64,000 nucleotides of DNA, taken from positions 248,001 to 312,000 of the forward strand of contig MAAQ01000012.1 in assembly GCA_002162685.1 (NCBI GenBank), in the 5' to 3' direction. A program made the translations under genes and the position numbers. The notes below the pieces were generated by a model. It was given only the letters and a program-made list of their open reading frames with translations, was not told where the DNA came from and made no database searches. The stretch comes from Flavobacteriales bacterium 33_180_T64. Lineage in GTDB: Bacteria; Bacteroidota; Bacteroidia; Flavobacteriales; Flavobacteriaceae. This document shows positions 1 to 64,000 of the stretch, one piece after another (within the stretch, counting starts at the first letter, position 1; each line of letters starts with the position of its first letter).

Positions 1-189
1 ATTCTAAATGAATGCGGCATTATTGAAATTAACAAGAAAGGCAGAGCGCGTTATTGCATGATTCAGCCTCAAAACCTATTACCCGCGTTTTTGTGGATTG
101 AGCAATATAAAAAGCTATGGGAAGACAAAATAGATTCATTCGAGAATTACTTAACAAAATTACAATCAAAAAACGAACATAATGGATAA
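1..189 (+). CDS. ArsR-family transcriptional regulator, C-terminal fragment
   Basis: Only the last 62 codons are in the window; the gene begins upstream. The visible part reads as the end of an ArsR-type winged helix (wing hairpin GIIEINKKGRARY, then MIQPQNLLPAFLWIEQYKKLWEDKIDSFENYL), which matches the usual C-terminal tail of ArsR regulators paired with AHSA1 proteins. Its stop codon overlaps the start of the next gene by 8 nt, so the two are probably translationally coupled. In this family the regulator usually represses its own operon; the operator would lie outside the window. Confidence 0.8.
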   Translation: MLNECGIIEINKKGRARYCMIQPQNLLPAFLWIEQYKKLWEDKIDSFENYLTKLQSKNEHNG

Positions 190-646
190 TACAAACAGAA
201 CAGTTACCATAAAACGGACTTTTAACGCTCCTATTGAATTAGTATGGAACGCATGGACCACACCTGAACATATTGCACAATGGTGGAGCCCTAAAGGTAT
301 GACAACAAAAATAGTGGAACACACTTTTGAAATAGGTGGCAAATGGAAGTATGCCATGCCAATGCCTGATGGAAATGAATTTATTGCAGAAGGAGTTTAC
401 ACTAAAATAGTTGAGCTAGAAAAAATTTATTCTTCTGCCAATTTTAGACCTATGACTGAAGGTGTAGAGATTCAATCTATTTTCAAAAAAAATGGCAATA
501 AAACTGATTTTACATTTCATGTTATACACCCAACAGAGGCTTATAAAATTCAACAAGAAAAAATGGGGATATTAAATGGCTGGGGTTCTGTTTTCACTAG
601 ACTAGATGAATTTTTAAACAATAAATTAAAAACAACACGAGTATGA
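182..646 (+). CDS. SRPBCC / AHSA1-domain protein
   Basis: 154 residues covering one START-like (Bet v1 fold) AHSA1 domain. The N-terminal strand and helix VTIKRTFNAPIELVWNAWTTPEHIAQWW and the following SPKGMT turn are the family signature. It is cytoplasmic with no signal peptide. Such proteins bind hydrophobic ligands; the ligand here is unknown. It overlaps the ArsR gene by 8 nt and the next gene by 4 nt (ATGA), so the three form one tight operon. ArsR plus AHSA1 is a frequent pairing in Bacteroidota and Firmicutes. Confidence 0.85.
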   Translation: MDNTNRTVTIKRTFNAPIELVWNAWTTPEHIAQWWSPKGMTTKIVEHTFEIGGKWKYAMPMPDGNEFIAEGVYTKIVELEKIYSSANFRPMTEGVEIQSIFKKNGNKTDFTFHVIHPTEAYKIQQEKMGILNGWGSVFTRLDEFLNNKLKTTRV

Positions 647-882
647 AAACAATGACTTGCAAACAATTAGGTGGCGCCTGTAACAAAGAGTTTCACGCCA
701 ATACATTTGAAGAAATTGCAGAGCTAAGCAAAAAACACGGCATGGAAATGTTTCATAAAAACGATGAACTACATTTAAAAGCAATGAGTAACATGCAAGA
801 GCTAATGAATTCACCCGAAGCTATGAAAACTTGGTTTGATAATAAAAGAAAAGAATTCGAAGACCTCACAGCGAGCAATTAA
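643..882 (+). CDS. DUF1059-like small protein
   Basis: 79 residues, soluble. It begins with a TCKQLGGACNKEFHANTFEEI segment, resembling small DUF1059-type proteins that carry paired cysteines near the N terminus (C6 and C13 here), followed by a charged helical region. It overlaps the AHSA1 stop codon by 4 nt and ends the operon just before a strong terminator hairpin. Function is unknown; the cysteines could bind a metal or be redox active, which is inference. Confidence 0.7.
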   Translation: MKTMTCKQLGGACNKEFHANTFEEIAELSKKHGMEMFHKNDELHLKAMSNMQELMNSPEAMKTWFDNKRKEFEDLTASN

Positions 883-904
883 TTCATATGAACTTGCGCT
901 AAAA

Positions 905-945
905 ATAAAAAGCACAATCTTTAAAGATTGTGCTTTTTATTTTAT
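905..945. terminator. Bidirectional intrinsic terminator
   Basis: A near-perfect palindrome (arms 905-922 and 923-940) with core AGCACAATCT / AGATTGTGCT is flanked by A-rich and T-rich tracts on both sides. It lies between the convergent DUF1059-like gene and the E2 gene and can serve both. Confidence 0.85.
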
Positions 946-959
946 AATTTATTTGCTTT

Positions 960-2294
960 TTAGATCTCTCTATCAGAATCCCAAGCCTCTAAATAATCTT
1001 TAACTGCTTTTACAAATTGACCGCCTAATGCACCATTTACAACTCTATGGTCATAAGAGTGAGACAGGAACATTCTGTAACGAATACCAATAAAATCACC
1101 ATCTGGTGTTTCTACAACAGCAGGCACTTTTCTAATAGCACCAAGCGCTAAAATCCCAACTTGTGGCTGGTTAATAATAGGCGTTCCCATAATACTACCA
1201 AAAGTACCAACGTTTGTCACGGTATACGTACCTCCTGAAATATCATCTGGTTTCAATTTATTATCTCTTGCACGGCCTGCTAAATCATTTACTTTTTTAG
1301 TCATGCCAACTAAATTCAATTGGTCTGCATCTTTAATGACAGGCACGATCAAATTACCATTTGGTAAGGCAGCTGCCATACCTAAATTGATATGTTTTTT
1401 CTTAATAATTGTATCGCCTTGTAATGAAATATTCATCATTGGAAAATCACGTAACGCTTTAGCTACTGCTTCCATAAAAATTGGCGTAAAGGTTAAGTTT
1501 TCTCCTTCACGCTTTTTGAAATCGTCTTTAACTTTCTTTCTCCAGTTCCATATGTTAGTTACATCGGCTTCAATAAAACTTTGTACATGAGCTGATGTTT
1601 GTACAGACTCAACCATATGATGCGCAATTAATTTGCCCATTCTTGTCATTTCCATAATTTCATCACCTCCACTTACTACAACAGGAGTTGAAACAGTCTT
1701 TTTGGCTGCTCCATTAGACTGGACAACAGCAACTTTTGGAGTTTCTTTCGCTTCTACTTTTACTTGCTTTGGTTGTGAACTTCTGGTCTCTAAGTAAGCT
1801 AAAATATCATTTTTAGTAACACGTCCATCTTTTCCTGAACCAGGCATTGTATCTAATTCCTCTTGAGAAACGCCTTCTTTCTTAGCTATATTTCGTACTA
1901 ATGGAGAGTAAAAACGATCTCCAGAACTCACTATTGATGTAGCAGATTCTTGAGCAACAACAACTGTTTTTTCTACTTGAGCAACCGCTTCAGATGTGGC
2001 CTCTTGCTTCACTGGCTCTGCCTTTGAAGCTTCTGTCAAACTAGCACTATCACCACTAATCTCAATAATAGCAATAGTTTCACCCACTTGAACAACATCA
2101 TCTACGTCAAATAGTTTTTCCACTAAAACACCATCTACTTCACTTGGCACTTCACTATCCACCTTATCTGTTGCAATTTCAAAAACTGCTTCATCAGCTT
2201 CAATAGTATCACCAACATCTTTTAACCATGATGTTATTGTTGCTTCAGCAACACTTTCTCCCATTTTAGGAAGTTTTAGTTCAAATTTTGCCAT
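960..2294 (-). CDS. 2-oxo acid dehydrogenase complex E2 (dihydrolipoamide acyltransferase)
   Basis: 444 residues. One lipoyl domain at residues 1-80 with the lipoylated lysine in ATDKVDSEVPS (K44), a linker, a peripheral-subunit-binding domain at about 122-170 (FYSPLVRNIAKKEGVSQEEL), and a catalytic acyltransferase domain from about 215 ending in the active-site motif DHRVVNG (H416). It transfers acyl groups from lipoate to CoA. The single lipoyl domain and TDKVDSEV motif fit branched-chain or 2-oxoglutarate-type E2 better than pyruvate E2; the separate two-lipoyl E2 at 32756-34354 is the clear pyruvate enzyme. No E1 gene is adjacent, so the exact substrate is unresolved. The active-site motif has N where D is more usual (DHRVVDG), a tolerated variation. 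Confidence 0.9.
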   Translation of the reverse strand: MAKFELKLPKMGESVAEATITSWLKDVGDTIEADEAVFEIATDKVDSEVPSEVDGVLVEKLFDVDDVVQVGETIAIIEISGDSASLTEASKAEPVKQEATSEAVAQVEKTVVVAQESATSIVSSGDRFYSPLVRNIAKKEGVSQEELDTMPGSGKDGRVTKNDILAYLETRSSQPKQVKVEAKETPKVAVVQSNGAAKKTVSTPVVVSGGDEIMEMTRMGKLIAHHMVESVQTSAHVQSFIEADVTNIWNWRKKVKDDFKKREGENLTFTPIFMEAVAKALRDFPMMNISLQGDTIIKKKHINLGMAAALPNGNLIVPVIKDADQLNLVGMTKKVNDLAGRARDNKLKPDDISGGTYTVTNVGTFGSIMGTPIINQPQVGILALGAIRKVPAVVETPDGDFIGIRYRMFLSHSYDHRVVNGALGGQFVKAVKDYLEAWDSDREI

Positions 2295-2374
2295 ATCTGT
2301 AATCTAGCGTCAATAATTTGTTTGTTAATTGCAAAATTAATGAAAAATCAACACAATTACTGAGATTATTTCAA

Positions 2375-3481
2375 TTAATTATTAGCAAAAGTTATAACTT
2401 CTCCTCTACTTTTAGAGCTGTTACTTCCGATGATAAAGTTAGAATTTTTTGGCAGAATTTTAAATGTCGCCGAACAATTTTTAGGTGTATTGGATAGGAT
2501 TTCGATGATTGACATAAAACTCAGGTAGTTATTATCTAAAATGTATTCGATATCATTCTCGTAAATTTCAATTTGAGACATCAACTTCACATCACTTTCG
2601 AGAGCCTGTTGCAATAATTTATTCACTTCCGAAGACACGAAGACATACCTCTTAATCGATTTATTAACTTTTTTTGGTGACCTTTGAAATAATGGCCCAA
2701 GTTTAATACCACACCAAACTAATGTATCAAAAAACACATTTGATTTAAAGTGCTTACTATAAAAAATCTGCATGGCTCCGTAGAAACGTTTTGCATAGGT
2801 TTTATCTTTTAAAGTACTTTCTCCCTTATAATGTATAACAGACGTACTCCCATGATACATATTATGACAACCTGTTTGAAGTACTTTGTATGACAAATCT
2901 ATATCTTCACCATACATAAAATAATCCTCATCAAAACCTTTTACTTCATTATAAATTTCTCTCTGTATTAGCATAAATGCACCTACAAAAATGGATGCTC
3001 TAGCAGTTCCTTTTTCATCTAAATTAGAGACGTAGTATGATCTTGACAATCCTAATATCTTTTTAATAGCAATTAAAGGTGTTGGAATATTTCTTTTACT
3101 TTCTGGTAGAAACCCTCCTTGACCGTCTATAAGCCTGCAAGATAAAATCCCCAATTTATCTTTTAATTCTGAAAAGTTTAAAAGGATTTCAAATGTATCT
3201 TCAGCAACGACTGTATCTGGGTTTAAAATACAAACATAATCCCCTTTAGCTTGAGCAACACCAATATTATTTCCTTTAGAAAATCCAAAATTATCTTTAT
3301 TCTCAATTAATTTCACCTTCGGGAAAAGTGCCTTTACCATATCACAACTTTTGTCAACAGATTGATTGTCAACAACTATAATTTCAGCATCTAAATTCAC
3401 TAATGCAGCTTCTACACTTTTGAGGCATAGCTCTAAAAAGTGGCGCACATTATAATTTAATATGATGACTGAAAGTTTCAT
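2375..3481 (-). CDS. Glycosyltransferase family 2 protein
   Basis: 368 residues. The N terminus MKLSVIILNYNVRHFLELCLKSV, then VDNQS, NFGFSKGNNIG and ILNPDTVV (the DxD-equivalent), and later YFMYGEDIDLSYKV, are typical of GT2 rhamnosyltransferase-like enzymes that move sugars from nucleotide donors onto cell-surface glycans. The catalytic domain fills about residues 1-250; the last 110 residues are not recognised. No membrane segment is evident. It stands alone between recR and the E2 gene, so the glycan is unknown. Confidence 0.88.
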   Translation of the reverse strand: MKLSVIILNYNVRHFLELCLKSVEAALVNLDAEIIVVDNQSVDKSCDMVKALFPKVKLIENKDNFGFSKGNNIGVAQAKGDYVCILNPDTVVAEDTFEILLNFSELKDKLGILSCRLIDGQGGFLPESKRNIPTPLIAIKKILGLSRSYYVSNLDEKGTARASIFVGAFMLIQREIYNEVKGFDEDYFMYGEDIDLSYKVLQTGCHNMYHGSTSVIHYKGESTLKDKTYAKRFYGAMQIFYSKHFKSNVFFDTLVWCGIKLGPLFQRSPKKVNKSIKRYVFVSSEVNKLLQQALESDVKLMSQIEIYENDIEYILDNNYLSFMSIIEILSNTPKNCSATFKILPKNSNFIIGSNSSKSRGEVITFANN

Positions 3482-3578
3482 GTGATTAATTAAGTTGTTT
3501 TAGAAATGCCACATGTAATTTGCATAAGTATTGAATAATAAAAGAAAAAAAATCTATTTTACTCATTTCAAGTCGGAT

Positions 3579-4196
3579 CTAAGATTTTAAAGATGCTTCA
3601 AATGGAATTCTATTAATAATACTACGACCAAGTGTAACCTCGTCTGTATATTCAAGTTCATTGCCTACAGAAATCCCTCTAGCAATTGTAGATGTTTTAA
3701 CATCATAATCTTGAATTTGTTTATAGATATAGAAATTAGTTGTATCACCTTCCATAGTAGATCCCAAGGCAAAAATAAGCTCTTTAACCGTTCCTTGTTT
3801 TATTTTTTCGACTAGAGACTGAATATTTAACTCATTTGGACCTATGCCATCCATAGGTGAAATTTTCCCACCTAGAACATGATATAACCCTCTAAAAGAA
3901 CTTGTATTTTCTATAGCCATCACATCTCTAACATCTTCTACCACACATACAACATCTTCTATACGATTTGGGTTTGCGCAAATTTCACAAACATCTATAT
4001 CGCTAATATTATGACAACTTTTACAGAATTTTATTTCGGTACGCATTGCACTTAATGCACTAGTAAAATCAAGCGTATGTTCTTTAGGTTGACGCAAAAG
4101 ATGCAATACCAAACGTAATGCTGTACGCTTACCTACACCTGGTAATTGTGACATTTCGTTAACTGCGTTTTCTAATAGTTTAGATGAAAATTCCAT
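3579..4196 (-). CDS. recR: Recombination mediator protein RecR
   Basis: 205 residues from the ATG at 4196, giving [20 protein letters not shown]; the open frame extends 19 codons further upstream but those residues do not fit the family. Order: helix-hairpin-helix ([17 protein letters not shown]), a four-cysteine zinc finger (CKSC and CEIC), then the Toprim domain ([29 protein letters not shown]) and the C-terminal [22 protein letters not shown]. RecR acts with RecO (and RecF) to load RecA on gapped DNA. Length matches the family. Confidence 0.96.
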
Positions 4197-4309
4197 TGTT
4201 GCGAATTTACAATTTGTGTATTGATTAAAGGAGTCATTATACAAAAAAACCACTACACTTCGATAAGTTAAAGAACCGAAGGAGTGGTATTTTTTATCTT
4301 TTTAATTAT

Positions 4310-6802
4310 TTATTCAATAACCATTTTTTTAGTAACAGATCCTTTTGTGTTATTTATTTTAACAAAGTAAAACCCAGAAGCATAATTAGAAACGTCTATA
4401 GTTGTAGGTTCTGATATTGTTCTATTTTTTGCAAAAAACATCAATTTACCTAAAGCATCATATATTCTAATAGATACATTCTCACTTCTATTCCAACTTA
4501 AGCTAACAGTATCTGAAGCAGGATTAGGATAAATTTTAAAAGATTCTAAATCAAATTCATTTACGCTTAGTGTAGCATCAAACACATCTGAAGTCCATAA
4601 CCCACGACCATAAGTCGCTGCATAAACTTTATCATTAGCTACATTAACTTCTAATTCACTAATAATTACATTTGGTAAACCATTACTAAAAGGTTGCCAT
4701 TCTGAATAGGTGTTATCTATATAATAAACACCATAATTCATTCCTAAGTACAAACCATCTTCTCCGTTATCATGCCACACTAAAGCCTGAGCACTAAAAT
4801 TTGGTAAGTTGAACTTATATGATACCCATGAATTTCCCCCATCATCAGAAACATACACCTTTTGACTCCCCGTTGTAGCAATTGCTACCTTATTTGGATT
4901 TGAAGGATGTATTGCAATAGAATTTATTGAACCAGAAAACCCATTAAGCTGATTCCAAGTTGGGATCACACTTACAAAGCTATTGCTAAACAAGCTAGAA
5001 CCTCTAGAAGCATATTGATAATTACTGTTAGTAGGAGCAATTTTTAAATGATCTAAATTTCCTCCAAAATTTTGTGAAACTGTTGTCCATGTACTTCCGC
5101 TATCGACCGATTTATATACCTGATTATATCCTGCATATATTGTATTAGGAATAATAGGATCTTGTTCAAATGGTGTAATCCAATTCCCTGTATTTGGTGT
5201 TGTAATACCTGTTAAACTCTGACCTCCATCAACAGAGCGATAAAGTGATCCTGATTGAGACGTCCCATATAAAATATTACTATCATTTTTATCTACAAAA
5301 GACTCCATTCCATCTGCGCCAATCCAATCTACCCAATTTCCATTAGCATCCATAACTGACGATCCATTATCTTGTGCGCCTCCAGATACAATTACAGGAT
5401 CTGTTTGACTAATACCTATTTTATAGAATTGTCTAATACCCATCCCTGCTGTTAAATCTTTATAATAACCACTATTTAAAACCGTTGGGTTTTCTGCAAC
5501 ATAAAGACCGCCATCTGTACCAACATACAATTTATCATTAACAAACTTTAAAAGATCTACATCTGCATGACAATACCCAATATTTTGGCCACTTGCATTT
5601 CCTGGAGTCCATTGAGAAGTAATATTAAAACTAAGTCCACCATCAGTTGATCTCCAAGTATTAACACCAGCAATATGCACATCTGAAGCATCATTAGGGT
5701 TTACAGCAATATCCATATCTCTAGGCGCTTGCCCAGAATTAGCATCTCCTGGATCTTCTGAATTTGAACTATAACCAAAATAATTTTTCCCTGTATGATT
5801 TAATTGTGTAAATGGAGAAAAATCAACAGATTTATATAGCGCACCAAAAGCACCACCAGAGGCTTCTAAAACATAAATAACACCAGGGTTATTTGGAGAT
5901 ACTCCAATCATTTTTGGCCCTCCACCAAATCCTCCTGTTGGAACAAAATTTGCACCACCATCAACAGACACGAAAAACGACGTCCCCGATGCATAAACAA
6001 TATTCGTATCACCAGGTTTAAATTCAATATCATAACCAGTTGTTGCACTAGCATTAATTATAGTCCAATTAACACCTGCATTTGTAGATTTATAAATACC
6101 TCCTCCTTGAACAGAGCAGTACATTTTATCTGTATTTGTAGGGTCAATCAAAATTTTATTTACATTACCGCTTCCTGTATCTGCAAGAAGGTTCCATGTT
6201 GCTCCACTATCTATAGATTTAAAAATAGTTCCACTGCTAGAACCCCAATAATATGTTGTATTAACAATAGGATCGATTGTTAATGCAGAAACATTTAAGT
6301 TAGACAAATCATCTGTTAAAACAGCCCAAGTTAATCCGCCATCAACAGATTTCCATACTCCTCCTGTATCAGCACCTGCAATTATATGCATTGGATTTGC
6401 CGCTTCAACATCAACAGATGTTATACGACCTACACCAGGATTCCAACCACTTGTAGCATTCCATGATAAAGGCCCTAATTGTTCCCACGTTCCAACAGTT
6501 GTTCTTGCAGAATCGAAATTTTGATTAAGGTAACTATTAAAATTTTCAAGTTCATTAAAATAAAACTCAGGCGATTTTAGCATCCCATTTTCATCCATAT
6601 TTCTTAAAGCTTGGTATTCCCATCTCTTGTATGGTTTATACCCTTTTCCTCGTTCGGTGCCAACTATATCAAAATGAGATTGAGCAGCAGTTTGAATTTC
6701 AGCAACAGTAAATGTGCCTTGAGATATCATTTGTACATAATCTTGTGCCCAAGTTGTACATACAGATAATAAGAATGTAATTAGTAGATAATAATTTTTC
6801 AT
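4310..6802 (-). CDS. Secreted beta-propeller (sialidase/BNR-like) protein with T9SS type A sorting domain
   Basis: 830 residues. A signal peptide (MKNYYLLITFLLSVCTTWAQ) is followed by many Asp-box/BNR-like blades such as VWKSVDGGLTWAVL, IFKSIDSGATWNLL, IYKSTNAGVNWTII, LYRSVDGGQS, VYKSVDSGSTWTTV and VYVSDDGGNSWVS, consistent with one or two propellers of the Ycf48/VPS10 type. The last 80 residues are a type IX sorting domain (FKIYPNPASDTVSLSW ... VKINNTKGSVTKKMVIE). The protein should be exported by Sec, then moved through T9SS and cleaved or anchored by PorU, which is encoded in this window at 37295. Substrate or binding partner is unknown. Confidence 0.9.
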   Translation of the reverse strand: MKNYYLLITFLLSVCTTWAQDYVQMISQGTFTVAEIQTAAQSHFDIVGTERGKGYKPYKRWEYQALRNMDENGMLKSPEFYFNELENFNSYLNQNFDSARTTVGTWEQLGPLSWNATSGWNPGVGRITSVDVEAANPMHIIAGADTGGVWKSVDGGLTWAVLTDDLSNLNVSALTIDPIVNTTYYWGSSSGTIFKSIDSGATWNLLADTGSGNVNKILIDPTNTDKMYCSVQGGGIYKSTNAGVNWTIINASATTGYDIEFKPGDTNIVYASGTSFFVSVDGGANFVPTGGFGGGPKMIGVSPNNPGVIYVLEASGGAFGALYKSVDFSPFTQLNHTGKNYFGYSSNSEDPGDANSGQAPRDMDIAVNPNDASDVHIAGVNTWRSTDGGLSFNITSQWTPGNASGQNIGYCHADVDLLKFVNDKLYVGTDGGLYVAENPTVLNSGYYKDLTAGMGIRQFYKIGISQTDPVIVSGGAQDNGSSVMDANGNWVDWIGADGMESFVDKNDSNILYGTSQSGSLYRSVDGGQSLTGITTPNTGNWITPFEQDPIIPNTIYAGYNQVYKSVDSGSTWTTVSQNFGGNLDHLKIAPTNSNYQYASRGSSLFSNSFVSVIPTWNQLNGFSGSINSIAIHPSNPNKVAIATTGSQKVYVSDDGGNSWVSYKFNLPNFSAQALVWHDNGEDGLYLGMNYGVYYIDNTYSEWQPFSNGLPNVIISELEVNVANDKVYAATYGRGLWTSDVFDATLSVNEFDLESFKIYPNPASDTVSLSWNRSENVSIRIYDALGKLMFFAKNRTISEPTTIDVSNYASGFYFVKINNTKGSVTKKMVIE

Positions 6803-6959
6803 TTTCCTAATGGTTAGTTATATTAAATGATTTTGATAAAAAATATTGTAAATCTGTAATGACAGAAAAACAAATCTTTATTATAAATTACTTAATATTG
6901 TTTACAATTTTTCAGCTAAAATAAGATTTTTCAATTAAAACTCTGTTAAAACAACAATC

Positions 6960-8441
6960 ATGTCGACAAACGCTATCATTTTACTTATTCTAGCCTATTT
7001 TGGAGTCTTAATCTTAATTTCTTACTTCACTGGAAAAGAAGATTCAAATGAAGCTTTTTTTAAAGCTAACAAATCTGCTCCATGGTATTTAGTTGCTTTT
7101 GGTATGATAGGAGCATCCTTATCTGGAGTGACATTTATATCGGTCCCTGGAGCTGTTGAAACTAAACAATTTGGATATTTTCAAGTCGTTATAGGTTACT
7201 TTTTTGGCTACCTTATTATCGCATATGTATTGCTGCCATTGTATTACAAAATGAATCTTACTTCAATTTACACCTATTTAAAGGAACGGTTTGGAAATAC
7301 AAGTTACAAAACAGGTTCAATAGCATTTCTAATTTCGAGAACTGTTGGTGCGGCTTTTAGGTTATTTTTAGTAGCAAAAGTGCTTCAATTACTCATTTTT
7401 GACCAAATTTTAATCTTTAATCAATATACAATACCATTTCCAATTACAGTAATCATCACTATAGCTCTTATTTGGCTATACACGTTTAGAGGTGGTATAA
7501 AAACTATTATTTTCACTGATACGCTTCAAACACTTTTTATGTTAGTTTCTGTAGTTGTTACTATTTCATTTTTAGCAACTGCTTTAGACTTAACCAGTAT
7601 ATCCGATATATATAATAATGTAAAGGACAGCACATTAAGCAAAGTGTTCTTTTTTGATGATGTTAATGATGCGCAATATTTTATTAAAAGCTTTTTGGCT
7701 GGTGTTTTTATAACAATTACTATGACTGGTTTAGACCAGGACATGATGCAAAAAAACTTAACCTGTAAAAATCTAAAAGATGCTCAAAAAAACATGGTTA
7801 GTTTTAGTATAATTCTCGTTTTTGTAAACATTCTTTTCTTAGCTCTAGGAGTTCTACTCACCCAATACGCTCAACAGCATGGGATTACTGCGAAAAAAGA
7901 CGATTTATTCCCTACTATTGCCATGCTTCCTGAAATAGGTGTAGTGACATCTGCCTTCTTTTCCCTAGGCTTAATTGCTGCAGCATATTCAAGTGCAGAT
8001 AGCGCTCTAACCTCATTAACGACTTCTTTTTGTATTGATATTATTGAATTAGACAAAAAGCCAAAAGAAAATCAAAAGCGTGTTCGAAAACAAATACATG
8101 TTCTATTCAGTGGTATTTTAGTCATTGTTATTATTCTATTTGATTTGCTATTTAAAGACGTCTCTGTAATCTGGGAATTATTTAAAGCTGCAGGATATAC
8201 CTATGGACCATTATTAGGACTATTTGCTTTTGGAATATTAACAAAAAAACATCTCAAAGACAGCTATGTGTGGATAATTGCTATCGCAGCTCCAATACTA
8301 TCTTACTTTATAAATATGTATTCAGTAGATTTACTAAACGGTTATCAAATTGGGTTTGAAATTCTAATTGTAAATGGTATACTTACCTTTTTAGGGTTAT
8401 TATTTATTTCTAAGACTTCTAAGACTTCTAAGATTGATTAA
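6960..8441 (+). CDS. Sodium:solute symporter (SSS family)
   Basis: 493 residues with about 13 hydrophobic segments starting at residue 5. Sequence blocks such as [17 protein letters not shown] and [31 protein letters not shown] are characteristic of the SSS (TC 2.A.21) family; the second corresponds to the segment lining the sodium site. It imports an organic solute with sodium across the inner membrane; the solute cannot be read from sequence. It ends with a short near-repeat of KTSKTSK codons, and its stop overlaps the convergent CoA-binding gene by 4 nt. Confidence 0.93.
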
Positions 8442-8800
8442 TATTGATTGGTACTTAATAACACAAGCGTACAAGCCTCTTCAAAATAAATACCGTTTTG
8501 TTTCAATATATTTTGAAATTCAGAATTTTCTGTTCCAGGATTAAAAATAACACGTTCAGGGTCTAGTGAAAGGATATAATCATAAAATGCTTTCTGTCGC
8601 TCAGGGTTTAGATATAATGTTACTGAATGTATCTTTTTATGAGGCATCAAATTTGCATCAATAGTAACACCTTCAACGACTCCTGTTCTTAATCCAAAAG
8701 CAACAACTTCGTGATTTGAATTCACTAACCTTTTGATTGCAATATTAGAATAACGCTGTGGTTTCAAAGAAGCTCCTAACACTAAAGTCTTTTTATTCAT
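8438..8800 (-). CDS. CoA-binding domain protein
   Basis: 120 residues, a single Rossmann-like CoA_binding_2 domain. [19 protein letters not shown] is the nucleotide-binding start, and the C-terminal [14 protein letters not shown] matches this family closely. These small cytoplasmic proteins resemble the N-terminal domain of succinyl-CoA synthetase alpha; their physiological role is not established. The 3' ends of this gene and the symporter gene overlap. Confidence 0.88.
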
Positions 8801-8968
8801 GTCAAAATATTTATTGTAAAAATAGCACTACCCTTATTACACATAACCTCAGAAATGTTAAAAAGATGTTAAGTTGTGTTAAAAAGAGTAACACAATACA
8901 AAAGTGTTCGTCTATGCTATAACAACCTAGTTGTATTAAAAAACTAAATCAATCAAAAACAATCAAAA

Positions 8969-11455
8969 ATGAAAAAAATCACACAATTGTGCATTTTTCT
9001 ACTTGCCGTTACGGCTTTTGCACAACCTCCAAAATTAGATTCAAGAAACGGATCAGTATCTGGACGTGTTATTGATGCTACACTTAATCAACCATTACCT
9101 TATGTAAATGTTATTATTAAAGATGCAGCAAACAATATCATTACAGGAGGAATTACCAGCGATGATGGTATGTTTAAAATCGAGAAAATTCCTGAAGGCA
9201 AAATCATTGTTGCTATTCAATATATAGGTTACAAGACTATTTCAAAAACAATAAACCTAGGAGACGACGATGGTTATAAAATTAATCTAGGAGATATTAG
9301 GCTTGAAGAAGATGTTGCGAGCTTAAACGAAGTTACTGTAATTGCTGAAGTTTCTACCATACAACAAAAAGTTGATCGCAAGGTGATTACTATTGGTAAA
9401 GACCTTGCTGCTAGTGGAACTGCTTCAGAACTTATGGTAGGTATTCCTTCTGTAAACGTAGATGCACAAACTGGAGATATAAGTTTAAGAGGAAATTCAA
9501 ATGTACGTGTTATGGTAGACGGAAAATTCTCTAATATCCCTACAGCTCAACTGCTTAAACAAATCCCATCTACTGCTATTAAATCTATAGAATTAATTAC
9601 TAATCCTTCAGCAAAATATAATCCTGAAGGGATGAGTGGCATCATTAACATTGTATTACATAAAAATACAATGGTTGGATTTAACGGTAGTGTTAATTTT
9701 GGATTAAGTAAAGAAATAGAAGCTAAATTTAATAGTGCTTTAAATTTAAATTATAGAAATGGTAAGTTTAATTTCTTTGGAAACTATAGCAATAATATTT
9801 CAAAAAACAGAAATAGAGGTAATGTTTTTAGACCAGGAAATAACTCTGAACAATTTTTTAGATTTTTAGACAAAAGAGAAAATCATCAATATAAACTTGG
9901 AGTTGATTTTTACCTAAATGACAAGAATACAATCTCAGTCTTTACAAACCAAAATAGCTCAGATAATAGCACTACTGGTAGAACAACAGCACTATTTTAT
10001 GATGACATGAGTTTTAATCAAGATCAGATTTTTTCAAATGTTGGAGATAATACATCACAACAATACAATTTCGATTACAAATTAGATTTTGCTAAAGAAG
10101 GATCTAATATCGAATTAGAAGTTGATCATAATATTTATGAGGGTCAAAACCCTGTGTTTTTTGATCAAATTCTTGGCCCATTAAGTGATTACATCGATTT
10201 AAATGCTTCAGATAGAGAACGAACTACGGTTAATTTAGATTACGTAAATCCATTATCTGAAACTACAAAATTAGAATTAGGAGTTCAAGCACGTTTATTT
10301 AATTCTGAAATTGCATACGTTTCAACTGGAGATTCTTATAATAGTGTCGGTGTATTAACACCAACACCTAGTACAGATTTTGATTATACTAGAGACATCT
10401 ATTCTGCTTATGGAACCTATAGTAAGAAATTTGAAAAATGGACGTATCAAGTTGGTCTTAGAGTTGAAAATGTAAATGTAGATGCTATTGCTTTACAAAC
10501 TGATGTTGTTACAAATGATGTTTCAGAAATTAGATTTGATAATGACTATGTACAAGTATATCCTTCTGCATTCTTTACATACACACCTTCTGAAAAAAAC
10601 TCGTATCAATTAAGTTACAGTCGTAGAGTTGATCGCCCTGGCATTGGACAAGTAAATCCAATTAAAGAATGGAGTACACCTTTAATTTCATCTTTCGGAA
10701 ATCAACAATTAGAACCTCAGTTTACAAATTCATTAGAAGTAAATTATACAAGAACACTTAATAATAGAAAAGGAAGTATTACTGCTGGTGTGTTTTATCG
10801 TGCCATCACAGATGAAATCAATAGAGCATTATTTATTGACAGAAGTGATGTTAACTCTGGTAGAATTATCTTAACTCATGACAACTTTGATGATACCTCT
10901 GCTTATGGTATAGAAGTTTCCACTAATTACAGGCCTACAAAATGGTGGAGTATTAATGGTAGTTTTGATTTTTATTCGCAAACACAAAAAGGTATTGCCG
11001 AAAACTTTAGAGATGGTGTTAGTATAGAGACTGCTACAATTGACGATATTGAAACTAATGTATCTGAAGTTGATAACGTTGCTTGGAACCTTAGAATGTT
11101 TAATAACTTCAAAGTCAATAAAAAACTAACGTTAACTGCATTTGGGTTTTACAGAGGTAAAAATAAAACATTACAATTTGATATAGACCCAATGTATTTT
11201 GTAAACCTAGGTATGCGATACAGTTTCTTAGAAGACAATAGAGCTACATTTGGTTTTAATTACAACGATGTTTTAAACTCAATGAAATTTGCTTTTGACG
11301 GCACAAGACCTTTCCCTCAAACAGGAGAATTTAACTGGGAAAGTAATACGTGGAATATCACATTAAATTACAGATTTGGTGGCGGAAAATATCGTGCTAA
11401 GTCTCGTAAAAATAGAGATAGTAATGAAAAATCCGGTGGCGGAGGTTTCTTATAA
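8969..11455 (+). CDS. TonB-dependent receptor-type outer membrane beta-barrel protein
   Basis: 828 residues. Signal peptide (MKKITQLCIFLLAVTAFAQ), a carboxypeptidase-like regulatory domain at about 28-110 (GSVSGRVIDATLNQPLPYVNVIIKD), a plug domain at about 125-235 (LRGNSNVRVMVDGK, NPSAKYNPEGMSGIINIVL), then a long outer-membrane beta-barrel. This is the domain order of the Bacteroidota outer-membrane-beta-barrel family close to TonB-dependent receptors. The C terminus is a short K/R/G-rich tail (KYRAKSRKNRDSNEKSGGGGF) rather than the usual aromatic barrel end. No SusD partner follows, so it is not a standard polysaccharide-utilisation pair. Substrate unknown. Confidence 0.9.
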   Translation: MKKITQLCIFLLAVTAFAQPPKLDSRNGSVSGRVIDATLNQPLPYVNVIIKDAANNIITGGITSDDGMFKIEKIPEGKIIVAIQYIGYKTISKTINLGDDDGYKINLGDIRLEEDVASLNEVTVIAEVSTIQQKVDRKVITIGKDLAASGTASELMVGIPSVNVDAQTGDISLRGNSNVRVMVDGKFSNIPTAQLLKQIPSTAIKSIELITNPSAKYNPEGMSGIINIVLHKNTMVGFNGSVNFGLSKEIEAKFNSALNLNYRNGKFNFFGNYSNNISKNRNRGNVFRPGNNSEQFFRFLDKRENHQYKLGVDFYLNDKNTISVFTNQNSSDNSTTGRTTALFYDDMSFNQDQIFSNVGDNTSQQYNFDYKLDFAKEGSNIELEVDHNIYEGQNPVFFDQILGPLSDYIDLNASDRERTTVNLDYVNPLSETTKLELGVQARLFNSEIAYVSTGDSYNSVGVLTPTPSTDFDYTRDIYSAYGTYSKKFEKWTYQVGLRVENVNVDAIALQTDVVTNDVSEIRFDNDYVQVYPSAFFTYTPSEKNSYQLSYSRRVDRPGIGQVNPIKEWSTPLISSFGNQQLEPQFTNSLEVNYTRTLNNRKGSITAGVFYRAITDEINRALFIDRSDVNSGRIILTHDNFDDTSAYGIEVSTNYRPTKWWSINGSFDFYSQTQKGIAENFRDGVSIETATIDDIETNVSEVDNVAWNLRMFNNFKVNKKLTLTAFGFYRGKNKTLQFDIDPMYFVNLGMRYSFLEDNRATFGFNYNDVLNSMKFAFDGTRPFPQTGEFNWESNTWNITLNYRFGGGKYRAKSRKNRDSNEKSGGGGFL

Positions 11456-11527
11456 AACATTAAGAAAAGTTTAATAGCCTACATATAATAGTTGATGGTT
11501 AGTGTTAATGTTTGGTTATTAAATAAG

Positions 11528-11560
11528 AAAACCCAAAGCTTTTAAGTTTTGGGTTTTTGT
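11528..11560 (+). terminator. Intrinsic terminator 1 downstream of the receptor gene
   Basis: Stem AAAACCCAAA pairs with TTTTGGGTTTT around a short loop, followed by T-rich sequence. It lies 73 nt after the receptor stop codon and is the natural end of that transcript. Confidence 0.8.
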
Positions 11561-11682
11561 TTCAAAAAAAAAAAAACAACAATTAATGTAATGTCCTTAT
11601 ATAGGTTACGACTTAGGTTTAGTAAATAATATTTGGTTTATATTTTTTACAAATAAAAATTAAAATTGATTTTTAGCAAAAG

Positions 11683-11715
11683 AAATCCGAAACTTCAATG
11701 TTTCGGATTTTTTTA
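11683..11715 (+). terminator. Intrinsic terminator 2
   Basis: Stem AAATCCGAAAC / GTTTCGGATTT with loop TTCAAT, followed by a run of T. No gene lies between this and terminator 1, so it probably ends an uncharacterised short transcript. Confidence 0.8.
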
Positions 11716-11874
11716 TGCAATTTATATAATGTGTTAATTGATAGTTAAAAATGTTAAGAGATGAAATAAAAAGGACTTTTTAGCGTCTTACTAGTGTGAT
11801 AAGTTTATAGCTAATCAGTTTAAAAAATTATTCTTTTATAGTTTAAGTGTTTTAGTTAAATTGATTAATAGCAG

Positions 11875-11907
11875 AAAAATCCCAAAGTTGACGCTTTGGG
11901 ATTTTTT
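11875..11907 (+). terminator. Intrinsic terminator 3
   Basis: Stem AAAATCCCAAAG / CTTTGGGATTTT with loop TTGACG and a T tract. It is preceded by TTGATTAATAGCA. The stem is symmetric enough to act on the minus strand too, where it could end the 12292-11999 transcript. Confidence 0.8.
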
Positions 11908-11998
11908 GTACTTGTAACATTAACTTTTCCTAATACCAGTATAAATAGCAAAATTCCAATTATAGCTATGATAATAGCCGCAGAAAACCCAATAATAA

Positions 11999-12292
11999 TT
12001 ATGACTTCTTCCTGATTGTACTAAGTAACCTATAAATCACATAGGTATGAATCATCAAATTAAAAAAAACAGAACCTAGGCTTAGCCATAAATTTTGAGT
12101 ATAAAAAGGTAATTCTCTACTTATTAAACTTAAGGGTAAGCTAAATAAATTCATCAGTATATTAGTTACTGTCTTTAAATCTATACCAAACACCTCAACC
12201 GTATTCTGAGAAAGATAAGTATCCAAAAATGCGGCTAAGATTTCAAAAAATAATAGCAGAAAAAATAATTTAAAGAAGAATTTCAAATTCAT
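11999..12292 (-). CDS. Small hydrophobic membrane protein of unknown function
   Basis: 97 residues with three likely membrane segments (about 5-25, 45-60 and 68-90) and a basic C-terminal tail ending STIRKKS. I do not recognise the family. It starts 16 nt after the fabH stop codon on the same strand, so the two are probably cotranscribed. A second hydrophobic frame without a standard start overlaps its 3' end. Confidence 0.6.
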   Translation of the reverse strand: MNLKFFFKLFFLLLFFEILAAFLDTYLSQNTVEVFGIDLKTVTNILMNLFSLPLSLISRELPFYTQNLWLSLGSVFFNLMIHTYVIYRLLSTIRKKS

Positions 12293-12307
12293 CTATACGC
12301 AATTTAT

Positions 12308-13318
12308 TTACCACTTGATAATCACACTTCCCCAAGTAAAGCCACTACCAAAAGCTGCCAATACAACAGTATCACCTTCTTTAATTTTACCTTCCTCCCA
12401 CGCCTCAGTTAAAGCAATTGGAATAGAAGCTGCAGTCGTGTTACCATACTTCTGGATGTTATTAAAGACTTGATCATCTTTTAATTTAAACTTACGCTGT
12501 ATAAACTGTGCAATACGTAAATTAGCTTGATGCGGAATTAGCATGTCAATATCATCAACCTGTAGATTATTTTTCATCAAACCTTCCATAATCACTTCAC
12601 TAAAACGAACCACAGCATTTTTAAACACAAATTGGCCATTCATATACGGAAAATAACTTTCGTCATTAGGATCATTTTCAGCAATAATGTCATTCACCCA
12701 ACGTTTACCCATTCCTGGAGCTATCAATACTAATTCTTCAGCATGCTCTCCTTGAGAATGTAAATGTGTAGACAAAATCCCTTTATTTGTATTTTCTTCT
12801 CTAGTCAATACTGCAGCTCCTGCACCGTCACCAAATATGACAGACACACCTCGACCACGTGTTGTTTTATCTAAACCATGAGAATGTAATTCACTACCAA
12901 TAACAAGTATGTTTTTATACATTCCTGTTTTTATAAAATTATCAGCAACAGAAATAGCATATACAAATCCTGAACATTGATTACGAACATCTAAAGCGCC
13001 TACAGTTTTAATATCTAAGGCATGTTGTACTTGCACTCCTGGTCCTGGAAAATACATATCAGGACTTAATGTTGCGAAGATTATAAAATCAATATCATCT
13101 TTATCAATACCTGCACGTTCTATAGCAACTTTAGCAGCTTTTACTCCCATTGTTGCTGTGGTATCACCAGATCCTTTTTCAACCCAACGACGTTCTTTTA
13201 TTCCTGTTCGTTCCTGAATCCAGGCATCATTAGTATCCATCATTTTGGATAAATCATCATTAGTCATCACATTGTCAGGAACGTAATACCCTAAGCCTAT
13301 TATTTTGGAATTGTACAT
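12308..13318 (-). CDS. fabH: 3-oxoacyl-ACP synthase III (KAS III family)
   Basis: 336 residues, thiolase fold. The catalytic triad is visible: cysteine in DVRNQCSGFVYA (about residue 114), histidine in PHQANLRI and asparagine in YGNTTAASIPIAL. KAS III condenses acetyl-CoA (or branched acyl-CoA) with malonyl-ACP to start fatty acid synthesis. Flavobacteria often carry more than one fabH-like gene, and this copy is not next to plsX/rpmF, so it may be a paralogue with a different primer or a role in a related pathway. A long AT-rich leader separates it from divergent htpG. Confidence 0.9.
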   Translation of the reverse strand: MYNSKIIGLGYYVPDNVMTNDDLSKMMDTNDAWIQERTGIKERRWVEKGSGDTTATMGVKAAKVAIERAGIDKDDIDFIIFATLSPDMYFPGPGVQVQHALDIKTVGALDVRNQCSGFVYAISVADNFIKTGMYKNILVIGSELHSHGLDKTTRGRGVSVIFGDGAGAAVLTREENTNKGILSTHLHSQGEHAEELVLIAPGMGKRWVNDIIAENDPNDESYFPYMNGQFVFKNAVVRFSEVIMEGLMKNNLQVDDIDMLIPHQANLRIAQFIQRKFKLKDDQVFNNIQKYGNTTAASIPIALTEAWEEGKIKEGDTVVLAAFGSGFTWGSVIIKW

Positions 13319-13452
13319 CGAAAATTTATTTTCATTTCCGAAACATCGGAAAACTCATTAGTAATTATTTTGTAATGCGAATTTAACGATAAAATACAAT
13401 TTATTTTTAATACGATTTGCATTCGTTATGCATGCATAGTATCTCAAAAAAA

Positions 13453-13491
13453 TGTCAGTTTGTCACCTTATCAGTCTTGGTACTTTTTTTG
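13453..13491 (+). promoter_or_regulatory. Probable htpG promoter with TGTCA direct repeat
   Basis: TTTG at 13459-13462 and TACTTTTT at 13481-13488 fit the Bacteroidota -33/-7 pattern (TTTG, about 19 nt, TAnnTTTG) with one mismatch in the -7 box. TGTCA occurs twice, three bases apart (13453-13457 and 13461-13465), overlapping the -33 element, which could be a heat-shock control site. The predicted start lies about 40 nt before the htpG ATG. Confidence 0.5.
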
Positions 13492-13535
13492 TCTATACAA
13501 GAACATCTCAATTTTTATAATAAAACATATATATC

Positions 13536-15449
13536 ATGACAAAAGGAAACATTAATGTATCGGTAGAAAATATTTTTCCGCTCATTAAAAAATTCTTGTA
13601 TAGCGACCACGAAATATTTTTACGTGAGTTAATTAGTAATGCAACAGATGCAACGCTTAAGCTAAAACACTTAACCAGTATTGGAGAATCTAAAACTGAA
13701 TATGGAACACCAAAAATTGAAGTTAAAATCGATAAAGATGGTAAGAAACTTCATATTATTGATCAAGGTTTAGGTATGACAACCGAAGAGGTTGAAAAAT
13801 ACATTAACCAAGTTGCATTTTCTGGAGCTGAAGAATTTTTAGACAAATATAAAGATTCTGCAAAAGACTCTGGAATTATTGGACATTTCGGACTTGGGTT
13901 CTACTCAGCATTTATGGTTGCTGAAAAAGTAGAAATTATCACAAAATCACATAATGATGAACCTGCAGCACATTGGGCCTGTGACGGGTCTCCTGAGTTT
14001 ACTTTAGAAGCTTCTGATAAAACCGAAAGAGGTACAGAGATCATCCTTCATATTGCTGAGGATTCTACCGAATTTTTAGAAGAAGGACGTATTAGTGAAC
14101 TCCTATTAAAGTATAATAAATTTATGCCTGTTTCAATTAAATTTGGAACCAAAGAAGTTAACGATCCAGACTTTACACCTCAAACTACAACTGATGCTGA
14201 AGGTAAAGAGACCACTGAACCTCACAAACAGATTACAGTAGATAATATTATTAACAACCCAAATCCTGCTTGGACAAAACAACCAGCAGAATTAGAAGGT
14301 GATGATTATAAAAATTTCTATAGAGAACTGTATCCAATGCAGTTTGAAGAACCTTTATTTAACATACATCTTAATGTTGATTATCCATTTAATTTGACAG
14401 GGATTTTATATTTCCCTAAAATGACGAATGATTTAAACATTCAGAAGGATAAAATACAACTCTATCAAAATCAAGTATTCGTAACCGATAATGTAGAAGG
14501 TATTGTACCAGAATTCTTAACCATGCTTCGTGGTGTGATTGATTCTCCAGACATTCCATTAAACGTTTCACGTTCTTACTTGCAAGCTGATGGCGCTGTA
14601 AAGAAAATCTCGTCTTACATTACACGTAAAGTCGCAGATAAACTAAAATCATTATTCAATTCTAATCGTGAAGATTTTGAAAAGAAATGGGATGACATCA
14701 AAATTGTTATTGAATACGGAATGCTTTCTGAAGAAAAATTCTTTGAAAAAGCCGATGCATTTGCACTCTATCCAACAGTTGATGGTTCACATTATACTTA
14801 TGAAGAATTATACAATAAAATTAAAGCAAAGCAAACAGATAAAGATGACAAGCTAGTTATTTTATATGCGTCTGATAAAGAGGCACAACACTCTTATATC
14901 GAATCTGCTAAAGCAAAAGGTTATGAGGTGTTATTATTAGACTCGCCTATTGTACCGCATTTAATTCAGAAATTAGAAACGACTAAAGAAAACATTTCTT
15001 TTGCACGTGTTGATGGTGATCATATTGATAACCTAATCAAGAAAGATGAAACATCAATTTCAAAATTATCTGAAGAAGAGAAAACAACTTTAGATACGTT
15101 ACTAAAAGAAACGATTCCTTCAGAAAAATTCATGGTACAATTAGAAGCTATGGATAGTGATGCTTCACCATTTATTATAACACAACCTGAGTTTATGCGT
15201 CGTATGAAAGAGATGCAACAAACAGGTGGTGGAGGTGGAATGTTTGGGATGGGTAATATGCCAGAGATGTATAATCTTATTGTAAATACCAACTCTGAAC
15301 TGGTTAGCGATATACTAAATACCAAAACCAAGAAAAAGCAAGAGCGCTTAATTAGCCAAAGTTTAGACTTAGCACGTTTATCACAAGGCTTACTTAAAGG
15401 TGAAGAATTAACAAGTTTCATCAAACGTAGTTACGATATGATAAAGTAA
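13536..15449 (+). CDS. htpG: Molecular chaperone HtpG (Hsp90)
   Basis: 637 residues. The GHKL ATPase domain is at the N terminus with motifs ELISNATDA, IDQGLGM and GHFGLGFYSAFMV; the middle domain contains NVSRSYLQADGAVKKIS; the C-terminal dimerisation domain ends the protein. A glycine-rich GGGGGMFGMG stretch precedes the last 70 residues. It is an ATP-driven cytosolic chaperone. It is transcribed alone, with a strong terminator about 40 nt after the stop codon and a candidate stress promoter upstream. Confidence 0.97.
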   Translation: MTKGNINVSVENIFPLIKKFLYSDHEIFLRELISNATDATLKLKHLTSIGESKTEYGTPKIEVKIDKDGKKLHIIDQGLGMTTEEVEKYINQVAFSGAEEFLDKYKDSAKDSGIIGHFGLGFYSAFMVAEKVEIITKSHNDEPAAHWACDGSPEFTLEASDKTERGTEIILHIAEDSTEFLEEGRISELLLKYNKFMPVSIKFGTKEVNDPDFTPQTTTDAEGKETTEPHKQITVDNIINNPNPAWTKQPAELEGDDYKNFYRELYPMQFEEPLFNIHLNVDYPFNLTGILYFPKMTNDLNIQKDKIQLYQNQVFVTDNVEGIVPEFLTMLRGVIDSPDIPLNVSRSYLQADGAVKKISSYITRKVADKLKSLFNSNREDFEKKWDDIKIVIEYGMLSEEKFFEKADAFALYPTVDGSHYTYEELYNKIKAKQTDKDDKLVILYASDKEAQHSYIESAKAKGYEVLLLDSPIVPHLIQKLETTKENISFARVDGDHIDNLIKKDETSISKLSEEEKTTLDTLLKETIPSEKFMVQLEAMDSDASPFIITQPEFMRRMKEMQQTGGGGGMFGMGNMPEMYNLIVNTNSELVSDILNTKTKKKQERLISQSLDLARLSQGLLKGEELTSFIKRSYDMIK

Positions 15450-15523
15450 TATCATGTTGAATTTAATTTAGCATCTCACATAAAATGTAAAACCACTTTG
15501 TTAACGCAAAGTGGTTTTTTTTT
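15440..15523 (+). repeat. htpG 3' end and UTR, copy A of a dispersed repeat
   Basis: The last bases of htpG and its trailer share AGTAATATCAT and the exact 16-mer AGCATCTCACATAAAA with 17951-18043, and both copies end in a related hairpin. See copy B and the finding on this duplication. Confidence 0.6.
15490..15523 (+). terminator. Intrinsic terminator of htpG
   Basis: Stem AAACCACTTTG / CAAAGTGGTTT, loop TTAACG, then a long T tract. Confidence 0.9.
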
Positions 15524-15639
15524 AAACTCATTGAAAGTTATGTTTAACTCATTGAAACGTATCATTTACTAAATATTCATTTTTAAACCTGTAATAGAGC
15601 TATAAGTTTGGTATATACTAATATTAAAAATGTGATATC

Positions 15640-16323
15640 ATGAAAGACCAGTTTAGCTTAGACATTCAAGTCCCGTGTTCTGAAAACTTTAGTCAGTTTA
15701 CACCAACTCCAAATGGCGGTTTTTGTTCCTCTTGTGAAAAAGAAGTTATTGATTTCACTACAATGAGTGCAGAAGACACCATTGCTTTCTTTAAAAACAG
15801 ATCAAATAAAAACACCTGCGGAAGATTTAACAGTCAGCAATTAAAGCACTATAACAACAAACCTAAGCAAGAAAAAAAGCTCAGTTTTTTTGTTGGTATA
15901 GGTTTAGCCTGCTTGTCGCTTTTTTCGTTTGGTACAATGCAAGCTCAAGACATTAAAACACAAAGTGAAGATTTAAAAAATGACGCTTCAAAATTTAGAA
16001 TTACTAAACATAAAAAAGACATTACCATAAAAGGGTATGTTACAAATGAATCTCTTCCATTGCCAGGCGCAACGATCTATTTAGAAGGAACAAAAATAGG
16101 GATTCAAACAGATTTTGATGGCTATTTTGAATTTCCTGAAAAATTAAAAAAAGGCGATGTACTAGTGTTTAGCTATATAGGAATGGAATCTCAAAAAGTA
16201 GTTATTAATAATGAACACTCGGCTTCCAAAATAGAACTACAAATAGATATGAAAATGGATACTTGTATCCTTATGGGCAAGGTCGCTGTAAAAGAGGTAT
16301 TCACCTCTAAAAAAAGAAACTAG
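15640..16323 (+). CDS. Cysteine-motif membrane protein with carboxypeptidase-like regulatory domain
   Basis: 227 residues. The N-terminal 70 residues carry C13, a CSSC pair (C29, C32) and C60 in the pattern PCSENF..F, GGFCSSCEKEVIDFTTMS, NTCGRF, which looks like a small zinc- or disulfide-type module. A single membrane segment follows at about 81-98, then a CarboxypepD_reg-like beta-sandwich at about 127-200 (GYVTNESLPLPGATIYLEGTKIGIQTDFDGYFEF). The topology suggests a cytoplasmic cysteine module joined to a periplasmic sandwich. The next gene, a transglutaminase-like protein, starts 7 nt after the stop, so they are probably one operon. Function unknown. Confidence 0.8.
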   Translation: MKDQFSLDIQVPCSENFSQFTPTPNGGFCSSCEKEVIDFTTMSAEDTIAFFKNRSNKNTCGRFNSQQLKHYNNKPKQEKKLSFFVGIGLACLSLFSFGTMQAQDIKTQSEDLKNDASKFRITKHKKDITIKGYVTNESLPLPGATIYLEGTKIGIQTDFDGYFEFPEKLKKGDVLVFSYIGMESQKVVINNEHSASKIELQIDMKMDTCILMGKVAVKEVFTSKKRN

Positions 16324-16329
16324 GTTATC

Positions 16330-17334
16330 ATGAAAAAAATCATACTCCTTTTCGTTTTTATTTATAACATCGCTTATGCTCAAGTATCTGATTTTAAAAC
16401 TATAGATTTCACTAGAGCCGATAATATTGCCAAACTTAATGAAGGTGCTAGTTTAAATAATTTGTCATTGCTTGCAGAGGAACTCACATCAAAACTTCCA
16501 ACAGAAATTGAAAAATTTAGAGCAATTCATACTTGGGTATGTGAAAATATTAAAGCCGATTCGAATCAACATGACACCGTAACTAGAAATCGAAAAAAGC
16601 TTCAAAATGATAGTCTTGCATTTATGAATTGGAATTATGAATACAAAAAAATAGTGTTTAAAAAATTATTAAAACACAAAACAACAATGTGTACTGGCTA
16701 TGCCTATTTAATAAAGGAGTTATGTTTTTTAGCGAACTTAAAATGTGAGATTGTTAATGGTTATGCAAGAACTGTTGATTCAAACATTAATAAACTTGAA
16801 TCATTAAACCATTCTTGGAATGCTATCTATTTAGATAATAAATGGTACTTATGTGATGCAACTTGGTCTAGTGGTTTTATAAATTCCAGTCATGTGTTTG
16901 TTAAAAATTACAATGAAGGTTATTTTTTAGCAGACCCAATATTATTTGCTAAAAACCATTATCCATTACATAAAAAATGGTTGTTAAATGATACATTAAT
17001 TCACTCAAAATTTATTGCTGGTCCATTAGTTTATGTAGAGGCCTTTAATCAAAACCTGATTCCTATAAGTCCAGAAAAAATGGTTGTTGAAATCAAAAAA
17101 AAAGCTGAAATTAATTTTAGCTTAAAATTTTCAAAAAGTACCGCTATAGATAAAATCGCGCTAATACAAATTTCGAGAAATAAAACTACAGTTTTAGATA
17201 TTTATGATATTAAAAATGAAAATGGTTTAATTCAATTTAAACACCTATTTAAACGCAAAGGGCTTCATGATGTTCATTTAAAAATTAATAATGAAATTGT
17301 TGCAACTTATACCATAGATGTTACTAAAATTTAA
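16330..17334 (+). CDS. Secreted transglutaminase-like protein
   Basis: 334 residues with a signal peptide (MKKIILLFVFIYNIAYAQ). The transglutaminase core is at about 60-185; the catalytic triad is visible as C121 (TTMCTGYAYLIKEL), H161 (LNHSWNAIYLDN) and D176 (WYLCDATW). The C-terminal 140 residues look beta-rich and are not recognised. Such proteins can act as cysteine proteases or peptide cross-linkers in the periplasm. It closely follows the cysteine-motif gene and is ended by a strong hairpin. Confidence 0.88.
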   Translation: MKKIILLFVFIYNIAYAQVSDFKTIDFTRADNIAKLNEGASLNNLSLLAEELTSKLPTEIEKFRAIHTWVCENIKADSNQHDTVTRNRKKLQNDSLAFMNWNYEYKKIVFKKLLKHKTTMCTGYAYLIKELCFLANLKCEIVNGYARTVDSNINKLESLNHSWNAIYLDNKWYLCDATWSSGFINSSHVFVKNYNEGYFLADPILFAKNHYPLHKKWLLNDTLIHSKFIAGPLVYVEAFNQNLIPISPEKMVVEIKKKAEINFSLKFSKSTAIDKIALIQISRNKTTVLDIYDIKNENGLIQFKHLFKRKGLHDVHLKINNEIVATYTIDVTKI

Positions 17335-17336
17335 AA

Positions 17337-17370
17337 ACCTCTTTGTTAAATAAAAACAAAGAGGTCTTTT
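17337..17370. terminator. Bidirectional terminator between transglutaminase gene and convergent hypothetical gene
   Basis: Stem ACCTCTTTGTT / AACAAAGAGGT with an A-rich loop, flanked by A and T tracts. Confidence 0.85.
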
Positions 17371-17373
17371 ATA

Positions 17374-17748
17374 TTATAACGTTTGCAAATGTTTATCTGC
17401 TTTTGATTTAATATAATCATCAACTTCTTCTGAAGGAACTTCTTTAACATCAATTAAAAAATCACCATTAGAACCTGATACTACAATTTTTGAAGTATAC
17501 TGCCCAGGAAATGAACCATGTACTTTATAAGGTGTAGTACCTTCCCCTAAAGGCCCTGTCCACCCCATAGAATCAATTTTCAAACCTCCTACAAAGTGAG
17601 GGTCTCTTTTTAAACTAAATCCGTACGAGTAATTAGGTGCATTACCTTCTACTTCAAGAATAAATATTCCTGGTGTACGTAAACCAGTCCATAAATACGT
17701 TGCTGTTGTTTTACTTGCATCAACAGGCTCTTTACTATAAAATCCCAT
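17374..17748 (-). CDS. Hypothetical beta-rich protein
   Basis: 124 residues, no signal peptide or membrane segment. The sequence is rich in G, S, T and aromatic residues (YLWTGLRTPGIFILEVEGN, GSFPGQYTSKIVVSGSNGDFLIDV), suggesting a small beta-sandwich. I do not recognise a family. It is a single-gene unit with its own convergent terminator. The coding quality (no rare codon clusters, sensible amino-acid composition) supports a real gene. Confidence 0.65.
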   Translation of the reverse strand: MGFYSKEPVDASKTTATYLWTGLRTPGIFILEVEGNAPNYSYGFSLKRDPHFVGGLKIDSMGWTGPLGEGTTPYKVHGSFPGQYTSKIVVSGSNGDFLIDVKEVPSEEVDDYIKSKADKHLQTL

Positions 17749-18138
17749 AATATAAATTTTAAATATCCTACTCTGTTTGTATTGGCTTTTCGGTTTCCGC
17801 CAATATTAAATGATTAATATCTTCAATTAATACAGTATCAAATATCAAAAAATATTAAACCTTTTTTCAGAGCCTATTTACCTCTTTTTCAAACAAGTAG
17901 TATTACCCATAATTAAAAACAGATGTGATTTAAACAGTATAATCCAATAGGATTAAGTAATATCATATCCCTATATTAAATTCATTTCAGCATCTCACAT
18001 AAAACTTAAAACCTTTTGTTTATTCAAAGCCGTTTTTTCTTGTTAATCATAACCGATTATCTGATTTTTAAAGAGAATGACGTTATAATTACATCATTAC
18101 AAAGGTTTTACGTAACTTAAATACTCTAATACAAATGA
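17749..18138. other. 390-nt intergenic region with decayed repeat copy
   Basis: No coding frame of note. It holds the upstream regions of the divergent hypothetical gene and the Crp-type gene, and in the middle (17951-18043) a degraded copy of the htpG trailer sequence. Confidence 0.6.
17951..18043 (+). repeat. Decayed copy B of the htpG 3' trailer
   Basis: It shares AGTAATATCAT and AGCATCTCACATAAAA with 15440-15523 in the same order. Its hairpin (AACCTTTTGTTTATTCAAAGCCGTTTTTT) is recognisably the htpG terminator with substitutions that break the stem. This looks like a relic of a local duplication. Confidence 0.55.
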
Positions 18139-18723
18139 GTGCATACAGATAATTCTATAATAAAAGACATCTTTAGAGACCTCCCTTTTTCCAAAGAAGA
18201 GGTTAAGATTATAGAATCTGTTTTTCACAAAGAGAAACATAAAAAAGGTGCATTTTTGCTTAAAGAAAATGAAAATGTCGATAAACAATACTACATCTCA
18301 TCGGGATGTTTACGTTCCTATCACATCGATCCTCAAGGAAAAGAGTACACTGTACAATTTGGAGTTAAAGATTGGTGGATAAGTGATTATACTGCATATT
18401 TTTCGACATCAAAATCAATTATGAATATCGAAGTACTTAGAGACACAACATTATATATGTTATCTAATGACAATAAAGAATATTTATACACTCAAATTCC
18501 TAAAATAGAAACATTTTTTAGAAAAAAACTTGAAAGAGCTTTTGCTGCATTTCAAAGAAGGATTTTATCAAACTTATCTCAAACAGCTGCAGTACGTTAC
18601 ACTAATTTCATCAATACCTACCCAAATATTGAACGCTCTGTAAAAAACTATCACATTGCCTCATATTTAGGTATTACTACTGAAAGTTTAAGCAGAATAA
18701 GAAAAGAATTAGCTAATAATTAA
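18139..18723 (+). CDS. Crp/Fnr-family transcriptional regulator
   Basis: 194 residues. The cyclic-nucleotide-binding-like beta-roll covers about 20-115 (KGAFLLKENENVDKQYYISSGCLRSY); the C-terminal helix-turn-helix (YHIASYLGITTESLSRIRKEL) is at about 170-191. The start is GTG at 18139, directly after an in-frame TGA; no in-frame ATG lies near the expected N terminus. The cAMP-contacting residues of Crp are not apparent, so the ligand is unknown. It resembles the many solo Crp-like regulators of Bacteroidota. Confidence 0.9.
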   Translation: MHTDNSIIKDIFRDLPFSKEEVKIIESVFHKEKHKKGAFLLKENENVDKQYYISSGCLRSYHIDPQGKEYTVQFGVKDWWISDYTAYFSTSKSIMNIEVLRDTTLYMLSNDNKEYLYTQIPKIETFFRKKLERAFAAFQRRILSNLSQTAAVRYTNFINTYPNIERSVKNYHIASYLGITTESLSRIRKELANN

Positions 18724-18764
18724 ATTTATTACCATACATCAATTTTTATACTGAATTATCACAT

Positions 18765-18862
18765 TATATTTGCGAAAATAATAGTAAGATTGACATAACT
18801 TTATTGTAAATCCCTATGATTAATAGCTAATAAAGCGCAAGTATTTCTACTTGCGCTTTTAT
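18765..18862 (+). ncRNA. Candidate small RNA between the Crp-type gene and the VOC gene
   Basis: A perfect -7 box TATATTTG (18765-18772) is followed about 65 nt later by a strong terminator (stem AAAGCGCAAGTA / TACTTGCGCTTT, 18832-18859). No coding frame lies between. The predicted transcript is about 80-85 nt. The bases just before the stem include TGATTAATAGC, also found before terminator 3 at 11862-11872. The hairpin may alternatively end the Crp-type mRNA, whose stop is 108 nt upstream. Confidence 0.45.
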
Positions 18863-18864
18863 TA
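18832..18864 (+). terminator. Intrinsic terminator
   Basis: A 12-bp stem AAAGCGCAAGTA / TACTTGCGCTTT with a short TTTC loop and T-rich tail. Confidence 0.88.
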
Positions 18865-18934
18865 TTTATAGCGCCTTATAAATTTAAAATTACCACACTA
18901 AAACACCCTTGACATCATCTGTCACAAGCTTAAA

Positions 18935-18942
18935 TATCTTTG
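18935..18942 (+). promoter_or_regulatory. TATCTTTG -7 box of the VOC gene
   Basis: It matches TAnnTTTG exactly, with TTGAC at 18909 as a possible -33 element (spacing slightly long). It lies 33 nt before the ATG at 18975 and shows that the open frame starting at 18909 cannot be the translated start. Confidence 0.6.
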
Positions 18943-18974
18943 CATTACGTTTAACAAATAAATCAATTATAAAA

Positions 18975-19352
18975 ATGAAAAATGCAGTCAACTGGTTTGA
19001 AATTCCAGTAAAAGATTACAACAGAGCGAAACAATTTTACAGTACAGTTATGAGTTCAAAAATTACAGATCACCCAATGCCAGAACAAAACATGAAATAT
19101 GGCATATTTGAATATGATGAAGATAATAATGGTGTTGGTGGTGCAATTATTGAAGGCGAAGGTCAAAACCCAACAACAGATGGTGCGACAATCTATCTAA
19201 ATGGTGGTGAAAACTTAAGCATTGCTCTTGAAAAAGTTGAAGCTAATGGCGGAAAAATCATGATGCCAAAAACCGATATTGGAACATTTGGTTTCATCGC
19301 TCAATTTATGGACACTGAAGGTAATCGCGTAGCTTTACATTCTATTCTATAA
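18975..19352 (+). CDS. VOC-family (glyoxalase/bleomycin-resistance-like) protein
   Basis: 125 residues from the ATG at 18975 (MKNAVNWFEIPVKDYNRAKQF); an upstream in-frame extension to 18909 lies across the promoter box and is rejected. Two beta-alpha-beta-beta-beta modules of the vicinal oxygen chelate fold are visible, the second starting near ATIYLNGGENLSIALEKV and ending QFMDTEGNRVALHS. The exact reaction is unknown; this subgroup includes many small stand-alone proteins of undefined activity. A WYL regulator gene follows 60 nt downstream. Confidence 0.88.
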   Translation: MKNAVNWFEIPVKDYNRAKQFYSTVMSSKITDHPMPEQNMKYGIFEYDEDNNGVGGAIIEGEGQNPTTDGATIYLNGGENLSIALEKVEANGGKIMMPKTDIGTFGFIAQFMDTEGNRVALHSIL

Positions 19353-19373
19353 ATCATCAATCAAAAAATAATC

Positions 19374-19407
19374 AGATAGTGAATTGCTTAGCGGTTCACT
19401 ATCTTTG
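19374..19407 (+). promoter_or_regulatory. Hairpin overlapping the -7 box of the WYL regulator gene
   Basis: A perfect 10-bp inverted repeat, AGATAGTGAA (19374-19383) and TTCACTATCT (19395-19404), spans an 11-nt loop. Its right arm contains most of TATCTTTG (19400-19407), a consensus -7 box only 5 nt before the ATG at 19413. The element could be a terminator for the VOC gene, an operator for the WYL regulator, or both, and the mRNA would be nearly leaderless. Confidence 0.5.
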
Positions 19408-19412
19408 TTTTC

Positions 19413-20105
19413 ATGTCACAACTCTCAAGGCTCATATCAATTTTAACCTTATTGCGTTCTAAACGGTTACTAACCGCTAGGGAATTGGCAGATAAATTTG
19501 ACGTAAGTGTTAGAACAATTTACAGAGATATTAGAAAACTTGAAGACGCTGGAATTCCTGTAATGACAATTGAAGGTAAAGGCTATTCGCTAATGGAAGG
19601 CTACACTGTTGCGCCAGTTCAATTTACCGAAAAACAAGCTAATGCCTTAATTACTGCGCAACATTTGGTCAATCAAACCAATGATATCTCATTTGCCAAT
19701 AACTTTAAAGAGGCAATGATTAAAATTAAATCGGTATTTAAAACTTCTGTTCAAGAAAAAAGTGAACGTTTAAGTAGTAAAATTTATGTATTTGATTCGC
19801 AATACGAAAACCTCTCTAGTAATGCACTTTCTGAAATACAACTAGCGATTACAAATTTCAACTTTGTAGAAATTAACTATCGCAAAGCAGACGACCCAAA
19901 TATCTCTTTCCGAAAAATAGAACCTTATGCGTTCTATACAACTCATCACAAATGGATTTTAATTGCTTGGTGCCACTTACGTAACGATTACCGTGCCTTT
20001 AGAATTGATCGTGTTCAGAATTTCAAAATTCTAAACAATACTTTTGATGACCGAAATTTCAACCTTCAAACCTATTTTCAATCCTGTCATTTCGGCGAAA
20101 AATAG
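19413..20105 (+). CDS. WYL-domain transcriptional regulator (YafY type)
   Basis: 230 residues. An HTH_11 DNA-binding domain occupies about 1-60 (LLTARELADKFDVSVRTIYRDIRKLEDAGIPV), followed by a WYL domain at about 140-215 (VEINYRKADDPNISFRKIEPYAFYTTHHKWILIAWC, RAFRIDRVQNFKIL). WYL domains sense ligands, often nucleic acids or nucleotides, in regulators. It follows the VOC gene on the same strand and may control it and itself through the inverted repeat in its promoter, which is inference. Convergent with the haloperoxidase-like gene. Confidence 0.92.
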   Translation: MSQLSRLISILTLLRSKRLLTARELADKFDVSVRTIYRDIRKLEDAGIPVMTIEGKGYSLMEGYTVAPVQFTEKQANALITAQHLVNQTNDISFANNFKEAMIKIKSVFKTSVQEKSERLSSKIYVFDSQYENLSSNALSEIQLAITNFNFVEINYRKADDPNISFRKIEPYAFYTTHHKWILIAWCHLRNDYRAFRIDRVQNFKILNNTFDDRNFNLQTYFQSCHFGEK

Positions 20106-20159
20106 CCACTCAATAAACAGTAATTAGGTTTAATTGAAGTGGCGCTATAGATTTACAAC

Positions 20160-21539
20160 TTAATTAGACGTGAGATCAAATCCATTAACCGCATCAGAAA
20201 CCTCATACCCTAAGCGATAACCTTCCGTACAATCCATTCTCATATGCACACCAAATGGCACTCTTGAAAAGGCAGCTTCTTCAGCCATTTCACTAAACGA
20301 ATTAAATTGTCTTGATTCACCTCTAAACTCGGTTCTACCGTCATGTGATAGATCTGTAAAATCAGTACTATCACCAAACGCATCAATAAATATTCCACCA
20401 GCCGCAGAAGCAAATGTAGAGTGTCCAGATGGATATCCTGGAAATGAAGGATTTGGCCAAAAAATAAATCTGTACAAATTTGTTTCAAATTCAGAATCTA
20501 TATATTCTTCAATATATACATTTGGTCGCATCACCATATATTCATATTTGTCTGCCCAACTCGATACTGCTGCATCATTAAGTGAAAAACCTAGTTTTAA
20601 AAACAACGCTATAGTTGTTTTATAATCTAAATCATATTGTGCAACTAATTGCCCAGCAATTGAAAATTGTCGTCCAGGAGGACTCATCATCAAGCCTTCT
20701 ACATCATCAGACCAAAACTCGGCAATCCACAAATCTTCATTATCTTCTTCTCTTGCTGTATTATTCAACTCATAAGCTTCATACATCTGATTATAATACG
20801 TACTATTTACCGTTTCATTATAACTTATTGGTGGCGGAATACTAGACGTTTCCGCAGAAGAAATCACAAACGTTCTTACCGATTCCCAATAGGGAAACAA
20901 AGCTCTTTCTGGATCTGCACTATAGGTCCAAAACCCATCACCAACTGGTGGCTCATAAGACAAAGGCTGCGGTTCTAATATTTGTTGCTCGGCTTCTGTA
21001 TCTGTTTGACTATATGCAATAACACGTTGCGCCACATAATTTCCCCAATCACGAGAATTTTCTAAAAGCTGATTAGATAGTCCTTGCGAAAGTTCATTTT
21101 CTTTTTCTGTTTCCAGTTGCTCAATCGATGCCACTTCTGCACCAGAAATATTATACATAAAATGCTCCATCACTCGTGCATAACAAGTATTTAGTGCAAT
21201 GCTTAAGTTAATCGTCTCTGCACGTTCATTATCATTAACATTAAAGTCTGCTAACCTTATATCATTAGACGTATAACCATCCATATCATAAACAGAAGTT
21301 TCGTATGCAGCCAAATGAATATAAGCGAGTGCTCTGGCTGTAGCTGTAGGTCGCATTCCTGTTGCATACCGATCTACATTTAACCAAAGATCGTTCCAAT
21401 CAATAATGAGTTGTGTAGTTTCATCTGAAAGTTCGATACCATCATCATCTAGTTCTATAGCATCATCACTCGTACATGATTCAAAAAATGCAAATGTGAT
21501 TAGTAACATTAGCATCCATTTTAAACTTGAGTTTTTCAT
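20160..21539 (-). CDS. Vanadium-dependent haloperoxidase / PAP2-family lipoprotein
   Basis: 459 residues. A lipoprotein signal ends at C22 (FAFFESC). The helical body carries the PAP2/vanadate signature near the C terminus: YMVMRPN, PGYPSGHSTFAS (about 365-375) and SRVPFGVHMRMD (425-436, active-site histidine H432). This order matches bacterial vanadium-dependent haloperoxidases. Oxidation of halides is the family reaction; some members are acid phosphatases, and the two cannot be separated by reading alone. An acidic linker (DDAIELDDDGIELSD) follows the lipidated cysteine. Confidence 0.88.
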   Translation of the reverse strand: MKNSSLKWMLMLLITFAFFESCTSDDAIELDDDGIELSDETTQLIIDWNDLWLNVDRYATGMRPTATARALAYIHLAAYETSVYDMDGYTSNDIRLADFNVNDNERAETINLSIALNTCYARVMEHFMYNISGAEVASIEQLETEKENELSQGLSNQLLENSRDWGNYVAQRVIAYSQTDTEAEQQILEPQPLSYEPPVGDGFWTYSADPERALFPYWESVRTFVISSAETSSIPPPISYNETVNSTYYNQMYEAYELNNTAREEDNEDLWIAEFWSDDVEGLMMSPPGRQFSIAGQLVAQYDLDYKTTIALFLKLGFSLNDAAVSSWADKYEYMVMRPNVYIEEYIDSEFETNLYRFIFWPNPSFPGYPSGHSTFASAAGGIFIDAFGDSTDFTDLSHDGRTEFRGESRQFNSFSEMAEEAAFSRVPFGVHMRMDCTEGYRLGYEVSDAVNGFDLTSN

Positions 21540-21862
21540 AATAATACATTTTTAGTTAAACAAAATACATCTGCTTTATTTAAAAAGCATAGATCTTTTC
21601 AAAAATTAGCTCGACCGAAAATAGTGAAAAGTGTAGTATCAAATCATATAATAGTTATTTTTTAGGAATCAAAAAAAGGTATTACTTAATATTTGCAACA
21701 CATAAATATTTAGTTGCCAAAAAAAACAAAAACTTGTGGTGTTTAGCATATCAAAATAATTAACCGTCTAAAAACCCCGTATATATACCTATAAATATCA
21801 AACTTGCAACCTTTAAATTTGTGTACACAATTTTAGCTATTAACATATTAAACCTCAAGTTT
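21540..21862. other. Divergent intergenic region
   Basis: About 320 nt of AT-rich sequence between two divergent genes. It contains the leader of the haloperoxidase-like gene and a TAAATTTG -7 box at 21814-21821 for the plus-strand gene. I see no RNA gene or repeat. Confidence 0.6.
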
Positions 21863-22228
21863 ATGAATGAGCCACAATTTAAAGCATCAATGATAATTCC
21901 AAAAGATGGTAAGAATCTATGGACATCCATTATGCAAAATCCTCCTAAACTTCCTGAAGGTGTTACTGAAGGTCAATACATTGTTGCGTCTTACGCAAAA
22001 TTTTCTGATGGCATTACTGTTTTTGGAGGTGTTGCTGTAGGGCCAAAAGATCAAGGTTATAATTATCCTTTATTTATGGTTTTTGACAACAACATGCATC
22101 AAATTGGTGGTTGGCCAATTGATACCAGTGATTGGGAAGATTTTCAAGTGAGCTCTATTCAATTTGCTGTAGACCCCAACGACGATGAGGGGAATTATCT
22201 TCTGGAAATTACAGAAGCAGCATCTTAA
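21863..22228 (+). CDS. Hypothetical protein
   Basis: 121 residues from the ATG at 21863 (MNEPQFKASMIIPKDGKNLW). The open frame extends to a GTG at 21821, but that lies inside a TAAATTTG promoter box. The protein is soluble with alternating hydrophobic strands (DGITVFGGVAVG, YPLFMVFDNNMHQIGGWPID) and an acidic C terminus. I do not recognise the family. It is followed by its own terminator and then the MOSC gene. Confidence 0.65.
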   Translation: MNEPQFKASMIIPKDGKNLWTSIMQNPPKLPEGVTEGQYIVASYAKFSDGITVFGGVAVGPKDQGYNYPLFMVFDNNMHQIGGWPIDTSDWEDFQVSSIQFAVDPNDDEGNYLLEITEAAS

Positions 22229-22235
22229 ATTTATT

Positions 22236-22266
22236 AAGCCATCTCTATTGAGGTGGTTTTTTTGTA
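22236..22266 (+). terminator. Intrinsic terminator
   Basis: Stem AAGCCATCTC / GAGGTGGTTT (with G:T pairs), loop TATT, then seven T. It sits between the hypothetical gene and the MOSC gene. Confidence 0.75.
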
Positions 22267-22276
22267 TTTTTAATCC

Positions 22277-22909
22277 ATGCAAATTATATCAACCAATATT
22301 GCTAAACCAACAACCATTGTTTGGAATGGCAAAAACGTGACAACAGGTATTTATAAAAAACCTACAAAGACAGCTATCTACTTAGGAAAAGAGGATGTGA
22401 AAGATGATGAAGTCACAGATAGGAAACACCATGGTGGCGTGTTTAAAGCCTGTTATTTATTTTCGGCAGATCATTATCCATATTGGAGAAATTTGTACCC
22501 TAACTTAGAATGGACTTATGGCATGCTTGGTGAAAACCTAACGGTTGAAGGTTTAAACGAAAAAGAACTCTGTATTGGAGATATTTATAAAGTTGGAAAT
22601 GCATTAGTACAAATTACGCAACCTAGAGAGCCTTGTTATAAATTTGGAGTGAAATTTGGATCGACAAACGTTTTAAAACAATTTATAGATTATGGATATC
22701 CTGGCACTTATGTTCGTGTTCTCCAAGAAGGCACAGTAAGTATTGGTGACGTATTTAAACTGGTTGAAAAAGCAAAAAATAGCATCACAACATTTCAGTT
22801 TTTTGAATTGTTGTTTTCAAAAGCAAAAAATAAAAACCACATTAGATTAATCCTTAATAATGATGCCTTGCCACAGCGTAAAAGAGACAAAATAAAAGCA
22901 TATCTATAG
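22277..22909 (+). CDS. MOSC-domain protein
   Basis: 210 residues. The MOSC beta-barrel covers about 20-165, with the conserved cysteine in TQPREPCYKFGVKFG (C120), the residue that binds sulfur or molybdenum cofactor in this superfamily. The sequence resembles the YiiM group, which reduces N-hydroxylated compounds; the C-terminal 45 residues (FFELLFSKAKNKNHIRLILNND) are the three-alpha type tail seen in that group. Cytoplasmic. It is transcribed just upstream of the VgrG-like gene (26 nt gap). Confidence 0.88.
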   Translation: MQIISTNIAKPTTIVWNGKNVTTGIYKKPTKTAIYLGKEDVKDDEVTDRKHHGGVFKACYLFSADHYPYWRNLYPNLEWTYGMLGENLTVEGLNEKELCIGDIYKVGNALVQITQPREPCYKFGVKFGSTNVLKQFIDYGYPGTYVRVLQEGTVSIGDVFKLVEKAKNSITTFQFFELLFSKAKNKNHIRLILNNDALPQRKRDKIKAYL

Positions 22910-22935
22910 CTCTAATGTTAACAATCAAACACTAA

Positions 22936-23580
22936 ATGGCAGTTTCTCCTTTATCTAAATCTAACGATATTATACGTTTTGAAATTCTTTCAAATGGAAT
23001 TTCTATACCTGTAACTACTCAAATAATTGCTCTACATATACAACAAGACATAAATAGATTTGATGAAGCTGTAATTACTTTAATTGATGGTTCCGATGGT
23101 AAGAATAGCTTTCCTATTGCTAATTCAAATACTTTTAAACTTGGTAATTCTATTGAAATAAAATTAGGGTATCACGCGAAAATAGATTGTGTCTTTAAAG
23201 GTAAAGTAATCGTGCAAAAACTGATCAATAACTCAGAAGAAGGATCACAACTTCAAATCATTTGCAAAACGGAAGATACTGCAATTTCAAAAGTCCGAAA
23301 AGAAGATTTAGATCGATCAAAATCTCCAGTACTAGAACTCACTTATGGTTATGATGTCATTGAGTTTCAATTACAAATCCATGCCGAAACTCCAAAACGC
23401 GTTGATGGCTTTTTAACGTTTCAAGGCTTTGCAAAAACTAATGTAAATAACATGATTAGCATCAAAGGTTTTGCTGATAAATTCAATAAGAATTGTACTA
23501 TTTCTAAAGTTATTCACCAAGTAAAACATGGCAGTTGGCATACTACTGCTTATGTTGGGAATAATCTTAATAATACATAA
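22936..23580 (+). CDS. Orphan compact VgrG / gp27-like protein
   Basis: 214 residues. Residues 1-115 match the first barrel of the gp27-like part of Bacteroidota VgrG proteins (FEILSNGISIPVTTQIIALHI, DINRFDEAVITLIDGS, ANSNTFKLGNSIEIKLGYH, VFKGKVIVQKL). Residues 130-150 (LELTYGYDVIEFQLQIHAET) and 158-210 (FQGFAKTNVNNMISIKGF, NCTISKVIHQVKHGSWHTTAYVG) match later blocks of the same domain. The intervening central segments, and the whole C-terminal gp5-type OB fold and spike, are missing. No other secretion-tail gene is nearby. It starts 26 nt after the MOSC gene and 3 nt separate it from the next membrane-protein gene. The frame is open with no internal stops, so it looks like a maintained reduced protein, not a fragment. 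Confidence 0.72.
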   Translation: MAVSPLSKSNDIIRFEILSNGISIPVTTQIIALHIQQDINRFDEAVITLIDGSDGKNSFPIANSNTFKLGNSIEIKLGYHAKIDCVFKGKVIVQKLINNSEEGSQLQIICKTEDTAISKVRKEDLDRSKSPVLELTYGYDVIEFQLQIHAETPKRVDGFLTFQGFAKTNVNNMISIKGFADKFNKNCTISKVIHQVKHGSWHTTAYVGNNLNNT

Positions 23581-23583
23581 TAC

Positions 23584-24141
23584 ATGGACATCCCTTTTAG
23601 AGAGAAACTAAATTTTGTAAAAAAATCTATTCGTAAAAACATAGGTCCTTTCCTCATAGGTGTACTATTCATTATGATTGGATGTGTGCTAATGTATTTA
23701 GGCTATTTTACAGAAAACAATCCTTTTTTATTTAAAATAGGTTTCGGTTTTATTTCGTTTGGCGGTTTTTTTTTAATCTACTTTGTCTCTTCAAGTTACA
23801 AGAAGAACTACGAACAAGAACTCACGAAAAAGTATGGCAATCATACAACGGCAATAGTTACTAACAAGCGAATAGAAGACTACTCATATACATCAAATAC
23901 CTTTGAAAATGGAAAAGCCTTACATCATGAAGAATTTTTATACGCTATAGAGTTTGACTTTACTTATAATAACATCAGTTATAGTAACCACTGTTTTTTT
24001 GAAGATAAATCAACTTTTGAAGCCATTACATTAGATACCAAATTACCAATTCAGTTTTTGAGAAACAATCCTAACAAAGTCACATTGAGACGTCAAAAGT
24101 TATCTCATGAATTGGGAATTCCAGAACGCAGGTGTCAGTAA
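23584..24141 (+). CDS. DUF3592-like membrane protein
   Basis: 185 residues. Two membrane segments at about 20-42 and 48-72 (FLIGVLFIMIGCVLMYLGYF, IGFGFISFGGFFLIYFV) are followed by a soluble beta-rich domain (TAIVTNKRIEDYSYTSN ... YAIEFDFTYNNISYSNHCFF ... KLPIQFLRNNPNKVTLR), the layout of DUF3592-type proteins. It begins 3 nt after the VgrG-like gene, so the two are probably cotranslated. No function is known. Confidence 0.72.
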   Translation: MDIPFREKLNFVKKSIRKNIGPFLIGVLFIMIGCVLMYLGYFTENNPFLFKIGFGFISFGGFFLIYFVSSSYKKNYEQELTKKYGNHTTAIVTNKRIEDYSYTSNTFENGKALHHEEFLYAIEFDFTYNNISYSNHCFFEDKSTFEAITLDTKLPIQFLRNNPNKVTLRRQKLSHELGIPERRCQ

Positions 24142-24150
24142 AATAATATA

Positions 24151-24158
24151 TACCTTTG
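24151..24158 (+). promoter_or_regulatory. TACCTTTG -7 box of the helicase gene
   Basis: Exact TAnnTTTG match located 17 nt before the helicase ATG at 24175, right after the previous stop codon. It implies that the helicase has its own promoter with a very short leader. Confidence 0.55.
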
Positions 24159-24174
24159 CATCAAAATCTAATTG

Positions 24175-25410
24175 ATGTCATTTAAAGACTTAAAACTCAA
24201 CAAACCTATTTTAAGAGCCATTGCCGAAGCAGGTTATGACGATCCAACATTGGTGCAAGAAAAAACCATTCCAGTTGTTTTAGAGCGTAAAGATGTGATT
24301 ACCTCAGCGCAAACCGGAACTGGTAAAACAGCAGCATTTGCTTTGCCTATTTTACAGTTATTGTTTGATAAGCAGGAGGCGCCTAAAAAAGGAAAAAAAA
24401 TAAAAGCATTAGTTATAAGTCCGACAAGAGAATTAGCCATTCAAATTGCTAAAAATTTCACAACCTACGGAAAGCATACCAATTTAAGATCTGCTGTAGT
24501 TTTTGGAGGGACATCTATAGAACCTCAAAAAGACATTTTAGCTAAAGGTATTGACATTTTAGTAGCAACCCCTGGGCGTTTATTAGATCTTCATAAACAA
24601 GATTTACTAAACTTAGATTATGTAGAAACCTTTGTTTTAGATGAAGCCGATTTAATGTTAGATATGGGTTTTATTGATGATGTTAAAAAAATAGAACGTC
24701 TTTGTCCAGAAACAAAACAAATTCTTTTGTTTTCGGCAACCATGCCATTTAAAGTAGAACAGCTTGCTAATTCTATTTTAAAATCACCAGAACGTATTGA
24801 AGTCACACCTACATCTTCAGCAGCAAAAAACGTGAGTCAGGTATTGTATTATGTCCCTAAACGTAATAAAATAGAATTGTGTTTACATGAGTTAAGGAAT
24901 ACAATCAAAGGCAGTATTCTCATTTTTAGACGCACAAAATTTGGAGTTGACAAACTGCATCAAACCCTTACTAATAATGGTTATAAAGCAGAACGATTAC
25001 ATGGCGACAGAACACAAACTGAACGTCAAAATGCGCTTGCCGATTTTAAACGTAATAAAGTAAATATTCTTATTGCTACAGATGTTGCAGCTCGTGGTAT
25101 TGATATTAACCAATTGGATGCTGTGATTAATTTTGATTTACCTAACATCCCTGAAACTTATGTACATCGAATTGGTAGAACTGGTCGTGCAGAAAACTTA
25201 GGCCACGCCTATTCGTTTTGTTCGGCAGACGAAAAGACATACATTAAAACGATACAACAACTTATTAATGTTCAAATTCCAATTATAGACAATCACCCTT
25301 ATCCTTTAGACCCAAAAGCAAAACCTATTGTTCATAAAAAACAAGGTAGTAAGTATAAAAAAGGTCGTAAGAGTGAAGCGTCAAAAAAGAAAAAGAAACG
25401 TTGGTATTAA
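24175..25410 (+). CDS. DEAD-box RNA helicase
   Basis: 411 residues from the ATG at 24175 (a TTG lies one codon upstream). Motifs in order: Walker A AQTGTGKT (45-52), PTRELAIQ, TPGRLLDL, DEAD box in FVLDEADLMLDMGF, SAT, then ATDVAARGIDI and HRIGRTGRA in the second RecA-like domain. The C terminus is a basic tail (KKQGSKYKKGRKSEASKKKKK) that probably binds RNA. It unwinds RNA duplexes with ATP, in ribosome assembly or cold adaptation; it resembles RhlE-type helicases. Confidence 0.95.
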   Translation: MSFKDLKLNKPILRAIAEAGYDDPTLVQEKTIPVVLERKDVITSAQTGTGKTAAFALPILQLLFDKQEAPKKGKKIKALVISPTRELAIQIAKNFTTYGKHTNLRSAVVFGGTSIEPQKDILAKGIDILVATPGRLLDLHKQDLLNLDYVETFVLDEADLMLDMGFIDDVKKIERLCPETKQILLFSATMPFKVEQLANSILKSPERIEVTPTSSAAKNVSQVLYYVPKRNKIELCLHELRNTIKGSILIFRRTKFGVDKLHQTLTNNGYKAERLHGDRTQTERQNALADFKRNKVNILIATDVAARGIDINQLDAVINFDLPNIPETYVHRIGRTGRAENLGHAYSFCSADEKTYIKTIQQLINVQIPIIDNHPYPLDPKAKPIVHKKQGSKYKKGRKSEASKKKKKRWY

Positions 25411-25539
25411 GCAAGGTTTAGATGGCTTTGTTTTTAGAATATGAGGTGTTAGACAATGCCTAGACATTAGGCATATCAAACTACCATTCAAAAACCAGCA
25501 TTTAATACTGTGATTGTATTTTAAGAAAAAACTAATGTA

Positions 25540-25962
25540 TTAGGCTTCAAAACGTTTATCAAAATAGCGTTTTAATATAGGAATTTGAACACACAACATC
25601 ACTGCAAATAAGACTATTGCATATATCATAATTTGAGAAAGACCAAGGTTAGCTAAAGGGATTTCAAATTCAAAATTAGAAAAACGTTCTAAGCCTAAAT
25701 TAGTAAACCAACCACTATCAGTAGTTGATGTTCCGAAAATAAAATACGCAAAAACAGCAGTCATAGCCAAAGCTAATACGCCCCAAATACGTTTAGAAAT
25801 TAATGGTACATAAGTGGTTATCTTGGACGTTTTTAGTTGTTTAATTTGAGTCATTATGGTTTGAGTAAAATCAAAAGAAGGGCTTTCAACTGTTGATCTA
25901 CCAATCACCTTACGTGCTAAATCATCTAACTGTTTATCTGCGTTCTCGTTCATAATGTTCAA
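25540..25962 (-). CDS. Membrane protein cotranscribed with ECF sigma factor (putative anti-sigma factor)
   Basis: 140 residues; the start may be the first ATG (25962) or a second ATG three codons later. The N-terminal 50 residues are soluble and acidic (NENADKQLDDLARKVIGRS), followed by two membrane segments at about 58-75 and 110-130. The gene overlaps the sigma factor stop by 29 nt, so the two are translationally coupled. That arrangement and topology suggest an anti-sigma factor, but no zinc-binding HxxxCxxC motif is present, so this is inference from context. Confidence 0.7.
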   Translation of the reverse strand: MNIMNENADKQLDDLARKVIGRSTVESPSFDFTQTIMTQIKQLKTSKITTYVPLISKRIWGVLALAMTAVFAYFIFGTSTTDSGWFTNLGLERFSNFEFEIPLANLGLSQIMIYAIVLFAVMLCVQIPILKRYFDKRFEA

Positions 25963-26530
25963 TTATTTCGGGTTCTAATTGTGTTTTTAAAATTGTAGCT
26001 AACTTTTTCCGGCATCTAAACAATTTCACTTTTATAGAATTTGCTGTGATACCAACGATCTTAGAAATTTCATCTAAAGATAAGTCATCAAAATAATATA
26101 GAGTTAATAAAAACCCATCTTCATTAGGTAAAGATGCGATACAACGTTGTATGGCTTCTTCGCGTTCTCTAGCTTCAATTTTATCTAATGCATTGTCAAT
26201 CGTCTTTATTTGATGAGCAGTAAACTCATTAATTTCAACGTCATTTAAATGTTTTTTATTCTTTTTTATACTATCTAAACAAGTGTTATAAGCTACTCTA
26301 TAAATCCATGTCGAAAATTTAGAATCGCCTTTAAATTTATCTAAAGACTTGTAGGCTTTAATAAATGTATCTTGCGCTACTTCTTCAGCTTCCTCTCTAT
26401 TACGAAGCATTCGTAATGCTAATGTAAACACCAAATCTTTGTACCTATCAACCAGTACCGAAAAGGCATTCGTATCGCCTTCGATAATTTGATTAATGAG
26501 TATTTGCTCTTTGTTGGTGGTCATTTTCAC
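25934..26530 (-). CDS. ECF RNA polymerase sigma factor
   Basis: 198 residues. Region 2 (NAFSVLVDRYKDLVFTLALRMLRNREEAEEVAQDTFIKAYKSLDKFKGDSKFSTWIYRVAYNTCLD) and region 4 (LTLYYFDDLSLDEISKIVGITANSIKVKLFRCRKKL) are complete. It directs RNA polymerase to a specific regulon; the target promoters are unknown. The gene is divergent from the small DUF6249-type membrane gene 148 nt away. A start two codons later (MTTNKEQ) is possible. Confidence 0.95.
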   Translation of the reverse strand: MKMTTNKEQILINQIIEGDTNAFSVLVDRYKDLVFTLALRMLRNREEAEEVAQDTFIKAYKSLDKFKGDSKFSTWIYRVAYNTCLDSIKKNKKHLNDVEINEFTAHQIKTIDNALDKIEAREREEAIQRCIASLPNEDGFLLTLYYFDDLSLDEISKIVGITANSIKVKLFRCRKKLATILKTQLEPEIIEHYERERR

Positions 26531-26677
26531 ATTAAGACGACATTATTAATTATATGGTTACACAAATCGTAAAAAAAATATTTATTTGTTTTTTTTAAAA
26601 AAATCTGTAACCAAAATTCAAAACCTATCGTCATAAGCTCTGAACATTTAAAATTAATCAATTAAAAACGAAACATT

Positions 26678-27025
26678 ATGGGATCAGAATTAATCATTAT
26701 ACCAATTGTATTTGGTGCAATCTTTGGCGTATTTTATTTATACTTTTCAACACGTAACAAAGAGCGCTTAGCACTTATCGAAAAAGGTGCAGATGCAACT
26801 ATTTTTATGAAAGGTAGATCTAGAACCGCTCCAATTTGGAAAGTCTTCATCCTTAATTTAGCACTTCTATTAATGGGAATAGGCTTAGGTACTTTTATTG
26901 CGTCTTTATTAGATAACTACAGTGCCTTAGATGAAGACGCTATATATCCGGCAACCATCTTTTTCATGGCTGGCGTTGGTCTTTTTATTGGCTTTAACAT
27001 GACTAAAAATTTAGATAAAGATTAA
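26678..27025 (+). CDS. DUF6249-like small membrane protein
   Basis: 115 residues with three membrane segments (5-23, 57-78 and 92-110). The RNKERLALIEKGADATIFM block after the first segment is a recurring feature of DUF6249-type membrane proteins of Bacteroidota. It is divergent from the ECF sigma factor gene, a common genomic neighbour of this family, and ends in its own terminator. Function unknown. Confidence 0.78.
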   Translation: MGSELIIIPIVFGAIFGVFYLYFSTRNKERLALIEKGADATIFMKGRSRTAPIWKVFILNLALLLMGIGLGTFIASLLDNYSALDEDAIYPATIFFMAGVGLFIGFNMTKNLDKD

Positions 27026-27049
27026 ATACTATCTAACCAACTCAATTTA

Positions 27050-27079
27050 AAACCGCTATTAATCAATAGCGGTTTTTTT
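27050..27079 (+). terminator. Intrinsic terminator
   Basis: Stem AAACCGCTATT / AATAGCGGTTT, loop AATC, followed by T tract. Confidence 0.9.
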
Positions 27080-27139
27080 ATTTACAAGGCGTTAAATGTG
27101 TATCTTTAGACTTGTAACTATTGTAATTATTGCTCTTAA

Positions 27140-28126
27140 ATGTCATACATAACTAAAACGTCTTTATTCTTCTATTTGCTTTTTGTATTTCATCTATCTG
27201 CTCAAACCAAAATCACAGATAAAGACACAAAATATCCTGTATCTTTTGCTACGATATCTTTTGGCGACGGACAAGGTTTATTTGCTGATGATGATGGTAT
27301 ATTTGTTTTCACAAAAAAACTGTACAAAGATGTAGACTCCCTTTTTATATCTGCTTTAGGTTATAAAGACCTAGCATTAGCGACTATAAACTTACCAAAG
27401 ATTATAGAAATGCAGGCAGAAGCTGATAAATTAGACGAAGTCATCGTCAATGCTAGAATAAATAGAAAATTTAAAAAGGAAACGATAAAGCCTTATCTAG
27501 ATGATGACTATTACAAATGTTGGTTACCAACTATTGAAAGTGAAATCGCCGTATTTTTCCCTAATGACAATGAAAAATTAAAGAAAATCACATCGGTTCA
27601 ATTTCCAATAACATTAGAATCTAGAGATTGGAAAAAAAGGAAACGTTCCAATGCTAATAAGCGCAAATTCTCAACACTATTTAAAGTAAAGTTTTATACT
27701 AATGTCAATGGATTCCCTGGAGACGTTATGACGTATGCAAATATTGTATTTAGAGTAACCGAGAAAAATGGAGACGCCTTTGAACTCGAAGTTTCTGAAT
27801 ATGATTTATTTATTCCAGATAATGGTTTTTTTGTATCTATTCAAGTCTTGGGCTATACAGATCAAAACGGAAAACTCTTACCAAACAAAAAATATAAAGA
27901 AATAACCTCTAGAAATGGCATTATAAAAATACCAACCAATTTTAGACCATTACTTCCGTTCACAGATGAAATTGACACACATAAGACCTTTATAAAGCGT
28001 GTATTTATAAGTGGCAATACTTGGGTCCAGTTTAAAAAAGGAAATAGTATCAAATCAAGTTTATTAAAAGCAAACCTAAACAATTATGGTGTTGGTATTA
28101 ATTTCAACGTTTATAAAGATGATTAA
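27140..28126 (+). CDS. Secreted protein with degenerate carboxypeptidase-like regulatory domain
   Basis: 328 residues with a signal peptide ending near HLSAQ. Residues 22-95 resemble a CarboxypepD_reg-like beta-sandwich (ITDKDTKYPVSFATISFGDGQGLFADDDGIFVF, ISALGYKDLALATI). The remainder has a KRKKRSNANKRKF basic patch and beta strands and is not recognised. It probably acts in the periplasm or outer membrane. The downstream DoxX-like gene overlaps it by 8 nt. Confidence 0.78.
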   Translation: MSYITKTSLFFYLLFVFHLSAQTKITDKDTKYPVSFATISFGDGQGLFADDDGIFVFTKKLYKDVDSLFISALGYKDLALATINLPKIIEMQAEADKLDEVIVNARINRKFKKETIKPYLDDDYYKCWLPTIESEIAVFFPNDNEKLKKITSVQFPITLESRDWKKRKRSNANKRKFSTLFKVKFYTNVNGFPGDVMTYANIVFRVTEKNGDAFELEVSEYDLFIPDNGFFVSIQVLGYTDQNGKLLPNKKYKEITSRNGIIKIPTNFRPLLPFTDEIDTHKTFIKRVFISGNTWVQFKKGNSIKSSLLKANLNNYGVGINFNVYKDD

Positions 28127-28475
28127 TCCATGGCATTTATATCTCATGGCTGGACTATATGTTGTAGCTGGGCTTATGCATTTTATAAAACCTAAACTAT
28201 ATATGCGAATTATGCCAAGATATTTGCCTCTGCATAAACAATTGGTCTATTTAAGTGGTATTGCCGAAATCTTCCTAGGTATAAGTTTGTGCATTACCTC
28301 ACTAAGACTAATTTCTATTTATGGAATCATTACAATGCTTCTGGTTTTTCTATTAGTCCATTTTTATATGCTATCTGGTAAAAAAGCTGCTGCAGGCATA
28401 CCAAAATGGATACTTTTATTACGCATCCCATTACAATTTGGACTAATATATTGGGCTTGGATTTATCTATCCTAA
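28119..28475 (+). CDS. DoxX-like small membrane protein
   Basis: 118 residues from the ATG at 28119 (MINPWHLYLMAGLYVVAGLMHFIKPKLYMRIMP); the open frame extends 11 codons further, inside the previous gene. Four membrane helices with GLMHF and GIAEIFLGISL are typical of the DoxX-like superfamily. The 8-nt overlap with the previous gene implies coupled translation. It converges with the DUF4349 gene. Function unknown. Confidence 0.8.
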   Translation: MINPWHLYLMAGLYVVAGLMHFIKPKLYMRIMPRYLPLHKQLVYLSGIAEIFLGISLCITSLRLISIYGIITMLLVFLLVHFYMLSGKKAAAGIPKWILLLRIPLQFGLIYWAWIYLS

Positions 28476-28520
28476 TAAGAATTACCTTTTCTAATAAACG
28501 CACCAAACCCAATTATTTGA

Positions 28521-29396
28521 TTAGATATTTTGTGTTTTCTTTTTTAATTTCTTTCTTATCACAACAATTAAAATCACACCTAAAACTACTAATGGCCAGA
28601 AATAAGTAAGTCCTATAACAAAGCCTTCAACCATTGCCCAACCAAAACTTAAACCTTCTTTACTTTTTGAAACGAATGTTTTAGAATAACGTTCTGGTTC
28701 TTCTGTATATTCTACCGTTTCATATAAATCAATTTGAATCGTGCTATAAGACACCTTATTAGTTAAATACTTTAATCGTCCTTGTGCCGATTCTATCTCT
28801 TCCTGAATAAGACGTAATTTCTCTTCGGTTTGTAATATCTCTTCAATTGTCTTAGCCTTTTCTCTCATAATAGATTCGTAAAGCGCCTTAACTTCTATTT
28901 TGGTTTTAAGCCGCGTTTGGATATCGATATACTCTTCTGTAACATCTTCTGTTGAGATATTTTCGTATTCTATTAGTTCTACAATAAAACCAATAGAATC
29001 CATCATAGCATCAAAGTGCTCCTGTGGAATCTTAATTGTAAAGCGGTTTTCTTTTTTATAAAGGTTGTTTTCAAATCTTAAATCTGAAATATAAGCCCTG
29101 TACTTTTGAGCAATCTTTTTAATCTTTCGCGTTGCCTTTTTCACATCTTCAACCTTATACCTTGCGCTTGCTGATTTAATAATTTTTAAATTTTCAGGCA
29201 CATTATTAAGTGCCATATCCGATTTTAAAGTCACCTCATCATTTACCTCTAAAGCCTGATACGATGTTGTGATATCTACATTTTCTATAGGGACGTCTTC
29301 TTTATATCGTCCATCAACCGAACAGTCCATAAAAGAAAGGAATAGTAGATAAAAAATGAGAAATTTAATTCTTGATTTGTTTAACATTACATTCAT
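28521..29396 (-). CDS. DUF4349-domain lipoprotein
   Basis: 291 residues; the start may be codon 1 or the ATG three codons later. A lipoprotein-like signal ends near FMDC, followed by a soluble domain with a long coiled coil (about 140-205, including IEEILQTEEKLRLIQEEIESAQGRLKYL) and a C-terminal membrane segment (about 258-280) with basic tail (IRKKLKKKTQN). This is the DUF4349 layout: an envelope protein with a coiled coil between a beta-rich head and a membrane anchor. Function is not established. Confidence 0.85.
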   Translation of the reverse strand: MNVMLNKSRIKFLIFYLLFLSFMDCSVDGRYKEDVPIENVDITTSYQALEVNDEVTLKSDMALNNVPENLKIIKSASARYKVEDVKKATRKIKKIAQKYRAYISDLRFENNLYKKENRFTIKIPQEHFDAMMDSIGFIVELIEYENISTEDVTEEYIDIQTRLKTKIEVKALYESIMREKAKTIEEILQTEEKLRLIQEEIESAQGRLKYLTNKVSYSTIQIDLYETVEYTEEPERYSKTFVSKSKEGLSFGWAMVEGFVIGLTYFWPLVVLGVILIVVIRKKLKKKTQNI

Positions 29397-29528
29397 AATT
29401 TTATATTTTTAATGATTATGAAGCTAATCTAAAATGCAAATGCACTTTAGGTTTGTAAATGCTTTGTAAACCCATTGTAAAACAGCTTACAATTCGCAAA
29501 TAATTAAAAACAAGACGATTAGATTTAT

Positions 29529-30416
29529 TTGAATTTTCAAGAGACTTATTATTTTAATCAGCTAAAAAGAGCTGTTCTTTCTAAATTTTTAGAAAAGCAT
29601 AATGCTGCTTCTAATTTTAAAGACTGGAATGGGGAAACAATAGTCTTATTTCAGGAAGATTTATTTTCAGTGGTAAAAGGTAAAGTAAGTGAAAAATGGT
29701 TTTATACCTATTTCAAAAATACAGTTTCGAAATTACCACGAAGAGATATGCTCAACCTATTGAGTACATATATAGGTTTTGAAAACTGGGAAGCGTTTAA
29801 AAAGGCACATCCTCCAAAAAAAGCCTCCTTACAAACAATAAAAATAAGTTGGTTGCTCATATTTGTACCAATAACTATCATTTTAATAATGACAATGAAT
29901 TCAAAAAACGAATTTCATTTTTGCTTTGTTGATGAGTTAAGTAATAAGGGCATTAATGAAATCCCTATTGACATAAAGGTCTTACAAGACAATCAATCGC
30001 CTTTATATTTTAAAACCGATAGTTTAGGGTGTTTTAACTATGAGACCAAAAATGACATGATCACATTTGTTGTGAGTTCTCCATACCATAAAACAGATAC
30101 TATTGTTAGATCCATTGATGCGAACAACAATAAAATGGTCAAACTTAATAGTGATGATTATGCCTTAATTTTGAAATATTATACCACCGGAAATATAAAA
30201 GACTGGTCTAAACATAAACAAAAATTAGAGCAATTAATTAATGACAATGCACGAATTTACAGGCTTTATGAAGACAATATTGGTGTTGAAATTTATACAA
30301 AGGATGATTTTATACGCTTACTCACAATTCCTACAACATCACTCAAACGCATAAAGATATTAGATAAAAGCTATCTAAATGATCAGATTGCAACATTAAA
30401 ATTCATAGTACAATGA
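29529..30416 (+). CDS. Hypothetical single-pass membrane protein
   Basis: 295 residues starting at a TTG (29529), which follows an in-frame TAG by two codons, so no ATG alternative exists upstream. Residues 1-95 are a cytoplasmic helical domain (YYFNQLKRAVLSKFLEKHN, LFSVVKGKVSEKWFYTYFKN, LLSTYIGFENWEAFKKAHP). One membrane segment follows (about 105-122) and then a periplasmic domain of about 170 residues. I do not recognise a family. The next gene, a lipoprotein, overlaps it by 4 nt, suggesting a membrane-spanning partner pair. Confidence 0.75.
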   Translation: MNFQETYYFNQLKRAVLSKFLEKHNAASNFKDWNGETIVLFQEDLFSVVKGKVSEKWFYTYFKNTVSKLPRRDMLNLLSTYIGFENWEAFKKAHPPKKASLQTIKISWLLIFVPITIILIMTMNSKNEFHFCFVDELSNKGINEIPIDIKVLQDNQSPLYFKTDSLGCFNYETKNDMITFVVSSPYHKTDTIVRSIDANNNKMVKLNSDDYALILKYYTTGNIKDWSKHKQKLEQLINDNARIYRLYEDNIGVEIYTKDDFIRLLTIPTTSLKRIKILDKSYLNDQIATLKFIVQ

Positions 30417-30880
30417 AAAAATTGATCTACATATTATTTGTACTCTGTATTGTAGCTTGTAAACAAAATGAAGCCATGAAAAAAGACGACGTAAATACTC
30501 ATGCACTGTCCAATTTTAAAACCAGCACGATGACTTCAGAAGATATAAGCAGTAGAAAACTAGAAGAATATATTGATCTTATCACATTACAACAAAAGCA
30601 TCCTGAATTTGAAAGTGACATCAACGAACAACTCAAAAATTTTACAAACGGTAAACTGTCACTTAATTACCCAAAAGGATTTAAAATATCAGATATTAAA
30701 CAACTTGGTGAATCAAAAATAATTTCAGATTCATTAGAACACTTAATTCTAGAATTTACAGTCACTAATAATTCTCAAACATTAAAAGATTCTATTCTTG
30801 CTGAAATTAGAAGTACATCAATTGATATGGATGGCGAAATTAGGATTTCTAAAAAGGTTAGGTTTTTAAATTTCGAATAA
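30413..30880 (+). CDS. Hypothetical lipoprotein
   Basis: 155 residues. Lipoprotein signal MKKLIYILFVLCIVAC with lipidation at C16. The mature part is mostly hydrophilic with strands near the C terminus (LEHLILEFTVTNNSQTLKDS). The start overlaps the stop of the previous membrane-protein gene (ATGA), so they are probably coexpressed and may interact. No family recognised. Confidence 0.72.
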   Translation: MKKLIYILFVLCIVACKQNEAMKKDDVNTHALSNFKTSTMTSEDISSRKLEEYIDLITLQQKHPEFESDINEQLKNFTNGKLSLNYPKGFKISDIKQLGESKIISDSLEHLILEFTVTNNSQTLKDSILAEIRSTSIDMDGEIRISKKVRFLNFE

Positions 30881-30883
30881 AAA

Positions 30884-30980
30884 ATGGAAAAAATTATTTA
30901 TGCTATGCTCTCAATTTAATTGTTATACCCAAGACAAAAACTCGAATAACATTATAGTTGACAGCATCTTAAAACACTAG
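30884..30980 (+). pseudogene. Possible remnant of a small secreted-protein gene
   Basis: Four bases after the lipoprotein stop, an ATG opens MEKIIYAMLSI and stops. Shifting frame gives KKLFMLCSQFNCYTQDKNSNNIIVDSILKH before a TAG at 30978, which reads like a signal peptide followed by the start of a mature protein. This fits a gene truncated by a frameshift and deletion. It may also be chance; the evidence is weak. Confidence 0.25.
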
Positions 30981-30984
30981 TAAA

Positions 30985-31671
30985 CTAAGGCGTAGAATTA
31001 GATACTTGAAGTGCTTTACCATTATAATATGTATTTCCGTTAAGTGCAAAATCTTGAATATATTTTGCCATTTCTAAAGCTGTTGTTGGTGCTTGATAAT
31101 CAGGAAAAGCTTCTTTAAGCATTTCAGTTTGTACAGCACCTAAAGCCAAGACATTAAATTGCGGACCTGATTCCTTGTATTCTTCGGCTAGCAATTCAGT
31201 AAGTGTAATTACAGCTCCTTTACTAGAACTATATGCTGCTAATCCAGGAAATTTCATACTGCCTTGAATCCCTCCCATTGAGCTAATAGTAACAACGTGA
31301 CCATCAGATTTCATATATGGCAATACAATACGTGTCATTTCAGAAACACCAAACACATTGGTTTGATACACTTTAGTAAAGTCTTCAAATGTTGTTTCTG
31401 CAAAAGGTTTATTAAGTAGCATACCTGCATTATTAATCAATATATCGACATGCTTAAATTCGTTGATTATAAACTGTTCAACCTTTTTATAATCGTCTTC
31501 TTCACATAAATCAAAAGCAAATGACGAAATATTATCGAACTGAAGATTACTTACAGGCTGTGCATTTCTAGATAATGCTAATACATTATGACCTTGATTT
31601 GCAAATAGGTGAACCAATTCAAAACCTATACCTCTACTTGTACCTGTAATAATAATATTTTTACTCTTCAT
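30985..31671 (-). CDS. SDR-family oxidoreductase
   Basis: 228 residues, a classical short-chain dehydrogenase. The cofactor motif TGTSRGIGFEL is at the N terminus, NNAG is at about 82-85, the catalytic serine is in TISSMGG and the YxxxK pair is in AAYSSSKGA. It uses NAD(P)H on an unknown substrate. Its start overlaps the end of the M28 peptidase gene by 11 nt, so the two are cotranscribed. Confidence 0.93.
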   Translation of the reverse strand: MKSKNIIITGTSRGIGFELVHLFANQGHNVLALSRNAQPVSNLQFDNISSFAFDLCEEDDYKKVEQFIINEFKHVDILINNAGMLLNKPFAETTFEDFTKVYQTNVFGVSEMTRIVLPYMKSDGHVVTISSMGGIQGSMKFPGLAAYSSSKGAVITLTELLAEEYKESGPQFNVLALGAVQTEMLKEAFPDYQAPTTALEMAKYIQDFALNGNTYYNGKALQVSNSTP

Positions 31672-32611
31672 ACATCACAATCTCTTTGGTATCAGTATTA
31701 CTCATTTTTTCAATAGCTGGAATCACACTATTAATAAGACTTGCCATATGTTCATAATCCAGTTTCTCTGCTTCATCATCTACATGATGATAATAATCAT
31801 AGTTAGACAAATCACAAGATGAGATAGTATGACTTGGCAGTTCAAATTCTTTATAAAAAGCGTAATTATCTGATTGTCTAAACAAATTATACTTTTTTGC
31901 TATTTCAGAAGACCCCATAAAATTATGTCCTAGATATTCATTTATTTTTAATGCCATATTAGACAAATCATATCCCGTTGCAAAAGCCACATAATCTCTA
32001 TCCTTAAATGGCACTCCAATCATTTCAAAGTTCACCATAGTATACAGATCTATATCTTGCTCCTTTAATTTTTTTGCCAAATGCTTAGACCCTAGTAAAC
32101 CCTTTTCTTCTGCCGAAAACAATACAAACATCATACTACGCTTGTTATTCTTTTTAGCGGAAAAATATTTAGCTATTGCTAAAACAGCACTAGTTCCTGC
32201 CGCATTATCATTCGCACCATTGGCTATAGAATCACCCTCAACCGTTTTACTTTTACCTATATGATCGTAATGTGCACCAATAATTACAACTTCGTTTTTA
32301 AGCTTTTCATCATTCCCTTCAATAATACCAACCACATTAAACGCTTTAGTGTCTCCTACTAGAAAGTCATCTCTATAGGTTTCAAAATACGGTTTCACTC
32401 CAAATGACTTCAACTGTTCTTCTAAATAATTTGCCGCTTTTTCTATACCTTCAGAACCGGTATCCCTTCCTTTAAGTTCATCTGACGCTAAATAAGCAAC
32501 CGATGCTTTAACATCATCACTAGTAATCGTAATAGTTTTAGATTCTTTTTTAGCTGAAGATTTACAGCTTATAATAAGTAGCAATAGCAGAAATGAAATT
32601 AGTTGTCTCAT
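31661..32611 (-). CDS. M28-family zinc peptidase lipoprotein
   Basis: 316 residues. A lipoprotein signal (LLLLLIISC) places it in the envelope. Metal ligands are visible in the usual order: GAHYDHIG, NGANDNAAGTSAVLAIA, FSAEEKGLLGS (catalytic glutamate) and HHVDDEAEKLDYEH near the C terminus. The family removes N-terminal amino acids from peptides with two zinc ions. It is upstream of and overlaps the SDR gene. Confidence 0.93.
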   Translation of the reverse strand: MRQLISFLLLLLIISCKSSAKKESKTITITSDDVKASVAYLASDELKGRDTGSEGIEKAANYLEEQLKSFGVKPYFETYRDDFLVGDTKAFNVVGIIEGNDEKLKNEVVIIGAHYDHIGKSKTVEGDSIANGANDNAAGTSAVLAIAKYFSAKKNNKRSMMFVLFSAEEKGLLGSKHLAKKLKEQDIDLYTMVNFEMIGVPFKDRDYVAFATGYDLSNMALKINEYLGHNFMGSSEIAKKYNLFRQSDNYAFYKEFELPSHTISSCDLSNYDYYHHVDDEAEKLDYEHMASLINSVIPAIEKMSNTDTKEIVMYEE

Positions 32612-32667
32612 GAAATCGTTTTTTTTGTTCTTGATAAAAGAACACTTAATTTATTTGTGTTTAAAGA

Positions 32668-32708
32668 TAAAAAAATCCTGACTTGAAAAATATCAAATCA
32701 GGATTATT
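32668..32708 (-). terminator. Intrinsic terminator of the pdhA-pdhC operon
   Basis: On the minus strand, stem AATCCTGATTTGA / TCAAGTCAGGATT (one mismatch) is followed by a T tract. It lies about 50 nt after the E2 stop codon. Confidence 0.85.
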
Positions 32709-32755
32709 ATCATAAGGTTCCTCATATTTATTAGGAATACTAATCTATTTTATAA

Positions 32756-34354
32756 TTATACAAGCATAGTTATAGGGTTTTCAATATACCCTTTTAGGGT
32801 TTGTAAAAATTGAGCTCCTGTTGCGCCATCAACCGTTCTATGATCACAAGCCATTGTAAGCTTCATTGTATTTCCGGCTACAACTTGTCCGCCTTTCACT
32901 ACTGGTTTTGCTACAATAGCACCAACAGATAAAATTGCTGAATTAGGCTGATTAATAATAGATGTAAAACTCTCAATACCAAACATCCCTAAGTTTGAGA
33001 TCGTAAACGTACTGCCTGCCATCTCATCTAGAGTTAATTTTTTATTTCTAGCTCTACCAGCATAATCTTTTACGGCAGCACCAATTTGAGGTAAGCTTTG
33101 CTCATTTGCAAAACGCACTACAGGAACTACTAACCCATCTGGTACAGCAACAGCAACACCAACATGCACGTGATTGTTTAATTGCATTCTATCATCAAAC
33201 CATTGAGAATTCACTTGAGGGTGCTGTTTTAATGCTAATGCACAAGCCTTAACAATCATATCATTGTATGATATTTTTGTATCAGGAATCGAGTTGTATT
33301 GCGCTCTAAAGGCCATAGCATTTTCCATATCAAATTCTACATTCAAATAGTAATGTGGTGCTGTGAATTTAGATTTTGCTAAATTTTTAGCAATCGCTTT
33401 ACGCATATTAGAATTTGAAACCTCATCAAAATCTTCTTGACCAGTTGGGACAAATTTCCCTACTGATACAGACTGAGCGGTAGGTGTAAAGTTTTCGATA
33501 TCGCGTTTTACAATTCTACCATTTTCTCCAGATCCATTAACTTGAGATAAATTGATTCCTTTTTCTTCTGCTATTTTTTTTGCTAAAGGCGAGATAAACA
33601 CGCGTCCATTTGACGCTGAAGTTGAGCTCGAAATATGTGCTAGTTGAGGTTTATTAGCCTCTACTTTTTTTAATTCCGCTTTAGGTGTTTCTGGTTGCGT
33701 TTCAGTTTTAACTTCATTACCTCCAACTTTAAAATTTTTGGCAATCGCAGAAACATCTGTACCTGCAGGACCTATAATTGCTAAAAGCGAGTCAACTTTT
33801 GCCGATTCACCTTCATTTAATCCAATATATAATAAAGCTCCTGATTGAAATGACTCAAACTCCATAGTCGCTTTGTCTGTTTCAATTTCTGCTAGAATAT
33901 CACCTTCTTCAACAAGATCTCCAACATTTTTTAACCAACTAGCAACTGTCCCTTCTTCCATCGTATCACTTAATCGTGGCATTGTGACCACAATTACACC
34001 TTCAGGAATATCTTGAACTTCAGTTTTAGAAGTGTCTTCTGTGTCTTTGTTTACTATAGGCAATTCTTTTGTGTCTTCAGAAGTATTTCCATTTAATAAT
34101 CCAGAAATATCCTCACCTTCATCACCTATTATAGCTAATAACGAATCTACTTTTGCTGTTTCACCTTCTTGAATGCCAATATAAAGTAATGTACCTTCAT
34201 TAAAGGACTCAAACTCCATAGTTGCTTTGTCTGTTTCGATTTCTGCTAGGATATCACCTTCTTCAATTTTGTCACCTACTTTTTTCAACCAAGCAGCAAC
34301 AGTACCCTCTTCCATTGTATCGCTCAAACGCGGCATGTTAATTACTTCTGCCAT
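32756..34354 (-). CDS. pdhC: Pyruvate dehydrogenase complex E2 (dihydrolipoamide acetyltransferase), two lipoyl domains
   Basis: 532 residues. Two lipoyl domains at about 1-80 and 122-200, each with the lysine in ETDKATMEFES (K43 and K161), a peripheral-subunit-binding domain at about 250-290 (ISPLAKKIAEEKGINLSQV) and a catalytic domain ending in CDHRTVDGATGAQF (H505). The two lipoyl domains are nearly identical over long stretches. It transfers the acetyl group to CoA. The E1-alpha gene lies 3 nt upstream, fixing the complex as pyruvate dehydrogenase; E1-beta is not in this window and must be encoded elsewhere. Confidence 0.95.
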   Translation of the reverse strand: MAEVINMPRLSDTMEEGTVAAWLKKVGDKIEEGDILAEIETDKATMEFESFNEGTLLYIGIQEGETAKVDSLLAIIGDEGEDISGLLNGNTSEDTKELPIVNKDTEDTSKTEVQDIPEGVIVVTMPRLSDTMEEGTVASWLKNVGDLVEEGDILAEIETDKATMEFESFQSGALLYIGLNEGESAKVDSLLAIIGPAGTDVSAIAKNFKVGGNEVKTETQPETPKAELKKVEANKPQLAHISSSTSASNGRVFISPLAKKIAEEKGINLSQVNGSGENGRIVKRDIENFTPTAQSVSVGKFVPTGQEDFDEVSNSNMRKAIAKNLAKSKFTAPHYYLNVEFDMENAMAFRAQYNSIPDTKISYNDMIVKACALALKQHPQVNSQWFDDRMQLNNHVHVGVAVAVPDGLVVPVVRFANEQSLPQIGAAVKDYAGRARNKKLTLDEMAGSTFTISNLGMFGIESFTSIINQPNSAILSVGAIVAKPVVKGGQVVAGNTMKLTMACDHRTVDGATGAQFLQTLKGYIENPITMLV

Positions 34355-34357
34355 AGC

Positions 34358-35356
34358 TTATATTTTATGTTGTATAAATGGATAATCTTCTTGTTCATAA
34401 ACGGCATCATACATCACATTTTTTTCAGGATAAGGCGATTCTTCAGCGAATTTTTCACATTCTAAAACTAATGCTTTAATACGTTTATCAATAATTTTTA
34501 TATCCTCTTCAGAGGCATAGTTTTCAGACAAAATAATATCTTTCACCTGAGTAATAGGGTCTATTTTTTTGTATTCCTCAACCTCTTCTTTCGTTCTATA
34601 ATGTTGAGCATCACTCATTGAGTGACCTCTATAACGATACGTTTTAACTTCTAAAAATGTTGGTCCGCCGCCTGTTCTTGCTCTTGTAATTGCTTCATCA
34701 AAAGCTTCGGCAACTTTAATAGGGTTCATCCCATCAACTGGCCCACAAGGCATTTCATAACCTAAACCTAATTTCCAAATATCAGTATGGTTTGCTGTTC
34801 GCTCTACAGATGTTCCCATTGCATAGCCATTGTTTTCACAAACAAAAACAACAGGCAAATTCCAAAGCATTGCTAAATTAAATGTTTCATGAAGTGACCC
34901 TTGTCTTGCTGCTCCATCTCCAAAACAACAAATTGTCACACCACCTACATCATGATATTTATCACCAAAAGCAATTCCAGCTCCCAAAGGAATTTGACCT
35001 CCTACAATACCATGACCACCATAAAAACGATGCTCTTTAGAAAAGATATGCATCGACCCTCCAAGACCATTAGATGTCCCTGTAGCTTTACCATAGAGTT
35101 CAGCCATAACACGTTTAGGATCAACTCCCATTCCAATTGGCTGGACATGATTTCTATACGCCGTAATCATTTTATCTTTAGTCAAATCCATCGCATGAAG
35201 CGCTCCAGCTAAAACAGCTTCTTGACCATTATACAAGTGAAGAAATCCTCTTACTTTTTGTTGAATATATACTGCAGCAAGTTTATCTTCAAACTTTCTC
35301 CAGAACAACATATCTTCATACCATTTTAGGTATACTTCCTTTGTGATTTTTTGCAT
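34358..35356 (-). CDS. pdhA: Pyruvate dehydrogenase E1 component, alpha subunit
   Basis: 332 residues. The thiamine-diphosphate binding motif GDGAARQGSLHETFNLAMLW...ENNGYAMG is complete, followed by the phosphorylation-loop type region YRYRGHSMSDAQHYRTKEEV. With E1-beta it decarboxylates pyruvate and acetylates the lipoyl arm of E2, encoded 3 nt downstream. Length fits the family. Confidence 0.96.
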   Translation of the reverse strand: MQKITKEVYLKWYEDMLFWRKFEDKLAAVYIQQKVRGFLHLYNGQEAVLAGALHAMDLTKDKMITAYRNHVQPIGMGVDPKRVMAELYGKATGTSNGLGGSMHIFSKEHRFYGGHGIVGGQIPLGAGIAFGDKYHDVGGVTICCFGDGAARQGSLHETFNLAMLWNLPVVFVCENNGYAMGTSVERTANHTDIWKLGLGYEMPCGPVDGMNPIKVAEAFDEAITRARTGGGPTFLEVKTYRYRGHSMSDAQHYRTKEEVEEYKKIDPITQVKDIILSENYASEEDIKIIDKRIKALVLECEKFAEESPYPEKNVMYDAVYEQEDYPFIQHKI

Positions 35357-35445
35357 TGGTAACGTTAATTATTTATACGAATAACAAAAGTAACACTTTA
35401 GTTAGTAATGAAAAAACCGAAAATCGTAAAATTGTTACGAAAACG

Positions 35446-35928
35446 TTATAGATTTGATTTATTAAAAACGAATGGTAATAGGTTAGACAAAGAATTAGAT
35501 TTAGCAATGTTACCTGTTTCTCCCATGAAATAAATTTCTATTGGCACATTTTGTTTTACTTCATACTCTGCAATAGCTTGCCTACATGCTCCACAAGGAG
35601 GTATTGGATTTGTTGTTTTTTGATTTTGAGATGCTGCAGTAATGGCCATCTTAAGTATTTTAGCCTTAGAATATTTTGCTCCTGCATAATAAATAGCTGT
35701 TCGTTCTGCACATAAACCAGATGGATAGGATGCATTTTCTTGATTATTTCCTATAATAACTTCTCCATTATCTAATAGTATAGCGGCTCCAACATAAAAA
35801 TTAGAATATGGCGCATAAGCTTTTTCTCTAGCTTCGACAGCCTGTTTCATCAATAACTGAACATCAACAGGAATATCTTCTAAAGAATCGTAAATAAAAA
35901 ATGTAGATTCAATTTTCACTTCTTTCAT
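35446..35928 (-). CDS. cdd: Cytidine deaminase
   Basis: 160 residues. The zinc site is visible as C73 and E75 in CAERTAIYYAG and C112/C115 in PPCGACRQAI, the CxE...PCxxC pattern of homotetrameric cytidine deaminases. It converts cytidine or deoxycytidine to uridine in pyrimidine salvage. It lies between porV and pdhA on the same strand; a terminator separates it from porV. Confidence 0.95.
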   Translation of the reverse strand: MKEVKIESTFFIYDSLEDIPVDVQLLMKQAVEAREKAYAPYSNFYVGAAILLDNGEVIIGNNQENASYPSGLCAERTAIYYAGAKYSKAKILKMAITAASQNQKTTNPIPPCGACRQAIAEYEVKQNVPIEIYFMGETGNIAKSNSLSNLLPFVFNKSNL

Positions 35929-35945
35929 TACAAACAGTATTAGAC

Positions 35946-35980
35946 AAAAAAACTATTGCTTGCAGACAATAGTTTTTTTA
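35946..35980 (-). terminator. Intrinsic terminator upstream of porV stop, shared context with cdd
   Basis: Stem AAAAACTATTG / CAATAGTTTTT around an 8-nt loop with flanking A/T tracts, located between the porV stop codon and the cdd start codon on the minus strand. It ends the porU-porV transcript. Confidence 0.85.
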
Positions 35981-35999
35981 TTATATTTTTTATTGACTA

Positions 36000-37265
36000 T
36001 TAATATTCGTCATACTCGCCATCTCCAAAATTAAACGTTAGAGAAAAACGCAATGTGTTTTCTAACGGGCTTTGAACTTTTGATGCTGAGAACAAATAAG
36101 ACAAATCAATATTGATAGTTGTATACTTAAATCCTGCGCCTAAAGCAAAAAACTTCCGTGCTCCTTTTTCATCACTTTCATTAAAATACCCAGCTCTAAA
36201 AGCAAATGAATCTTGGTATAAATACTCAGCACCTAATGCCCAAGTAAATTCTTTTAATTCTTCACTAAAACCTCCAGGTGCATCACCAAAAGACTGAAAT
36301 ACTCCTGATAAGAAACTCACATCGTTAGCTTGTCCTTGAGTAATAATTGTAGGTTCGCTTTCATCAATATCTGGAGTAGAAGCATCATCTACAGTTTGTT
36401 CACCATCACCATCGGTATCAACAAAACCAAATAAAGGAGGTGTTGGCACTAACAACTTAGTTACCTCAGCAGTAACCGATAATTTATTATAATCGTCAAA
36501 AATAAAATCAAAACCTCCTCCAACTCTTAGATTAGTTGGTAAGAAATTTTCTCTTCCACCATCATCATACTTTATTTTAGGACCTAAATTTTGAATTGCA
36601 AAACCAAAACGTGTTCTTCCGTTGAAACTATCATAAGCCTCTTCTTCACTTTGATAAAATCCTGAAATATCTACGCCAAAAGATCCTGCTGCACTTGCAT
36701 TTGCATCTACAGCTTGAATTCTTAAATCTGAACGTAAGTAACGCAATGCTACAGACATAGCAAATTGATCTGCTAATCGTAACGTATAAGATGCATCTAC
36801 TGTAAATTCATTAGGTTTCTCTATTAAAGGTTCAGAAAACTCATCTGGTCGAATTTCAATTTCTCCTAAACCGAAATATTTAAAACTGAATCCAAACGCA
36901 CTTCTGTCATCAATTCTATTAAAATAGGTAAGGTATGCAATTGAAATATCGTTAACTAACTTACTTAAGTAAGGTGTATAACTTACAGCTATTCCTGATT
37001 TTGATTCAGAGAATGCATATTTAGCAGCATTCCATTGTTGTGAATAAGCATCTACTGAAGTAGCAACTCCCATATCTCCCATAGCAGCTGCTCGAGCATC
37101 TGGAGCAATAAGCATAAAAGGAACTCCAGTTGTAATTACTGTAGATTGATTTGGAAATGTTATGGTCTCTTGGGCATTAGAAAAATTAAATACCGTAAGT
37201 ACAATAAGGGCTAAAATGTATTTTTTCATATGTAAATTCATGTTCATAGCAATGCGCTTTATCAT
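36000..37265 (-). CDS. porV: Type IX secretion outer-membrane protein PorV (LptO)
   Basis: 421 residues. The N terminus contains a signal peptide (MKKYILALIVLTVFNFSNAQ) that starts 12 codons into the open frame, so the true start may be a later ATG. The block VPFMLIAPDARAAAMGDMGVATSVDAYSQQWNAAKYAF is diagnostic for PorV, an FadL-like outer-membrane barrel. PorV shuttles T9SS substrates from the translocon to the attachment complex with PorU. It lies 29 nt downstream of porU in one transcript. Confidence 0.95.
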   Translation of the reverse strand: MIKRIAMNMNLHMKKYILALIVLTVFNFSNAQETITFPNQSTVITTGVPFMLIAPDARAAAMGDMGVATSVDAYSQQWNAAKYAFSESKSGIAVSYTPYLSKLVNDISIAYLTYFNRIDDRSAFGFSFKYFGLGEIEIRPDEFSEPLIEKPNEFTVDASYTLRLADQFAMSVALRYLRSDLRIQAVDANASAAGSFGVDISGFYQSEEEAYDSFNGRTRFGFAIQNLGPKIKYDDGGRENFLPTNLRVGGGFDFIFDDYNKLSVTAEVTKLLVPTPPLFGFVDTDGDGEQTVDDASTPDIDESEPTIITQGQANDVSFLSGVFQSFGDAPGGFSEELKEFTWALGAEYLYQDSFAFRAGYFNESDEKGARKFFALGAGFKYTTINIDLSYLFSASKVQSPLENTLRFSLTFNFGDGEYDEY

Positions 37266-37294
37266 TGCATATATTAAGCAAATATAAATTTTTA

Positions 37295-40200
37295 TTATAG
37301 TATGACAAGTTTTTCGATCTTTTCGACTTGTTTATTTAGACTATTAGATCTCACTTTTAGTTTATAAATGTAAACTCCTTTTCCAATTTTATCACCAAAA
37401 TCATCTCTTCCATCCCAGACAATATCTTTAGAAAGCGAGCTTGTAACTTTACTTCCTCCAGACGTTTGGCCATTTAATGTTCTCACTAATTTTCCTGACA
37501 CAGTAAAGATCTGTACTGAAACGTCTAAAACATCAGAACTATTGTGGTTAAACCAAAATTCTGTATAATCTATAAAGGGATTTGGGTAATTTAACACATT
37601 ACTAATTACTAATTCTTCATCTTTATCTCTTACTAAAAATTCAATTTCTGCAGTAGAAGAATTATTATAAACATCCCAAGCTTTAAGTGTTAAGGTATGT
37701 AATCCTGATTCTAAATCTCTAAAAGGATAACTTAACTTTCCGTTTTGATAATCATCAATATTTGCTTGATAATAGTCATTTAATACAAATGGATTGGTTT
37801 CATCATTATCTATAATTGCAATGATATCATGGCCTATCCCACTGGCTGTATTAATTCCATTATCATCTTGAAGTTTAGCAAGAAGTGTTGGTTGCTCATT
37901 CGTAATCCCTCCAGACACAAAATTTTCATCATTCATAAATAGGTTTATTACTGGACCAATATTATCTTCTTCTGCATTTTCATTAATTCCACCAACTTGT
38001 ATATCAAAATTGTAACCTGATTTATCATCTAAAATATTGTCTTGTTTAGAATAAAAGCTCACTTTTCCAGAACCAACAGGAATACCAATGTCTCTTGGCA
38101 CTACAAATTCAAAATTAAATTGACCATTTGTAACCGTTGCTTGTCCTTTAAATATTGTTTCTCCTAAAGTTTTAAAATCTAATAGAATTAACTCGCCATT
38201 TTCACTTGCCCCATTATTACCAAGTGTTTGCCTATCAATTTCTTTATCAAAAACTGTAGCGGTTAAAATGCCGTTATAATTTGATAAAAAATTTCCTGAA
38301 GTATCATAAACTTCTCCAGACATTTTTACACGATCTAACGCTTTTAATGGCTCATTAAAATTTGTAATATCTACATCATTCACTTGAGTTAATCGAATCT
38401 CAGGTCTTGCAAAAGCTAATTTCATTGCTGGATCTCCTATATAAAACACTAATGATTTTTGAGGATTCCCAGAAAGTGCAGCATCATTTTTAGTTAGTCT
38501 TAATGCTTCAGCCATACTTGGATAATCATTTGACCCATAATTAAATAAATAGCCTTCTAAAATTTCATTATAACCTACACCAGATGTCACAAAAATTTGT
38601 CTTGTAGTTGTTATTAAAGCGATAGACCCTCCATCTTTATTCCAATATGTATACTCTCCAGCAGTAAGTCTATGAGGATTATCAAACTTGGTATATTCAC
38701 AAGTAACAGTAACAAACAAATTGAATTTACATACATTTCTAATGTCTTGCGCATCAACTTTAGTAAATATTCTTTCAGAAGCTAGTCCATCTTCTCCTCC
38801 ATGCCCGAAATAATTAACAACTAATGCACCAACTTCAAGAGCATCTTTAATTGCCTTATTCACTGCTGGATAACGTTCTCCACTCGATGTAGATTCTTGT
38901 TGATATGAATCTGAATGAATCTTGACTACATTAATGAAAGGTTTTTCTCCAGTAACTTCATTACCAATTGCATCTGTTGTTCCTTGTAATATTTGCTCCC
39001 ATGAATCATCAACATCATCAGAAATCGTGATAAAATTAGTTCTCCAACTTCCAAAAGCTTCTTCTGCGTAATAGCCTTCAACTTTATCAACTAATTCTTT
39101 AGCTCTTTGAGGAGAATCTGCCAATATTCTACCTACAGCGATATCTAAACGATCTTGAATATTCATTTGACCTTCATTTTCGTCCATCATTCCGTAGAAA
39201 TCATCAGAGATAAAAGAAGACGTTAAACTAAAGCTATTTTTAGAGTTCCAGATTGGTATAATGTTAGTATTATTAGAAATTCTATCTTTATAATCATAGG
39301 ACGCATCACCAAATAAACATAAATACTTAAGTCGTCTTGACGGGCTACTTGCGTTATTATAAACATAACGCACCATGTTTCTTATTGCTGCAATATCTTG
39401 ATTTCCTGAACTAAATTCATTATAAATTTCGTTCAGAGTTAAAACTTTAACATTAATATTATATTTATCTCTATTTATTTGAGCTAATCGTTCAGCTTGA
39501 GACACATAATTATTATGAGACACAATGATGTAATCTACATCTTGAAATTCACCTTGATCATTTTGAAAAATTGTGCCTTTAATATTCTGATTACTAACAC
39601 TTGTATTCGCATCTCTAGAGGGTTGAAAATAATCTAAACTTGTAACTATTATATATTTTTTAGCTGTACCTGCTACATCTTTAAAGCTTAATGTCTGACT
39701 TTGATCACTATTAAAAACTGCTGTCGTGTTATATTTATCTGAAATATCCCAAACTTCTTGAATAGTATTAGAATTGCTAATTGTATATTCTACTATTCCT
39801 GGATTTAATGCAACTTCATCATTTTTGAAAACAAATTGAGAACCTTCAAAACTCAAGCCTCTTGTTGCCTCGATGGAGATATAATCTAAGTAGCCCAAAG
39901 CTCCTGGATTACCATTATTATTATAAATTAGATCAACAGATATTTCTGCAGACAATAAATTTATTTCATTTTGATAAGAATCACCCGATGCAAGTACAGG
40001 ATCATCAACAATTGAAAAACCTAGAGTATTAACTAAAGTACCATTTACAACAACCTGCATGTTAGTTATTACAGATCCACTAACACCTGCAGCAAGAACT
40101 TTAATTTTTGCTGGCTCTGTAGTAACTAGATTAGGGAAACTAAAATTAAATTGTTTCTCATTTTCAATATCAAAACGCTCACCAAACCACTGTCTTCCAA

Positions 40201-41140
40201 ACTTAGCTAAGTTATGTTCATCTACTTCATGAAATTGATAATCTTGAAATGTATTAACTTGAATTGTAGGGTCTTCTTCAGGCTGATTTAATGAAGTTAT
40301 ACGCTTACCAAAAGTACCAGAGCTATTTACAAAGTAATACGATTTATCCGAATAGAGATTTATATTTGTATCACTCTCCTCGCTATATTCAGTAGGTCCT
40401 TCAGCATAAAACAAAATATAATCGTCGTTATTAAAAACTCCATCTTCTTCTCCAATAAACCTAACAGCATTTTCTGTAAGATCAATAGGATAAAAACCAC
40501 TATTAGGCAAAGGCAACATAGCACCGCCATTTCCAAAAACCTTAATAGTCCTTGGGTCAACATTAGTATTAACTCCTATCGAATTCAAAAATCCTTTGCT
40601 TAATCTAAAAACCCCAGATTTTTCTACATAAAATTTATGCCAATCTCCTGAACTCAATACTGAATTTGTAATTTCATTTGCATTTTGACCATTTCTATTC
40701 GCTAAGCTTCCATATTCATAATTAATTGTAAAAGCTGTAATCTTTTTGTAAACACCTCTATCGTTTATTATTGGTATAAGTTCTAGATAAGCAGATATAT
40801 TTCCTCTATCAATAGCATTTCTAAGAATTATTTTTGGTGCTTTTGGAATCGTCTCAATAGGCAATTCTTTAAGTTCGGCTCTACTTATATTCTGATAGGT
40901 AACTTGACTTATCTCAATAGACTCCTCATTAATATAAGACGATTCCTCCCATTGTGCATAGAACTTAAGACCTTCTTTTCGCGAAAAGCTAAAATGCTTA
41001 TAATCAAATCCAGGAACTTCAATTTTAGAACTTTCAGTTTCTAGTACTCGAGACTCTTCCCAAGTAATATTAAATTGCTTTTGCTGAGAATAACTAAAAA
41101 ACGAAAATAGGATTAAAGAAAAGAGTAAGTATTTTTTCAT
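37295..41140 (-). CDS. porU: Type IX secretion system sortase PorU
   Basis: 1281 residues with signal peptide (MKKYLLFSLILFSFFSYSQ). The central gingipain-like C25 peptidase domain carries the catalytic histidine in NYFGHGGEDG (about 779) and cysteine in FVTVTCEYTKFDNP (about 812). The C-terminal domain resembles a T9SS sorting region (NYPNPFIDYTEFWF ... VYIYKLKVRS) that is retained in PorU. The enzyme cuts off sorting domains of T9SS cargo at the cell surface. Transcribed with porV and divergent from gldJ, the standard Flavobacteria order. Confidence 0.96.
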   Translation of the reverse strand: MKKYLLFSLILFSFFSYSQQKQFNITWEESRVLETESSKIEVPGFDYKHFSFSRKEGLKFYAQWEESSYINEESIEISQVTYQNISRAELKELPIETIPKAPKIILRNAIDRGNISAYLELIPIINDRGVYKKITAFTINYEYGSLANRNGQNANEITNSVLSSGDWHKFYVEKSGVFRLSKGFLNSIGVNTNVDPRTIKVFGNGGAMLPLPNSGFYPIDLTENAVRFIGEEDGVFNNDDYILFYAEGPTEYSEESDTNINLYSDKSYYFVNSSGTFGKRITSLNQPEEDPTIQVNTFQDYQFHEVDEHNLAKFGRQWFGERFDIENEKQFNFSFPNLVTTEPAKIKVLAAGVSGSVITNMQVVVNGTLVNTLGFSIVDDPVLASGDSYQNEINLLSAEISVDLIYNNNGNPGALGYLDYISIEATRGLSFEGSQFVFKNDEVALNPGIVEYTISNSNTIQEVWDISDKYNTTAVFNSDQSQTLSFKDVAGTAKKYIIVTSLDYFQPSRDANTSVSNQNIKGTIFQNDQGEFQDVDYIIVSHNNYVSQAERLAQINRDKYNINVKVLTLNEIYNEFSSGNQDIAAIRNMVRYVYNNASSPSRRLKYLCLFGDASYDYKDRISNNTNIIPIWNSKNSFSLTSSFISDDFYGMMDENEGQMNIQDRLDIAVGRILADSPQRAKELVDKVEGYYAEEAFGSWRTNFITISDDVDDSWEQILQGTTDAIGNEVTGEKPFINVVKIHSDSYQQESTSSGERYPAVNKAIKDALEVGALVVNYFGHGGEDGLASERIFTKVDAQDIRNVCKFNLFVTVTCEYTKFDNPHRLTAGEYTYWNKDGGSIALITTTRQIFVTSGVGYNEILEGYLFNYGSNDYPSMAEALRLTKNDAALSGNPQKSLVFYIGDPAMKLAFARPEIRLTQVNDVDITNFNEPLKALDRVKMSGEVYDTSGNFLSNYNGILTATVFDKEIDRQTLGNNGASENGELILLDFKTLGETIFKGQATVTNGQFNFEFVVPRDIGIPVGSGKVSFYSKQDNILDDKSGYNFDIQVGGINENAEEDNIGPVINLFMNDENFVSGGITNEQPTLLAKLQDDNGINTASGIGHDIIAIIDNDETNPFVLNDYYQANIDDYQNGKLSYPFRDLESGLHTLTLKAWDVYNNSSTAEIEFLVRDKDEELVISNVLNYPNPFIDYTEFWFNHNSSDVLDVSVQIFTVSGKLVRTLNGQTSGGSKVTSSLSKDIVWDGRDDFGDKIGKGVYIYKLKVRSNSLNKQVEKIEKLVIL

Positions 41141-41399
41141 AGTAAAATAACGTCTATAAACTCGTGATAGTATAGAGTCTCAATTTTTTATTCAAAATTA
41201 CAACAATAATTGATTTATTCCTCCGTTATTAAAAACAAAATACATCGATAAACTGATTAAAAATCCGTTATTGTGTTCAAAAAAGAGGATGAAATGCAGC
41301 GTTTTTTACATGAATTTAGCAAAAAATGTTGTTATTTTACCTTTAATTACTATATTGCGTCTCTAAAAATTAAATTAGCTTACTTAAAAAAGTATGGAT

Positions 41400-43073
41400 A
41401 TGAAAAACGTCTTAAATCTAAGGATACTAATAGCCCTAGTATTATCTTTAACAATTGTTAGCTGTAGCAGGAACTCTTCTTCAAATAATATGTCTAGAGC
41501 AACAGGATGGAAAATCAACGATAAAAATGGTGGTTTCCAGTACAATGACAAATTCCAAGAACAAGAAACTGGGCCTGGATTAGTCTTTGTAGAAGGTGGT
41601 ACTTTTACAATGGGAAAAGTACAAGATGATGTTATGCATGATTGGAATAATTCACCAAACCAACAACACATTCAATCATTCTATATGGACGAAAGTGAAG
41701 TTACCAACAAGATGTATACTGAATACCTTGATTGGATTAAAAGAACATATCCGCCAGAAGAAGAAAATTATAGATTAATATACGAAGGAGCACTTCCAGA
41801 TACATTAGTATGGAGAAATCGTTTAGGTTATGCCGAAATGATGACTGAAAATTACTTACGTCATCCTGGTTATGGAGAATATCCTGTTGTTGGAGTAAGT
41901 TGGATTCAAGCCGTTGAATTTGCTAACTGGAGAACAGATAGAGTTGCTGAAATGGATTTACAAAATGCTGGGTATCTTGAAAGAGATACGCATTTAATGT
42001 CTTCAGCTGAAAGTAACTTTAATGTAGATACATATATCAATGCACCAACTCAAACTTATGGTGGTAATGATTCTATTATTAATCCAGAGAAATCAAGACG
42101 TAGAGTACAAACTACAGCGGCTGGTGACACAATTAATAGATTTGCCAGAAGAGAATCTGGTATTATATCTCCTGATTACAGACTTCCTACCGAAGCTGAA
42201 TGGGAATACGCAGCACTTGGGATGAGCGAATTAAGAAGTTTTAATGTTTATAGAGGGCGTAAAAAATACCCATGGGATGGTCAATATACACGTTCAGGTA
42301 AACGTAAAACTAAAGGAGATCAATTAGCTAATTTCAAACAAGGAAAAGGTGATTACGGTGGAATTGCAGGTTGGTCTGACGATGGTGCAGATATCACTGC
42401 TCAAGTAATGTCATACGAACCTAATGATTACGGTATTTATGATATGGCTGGTAATGTTGCCGAATGGGTTGCTGATGTTTATAGACCAATTGTTGATGAT
42501 GAATTTAATGATTTCAACTATGTCAGAGGTAATGTATACTACAAAAATGCGATCAATGAAGATGGTACTGTTAAAATAATTACACCTGATGAAATTGTTT
42601 ACGATACTCTTAGTAATGGTAGGCTCGTTGCTAGAAACTTACCTGGTGAAATTTTACAAGTCCCAGTTGATGAAAATGAAACTTATTTAAGAACCAATTT
42701 TGATAAAAGTGATAACATAAACTTTAGAGATGGTGATGTAAGATCTTCTCGCCAATATGCTGATAGTTTTGGTGAAGATGATACTGACGAGAATAATACA
42801 GATAAAATGTATAATTCTCCTAAACATAACGTTGAAAGAGATTCTACAGGAGCTCTTATAAAAGAATATGACACTTCTAACCAAAGAACATCTTTAATTA
42901 ATGATGAAGTAAGAGTTTATAAAGGTGGTTCTTGGAGAGATAGAGCGTATTGGATTGACCCAGCACAACGTAGATATTTCCCACAAGATATGGCTACAGA
43001 TTACATTGGATTTAGATGTGCAATGTCTAGAGTTGGTTCAAAATCTCAAGGTGCAGGAAAGAAAAGAAACTAA
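41400..43073 (+). CDS. gldJ: Gliding motility lipoprotein GldJ
   Basis: 557 residues from the ATG at 41400 (another ATG lies two codons earlier). Lipoprotein signal MKNVLNLRILIALVLSLTIVSC. The body is an SUMF1/formylglycine-generating-enzyme-like fold (LVFVEGGTFTMGKVQDD, DESEVTNKMYTEYLDW, YRLPTEAEWEYAALG, YDMAGNVAEWVADVY, VYKGGSWRDRAYWIDP, GFRCAMSR) with a long insertion at about 360-490. GldJ stabilises GldK and other motor parts and is essential for gliding and type IX secretion. Position next to porU and murF is the usual synteny. Confidence 0.95.
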   Translation: MKNVLNLRILIALVLSLTIVSCSRNSSSNNMSRATGWKINDKNGGFQYNDKFQEQETGPGLVFVEGGTFTMGKVQDDVMHDWNNSPNQQHIQSFYMDESEVTNKMYTEYLDWIKRTYPPEEENYRLIYEGALPDTLVWRNRLGYAEMMTENYLRHPGYGEYPVVGVSWIQAVEFANWRTDRVAEMDLQNAGYLERDTHLMSSAESNFNVDTYINAPTQTYGGNDSIINPEKSRRRVQTTAAGDTINRFARRESGIISPDYRLPTEAEWEYAALGMSELRSFNVYRGRKKYPWDGQYTRSGKRKTKGDQLANFKQGKGDYGGIAGWSDDGADITAQVMSYEPNDYGIYDMAGNVAEWVADVYRPIVDDEFNDFNYVRGNVYYKNAINEDGTVKIITPDEIVYDTLSNGRLVARNLPGEILQVPVDENETYLRTNFDKSDNINFRDGDVRSSRQYADSFGEDDTDENNTDKMYNSPKHNVERDSTGALIKEYDTSNQRTSLINDEVRVYKGGSWRDRAYWIDPAQRRYFPQDMATDYIGFRCAMSRVGSKSQGAGKKRN

Positions 43074-43094
43074 TCTTTTTTAAAATATAAATTT

Positions 43095-43127
43095 AAAGTC
43101 CTAATCAAATTGATTAGGACTTTTTTA
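43095..43127 (+). terminator. Intrinsic terminator of gldJ
   Basis: Stem AAAGTCCTAATCA / TGATTAGGACTTT with a 3-nt loop and T tract, before the murF start. Confidence 0.9.
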
Positions 43128-43140
43128 TTACATTTAGTTC

Positions 43141-44406
43141 ATGAAATTAGAAACGATTTATGAACACTTTTTAAAGTGTGACACTATCTGCACAGACACC
43201 AGAAAAATCACAAAAAACTGCATGTTTTTTGCTCTAAAAGGGGATAATTTTAATGGTAACACCTTTGCTGAAGATGCAATTAAGCAAGGAGCTTCTTTTG
43301 CTATTATAGATGAAGATGGCTTTAAAAAAAACAATCAATTCATTTTAGTTCATAATGTCTTAAACGTATTACAAGATCTAGCGAGACACCATCGTAAAAC
43401 TCTAAATATTCCAATTATATCACTTACCGGAAGTAATGGAAAAACGACAACAAAAGAGCTTATAAATTGCGTTCTCTCAAAAACACACAATACCTCTGCT
43501 ACTATAGGTAACCTAAACAATCATATAGGCGTTCCTTTAACCTTATTGAGTATGACCAATACTACAGAAATAGGTATTGTAGAAATGGGTGCAAATCATC
43601 AAAAGGAAATAGAATTTTTAGCAAACATAGCTTTACCAGATTACGGACTTATTACAAATTTCGGAAAAGCTCATCTTGAAGGCTTTGGTAGTATAGAAGG
43701 TGTAATTAAAGGGAAATCAGAATTATACACCCATTTAAAAGCTCACAATAAAACCATTTTTGTAAATAAAAATGATGAACTTCAAATGAAAGAAGCAGGA
43801 AATTATAATCAATTAATACCATTGGGTTTAAATACAACATTACTAAAATCACAACCATATATTAATTTAAGATTTAAAAATCATACAATTAAAACCCATT
43901 TAACTGGCGCTTATAATTTCAATAATATAGCTATAGCTATAGCAATTGGGCAATATTTTAAAGTTCAAGACAAGCAAATTATAAATGCAATAGAAAACTA
44001 TATCCCAAGTAATAATAGATCACAAATTATAGAAAGAAAAGGTCATCACATTATATTAGATGCTTATAATGCAAACCCAACAAGTATGATTGCAGCCTTA
44101 TCAAATTTTGACGATCAAGAACACACAAATAAAATTGCTATTCTTGGTGATATGTTTGAATTAGGAGCAGAAACTGAAATAGAACATCAGTCGATAGTAG
44201 ATTTTGCTAATCATTTAGGTCTAGAACATGTAATTTTAGTTGGTGAACATTTTTTTAACACCCAAATTAAATACGAAAACATGTCTTATTTTAAATCATT
44301 TAATGATTTTAAAAAACAACTTGATACGTTTCAGTTTAAAAATAAAATGTTTCTTATTAAAGGCTCTAGAGGCATGGCTTTGGAACGAATTTTAGATGTA
44401 TTATAA
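43141..44406 (+). CDS. murF: UDP-N-acetylmuramoyl-tripeptide--D-alanyl-D-alanine ligase
   Basis: 421 residues. Mur ligase order is clear: N-terminal UDP-binding domain (SICxxTRKITKNCMFFALKGDNFNGN type), P-loop SLTGSNGKTTTKEL at about 97-110, central ATPase motifs (EMGANHQKEIEFLA) and the C-terminal domain (LDAYNANPTSMIAAL, AILGDMFELG). MurF adds D-Ala-D-Ala to the muramyl tripeptide in the cytoplasm. It follows gldJ, with a terminator between them that may be leaky. Confidence 0.95.
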   Translation: MKLETIYEHFLKCDTICTDTRKITKNCMFFALKGDNFNGNTFAEDAIKQGASFAIIDEDGFKKNNQFILVHNVLNVLQDLARHHRKTLNIPIISLTGSNGKTTTKELINCVLSKTHNTSATIGNLNNHIGVPLTLLSMTNTTEIGIVEMGANHQKEIEFLANIALPDYGLITNFGKAHLEGFGSIEGVIKGKSELYTHLKAHNKTIFVNKNDELQMKEAGNYNQLIPLGLNTTLLKSQPYINLRFKNHTIKTHLTGAYNFNNIAIAIAIGQYFKVQDKQIINAIENYIPSNNRSQIIERKGHHIILDAYNANPTSMIAALSNFDDQEHTNKIAILGDMFELGAETEIEHQSIVDFANHLGLEHVILVGEHFFNTQIKYENMSYFKSFNDFKKQLDTFQFKNKMFLIKGSRGMALERILDVL

Positions 44407-44508
44407 TTATAGCCATTTAAAGCTATAATACACGAGCCCTTTATTCCTAAACAAATCAAAACAGAAACTATATAAAACCAAAAAAGCCTACAGAAATGTA
44501 GACTTTTG

Positions 44509-44583
44509 TGGGCGCGAAGGGATTCGAACCCCTGACCCCTTGGGTGTAAACCAAGTGCTCTGAACCAACTGAGCTACGCGCCC
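44509..44583 (-). tRNA. tRNA-Val (anticodon TAC)
   Basis: On the minus strand the sequence folds as a full cloverleaf: acceptor GGGCGCG / CGCGCCC, D arm GCTCAGTTGG, anticodon stem CTTGG / CCAAG with loop TTTACAC (anticodon TAC, reading GTA), variable loop, and T arm with GGTTCGAATC. The discriminator is A; CCA is not encoded. It lies alone between murF and the membrane-protein gene. Confidence 0.96.
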
Positions 44584-44742
44584 TAAATATTGGACTGCAA
44601 ATATAGTCGAGTTTTTTAATTCCCAAAAGCTTTTTTGAAAAAAAATGAAATATTTTTTTCAAGTCATTAAGCTTCAAAAAAATAAGGTTCTTAATCATGT
44701 TCTAATTTATTTTAATATTTTTAAACTTTATAATATGACACT

Positions 44743-46380
44743 TTGAAATACATCTCATTTATTGACCAATTAGGTATTGATATCAATCAGTTAGCGCATA
44801 TCGACTCTAATGGAATTATCAAACTACAAAAGCAACTTAAAGCCAAAGCAATGTTGGGTGACGCCAACAATCTAGGTGAGCTCTCTAATTTAATTGAAAA
44901 TCTTAAAGATGATACCACAAGACAATCCCATGTATTTGTTGAAAAACACCAATGGTTAAAGCATCTTATTTCTGGAGATTATAAATATCTCAAACAAAAT
45001 GAGATTAATGTTGACGACTCACAAATTAACAACATAGAAAACCTTAAATATTTTCTTGCCCCTTTTTTAAAAGAAAATTTAAAAGTGTTTTTATCCGAAT
45101 CTTTAAATAAGGGTAAATATGTCCTTATTTTAAAAGTGCTTCTTCACAATAATTTATTTTCAGAAGAAAACAATCAATTAGTTATTAATTTTTTAAAAGC
45201 GCGACTTAATTATGCCGCAGTATATTTAAGAGAACTACGACTTAAAGAAAAAGAATATCCGGTTTCTTTTATTACAAACAAAGTGTTTATAAACTGTTTA
45301 AATGAATACCCAGATTGCTTTAACGTAGAAATGCAAGAACTCAATTCTGAGGTTATAGAAATTTATAATACTAAACGGAGAAACGTAGACAATCAAGAAT
45401 TTAAATTTGCAGCTAAAGCAATGGTTGCATTTTCTATATTAGACACCTCCAATGTATTCTTAGAAGAAACCTTAACCTCTAATGCTGAAATTGCAAAAGA
45501 GTACACCTACCCATCTAGATCTAGTAAAAAAACAGGATCAGGCTTTGGAGGCTGGAGTATTTTTGTGATTATTATGATCGTGCTACGAATTGTATTTTGG
45601 ATAGGCAAAAGCTCAAGCAGCAATACTAATAGTTACGATTTTGAATATTTAAATACTGATGATTATAGCAATGGATCTAATCCAATGTATAACGATGAAT
45701 TTATAAGAGTTATTGATAGTATTCAAAGGCTTCAAGGTGATGGTGACGGTGATGGTTTAGAGATTGAAGAAACCGTTATCGAAAGTGCATTATCAAATAG
45801 ATATAAGCTGTCAAATCATATTAAGTTTATTTACACTCTAAAACTAAAAGTAGCACGCAAAAGAATTGATGACAATGGAACCTTGGTTCTAAATCCTTTT
45901 TCGAATCCATATCCTAAAACATTTAATGAAATCCCAAATGCATTAAATACTAATGATAATACGCTAATTAACATCAATAATAAGAGTAAAAAAGATCTCA
46001 TTGTATTTAGATTAACACAAGGTATCGATCAATCTATTTATATCCCAAGCAATCAAAACTTAGCTTTAGAAATTACAAATAATGATTCGTTAGTTTTTTA
46101 TGTTGGAAAAGAATTTCTTTCAGCCAGATTTTCTCATTTTAAAAAGGAGACTGATCTTACAGCAATGTATAAAATACAAAATACAGATGCTTCTATGAAA
46201 AAAGAGATTACTATCTATCCTTTTAAGGATAAGATTACACGAGTTAACAGCACCTCATCTGATAAAATTATTATTGATACTACAAGAACCGAAAACATAG
46301 ATACAAAGAACATAGACTTAAAACGCCTAAGTATAAATCGTATTTATACAGATTATTACAACAAAAAATACAGAAATTAA
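44743..46380 (+). CDS. Hypothetical membrane protein convergent with DnaK-like gene
   Basis: 545 residues starting at TTG (44743), since the upstream frame is closed by TAA 10 nt earlier and no ATG is in frame nearby. Residues 1-250 are helical, perhaps TPR-like, and soluble. A membrane segment lies at about 272-290 (WSIFVIIMIVLRIVFWI), preceded by a basic and glycine-rich stretch. The C-terminal 220 residues are soluble, with a GDGDGDG run at about 332-337. I do not recognise a family. Its 3' end overlaps that of the DnaK-like gene by 4 nt, and it may belong to the same module. Confidence 0.72.
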   Translation: MKYISFIDQLGIDINQLAHIDSNGIIKLQKQLKAKAMLGDANNLGELSNLIENLKDDTTRQSHVFVEKHQWLKHLISGDYKYLKQNEINVDDSQINNIENLKYFLAPFLKENLKVFLSESLNKGKYVLILKVLLHNNLFSEENNQLVINFLKARLNYAAVYLRELRLKEKEYPVSFITNKVFINCLNEYPDCFNVEMQELNSEVIEIYNTKRRNVDNQEFKFAAKAMVAFSILDTSNVFLEETLTSNAEIAKEYTYPSRSSKKTGSGFGGWSIFVIIMIVLRIVFWIGKSSSSNTNSYDFEYLNTDDYSNGSNPMYNDEFIRVIDSIQRLQGDGDGDGLEIEETVIESALSNRYKLSNHIKFIYTLKLKVARKRIDDNGTLVLNPFSNPYPKTFNEIPNALNTNDNTLININNKSKKDLIVFRLTQGIDQSIYIPSNQNLALEITNNDSLVFYVGKEFLSARFSHFKKETDLTAMYKIQNTDASMKKEITIYPFKDKITRVNSTSSDKIIIDTTRTENIDTKNIDLKRLSINRIYTDYYNKKYRN

Positions 46381-48869
46381 CCTAACCCTGTTCTACTATC
46401 ATCTTTAAAACTTTTCTGTTTCTCCTTTTCATAATCTGGCAACAATGCTGATAAGCCATAAACAATGTGTCTCAACGACTTATAATCTTGTTTCTCTAAA
46501 GCTTCATCGCCTTGTTTAAATAATTTATCGGCTCTACGTTGATTAGAAAACTCGGTGCAAAATTTAAGATTTAAAAAATAGGAAATAAAATTTTCATCAC
46601 TGGATTGAATTACAGAATCATACAATTCGTCTAACTCTTTAATTTTTGCTCGAATTAAATATTTGTTTCCAGAGTTTATAACCTCGCGTTCATTTTTTAT
46701 AATGCGTCCGTATTTTTCTTGAAAACGTTCATTGCCTTCAATATTTAAATGGTATTCTAAACTTGATTTTGTATCGTTATACGTTTCAATCTCATTTGCA
46801 ATTAGCTTATTTCTAGTCAAATCATCAAAATCTTGAATGAGTTTACGCTTTCTATCATCTAACTGAAATTTAGCATCAGACACATCATCCTCATTAATTA
46901 GAGATCCTGCAATTTGTGTTTCTATCAATCCAACACGAATGGTTTCTAATTGGTGAGAATATTCAAAATTTTCTTCGGAATTATTAGTCTGAATCAACGC
47001 TTCGACATCTCCTAAAATCGTATTTATTTCCATGTTTATCTTACTAATACTTATAGCGCGTTCAGACTCGCTAAATACGTTTTTAAATTCCTGATCACAC
47101 GATTGTAAAAAGACGTTAATTTTTAAGTCTCGAGACTCTGTAACTTCAATTTCAATCTCAATATCTGTACCTTTAATTAGGTCTTCTTCAAGATCTTTTC
47201 CGAAAATTTCAATATAACCAATACTCAAACCAGAACTTGGCAAGCCTTTAGATTTCCCTTCAATAATATTGATAATCAAATTAGATTTTGACTGCTGTAA
47301 TATTGTTTTAGAAGCGGTTTTATATATTTTCTTTTTAAGTGGAAGAATACTGCCTTTTGTAAACACTTTTTCTAACCGTGTTGTAGAAGCATCTATATCA
47401 TCTACTTCCATACAAATATCGTTAGGTAATGGTTGCCCTTGAACGTTATAACTTCCTTGATTAACTGTAATAGTATCAATCACTTTTACAACATCATGTG
47501 CTGAATTTAACAACTGAATTTTAAATACGTTTAATCGTCCTTCAAGTAAGGGTACAAATTCTGAAAACCCACCATCTTCTAATAGCTTAACTCCAGAATC
47601 ATAACCACCATCCTTTCTCATGATTCTAAAACTACTAGCGCCATCAGAATTAATTTTCCCCGTGATTAATTCTTCTAAATCTCTGGTATTTTGCTCATAG
47701 AACAATTTGAAATCTAGAGTGTTTTCTATCACTGTGTCTTTCTCCTTTTCATTCTCTAAAACAGTAGCTGGTTTAGAACCTGCGTAATACGCAGCCCCAA
47801 GAACGACAGCAGATGTTGGATCAATAGTCGAATTAACTTCTACTCCAATAGCTTCAGAAATTCGTTTCTTAATTAATGGCACATACGTACTTCCTCCAAT
47901 TAAAATCACGCGATCAATTTGGGAATTGAGCAACTGATTATTTTTAATCACATCTTGAATAAAGGTAATTGTTTGTTCTACTTTTAAAGAAATTAAATTT
48001 TCAAATTGTTCTCGCTTTATAATAAACTGTTCATAAAAATTTTCGCCTTTAATATCTATATCTATTTCAACTTCGGTTTCTTCGTAATGAGATAGTTCTT
48101 TTTTTGCTTCCTCAGCAATTTTAAGAAACTCAAAATAGAGTCCTTTGAAATGTGTGGTTTTAGATTTAAGATCTTTCCAAAGGTTAGTTAAATTGAGTTT
48201 TTCTTCAATAAATGGAACAATCAGATTTTCAACAATAAGGTTATCAAAATCGGCACCACCTAAATAATTATCACCTAAATTATCAGTAACTTTCAACTCT
48301 CTGTCATTGACTTCAACTAAAGCAACGTCAAATGTTCCTCCACCAAAGTCATAAACAATCCAATGCTGCTTTTCCTTAACTTCAACAGCTGATGTATTGG
48401 CAAATGCCAAACACGCAGCAATGGGTTCTTGCAATAAAACGACTTCTTTAAAACCAGCCATATAACCTGCTTTTTTAGTCGCATTAGATTGAATAGTATC
48501 AAAAGACGCAGGAATAGTTATTACTATAGAGTTTAGAGATTCTTCATCATTTACAAAGTTTTTTAACTCTTTAAGAATTAACGACGATAATTCTATTGGA
48601 GACAGTTCTTTATCAATAGATGGCACAAAATATGTGTCTTGTGTTCCCATTTTTCGTTTGAAAAGCATACAGATATTTTCTGCATCTTTTTCTAGATAGT
48701 CTAATGCCTTATCACCGATAACGGTTCTATTTCCACGAAAAGCGATACATGATGGTAACGTTTGTTTTAATCCTAATGGATTATTATAAATTTTAACATT
48801 GCCGTCATCATATTTGGCGATGAGGCTGTTAGTTGTTCCTAAATCTATAGCAAAGTTTATAGTTTTCAT
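46377..48869 (-). CDS. Divergent Hsp70 (DnaK-like) protein with inserted domain
   Basis: 830 residues. The nucleotide-binding domain (1-362) is canonical: IDLGTTNSLIA, VYDFGGGTFDVALV and RVILIGGSTYVPLIKKRI. The region from about 375 to 505 does not match DnaK and looks beta-rich (MRKDGGYDSGVKLLEDGGF ... RLNVFKIQLLNS). A DnaK-like beta substrate domain follows only at about 530-605 (SIGYIEIFGKDLEEDLIKGTDIEIEIEV), then a 220-residue helical C terminus longer than a normal lid. It lacks the EEVD-type tail. A tiny GrpE-like gene lies directly upstream. It is likely a specialised ATPase chaperone rather than the housekeeping DnaK. Confidence 0.88.
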   Translation of the reverse strand: MKTINFAIDLGTTNSLIAKYDDGNVKIYNNPLGLKQTLPSCIAFRGNRTVIGDKALDYLEKDAENICMLFKRKMGTQDTYFVPSIDKELSPIELSSLILKELKNFVNDEESLNSIVITIPASFDTIQSNATKKAGYMAGFKEVVLLQEPIAACLAFANTSAVEVKEKQHWIVYDFGGGTFDVALVEVNDRELKVTDNLGDNYLGGADFDNLIVENLIVPFIEEKLNLTNLWKDLKSKTTHFKGLYFEFLKIAEEAKKELSHYEETEVEIDIDIKGENFYEQFIIKREQFENLISLKVEQTITFIQDVIKNNQLLNSQIDRVILIGGSTYVPLIKKRISEAIGVEVNSTIDPTSAVVLGAAYYAGSKPATVLENEKEKDTVIENTLDFKLFYEQNTRDLEELITGKINSDGASSFRIMRKDGGYDSGVKLLEDGGFSEFVPLLEGRLNVFKIQLLNSAHDVVKVIDTITVNQGSYNVQGQPLPNDICMEVDDIDASTTRLEKVFTKGSILPLKKKIYKTASKTILQQSKSNLIINIIEGKSKGLPSSGLSIGYIEIFGKDLEEDLIKGTDIEIEIEVTESRDLKINVFLQSCDQEFKNVFSESERAISISKINMEINTILGDVEALIQTNNSEENFEYSHQLETIRVGLIETQIAGSLINEDDVSDAKFQLDDRKRKLIQDFDDLTRNKLIANEIETYNDTKSSLEYHLNIEGNERFQEKYGRIIKNEREVINSGNKYLIRAKIKELDELYDSVIQSSDENFISYFLNLKFCTEFSNQRRADKLFKQGDEALEKQDYKSLRHIVYGLSALLPDYEKEKQKSFKDDSRTGLG

Positions 48870-48875
48870 TTGAGG

Positions 48876-49169
48876 TTATTCTACGATTACAATTCCTTTT
48901 TGAAGAAGTTTAGTTTCATTGTTTTCAAGGTGGTAAATTACAGGTTTCAATACTTTAGTTATTTTTGATTTTTTGTTTAACTCGCCTAAAATATTAGCGT
49001 CCACATCCGTCATTTCATTACGATAAGATTGACCTACAGGGTTTACGATTTGAAAACCCATAGATTCAAACTCATAATAAATACGATCTAGATACCGGTT
49101 TGCACTATCATTATTCTCTTTCTTCATTTTTAAATCTAAGGCAAATATTTGGTTGATAATCTCTGTCAT
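48876..49169 (-). CDS. Short GrpE-like nucleotide exchange factor
   Basis: 97 residues. The C-terminal half (YEFESMGFQIVNPVGQSYRNEM, KSKITKVLKPVIYHLENNETKLLQKGIVIV) resembles the beta-wing head domain of GrpE, which engages the Hsp70 nucleotide domain. The long N-terminal dimerisation helices of normal GrpE (about 190 residues in total) are reduced to a short helix. It sits 6 nt upstream of the DnaK-like gene, so it probably is that protein's dedicated exchange factor. Family assignment is by motif reading and context. Confidence 0.65.
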   Translation of the reverse strand: MTEIINQIFALDLKMKKENNDSANRYLDRIYYEFESMGFQIVNPVGQSYRNEMTDVDANILGELNKKSKITKVLKPVIYHLENNETKLLQKGIVIVE

Positions 49170-49213
49170 TTTTAAAAATTAAATTGAATATTAAATATAC
49201 GAATATTTACAAC

Positions 49214-50431
49214 CTATACGATTTCAGCTACAACAAATGTGCTACCGCCAACATAAATTAAATCTTGTGTAGTCGCATTTACCTTAGCGGCTTTTAATGC
49301 TGCATTTACGCTTTCATATGCACTACCTCGAAATCCTTTAGCTATAAAATAAGATTGCAATTGTTTCGCATCTAAACCTCTAGGAATATTAGGCCTACAA
49401 AAATAATACATGGCTTTTTTAGGCAATAATGGAGTTATTGCATCTATAGCTTTATCATTAACAACTCCAAAAACAATATGAAGTTTATTATACGTTTCTG
49501 CTTCTAACTGCTTTACGATATAACGTAGTCCTTCTTTATTATGCGCTGTATCACATATAATTTTAGGTGTTAGTTGTAGTATTTGCCATCGTCCTTTAAG
49601 ATTTGTGTTTTTGGCTACATTTAGCAATCCGTTTTTTAATTGTTCCTCAGAAATATTAAATACCTGTTCATTGAGAATTTTAATAGTTTGAACAACTGTT
49701 TTGATATTATGTTTTTGATAACTCCCTAATAAATCACTAGCATAGGATTTCTTAATACACTGGTCTGCGAAATAAATATTAGATTTATTCTGTTTTGAAA
49801 TATTGGTAAAAACAGCTGTGGTGTCTTCTTGAGTTTCACCAATTACAACTGGGATATTAGGTTTAATAATTCCAGCCTTTTCAATAGCAATAGCATTATA
49901 AGTAGTTCCTAAAAACTGAGTGTGATCAATACCAATATTTGTGATTACTGAAATTTCTGGGTTAATAATATTAGTAGAGTCTAATCGCCCTCCAAGACCA
50001 ACTTCTATAATAGCGATATCAACCTCTTGCTTCGCGAAATAATCAAAAGCCATACCAACAGTCATTTCAAAAAATGACAAGTTGTTTGTTTTAAAAAATG
50101 ACAAGTTTCGCTTTATAAAACCAATAACGAACTGTTTACTAACCGCTTTACCATTAATTTTAATTCGTTCTCTAAAGTCTTTTAAATGTGGAGAAGTATA
50201 GAGTCCAACATTGTATCCTGCTTCTTGTAATACAGAAGCCAACATATGACTTGTAGACCCTTTACCATTGGTGCCTGCAACGTGAATACTTTTAAATTTA
50301 TTTTGAGGATTTTTTAAGTGTTTTACTAAAAGTAATGTATTAGACAAGTCTTCTTTATAAGCTATTTTACCTTGATTTTGATACATAGGTAACTGCTTGA
50401 ACATCCAGTTGACTGTATCTTGGTAGTTCAT
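49214..50431 (-). CDS. folC: Bifunctional folylpolyglutamate synthase/dihydrofolate synthase
   Basis: 405 residues, Mur-ligase-like fold. P-loop HVAGTNGKGSTSHMLASVL, then EVGLGGRLDSTN and TNIGIDHTQFLG are diagnostic of FolC. It adds glutamate to dihydropteroate and to folates in the cytoplasm. The gene starts 3 nt after the tonB stop codon and is the last gene of the exbB-exbD-tonB-folC unit. Confidence 0.95.
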   Translation of the reverse strand: MNYQDTVNWMFKQLPMYQNQGKIAYKEDLSNTLLLVKHLKNPQNKFKSIHVAGTNGKGSTSHMLASVLQEAGYNVGLYTSPHLKDFRERIKINGKAVSKQFVIGFIKRNLSFFKTNNLSFFEMTVGMAFDYFAKQEVDIAIIEVGLGGRLDSTNIINPEISVITNIGIDHTQFLGTTYNAIAIEKAGIIKPNIPVVIGETQEDTTAVFTNISKQNKSNIYFADQCIKKSYASDLLGSYQKHNIKTVVQTIKILNEQVFNISEEQLKNGLLNVAKNTNLKGRWQILQLTPKIICDTAHNKEGLRYIVKQLEAETYNKLHIVFGVVNDKAIDAITPLLPKKAMYYFCRPNIPRGLDAKQLQSYFIAKGFRGSAYESVNAALKAAKVNATTQDLIYVGGSTFVVAEIV

Positions 50432-50433
50432 CT

Positions 50434-51291
50434 CTAATTTGAAGGCGTAAAGTTGATACTCACCTTACCGTATTGTCGTGCTGGTGCTTTAGAATTAGCA
50501 GGCCATTTGTAAGACATGGCTATTTTTTTGGCTTGAGATTTTAAACAGGTTGTAGCATTATTACTTCCTCTAACACCTGGTGTTGCTTCAATAACTTTTC
50601 CATTTTGATTCACAACGATATCGACCACAATTAAACCATATTGATTTTCACAACCGTCATAGACTTTAAAACTAGGCTTTCCTCTACCATTTAAACCGTA
50701 ACCCATTCCGCCATTCCCAGAACCCGGAGTTCCTTTGTAAGGTGCATACGGACTTCCATCTAGATCCCCTTTATCTCCTGGACCATCGCCTGGACCTTCT
50801 CCTTCTTGAGTTGGACCATCAGCGTTTTTCACACCACCAATTAGTGCATCTAATTTATCCTTTTTATCTTGCTCTTCTTTTTTCTTTCTTTCCGCTTCTG
50901 CTTTTTTAAGCTGCTCTTGACGTTTAGCTTCTGCTTGAGCTTTTGCTTCAGTATCTTTAGCCTTTTTAATTGCTATGGCTTCAGCAGATTCGTTAGTCAT
51001 CACATCTTCTGCCTTAGTATTTGCTTCAGATGTTTCTTCTACTTGCGTCTCTTCTGCTTGAGTTTCTTGTTTTTCAACATGTTCTGTAGGCTGAGATTTT
51101 ATAGGCTTGGTCGGTTGTACTTTACCTGTACCAACTGGAGAATTTCCAAAATTAACCGCAACTCCATATTCTTCAGGTGGATCTGTATGAGCAAAACCTC
51201 TAACTACAAACAATAATAATAGCAAGATTGCCACAATTAATGCTGTAACTTTAGCTGAATTACGTTCATGTATGGTTTCTAAATATTTCAT
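50434..51291 (-). CDS. tonB: Energy transducer TonB
   Basis: 285 residues. One membrane anchor at about 14-33 (VTALIVAILLLLLFVVRGF), a long charged periplasmic linker rich in E, K and A with a coiled-coil section (about 105-150), a G/D/P-rich stretch (GEGPGDGPGDKGD), and a C-terminal TonB-like domain (YGLIVVDIVVNQNGKVIEATPGV ... SYKWPANSKA). It carries proton-motive energy to outer-membrane receptors. Genes for ExbD and ExbB lie immediately upstream. Confidence 0.92.
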   Translation of the reverse strand: MKYLETIHERNSAKVTALIVAILLLLLFVVRGFAHTDPPEEYGVAVNFGNSPVGTGKVQPTKPIKSQPTEHVEKQETQAEETQVEETSEANTKAEDVMTNESAEAIAIKKAKDTEAKAQAEAKRQEQLKKAEAERKKKEEQDKKDKLDALIGGVKNADGPTQEGEGPGDGPGDKGDLDGSPYAPYKGTPGSGNGGMGYGLNGRGKPSFKVYDGCENQYGLIVVDIVVNQNGKVIEATPGVRGSNNATTCLKSQAKKIAMSYKWPANSKAPARQYGKVSINFTPSN

Positions 51292-51365
51292 CAGTTACTT
51301 TCTATGGGCTTCTTTAGGCGATATACAGTTAACTACAAGATTCATTCCGAAGTAAAATACTCGTC

Positions 51366-51761
51366 TTAATTACTTGGTTTAACTGCTAGAATCACTTTAA
51401 ATTTATTTCTATTCGCTATATCCATAACTTTTACAACATGTTCTACGGGAACAGATTTTTCTGCTCTTAAAACTACTGTTGGTTGATCTTGATTTGCCAA
51501 TGCCGAAATTAATTCGGTTTCTAAAACACTTTCTCCAACACGTTTTTGGTCTATATAATAAGTTAAATCTTTTTTGATACTCACTGCAACCGATCTTTTA
51601 TTTTCGGTTTTACCACTTGCTGTTGGTAATAATATATCAATAGCATTCGTAGTTACCAATGTAGATGCTAGCATAAAAAAGATCAATAACAAGAATACAA
51701 TATCTGTCATTGATGACATATTGAATTCTGGTGTTACTTTATTTCTTCCTCTTAAATTCAT
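51366..51761 (-). CDS. exbD: Biopolymer transporter ExbD
   Basis: 131 residues. N-terminal membrane helix at about 17-37 (MTDIVFLLLIFFMLAS, with the functional aspartate D19) and a small periplasmic domain. With ExbB it forms the proton-driven motor for TonB. Its ATG overlaps the exbB stop codon by 1 nt (TAATG), so they are coupled. Confidence 0.95.
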   Translation of the reverse strand: MNLRGRNKVTPEFNMSSMTDIVFLLLIFFMLASTLVTTNAIDILLPTASGKTENKRSVAVSIKKDLTYYIDQKRVGESVLETELISALANQDQPTVVLRAEKSVPVEHVVKVMDIANRNKFKVILAVKPSN

Positions 51762-52456
51762 TAAATAGGCTCGTTTAGGTGGTCTAAAAATTCTAATGAA
51801 TTCGCTTCCATTTGATATATCACTTTATCTGTTTTAACCACCAAGTGGTTGTATGCCATATAAGCAACAATACCAACTATAAGTCCAGCAACAGTTGTTG
51901 TCATTGCGGTATATAGACCATCAGACAGCTGTTTGATATCAATTTGACCGCCAGAGTTTGCAATTTCAAATATGGATAATATCATACCAATTACAGTTCC
52001 TAAAAACCCAATCATTGGTGCAACCCCAGAAATTGTAGCCAAAACACTCACATTTTTTTCTAAACTATAGACTTCTAAACGACCTGCATTTTCAATAGCT
52101 GTATTAATATCTTCTAAAGGTTTACCAATACGTGTGATTCCTTTATTAATTAGTCTTGACACTGGAGAGTTTACTTGAGCACATAGCATCTGTGCTGAAT
52201 CAATTTTACCATTACTCACATGGTCTTTAATTTGATTCATAAAATTTGAATCTATTTGTGATGCTGCTTTTATGGCAAAAAGACGTTCAAAGTAAATATA
52301 AATTGCAAAGACTAATAGTAAAAATAAAATTGCAATAATAACTTGCCCTGCAATTCCTCCACTACTAATCAACTCAATTATAGATAATGTTTTTTCTGTT
52401 GATTCTGGATCAGTAATTATTTCTGTTCCATCTTGAATATTACTTTGTAATATCAT
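51761..52456 (-). CDS. exbB: MotA/TolQ/ExbB proton channel family protein
   Basis: 231 residues. Three membrane segments (about 33-53, 133-158 and 180-200), with the conserved GVAPMIGFLGTVIGMILSIFEIA block and ALTTTVAGLIVGI-like third helix (AMTTTVAGLIVGIVAYMAYN). The first gene of the exbB-exbD-tonB-folC operon; it forms the stator pore with ExbD. Confidence 0.95.
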   Translation of the reverse strand: MILQSNIQDGTEIITDPESTEKTLSIIELISSGGIAGQVIIAILFLLLVFAIYIYFERLFAIKAASQIDSNFMNQIKDHVSNGKIDSAQMLCAQVNSPVSRLINKGITRIGKPLEDINTAIENAGRLEVYSLEKNVSVLATISGVAPMIGFLGTVIGMILSIFEIANSGGQIDIKQLSDGLYTAMTTTVAGLIVGIVAYMAYNHLVVKTDKVIYQMEANSLEFLDHLNEPI

Positions 52457-52523
52457 ACTATAGGGATTGAAAATTAAATTTAATTAGTGTCATAACGGTA
52501 GTTTTCTATGTTAAGTATAAATC

Positions 52524-53921
52524 TTAAAATATTGTTCTTGTAAACAGAAACACAATTGCACCTGCTAAAAAGCCAATAAGTGCTAACCACGAGATCTTTT
52601 TAAGATACCAGAAAAAGTCTATTTTTTCCATTCCCATTGCTACAACTCCTGCTGCTGAACCAATAATTAACATACTGCCTCCTGTACCAGCAGAATAAGC
52701 AATAAAGTGCCAAAGTTGATGATCTATTGACTCTGAAAACATTCCTAAACTTGCAGCTACTAATGGTACATTATCAATAACAGCTGAACCAGCACCTAGT
52801 AATATAACGACTAAATCGGAAACACCATCGCTATGCATTTCTGTACCTAACATTGGCATTGTTTCCTGAAGTGTACCTGCAAAACCAAATAAAATCCCTA
52901 AAGATTCTAAAGCAGCTACAGCCATTAATATTCCGAGGAAAAAGAGAATACTTGGCAATTCAATTTTAGATAATGAATGATGAACAGGGCTGTGGTGTGC
53001 ATGCGCATCACTCTCTTCAGAATCATGACTTGATATACTAAACTTAGAATTACTATAAATTTCTGCAAAAATAGCAACTACTCCAAGTGCTAACATCATC
53101 CCTACATATGGAGGCAAGTGTGTTATCGTTTTAAAAATTGGCACTGAAACGATCCCTCCTAATCCTAAATATAGCATTGTAGAACTAAATTTACTTTTTG
53201 GCTTATTAGAATCTTCATCTTCACTTTTTTCAAATTTCCCTTTAAAAGCAGGTAGAAAAGAAGCAATAAAAAATGGCACTAACATACATATCAAAGAAGG
53301 CAAAAATAAGTAAACAAATAAATGCCCTGTGGTAACTTTTTTACCAATCCATAACATTGTTGTTGTCACATCTCCAATTGGAGACCATGCTCCTCCTGCA
53401 TTTGCTGCTATAATAATTAAACCAGCATACCAAATACGAACACTTCTATCATGCACTAATTTTTGTAAAATAGAAATCAATACAATTGTAGCCGTAAGGT
53501 TATCTATTATTGCTGAAAGAAAAAATGCTAAAAATCCAAAAATCCATAGAATTCTCCTTTTACTCTTTGTTTTTATAAAGCCTTTAATCGTTGAAAATCC
53601 GTCAAAATAATCGATAATCTCAACAATGGTCATAGCGCCTAAAAGGAAGACTAATATTTCGGCAGTTTTTCCTAAATGGTGAAGTAATGTTTCTTCCATC
53701 CAGTGCATTTTACTTTCATGATCTAAATTCGCAAAACCATCAACTAATCCATGGCTTGAAGAATCAAACCATTGTGGAAACGAATCTATTCCTAAAGAAA
53801 TTAAAGCCCAACTTATAGCCATCATGACTAAAGCAGGAATAAGTTTGTCAATTTTTATACTATGCTCTACAGTAATGGCTAAATAGCCTAAAACAAATAC
53901 AATAATAATTATAGCTTCCAT
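52524..53921 (-). CDS. nhaD: Sodium:proton antiporter NhaD
   Basis: 465 residues with about 12 membrane segments of the ion-transporter superfamily. Typical blocks are LSAIIDNLTATIVLISIL and AGSAVIDNVPLVAASLGM, the two related helix-breaking regions with aspartates in the transport path, plus GGAWSPIGDVTTTMLW. A histidine-rich loop (DAHAHHSPVHHS) at about 305-317 is notable and could bind metal. It exports sodium in exchange for protons and fits a marine lifestyle. Confidence 0.93.
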   Translation of the reverse strand: MEAIIIIVFVLGYLAITVEHSIKIDKLIPALVMMAISWALISLGIDSFPQWFDSSSHGLVDGFANLDHESKMHWMEETLLHHLGKTAEILVFLLGAMTIVEIIDYFDGFSTIKGFIKTKSKRRILWIFGFLAFFLSAIIDNLTATIVLISILQKLVHDRSVRIWYAGLIIIAANAGGAWSPIGDVTTTMLWIGKKVTTGHLFVYLFLPSLICMLVPFFIASFLPAFKGKFEKSEDEDSNKPKSKFSSTMLYLGLGGIVSVPIFKTITHLPPYVGMMLALGVVAIFAEIYSNSKFSISSHDSEESDAHAHHSPVHHSLSKIELPSILFFLGILMAVAALESLGILFGFAGTLQETMPMLGTEMHSDGVSDLVVILLGAGSAVIDNVPLVAASLGMFSESIDHQLWHFIAYSAGTGGSMLIIGSAAGVVAMGMEKIDFFWYLKKISWLALIGFLAGAIVFLFTRTIF

Positions 53922-53933
53922 AAAGTAATAGGA

Positions 53934-55160
53934 TTATATTAATTGAGTTAAGGCAATTTCAAAAGCGGTTGCGCTAATACCTCTTTTCGTTTGATTTTTT
54001 TCGTAAACTTCTTGAATAGCTTTTCTAATAATTTCTGAAGTATCATTAAAAATCGCTTCATCTGTCATTTGTACTTTTCGCTCCATGAAATAAGCAAAAA
54101 CTCTTGCCATACCACAGTTTGAAATAAAATCGGGAATAAGACTTACTTTATTATCTGTATGCTCCATAATACTACCGAAGAAAATTTCTTTATCTGCAAA
54201 AGGCACATTTGCTCCACAAGAAATAACTCCAAGACCTGAACTAATCATTTGATCAATTTGGTTTTGTGTTATTAATCTAGAAGCCGCACATGGTGCAAAA
54301 ATATCAGTTTTTACTGACCATATCTTTTCATTTATTTCTGAAAAAGGAATTAGATTATCACTTACTAATGTATTTCCAGATTTATTTAGATAAAGTGCTG
54401 TAATTTCTTCAAAAGAGAATCCCTCTTCTTTTATTAAACCACCAACGATATCGATAATCCCTACAACTTTAGCTCCCATTTGAGATAAGTAAAATGCTGC
54501 GGCAGCACCTACATTACCAAAACCTTGAACTATAGCGCGTTTTCCTACAATAGAGTCTCCTTGAATATCATAAAAATGTTTAGCTGCTTCTGCGACTCCA
54601 AAACCAGTAATCATATCAGCAATAGTATACTTTTTAGCTACGCTTGGCGAATATTTAGTGTTTTCAATAACCTTAATTACGCCATGTCTTAACTGACCAA
54701 TACGATTAATTTTATCGGCTTGAGTAGGCCTAAAATGCCCTTCAAAAACGCCCTCTTGAGGATGCCAAACACCACTTTCTTCTGTGATTGGAATCACTTC
54801 ATGAATTTCATCTACATTGAGATCTCCTCCTGTACCATAATAGCTTTTTAACAAAGGGGAAACAGCATTATACCAACGTTCTAAAACACCTTTCTTTCTT
54901 GGATCTTTAGGGTCAAAGTTAATCCCAGATTTAGCACCTCCAATTGCTGGACCAGACACTGTAAATTTCACTTCCATTGTTTTTGCCAACGACAAAACTT
55001 CATTCATGTCAAGACCTTTACGCATTCTAGTTCCTCCTCCTGCAGCTCCACCGCGAAGCGAATTAATAACAGTCCACCCTTCGGCTTCTGTTTCTGGGTC
55101 TTTCCAATTAAAAATTATTTCTGGTGCTTTGTCTTCGTACTTTTGTAGTAATTCTTTCAT
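53934..55160 (-). CDS. Glu/Leu/Phe/Val dehydrogenase family enzyme
   Basis: 408 residues. The substrate lysine region PAIGGAKSGINFDP (K77) and the NAD-binding GFGNVG (213-218) mark the amino-acid dehydrogenase superfamily. The GGAAGGGTRM start and ADMITGFGVAEAAKHF segment are typical of the Bacteroidota members annotated as Glu/Leu/Phe/Val dehydrogenase; the preferred substrate cannot be read. It interconverts an amino acid and its 2-oxo acid with NAD(P). Separated from nhaD by 12 nt, so possibly cotranscribed. Confidence 0.92.
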   Translation of the reverse strand: MKELLQKYEDKAPEIIFNWKDPETEAEGWTVINSLRGGAAGGGTRMRKGLDMNEVLSLAKTMEVKFTVSGPAIGGAKSGINFDPKDPRKKGVLERWYNAVSPLLKSYYGTGGDLNVDEIHEVIPITEESGVWHPQEGVFEGHFRPTQADKINRIGQLRHGVIKVIENTKYSPSVAKKYTIADMITGFGVAEAAKHFYDIQGDSIVGKRAIVQGFGNVGAAAAFYLSQMGAKVVGIIDIVGGLIKEEGFSFEEITALYLNKSGNTLVSDNLIPFSEINEKIWSVKTDIFAPCAASRLITQNQIDQMISSGLGVISCGANVPFADKEIFFGSIMEHTDNKVSLIPDFISNCGMARVFAYFMERKVQMTDEAIFNDTSEIIRKAIQEVYEKNQTKRGISATAFEIALTQLI

Positions 55161-55314
55161 TTATAAATATTGAATCATTAATTAACATGGTAATAAAATT
55201 CTTTCGATATTATTAAAGAGTAGCTAAAGCTGATTCATTTGTCAAATATTAAATTAATTAGTTTTAACAAATATAAAAAACAAAAAATCGCTATATATTA
55301 ATTTTGCAATAATT

Positions 55315-56373
55315 TTATGGAATATATAATTCTCCTGAAGAATGGTTGTTTTTTGCACCTGTAACACTTGCCAAACAATTGTTCTCACCTCGTAACTTTA
55401 AAACTCCTAAGAGTCCGAAAATCAAGGCTTCTTTAAATTCTATGAGCTTTTTTGAAGGGACTATTAAATCAAATTCTTTATGGCTTTTAATACGGTCTAA
55501 TAAAAAACTATTATATGCGCCACCTCCAGTAAATAAAACTTTTGAATTGGGTTTGATATGATTTGCAACCTGAATAGCAATATGCTCAATAAAAGTTCTC
55601 AAAACATCTTCATTTGAAAGACCTGAATGTTTTAAAATTGGAATTATTTTTTGCTTCACCCATTCTAATCCTAAAGATTTTGGAGGTGTTTTATTATAAA
55701 ATTTTAAAGCGTTAAGAATTTCTAAGGTTTTAAAATTTAATTGTCCTTTTTTTGCTATGTTTCCATTGTCATCAAAATCAAAACCGAGGTTATTTGCATA
55801 GCGATTCATTACAATATTTACAGGACAAATATCATATGCGATCCTTTCATTTTCAATTTCAGAAGAAATATTAGCAAAACCCCCTAAATTAATACAATAG
55901 TTATATTCTGAAAATAACAAACGATCTCCAATAGGCACTAATGGTGCACCTTGACCACCAAATTTAACATCTTGAGTTCTGAAATCGCAAACAACCTTAT
56001 GTTCTGTTAATTGTGCAATTGATGGCAGGTTACCAATTTGATAGGTTAGATTATTCTCTGGTTGGTGCAATGCTGTGTGTCCGTGAGAACAAATAACATC
56101 GCTATTTTTAAGTTGATATTTCCGAAGAAAATCATTTATAATTTCTGACAAATAAACAGTGTAGTGCTCATCAATTTGCTTTAATTCTTCTAAATCAAAA
56201 TTAACTAAAGTAGATAATTTCTCTTTCCAATAGTCACTATATGATACGGTTTCTGCACTATGAATTTCAAAAGTCCAATGTTCATTTAACTCAAAAGTTA
56301 TATGTGCTAAATCAATTCCGTCTAGAGATGTACCAGACATCACACCAATTACATTGTACTTAGATTTTATCAT
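55315..56373 (-). CDS. anmK: Anhydro-N-acetylmuramic acid kinase
   Basis: 352 residues from the ATG at 56373 (MIKSKYNVIGVMSGTSLDGIDLAHI); the open frame starts 6 codons earlier at a TTG, which is less likely. GVMSGTSLDGID, CSHGHTALHQP, GQGAPLVPIGD, NLGGFANIS and FTGGGAYN are the AnmK signatures. It phosphorylates and opens anhydro-MurNAc from peptidoglycan recycling. Divergent from the acyl-CoA dehydrogenase gene. Confidence 0.95.
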   Translation of the reverse strand: MIKSKYNVIGVMSGTSLDGIDLAHITFELNEHWTFEIHSAETVSYSDYWKEKLSTLVNFDLEELKQIDEHYTVYLSEIINDFLRKYQLKNSDVICSHGHTALHQPENNLTYQIGNLPSIAQLTEHKVVCDFRTQDVKFGGQGAPLVPIGDRLLFSEYNYCINLGGFANISSEIENERIAYDICPVNIVMNRYANNLGFDFDDNGNIAKKGQLNFKTLEILNALKFYNKTPPKSLGLEWVKQKIIPILKHSGLSNEDVLRTFIEHIAIQVANHIKPNSKVLFTGGGAYNSFLLDRIKSHKEFDLIVPSKKLIEFKEALIFGLLGVLKLRGENNCLASVTGAKNNHSSGELYIP

Positions 56374-56396
56374 ATTGAGTAAAAATAACAATCCTT

Positions 56397-56428
56397 ATTG
56401 AAAATTCACTATTAAAGAGTTATCTTTG
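56397..56428 (+). promoter_or_regulatory. Promoter of the acyl-CoA dehydrogenase gene
   Basis: ATTG at 56397-56400 and TATCTTTG at 56421-56428 fit the Bacteroidota -33/-7 pattern with near-ideal spacing. Transcription would start about 30 nt before the ATG at 56465. Confidence 0.65.
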
Positions 56429-56464
56429 ACCTCATTTTTATCAAATTAATAATTATTAATTACT

Positions 56465-57607
56465 ATGGATTTTAGTTTAACCGAAGAACATATTATGATT
56501 CGCGATGCGGCTCGCGATTTTGCACAAACCGAATTACTTCCTGGAGTTATAGAGCGTGACAATGCGCAAACTTTTCCGAACGAAATAGTTCGTAAAATGG
56601 GAGATCTTGGATTTATGGGTATTATGGTTAATCCAAAATATGGCGGAAGTGGAATGGATGCTATTTCGTATGTATTAATTATGGAAGAACTTTCTAAAAT
56701 TGATGCTTCGGCTTCTGTGATGGTTTCGGTAAACAATTCCTTAGTATGTTATGGGCTTGAAGCCTATGGTAATGAAGCGCAAAAACAGAAATACTTAACA
56801 AAACTAGCAACAGGAGAATCAATTGGTGCTTTTTGTTTAAGTGAACCAGAAGCTGGTAGTGATGCTACTTCGCAAGCTACAACTGCTATTGACAAAGGTG
56901 ATCATTACCTTATTAATGGTACAAAAAACTGGATTACAAATGGTGGACGTAGTGATGTATACATAGTAATTGCTCAAACAGACAGAGAAAAAGGTCACAA
57001 AGGAATTAATGCTTTTATTATTGAAAAAGGCATGGAAGGTTTTGATATTGGACCAAAAGAAGATAAATTAGGTATTAGAGGTAGTGATACACATACCTTA
57101 CAATTTAACGATGTTAAAGTCCCTAAAGAGAATAGAATTGGTGAAGACGGATTTGGATTTAAATTTGCTATGAAAACATTGTCTGGTGGTCGAATTGGTA
57201 TTGCTTCGCAAGCCTTAGGTATTGCTGCTGGAGCTTACGAATTAGCTTTAAAATATTCTAAAGAACGTAAAGCTTTTGGAACTGAAATATGCAACCATCA
57301 AGCTATCGCTTTTAAATTAGCAGATATGCATACTGAAATAGAAGCTGCTCGTATGCTCGTAATGAGAGCTGCTTGGGATAAAGACCAAGGTAACAATTAT
57401 GATATGTCTAGTGCAATGGCTAAATTATATGCCTCTAAAGTAGCAATGGAACATACGGTTGAAGCAGTACAAATACATGGAGGAAATGGTTTTGTAAAAG
57501 AATACCATGTAGAGCGTTTAATGCGTGATGCGAAAATCACTCAAATTTATGAAGGGACTTCTGAAATTCAAAAAATTGTAATTTCAAGAGGTATTATTCG
57601 TGGTTAG
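56465..57607 (+). CDS. Acyl-CoA dehydrogenase (short-chain type)
   Basis: 380 residues. FAD- and substrate-binding motifs CLSEPEAGSDATS and ITNGGRSDVYIVIAQT, and the C-terminal active-site region IHGGNGFVKEYHVERLMRDAKITQIYEGTSEIQK with catalytic glutamate E363. It oxidises acyl-CoA to enoyl-CoA, passing electrons to ETF. The sequence resembles butyryl-CoA dehydrogenases, but chain length cannot be read with certainty. Confidence 0.95.
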   Translation: MDFSLTEEHIMIRDAARDFAQTELLPGVIERDNAQTFPNEIVRKMGDLGFMGIMVNPKYGGSGMDAISYVLIMEELSKIDASASVMVSVNNSLVCYGLEAYGNEAQKQKYLTKLATGESIGAFCLSEPEAGSDATSQATTAIDKGDHYLINGTKNWITNGGRSDVYIVIAQTDREKGHKGINAFIIEKGMEGFDIGPKEDKLGIRGSDTHTLQFNDVKVPKENRIGEDGFGFKFAMKTLSGGRIGIASQALGIAAGAYELALKYSKERKAFGTEICNHQAIAFKLADMHTEIEAARMLVMRAAWDKDQGNNYDMSSAMAKLYASKVAMEHTVEAVQIHGGNGFVKEYHVERLMRDAKITQIYEGTSEIQKIVISRGIIRG

Positions 57608-57635
57608 ATATAACTGCTAAAATTAATAACTCCAA

Positions 57636-57708
57636 AATAATCTGATCTAAATCAGGTTATTTCAATATAAAAATCCATCATGTTATATCTCATGATGGAT
57701 TTATTTTT
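57636..57708 (+). terminator. Two successive terminator hairpins
   Basis: Hairpin A is AAATAATCTGAT / ATCAGGTTATTT (57636-57662) with loop CTAA; hairpin B is AAATCCATCATG / CATGATGGATTT (57671-57702), followed by a T-rich tail. Hairpin B is the stronger. Together they close the acyl-CoA dehydrogenase transcript. Confidence 0.85.
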
Positions 57709-57879
57709 TATAGGATATGATCTAATTAGTACAAATTCATAATAATAACTTCTATTTCATTTACGCGTTTCATTTTATTTACCAAATACACAAGATTTCC
57801 TCCCAACTATACAAAATCACCATATCAGACCTAAGTAATTTTTTATTTTTCAAAATCTAACAATCAACATCATAGAATT

Positions 57880-59346
57880 ATGAAAACAAAAATTACGCTT
57901 TTATTCACGCTTTTATCATTTTGGTTCTCTACCGCCAATAACATAAATGTGAGCAATATTTCTTTAGAAAATTTTGATTCTGTCAACAATTGGGTACAGG
58001 TAGAATTTGATCTATCATGGGAGAATTCTTGGCGATTAAGTTCGGGTCCATCCAATTGGGATGCTGCTTGGGTATTCATTAAGTATAGATATGATGGAGG
58101 AACTTGGAGGCACTGTAGCTTAAGTCAAGTTGACAATGTTGCAGCAGCGGGAAGTATCGTAGATGTTTCTGCCGATACTTATGGTGCATTTGTTTATAGA
58201 GATGTTGAAGGTAGTGGAACAAATACTTTTCAAGATATGAGATTACGATGGGACATAGGATCTATACCCGATGATGCTGTTATAGATGTACAGGTATTTG
58301 CTATAGAAATGGTAAATATTCCTCAAGGTACTTTTTCTGTGGGAGGAAAATCTGGAGATGAACAAAACAAGTTTCACAGAGGGTCAAGCTCTAATTTTGA
58401 GTTTTTTGTAACCTCCGAAGCTGAAATCACTGTTACTAATTCTGGAACTACAAATTTATATTACACCTCAGATAATGGAGGAGGAGGTGATCATTTAGGG
58501 CCTGTTCCTGCTGCATTTAAAAAAGGATTTGATGCGTTTTACATTATGAAATATGAAGTCTCTGAAGCACAATGGGTTGCCTACTTTAATCTTCTCACTG
58601 AAGTTCAAAAAGTCAATAGAGATCTAACCGATGCAACGCACAAGAATTCTGACAATGCAGTAAGTAGAAATACTATTTCTTGGACAGGAGGTTCAAACAA
58701 TGCTACAACAACGGCACCAGATAGAGCAGTAAGTTATATAAGTCCCGCCGATATGAATTCGTATTTAGATTGGTCTGCATTACGTCCAATGACTGAGCTT
58801 GAGTTTGAAAAAGCTTCTCGAGGACCAATTGCTGTGCATCAAGGCGAATTTGCATGGGGTAATGATAATATTGCAACCAGTGACTATACATTGTCATTCT
58901 CAGGGCAAACAAATGAAATAATTAATAATCTGGATCCGCTAACAGGAAATGCAAGTTATTTAACGACAGATGCCTCTATCAATGGCCCTTTAAGATGTGG
59001 AATATTTGCTGCTAGTGCTATTAATAAAAGTAGAGAAGAAACTGGAGGAAGTTATTATGGCGTGATGGAACTTAGTGGAAATTTATATGAAAGATGCGTG
59101 TCTGTTGGAAATCCAGTGGGACGTTCTTTTACAGGGAACCACGGTAATGGTGTTATTAGTTATTCTGGATCAGGAACAGCGTCTTTATGGCCAAACTCAA
59201 CTACAGGAAATGGATATGGATTTAGAGGTGGAAGCTGGCTAAATTCTGAAAATTTTTTAAGAATTTCAGATCGTTTTGATGCAGCAACAGATATTGCAAC
59301 TGGAAATAGTCGTTTAGGCCTTAGAGGAGCGAGAACTGCACAATAA
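57880..59346 (+). CDS. Secreted SUMF1-domain protein
   Basis: 488 residues with a signal peptide (MKTKITLLFTLLSFWFSTAN). Residues 20-148 form a beta-rich domain of unknown family. An SUMF1/formylglycine-generating-enzyme-like domain follows from about 150 (EMVNIPQGTFSVGG, FYIMKYEVSEAQWVAYF, LRPMTELEFEKASRG, YYGVMELSGNLYERCVSV, GYGFRGGSWLNSENFLRISDR). Most such secreted bacterial domains are structural, not formylglycine enzymes. No sorting domain ends the protein. It heads a three-gene secreted cluster with the genes at 59368 and 60768. Confidence 0.87.
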   Translation: MKTKITLLFTLLSFWFSTANNINVSNISLENFDSVNNWVQVEFDLSWENSWRLSSGPSNWDAAWVFIKYRYDGGTWRHCSLSQVDNVAAAGSIVDVSADTYGAFVYRDVEGSGTNTFQDMRLRWDIGSIPDDAVIDVQVFAIEMVNIPQGTFSVGGKSGDEQNKFHRGSSSNFEFFVTSEAEITVTNSGTTNLYYTSDNGGGGDHLGPVPAAFKKGFDAFYIMKYEVSEAQWVAYFNLLTEVQKVNRDLTDATHKNSDNAVSRNTISWTGGSNNATTTAPDRAVSYISPADMNSYLDWSALRPMTELEFEKASRGPIAVHQGEFAWGNDNIATSDYTLSFSGQTNEIINNLDPLTGNASYLTTDASINGPLRCGIFAASAINKSREETGGSYYGVMELSGNLYERCVSVGNPVGRSFTGNHGNGVISYSGSGTASLWPNSTTGNGYGFRGGSWLNSENFLRISDRFDAATDIATGNSRLGLRGARTAQ

Positions 59347-59367
59347 TCATTTTATTAAAAGTATAAA

Positions 59368-60750
59368 ATGAAAAAAGGAATTGTATTATATATGTTACTA
59401 ACTTCTGTATGTGCTATGGCACAATACAAAGGAGGTAATGGTGATGGGTTTTCTATTCTGTATAGTTCTAATCTGACATTAAGCGGAACTTCGTTTGTTT
59501 TTAATGGAGGTATTGGCGATGGGTTTTCTGTAGAAGAAAAAACATCAATTTTATTCTCAGGATCAGAAATAACTTTTTATAATGGCGGAAATGGTGATGG
59601 ATTTTCAAATACTTTAAGTGTTTCAAATACTTTAGCAGGAGAAATTGCAACGGCATTATACAATGGAAGTAACGGAGACGGGTTTGATGTAAGTACCAAA
59701 CCAAGTTTAGGCTTAGGAGGCCAAGATTTATCTACAATGTATACTAGTGTTAATGGAGACGGGTTTGCTATTAGCAGTATTTATGGCGGATTACTAAATG
59801 GTACTAGCATTACAAATTTATATTCAGGAGGAAATGGCGATGGGTTTGCTGTGTTATTAGATTACGGAAAATTACTTAGCGGACAATCTTTAACAAACCT
59901 TTATTCAGGAGGAAATGGAGATGGGTTTTCTATGCGTTATGCGCCTAAGAATCATCTTAACTATCAAGTTAAATTTAATATTAAAGTGTTATTGCAAGGT
60001 CCAATGTTGACTCAACAAACTGTTGGCCTTATGAATGAAAATTTAAGAGCAAATAGCATGTTACCAGTAATAAGCCCTTATCCTGATGGAGTTACTATAA
60101 ATAGTAGTGTATTTAATCAAGGAGGTGTTACTGGTTTGGGGATTAATACAGATGATATTGTAGATTGGATTTGGATTGAACTTAGAGACGCTACAGATAA
60201 CACAACTATTATTAAAAGTATGTCTGCATTGTTACAACGAGATGGAGATGTCGTAGCTATAGATGGGATTTCTAATCTTTCTGCTGAAGTTGTACTAGGT
60301 GATTATTACTTAGTAGCTAACCACAGAAACCATTTAGGTGTCATGACACAAAATCCAATAACTCTATCTGTGACTCCAACAACAATTGACTTTATCGATA
60401 GTAATTTTCCAACTTTTAGCTCTAATGCACAAATACAGTTAGCCTCTGGTAGTATGGCACTTTGGGCTGGAGATGCGAATAATTCTGGGCAGATAAAATT
60501 TTCAGGATCGTTTAATGATAGTAATTCTATAAAAGATCTTGTATTAGGAGATCCTTTAAACGGGTTTAATTCTGTGACGTTTCCTTCATCAGGATACTTA
60601 CTTCAAGATATAAATCTTGATGGATTAGCGAAATTTTCTGGTTCTGGAAACGATAGTAACTTTATTAAAGATAATATATTCATCCATCCCTCAAATGGGT
60701 TTGGTTCACCAACATTTACAATTCAAAGTACAGTTCCACCAGAAAATTAA
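59368..60750 (+). CDS. Secreted NGDGF-repeat protein with dockerin-like C-terminal repeats
   Basis: 460 residues with signal peptide (MKKGIVLYMLLTSVCAMAQ). Seven copies of a 25-27 residue repeat centred on (N/I)GDGF lie at residues 24, 49, 75, 102, 129, 156 and 183; between copies the pattern is hydrophobic-G-T/S. Residues 195-345 contain a beta-sandwich (YQVKFNIKVLLQGPML ...). Two dockerin-like, probably calcium-binding, repeats follow (GDANNSGQIKFSGSFNDSN and INLDGLAKFSGSGNDSN, each with IKD). It begins 22 nt after the SUMF1 gene. No known family for the repeats; perhaps a surface or adhesive structure. Confidence 0.8.
   Translation: MKKGIVLYMLLTSVCAMAQYKGGNGDGFSILYSSNLTLSGTSFVFNGGIGDGFSVEEKTSILFSGSEITFYNGGNGDGFSNTLSVSNTLAGEIATALYNGSNGDGFDVSTKPSLGLGGQDLSTMYTSVNGDGFAISSIYGGLLNGTSITNLYSGGNGDGFAVLLDYGKLLSGQSLTNLYSGGNGDGFSMRYAPKNHLNYQVKFNIKVLLQGPMLTQQTVGLMNENLRANSMLPVISPYPDGVTINSSVFNQGGVTGLGINTDDIVDWIWIELRDATDNTTIIKSMSALLQRDGDVVAIDGISNLSAEVVLGDYYLVANHRNHLGVMTQNPITLSVTPTTIDFIDSNFPTFSSNAQIQLASGSMALWAGDANNSGQIKFSGSFNDSNSIKDLVLGDPLNGFNSVTFPSSGYLLQDINLDGLAKFSGSGNDSNFIKDNIFIHPSNGFGSPTFTIQSTVPPEN
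59422..59940 (+). repeat. Seven in-frame NGDGF-coding repeats
   Basis: Seven units of about 75-81 bp, each containing a codon set for (G)GNGDGF, lie inside the 59368-60750 gene. The last two units are most alike, sharing long stretches around TTATATTCAGGAGGAAATGG, which implies recent duplication at the 3' end of the array. Confidence 0.8.
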
Positions 60751-60767
60751 TTTTAAATATATATAAC

Positions 60768-61577
60768 ATGAAGAAATATTACATATTAGCATACCTACTC
60801 CTTTTAAGTATATCTATTCACGCTCAAGGGTATCAATTTGGATTAATTCATAATACAGGTTATAATTTCAAAGTAGTAGCTATTCCAGATTTCACATCAT
60901 CGGGGAATACAGATGTATCCGATATTGGTTTTGCACTTGTATTACCTACTGGTATGGCAGATATTATAAATCAAAATAGTCTATTAGTAGGTAGAACATG
61001 GACTGTACAACAATTTGATGCTACATTTTTAAATGGACTAGGTTTAGGAGATGGCACTAAAGATGTATTCTTGTTTAATGTTCCTCCTGGTCAGAGTCTA
61101 TTGTCCCATAATTCAGGAGATCAAATAGATTTAATAGATTTTGATGTAAGCAACATGCCTATAAGTGATGAGATGTCCTTTTTACTTAATAGTGATGCTA
61201 TTGCTACTGGAGCAAGTGGCGTTTTAGATAGTTTTTACAATTCAAATATAGATACAACTAGTACTCAGGATTATTTCTTAGGAATAGCAGTGGGCCAAGA
61301 AAGTTTTTCATTTAACACACTTTCAATAGAAGAGATAGAACTCAATATTGATAATATCTCTCTTTACCCTAATCCAGCAACAGATATTGTTCAAATTAGA
61401 ATTCCCTTTGATATCACAAACATAGAAATTGAAATATATGATAGCTTAGGTAAACAAATTCTACTTAATTTATCTGAAAATAACACCATCAATGTTAGAT
61501 CTTTAAAATCGGGATTATATCTAGTTTCAATACTAACAGAGGATAAGAAAATAACAAAAAAACTTATCGTAAGATAA
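60768..61577 (+). CDS. Secreted protein with T9SS type A sorting domain
   Basis: 269 residues with signal peptide (MKKYYILAYLLLLSISIHAQ). Residues 20-175 form an unrecognised beta-rich domain (FKVVAIPDFTSSGNTDVSDIGFALVLPTG). The last 75 residues are a type IX sorting domain (ISLYPNPATDIVQIRIPF ... SGLYLVSILTEDKKITKKLIV). It follows the NGDGF-repeat gene by 18 nt and is the only member of this cluster with a visible sorting domain. Probably a surface or secreted T9SS cargo. Confidence 0.85.
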   Translation: MKKYYILAYLLLLSISIHAQGYQFGLIHNTGYNFKVVAIPDFTSSGNTDVSDIGFALVLPTGMADIINQNSLLVGRTWTVQQFDATFLNGLGLGDGTKDVFLFNVPPGQSLLSHNSGDQIDLIDFDVSNMPISDEMSFLLNSDAIATGASGVLDSFYNSNIDTTSTQDYFLGIAVGQESFSFNTLSIEEIELNIDNISLYPNPATDIVQIRIPFDITNIEIEIYDSLGKQILLNLSENNTINVRSLKSGLYLVSILTEDKKITKKLIVR

Positions 61578-61597
61578 ACAGTATCCATCTATAAATT

Positions 61598-61634
61598 AAA
61601 AGGTTTTAGAAGATAATTTCTAGAACCTTTTAAT
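61598..61634. terminator. Bidirectional terminator between the secreted cluster and the helicase gene
   Basis: Stem AAAAGGTT.TAGA / TCTAGAACCTTTT around GATAAT-like loop. The right arm overlaps the helicase stop codon. Confidence 0.8.
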
Positions 61635-64000
61635 TATTTATATCATCTAAAACAAGACGTAACTCAGCATAAGTATACTTTTCATCTACCTGGTGCTTTA
61701 AATCTGATAAATTATCAAACTTACTTTTTGGAATAATCTCTTTTAATTCTTTATAATGTTCTTTTGAAATTAAATCTGTAATTTTCACTTCACCAGAAAC
61801 TATAAATGAGGCTAAATGTCCTGTAATTGTATTTATATTTAGTTCCCGTTCATTAGCAATTTCATCGATTGACTTTCCTAATTTAAATAAAGTCAAGGAC
61901 TCTTTTTTTGTATCGCCCTTTTTCCTTTTTGGTTTTTCAAAAATCTCTAACTCTTTTGAAGTCTCTATATCATTTTCATCACAATAGTTTAGAATAACCT
62001 TTAGAATTTCATTTCCATATTTTTCGACACGTACTTTCCCCATACCGCTAATTGCCTTTAATTCAGCTTTATTTGTTGGTAATATTTCACACATTTCGTA
62101 CAATGCTTTTTGAGTGAAAATTTGATAATGTATTAAATCTTCTTGTTGTGCAATTGTATTTCTTAATTCACGAAGTAATTCAAAAAGTTCAATATTGGTA
62201 GTTCCATCGACTACTGTTTTTCTTAGTTTTTTGGGTTTGTTTTTTGATAAAAACACTGATTTCGCTCGTAATTCAAGGAATTTTTTAAAATCAAAACCAT
62301 CCGTAAGATCTTCAAAATATAAAATTTTAGTAGTTAATATTCCTTCCAAAATATCTAAGGGCTTATTAATATCATTTTCAATGGTTTTATTATCAGTAGT
62401 AAAACCTATAGTTTTAAACACATTAAAAATTTTAGTTTTGGTTTCTTTCTCAAAGTAAATTATAGCTTTTTTAAACCGATCTTGAACAATTCCATTTTTC
62501 TGAGGCTCTATATTACTCATAGATAATTCAAGTAATTGTGATTTGAATGAATTACTCACCTTTAATAAAGATGTAACTGCTGTTTTTATTTCATTTAAAG
62601 GGACCTCAAAGTTGCCCTCTATAATTCCTCTATTCTTATAATAAACATCAAGAATTCTTCTAATAGGGTTCAATAAGTCATAAAAATTAAAAATTTCAGA
62701 AATAAGATTTAATTGAAATTCGTACTTAGATTTAATTAAATCATTTTCATCAGGTTGGTTTTCTTCTGCTGATTTGGTAAACGACAAGATACTATCATCA
62801 GTAATAATTTGATTTGAGTTTATCTTACTTTTAAGTACTAAACCTTCTAATGATTTACACCTACTTAAAGCAACATATGTCTGACCATGAGCAAAAGCAC
62901 CTTCGGCATCAATAATAGCTTTTTCAAATGTTAAGCCTTGACTTTTATGTATCGTAATTGACCATGCTAATCGTAAAGGTATTTGAGTATATGATCCTAT
63001 TTTATTCTCTTTTATAGCTTTCGTCTCAGTATCAACAGTATAATTTATGTTTTCCCAAACCTCAGGTGTTGCTACTATATTAAAATCATCATCTGGGCAT
63101 TTTACAATTACTTCATCATTATCTAACAATATGACCTTACCAATTTTCCCATTGAAATAGCGTTTCTCTTCACTACTATCGTTTTTAACGAACATCACTT
63201 GAGCTCCAACCTTTAAAACTAGTATTTCTTTGTTTGGATAAGAGAATTCAGGGAACTTACCATCAATTTTTGCTGTATACGTTTTAGACTTAGTAGACAA
63301 CAAACTTAATTCTGACACATTAACTTGTTCGGCTTTCTTATTGTGAGTCGTTAAAGAAATATAGCCTTCACTATCTTTTGGAGAAAAATCAGATTCATAC
63401 CTTTTATTCAATTCATTGGCTGAAGATTCTGACAATCTATTTGTTCTAATCTCATTTAAAATTTCAATAAACTTAGGATTATCTTGTCTATAAATATGAT
63501 CTAATTCTATAATAATAGGTTGACACATATTATAAGCATGGCTATTAAAGAAAAAAATATTTTTGTAAAAAGGCTTAAGCAAAGACCAATCATTTTCTTT
63601 TATAACTGGTGATAACTGTTGTAAATCTCCAATCATCAATAGCTGAACACCTCCAAAAACTTTATTCTTATCCCTAAACCGTCTTAAAGTTCTGTCAATT
63701 GCATCTAGCAAATCTGCACGAACCATACTAATCTCATCAATTACTAATAAGTCTAATGATTTAATAATATTAATTTTAATTTTACTAAATTTTCTATTAA
63801 AGCTAAATGTACTATCTAACTTATTATTAGGTAAAATAGGACCAAAAGGCATTTGAAAAAAGGAATGTATCGTAACGCCTTTAGCATTAATGGCAGCAAC
63901 ACCTGTAGGCGCAACAATAACCATTCGCTTTAAAGAATCTAATTTCAATTTATGCAAAAAAGTAGTTTTACCAGTTCCTGCTTTACCAGTCAAAAATAAA
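61630..64000 (-). CDS. PIF1-like helicase with HRDC and helix-turn-helix domains, 5' partial
   Basis: At least 789 codons; the N terminus is outside the window, because the frame is open to the edge and LFLTGKAGTGKTT needs preceding residues. Superfamily 1B motifs: Walker A GKAGTGKTT, Walker B VIDEISMVRADLLDAI, IGDLQQLSPV, and the late motifs WSITIHKSQGLTFEKAIID and YVALSRC. A helical linker, an HRDC domain (ELRNTIAQQEDLIHYQIFTQKALYEMCEILP) and a C-terminal HTH (LGKSIDEIANERELNINTITGHLAS) follow. It probably unwinds DNA at difficult structures. A helicase of this domain order is common in Bacteroidota. Confidence 0.9.
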   Translation of the reverse strand, partial: LFLTGKAGTGKTTFLHKLKLDSLKRMVIVAPTGVAAINAKGVTIHSFFQMPFGPILPNNKLDSTFSFNRKFSKIKINIIKSLDLLVIDEISMVRADLLDAIDRTLRRFRDKNKVFGGVQLLMIGDLQQLSPVIKENDWSLLKPFYKNIFFFNSHAYNMCQPIIIELDHIYRQDNPKFIEILNEIRTNRLSESSANELNKRYESDFSPKDSEGYISLTTHNKKAEQVNVSELSLLSTKSKTYTAKIDGKFPEFSYPNKEILVLKVGAQVMFVKNDSSEEKRYFNGKIGKVILLDNDEVIVKCPDDDFNIVATPEVWENINYTVDTETKAIKENKIGSYTQIPLRLAWSITIHKSQGLTFEKAIIDAEGAFAHGQTYVALSRCKSLEGLVLKSKINSNQIITDDSILSFTKSAEENQPDENDLIKSKYEFQLNLISEIFNFYDLLNPIRRILDVYYKNRGIIEGNFEVPLNEIKTAVTSLLKVSNSFKSQLLELSMSNIEPQKNGIVQDRFKKAIIYFEKETKTKIFNVFKTIGFTTDNKTIENDINKPLDILEGILTTKILYFEDLTDGFDFKKFLELRAKSVFLSKNKPKKLRKTVVDGTTNIELFELLRELRNTIAQQEDLIHYQIFTQKALYEMCEILPTNKAELKAISGMGKVRVEKYGNEILKVILNYCDENDIETSKELEIFEKPKRKKGDTKKESLTLFKLGKSIDEIANERELNINTITGHLASFIVSGEVKITDLISKEHYKELKEIIPKSKFDNLSDLKHQVDEKYTYAELRLVLDDINN

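What the first reader, a model, noticed from the sequence alone, without database searches (positions are those of the whole stretch)
22936..23580. Orphan compact VgrG-like protein with the spike and mid-domain missing
The 214-residue protein keeps three blocks of the gp27-like part of VgrG (first barrel, a short LELTYGYDVIEF block, and the final FQGFAKTN...SKVIHQVKHGSWHTT block) but lacks the central segments and the entire gp5-type spike. No Hcp, sheath, ClpV, baseplate or toxin gene is within the 64 kb. The frame is open and clean, coupled 3 nt upstream of a DUF3592-like membrane protein and close behind a MOSC gene. This looks like a retained, domesticated tail-tip domain with a new role. 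That is inference; the motif matches are what the sequence shows.
Basis: partly seen in the sequence, partly recalled or inferred. Interest (0 to 1): 0.75.

Follow-up and report, generated by a model that had tools for sequence, protein, structure and literature searches.

The report
Ring-only remnant of injection-machine hub
A marine bacterium keeps, as an intact small gene, only the ring part of a protein that normally forms the hub and spike of a phage-tail-like injection machine; the spike is gone, and the few other machine parts found so far lie elsewhere in its genome.

Summary
The 214-aa ORF at 22936-23580 is a compact relative of eCIS spike proteins (Afp8/Alg8/"VgrG"): three collinear blocks match, two internal segments and everything after the gp27-like part are absent. 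By order and size the kept blocks are the two ring-forming barrels of gp27. Four genomes with the compact form were found: three Psychroserpens with the same MOSC-mini-putative membrane protein order, and one of another genus behind htpG. They form one clade (98/97) next to full-length flavobacterial eCIS VgrGs, are open in all four, and are under purifying selection, though evolving fast.

The membrane-protein neighbour is not obligate (9 of 12 genomes have it without the mini).

Best mechanism (inferred): a trimeric ring docking on a tail-tube end as blunt hub, starter or cap. Against one leftover machine: the mini and the scattered sheath/tube seem to come from different eCIS lineages (p-AU 0.03, group chosen after seeing the tree). 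No ring-only VgrG was found in my literature searches.

The parts
22936..23580 (+). compact gp27-like protein ('mini-VgrG'), 214 aa
22936..23289 (+). residues 1-118: block corresponding to ring barrel 1 (by order and size to gp27 2-111)
   Evidence: alignments; gp27 domain limits from PMC3004832, passage
23308..23388 (+). residues 125-151: short block, first part of ring barrel 2 (by position to gp27 207-239); weakest link, not significant alone
23395..23559 (+). residues 154-208: last block, rest of ring barrel 2 (gp27 307-368)
   Evidence: weak direct alignment of the full-length family with gp27 299-355
22277..22909 (+). MOSC-domain gene, upstream neighbour in 3 of 3 Psychroserpens carriers
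   Evidence: PF03473 E 2.3e-32
23584..24141 (+). putative membrane protein, 185 aa, 3 nt downstream; family also occurs without the mini
   Evidence: membrane character judged from the sequence, no prediction run
22236..22259 (+). terminator-like hairpin before the MOSC gene (0.8 expected by chance, so weak)

Best explanation
The gene encodes the bare ring of an eCIS hub protein. Shown: it is homologous to the gp27-like part of eCIS spike proteins; both internal segments and the whole spike are absent; the compact form is a supported clade of four proteins, open in all four genomes (two genera) and constrained. Inferred: as in gp27, three copies form a pseudo-six-fold ring of six barrels that stacks on the end of a six-fold tail tube, here as a blunt hub, starter or cap, because the parts expected to face the baseplate wedge and spike are gone. 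In this genome and in P. algicola it is the only gp27-like protein detected, beside an unlinked tube and sheath, which are the natural candidate partners; in the other two carriers the partner would be a tube of the resident, unrelated eCIS.
For: Homology and block order; deletions match the non-ring parts of gp27 in order and size; model pLDDT 82.9, pTM 0.81, best Foldseek matches eCIS spikes at TM 0.81-0.82; one clade 98/97; second-position change 0.25-0.38 against third-position 0.54-0.66 in all six pairs; sheath and tube present in 4 of 4 carrier genomes; no PF04717 in G000 and G004 while 5 of 7 genomes searched have it.
Against: No oligomer or binding was tested. The compact-only structure control failed (pLDDT 33), so the model leans on full-length rows. 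The scattered sheath and tube belong to another eCIS lineage than the mini's nearest full-length relatives. Two carriers (G007, G192) have a complete, different eCIS. Carriage of the mini and of a tube is only weakly associated within the genus (3 of 3 carriers among 10 of 23 tube genomes; chance about 0.07 by my arithmetic). The gene evolves faster than its neighbours. The direct link to T4 gp27 by sequence is weak.
Confidence: 0.42

Rival explanations
1. Domesticated role unrelated to tubes: the barrel fold has been reused as a binding or scaffold protein in the MOSC/membrane-protein operon.
For: Tight spacing with both neighbours in three species (26/2/20 nt before, 3/-4/6 nt after); faster evolution than the neighbours; the scattered sheath/tube come from another lineage.
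Against: The fourth carrier lacks these neighbours; the membrane protein occurs without the mini in 9 of 12 genomes; many residues invariant in the compact proteins are those shared by full-length ones (28 positions).
Confidence: 0.25
2. Decoy or immunity factor: the spikeless ring caps or poisons the tube of a resident, sister-cell or incoming contractile particle so that no working hub assembles.
For: It keeps the tube-facing ring and lacks the spike; two of four carriers have a complete eCIS of another lineage.
Against: Two of four carriers have no detected gp25 or spike; no PADLOC defence family matches (the idea itself would not be in that library).
Confidence: 0.2
3. Slowly decaying remnant without function.
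For: Fast divergence, patchy presence (3 of 23 genomes of the genus), and other CIS parts that are scattered and incomplete.
Against: Open frames in all four at 34-52% pairwise identity with second-position change well under third-position change; near-identical deletions kept in two genera; operon spacing kept.
Confidence: 0.13

Closest known systems
eCIS central spike proteins: Alg8 (7aef_q), Anabaena All3320 (7b5h_AJ), 9rce_F
   Same: gp27-like N-terminal part, same blocks in the same order, same predicted fold
   Different: Here 214 instead of 581-597 residues; both internal segments, the gp5-type mid domain and the spike are absent; not in a CIS cluster
Phage T4 gp27
   Same: Foldseek TM 0.67 (2z6b_D); kept blocks correspond in order and size to the two ring barrels (PMC3004832, passage)
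   Different: gp27 has further domains and a separate gp5 spike; sequence link weak
Wedge-less eCIS-like clusters of G212 (L157), Aureitalea sp. (L051/L158), Aequorivita antarctica (L053)
   Same: No gp25 or gp6/Afp11-like gene in the neighbourhood seen; shortened tape-measure protein
   Different: They keep a full-length VgrG with a PAAR or DUF4280 gene in one cluster

Membership tests
eCIS/T6SS spike protein (Afp8, Alg8, VgrG) | gp27-like N-terminal domain | tested here: met
   (shortened by two internal segments)
eCIS/T6SS spike protein (Afp8, Alg8, VgrG) | gp5-type OB domain and C-terminal spike | tested here: not met
   ORF ends after the gp27-like part; no PF04717 anywhere in the genome
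eCIS/T6SS spike protein (Afp8, Alg8, VgrG) | encoded in a cluster with tube, sheath and baseplate genes | tested here: not met
   window and 20 kb beyond it without other CIS hits; sheath and tube on another contig
eCIS/T6SS spike protein (Afp8, Alg8, VgrG) | trimeric ring that docks on the tube | not testable with these tools
   no complex prediction or binding assay available
Complete eCIS in the own genome | sheath, tube, Pvc16 cap, gp25 and spike domain all present | tested here: not met
   sheath and tube present; gp25 best E 0.71, below cut-off (32); Pvc16 none (33); PF04717 none (40). Afp11, Afp12, PAAR, tape measure and ATPase were not searched genome-wide
Pseudogene | broken frame or loss of codon-position bias | tested here: not met
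   four open frames, change at position 2 below position 3 in all six pairs
Prophage tail gene | homologues in phages | tested here: not met
   no tblastn match in 50,697 phage records; a pattern-based scan of viral contigs gave no relative; more distant phage hubs share the fold

The most novel reading that the evidence does not exclude
A dismantled contractile machine that still works without baseplate wedge and spike: tube, sheath and a ring-only hub, encoded at unlinked loci, assemble into a blunt tube-sheath device, the ring-only hub having been recruited from another eCIS lineage. The same family shows clusters without wedge genes and with shortened parts, as if such machines were being reduced repeatedly.
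Probability: 0.15. Interest if true: 0.85.

Novelty: new variant of a known kind. Interest (0 to 1): 0.58.

Why it matters
If right, it is a natural minimal form of the ring that adapts a three-fold spike to a six-fold tube, a part that in the relatives seen here is embedded in proteins of 547-632 residues, and a 214-residue test object for what the ring alone can do. It also points to reduced or scattered contractile systems that strict catalogues would pass over: the eCIS catalogue of PMC8213781 required at least four linked genes and then at least ten core genes per operon (methods passages).

Tried and rejected
Rejected: fresh truncation or assembly artefact; phage gene (no match in phage records; viral-contig scan found 32 pattern matches, none a relative); plasmid gene (two partial matches covering 50% and 57% of the query at 33% and 26% identity); the membrane protein as obligate partner; mini and scattered sheath/tube as pieces of one ancestral cluster (weakly; p-AU 0.032, 0.015 and 0.041 for three groupings, uncorrected, and the groups were chosen after seeing the tree); PADLOC families. 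Led nowhere: compact-only structure prediction (pLDDT 33); hhalign of the compact family against T4 gp27 (probability 0.8%, E 0.07); promoter scan (7 sites, 10 expected); RNA folding at the start codon (z 0.22).

Literature: I saw search listings and passages of PMC8894135, PMC8213781 and PMC3004832; no paper was read whole. No paper naming the 9r9h/9rce structures was found.

Rows left out: partial hits with odd frame lengths in G123, G315, G214 and G279 and in G487, G631, G668, G708 and G745 were not inspected, so further compact forms among them are not excluded. For the VgrG tree I dropped identical sequences, hits under 200 aa and three partial rows (L076, L077, L079). Tube and sheath trees use 20 and 15 rows that I picked from the hits. 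Gene names such as acetyl-CoA synthetase, MFS transporter, htpG, DEAD-box helicase and the order-based label 'cap adaptor' are my own recognition, not from a call.

Full report
What is there. The ORF at 22936-23580 is open, starts with ATG and encodes 214 residues. Pfam, NCBIfam and PHROGs do not match it, but phmmer against PDB sequences finds three eCIS-type spike proteins, 9rce_F (E 8e-23), 7aef_q (2.7e-20) and 7b5h_AJ (3.6e-12), through collinear blocks; in 9rce_F query 1-122, 128-152 and 154-208 lie on 1-123, 197-221 and 295-349. The short middle block is not significant on its own. A profile of the four compact proteins finds the same three (E 4e-33 to 1.5e-22) and Pvc8 (E 0.001). Against a profile of eleven full-length N-terminal parts it aligns over 208 of 214 columns with E 2.2e-38.

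What is missing. In the numbering of a full-length relative (L053) the three Psychroserpens proteins lack residues 114/119-185 and 217-288 and everything after about 351; the fourth lacks 114-174, 211-284 and everything after 346. A review of the T4 tail gives the two homologous ring-forming barrels of gp27 as residues 2-111 and 207-239 plus 307-368 (PMC3004832, passage). The kept blocks agree with these in order and size, so the protein looks like gp27's ring without its two insertions and without the spike. The direct sequence link to gp27 is weak: for the full-length family only the last block aligns (gp27 299-355, P 0.027, probability 1.8%), and for the compact family not significantly.

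Structure. AlphaFold2 with an alignment of 11 rows (3 compact, 8 full-length N-terminal parts) gives pLDDT 82.9 and pTM 0.81, with a low-confidence stretch at 115-124 where the first segment is missing. Foldseek's best PDB matches are 7b5h_AJ (E 3e-16, TM by query 0.81) and 7aef_q (7e-16, 0.82), then other CIS spikes, phage hubs and gp27 (2z6b_D, TM 0.67); the named best viral models are mostly tail or baseplate proteins. The control with three compact rows failed (pLDDT 33), so the model leans on the full-length rows.

Distribution. The own genome has one copy. In the genus search 6 of 23 genomes match: three compact (G000 own, G004, G007) and three full-length. That search missed the divergent 553-aa VgrG of G007, so absence of full-length VgrG is judged by PF04717, which was searched in seven genomes only. 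In a family sample 56 of 397 genomes match, four of them compact, the new one being G192 of another genus. In a phylum sample 72 of 395 match and only the own copy is compact; odd-length partial hits were not inspected (see Tried and rejected). The tree of 70 rows and 206 columns makes the four compact proteins one clade (98/97), next to full-length VgrGs L021-L026 and L053 with modest support (88/71). G192's compact protein has a long branch.

Locus. In all three Psychroserpens carriers the order is MOSC, mini, 184-185-aa putative membrane protein, with a 121-135-aa gene upstream and a DEAD-box helicase gene downstream, both further away in G007. The gaps are 26, 2 and 20 nt before the mini and 3, -4 and 6 nt after it (G000, G004, G007). 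In G192 the mini lies directly behind htpG. The membrane-protein family matches in 12 of 397 genomes, in 9 of them without the mini beside it.

Selection. Change at codon positions 1/2/3 is 0.38/0.25/0.55 for G007-G004; over six pairs position 2 is 0.25-0.38 and position 3 is 0.54-0.66. Third positions are near saturation, so no dN/dS is given. The gene is constrained but changes faster (34-52% identity) than MOSC (74-77%), the membrane protein (57-62%) and the scattered tube (73-94%).

The rest of the machine. The own genome has an intact sheath (525 aa) and tube (155 aa) side by side between an MFS-like gene and a 207-aa gene followed by an acetyl-CoA-synthetase-like gene on contig C7; the sheath's closest solved relative is 9r9h_T, E 1.2e-103. 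No PF04717 spike domain was found (5 of 7 genomes searched have one), no gp25 above cut-off (best E 0.71; 4 of 6 genomes are above it) and no Pvc16 (5 of 6 have one). P. algicola (G004) also lacks gp25 above cut-off and PF04717; it has Pvc16, a 276-aa gene, sheath and two more genes on one contig and the tube alone on another. Afp11, Afp12, PAAR, tape measure and ATPase were not searched genome-wide, and both assemblies are drafts. G007 and G192 have complete eCIS clusters of other lineages. A tube gene occurs in 10 of 23 Psychroserpens; in six of these (G000, G004, G005, G009, G010, G018) no full-length VgrG matched, and in five of these six the tube sits beside the same MFS-like gene, with the acetyl-CoA-synthetase-like gene on the other side. 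The three mini carriers of the genus are all among the ten tube carriers; by my arithmetic chance gives this with probability 0.07.

Same ancestry? The scattered tube and sheath group with eCIS of G149, G223, G631 and G212 (99/99 for nine tube rows, 100/100 for six sheath rows). VgrGs of those systems form a clade apart from the mini's neighbours, and holding the mini together with them is disfavoured (p-AU 0.032), with the caveat that the grouping was chosen after seeing the tree and that long branches are present. So the mini is probably not the VgrG left over from the same cluster. This weakens, without excluding, the idea of one scattered machine.

Reduced clusters. I annotated 17 loci by phmmer (15 distinct places); 3 of 15 have no gp25 and no gp6/Afp11 hit: G212 (L157: sheath, two tubes, VgrG, PAAR, short tape measure), Aureitalea sp. 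(L051/L158: cap, sheath, two tubes, VgrG, ATPase, DUF4280-type gene) and Aequorivita antarctica (L053: the same but no sheath). Their 167-176-aa protein matches only the last third of the tape-measure family where tested (L157 and L053; PF19268 positions 298/299-463). Only the neighbourhood was seen.

Mechanism. Shown: homology, absence of spike and inner segments, one supported clade, persistence, constraint. Inferred: a trimeric pseudo-six-fold ring docking on a tube end. The gp27-like domain of Alg8 is described as a 3-to-6-fold adaptor, with the spike below the tube initiator (PMC8894135, passages). Without the parts expected to meet wedge and spike, such a ring would be a blunt hub, starter or cap, used productively (0.42) or to block particles (0.2). 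A tube-free role in its operon (0.25) and decay (0.13) remain.

Novelty. My searches showed no ring-only VgrG or scattered wedge-less CIS of Flavobacteriaceae in titles and abstract starts; most subscription papers and preprints are outside that library, so this is weak evidence of novelty.

Noticed in passing
L157 7255-12764 (G212); L051 2054-10021 (Aureitalea sp. L0-47); L053 4457-10848 (Aequorivita antarctica): eCIS-like clusters with tubes, VgrG and PAAR/DUF4280 but no gp25 or gp6/Afp11-like gene nearby; a tape-measure protein cut to its C-terminal third in the two tested; the Aequorivita cluster also has no sheath.
   Followed up: partly
L070 9085-11155 (own genome, contig C7): Intact sheath and tube genes alone between housekeeping-like genes.
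   Followed up: yes
L073 9380-9844; L152 10200-10667; L153 9683-10141; L156 9816-10277: Solitary tail-tube gene at the same chromosomal site in four other Psychroserpens; in G018 and G010 it sits next to a calcineurin-like phosphoesterase gene.
   Followed up: partly
L090 9666-10193; L091 9485-10054; L092 9562-10140: Solitary Pvc16 cap-like genes in G007, G006 and G003, apart from their eCIS clusters.
   Followed up: no
L093 9408-9872; L155 9694-10152; L154 9496-9942: Further solitary tube-like genes in G006 and G010, two of them divergent and one like the second tube protein of eCIS.
   Followed up: no
L072 6545-9179 (P. algicola): Two unassigned genes (582 aa without Pfam match, 277 aa coiled-coil-like) directly behind the scattered sheath.
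   Followed up: no
window 4313-6802: 830-aa ORF with sortilin-like repeats and a secretion-system sorting domain; ordinary, unrelated to the finding.
   Followed up: yes
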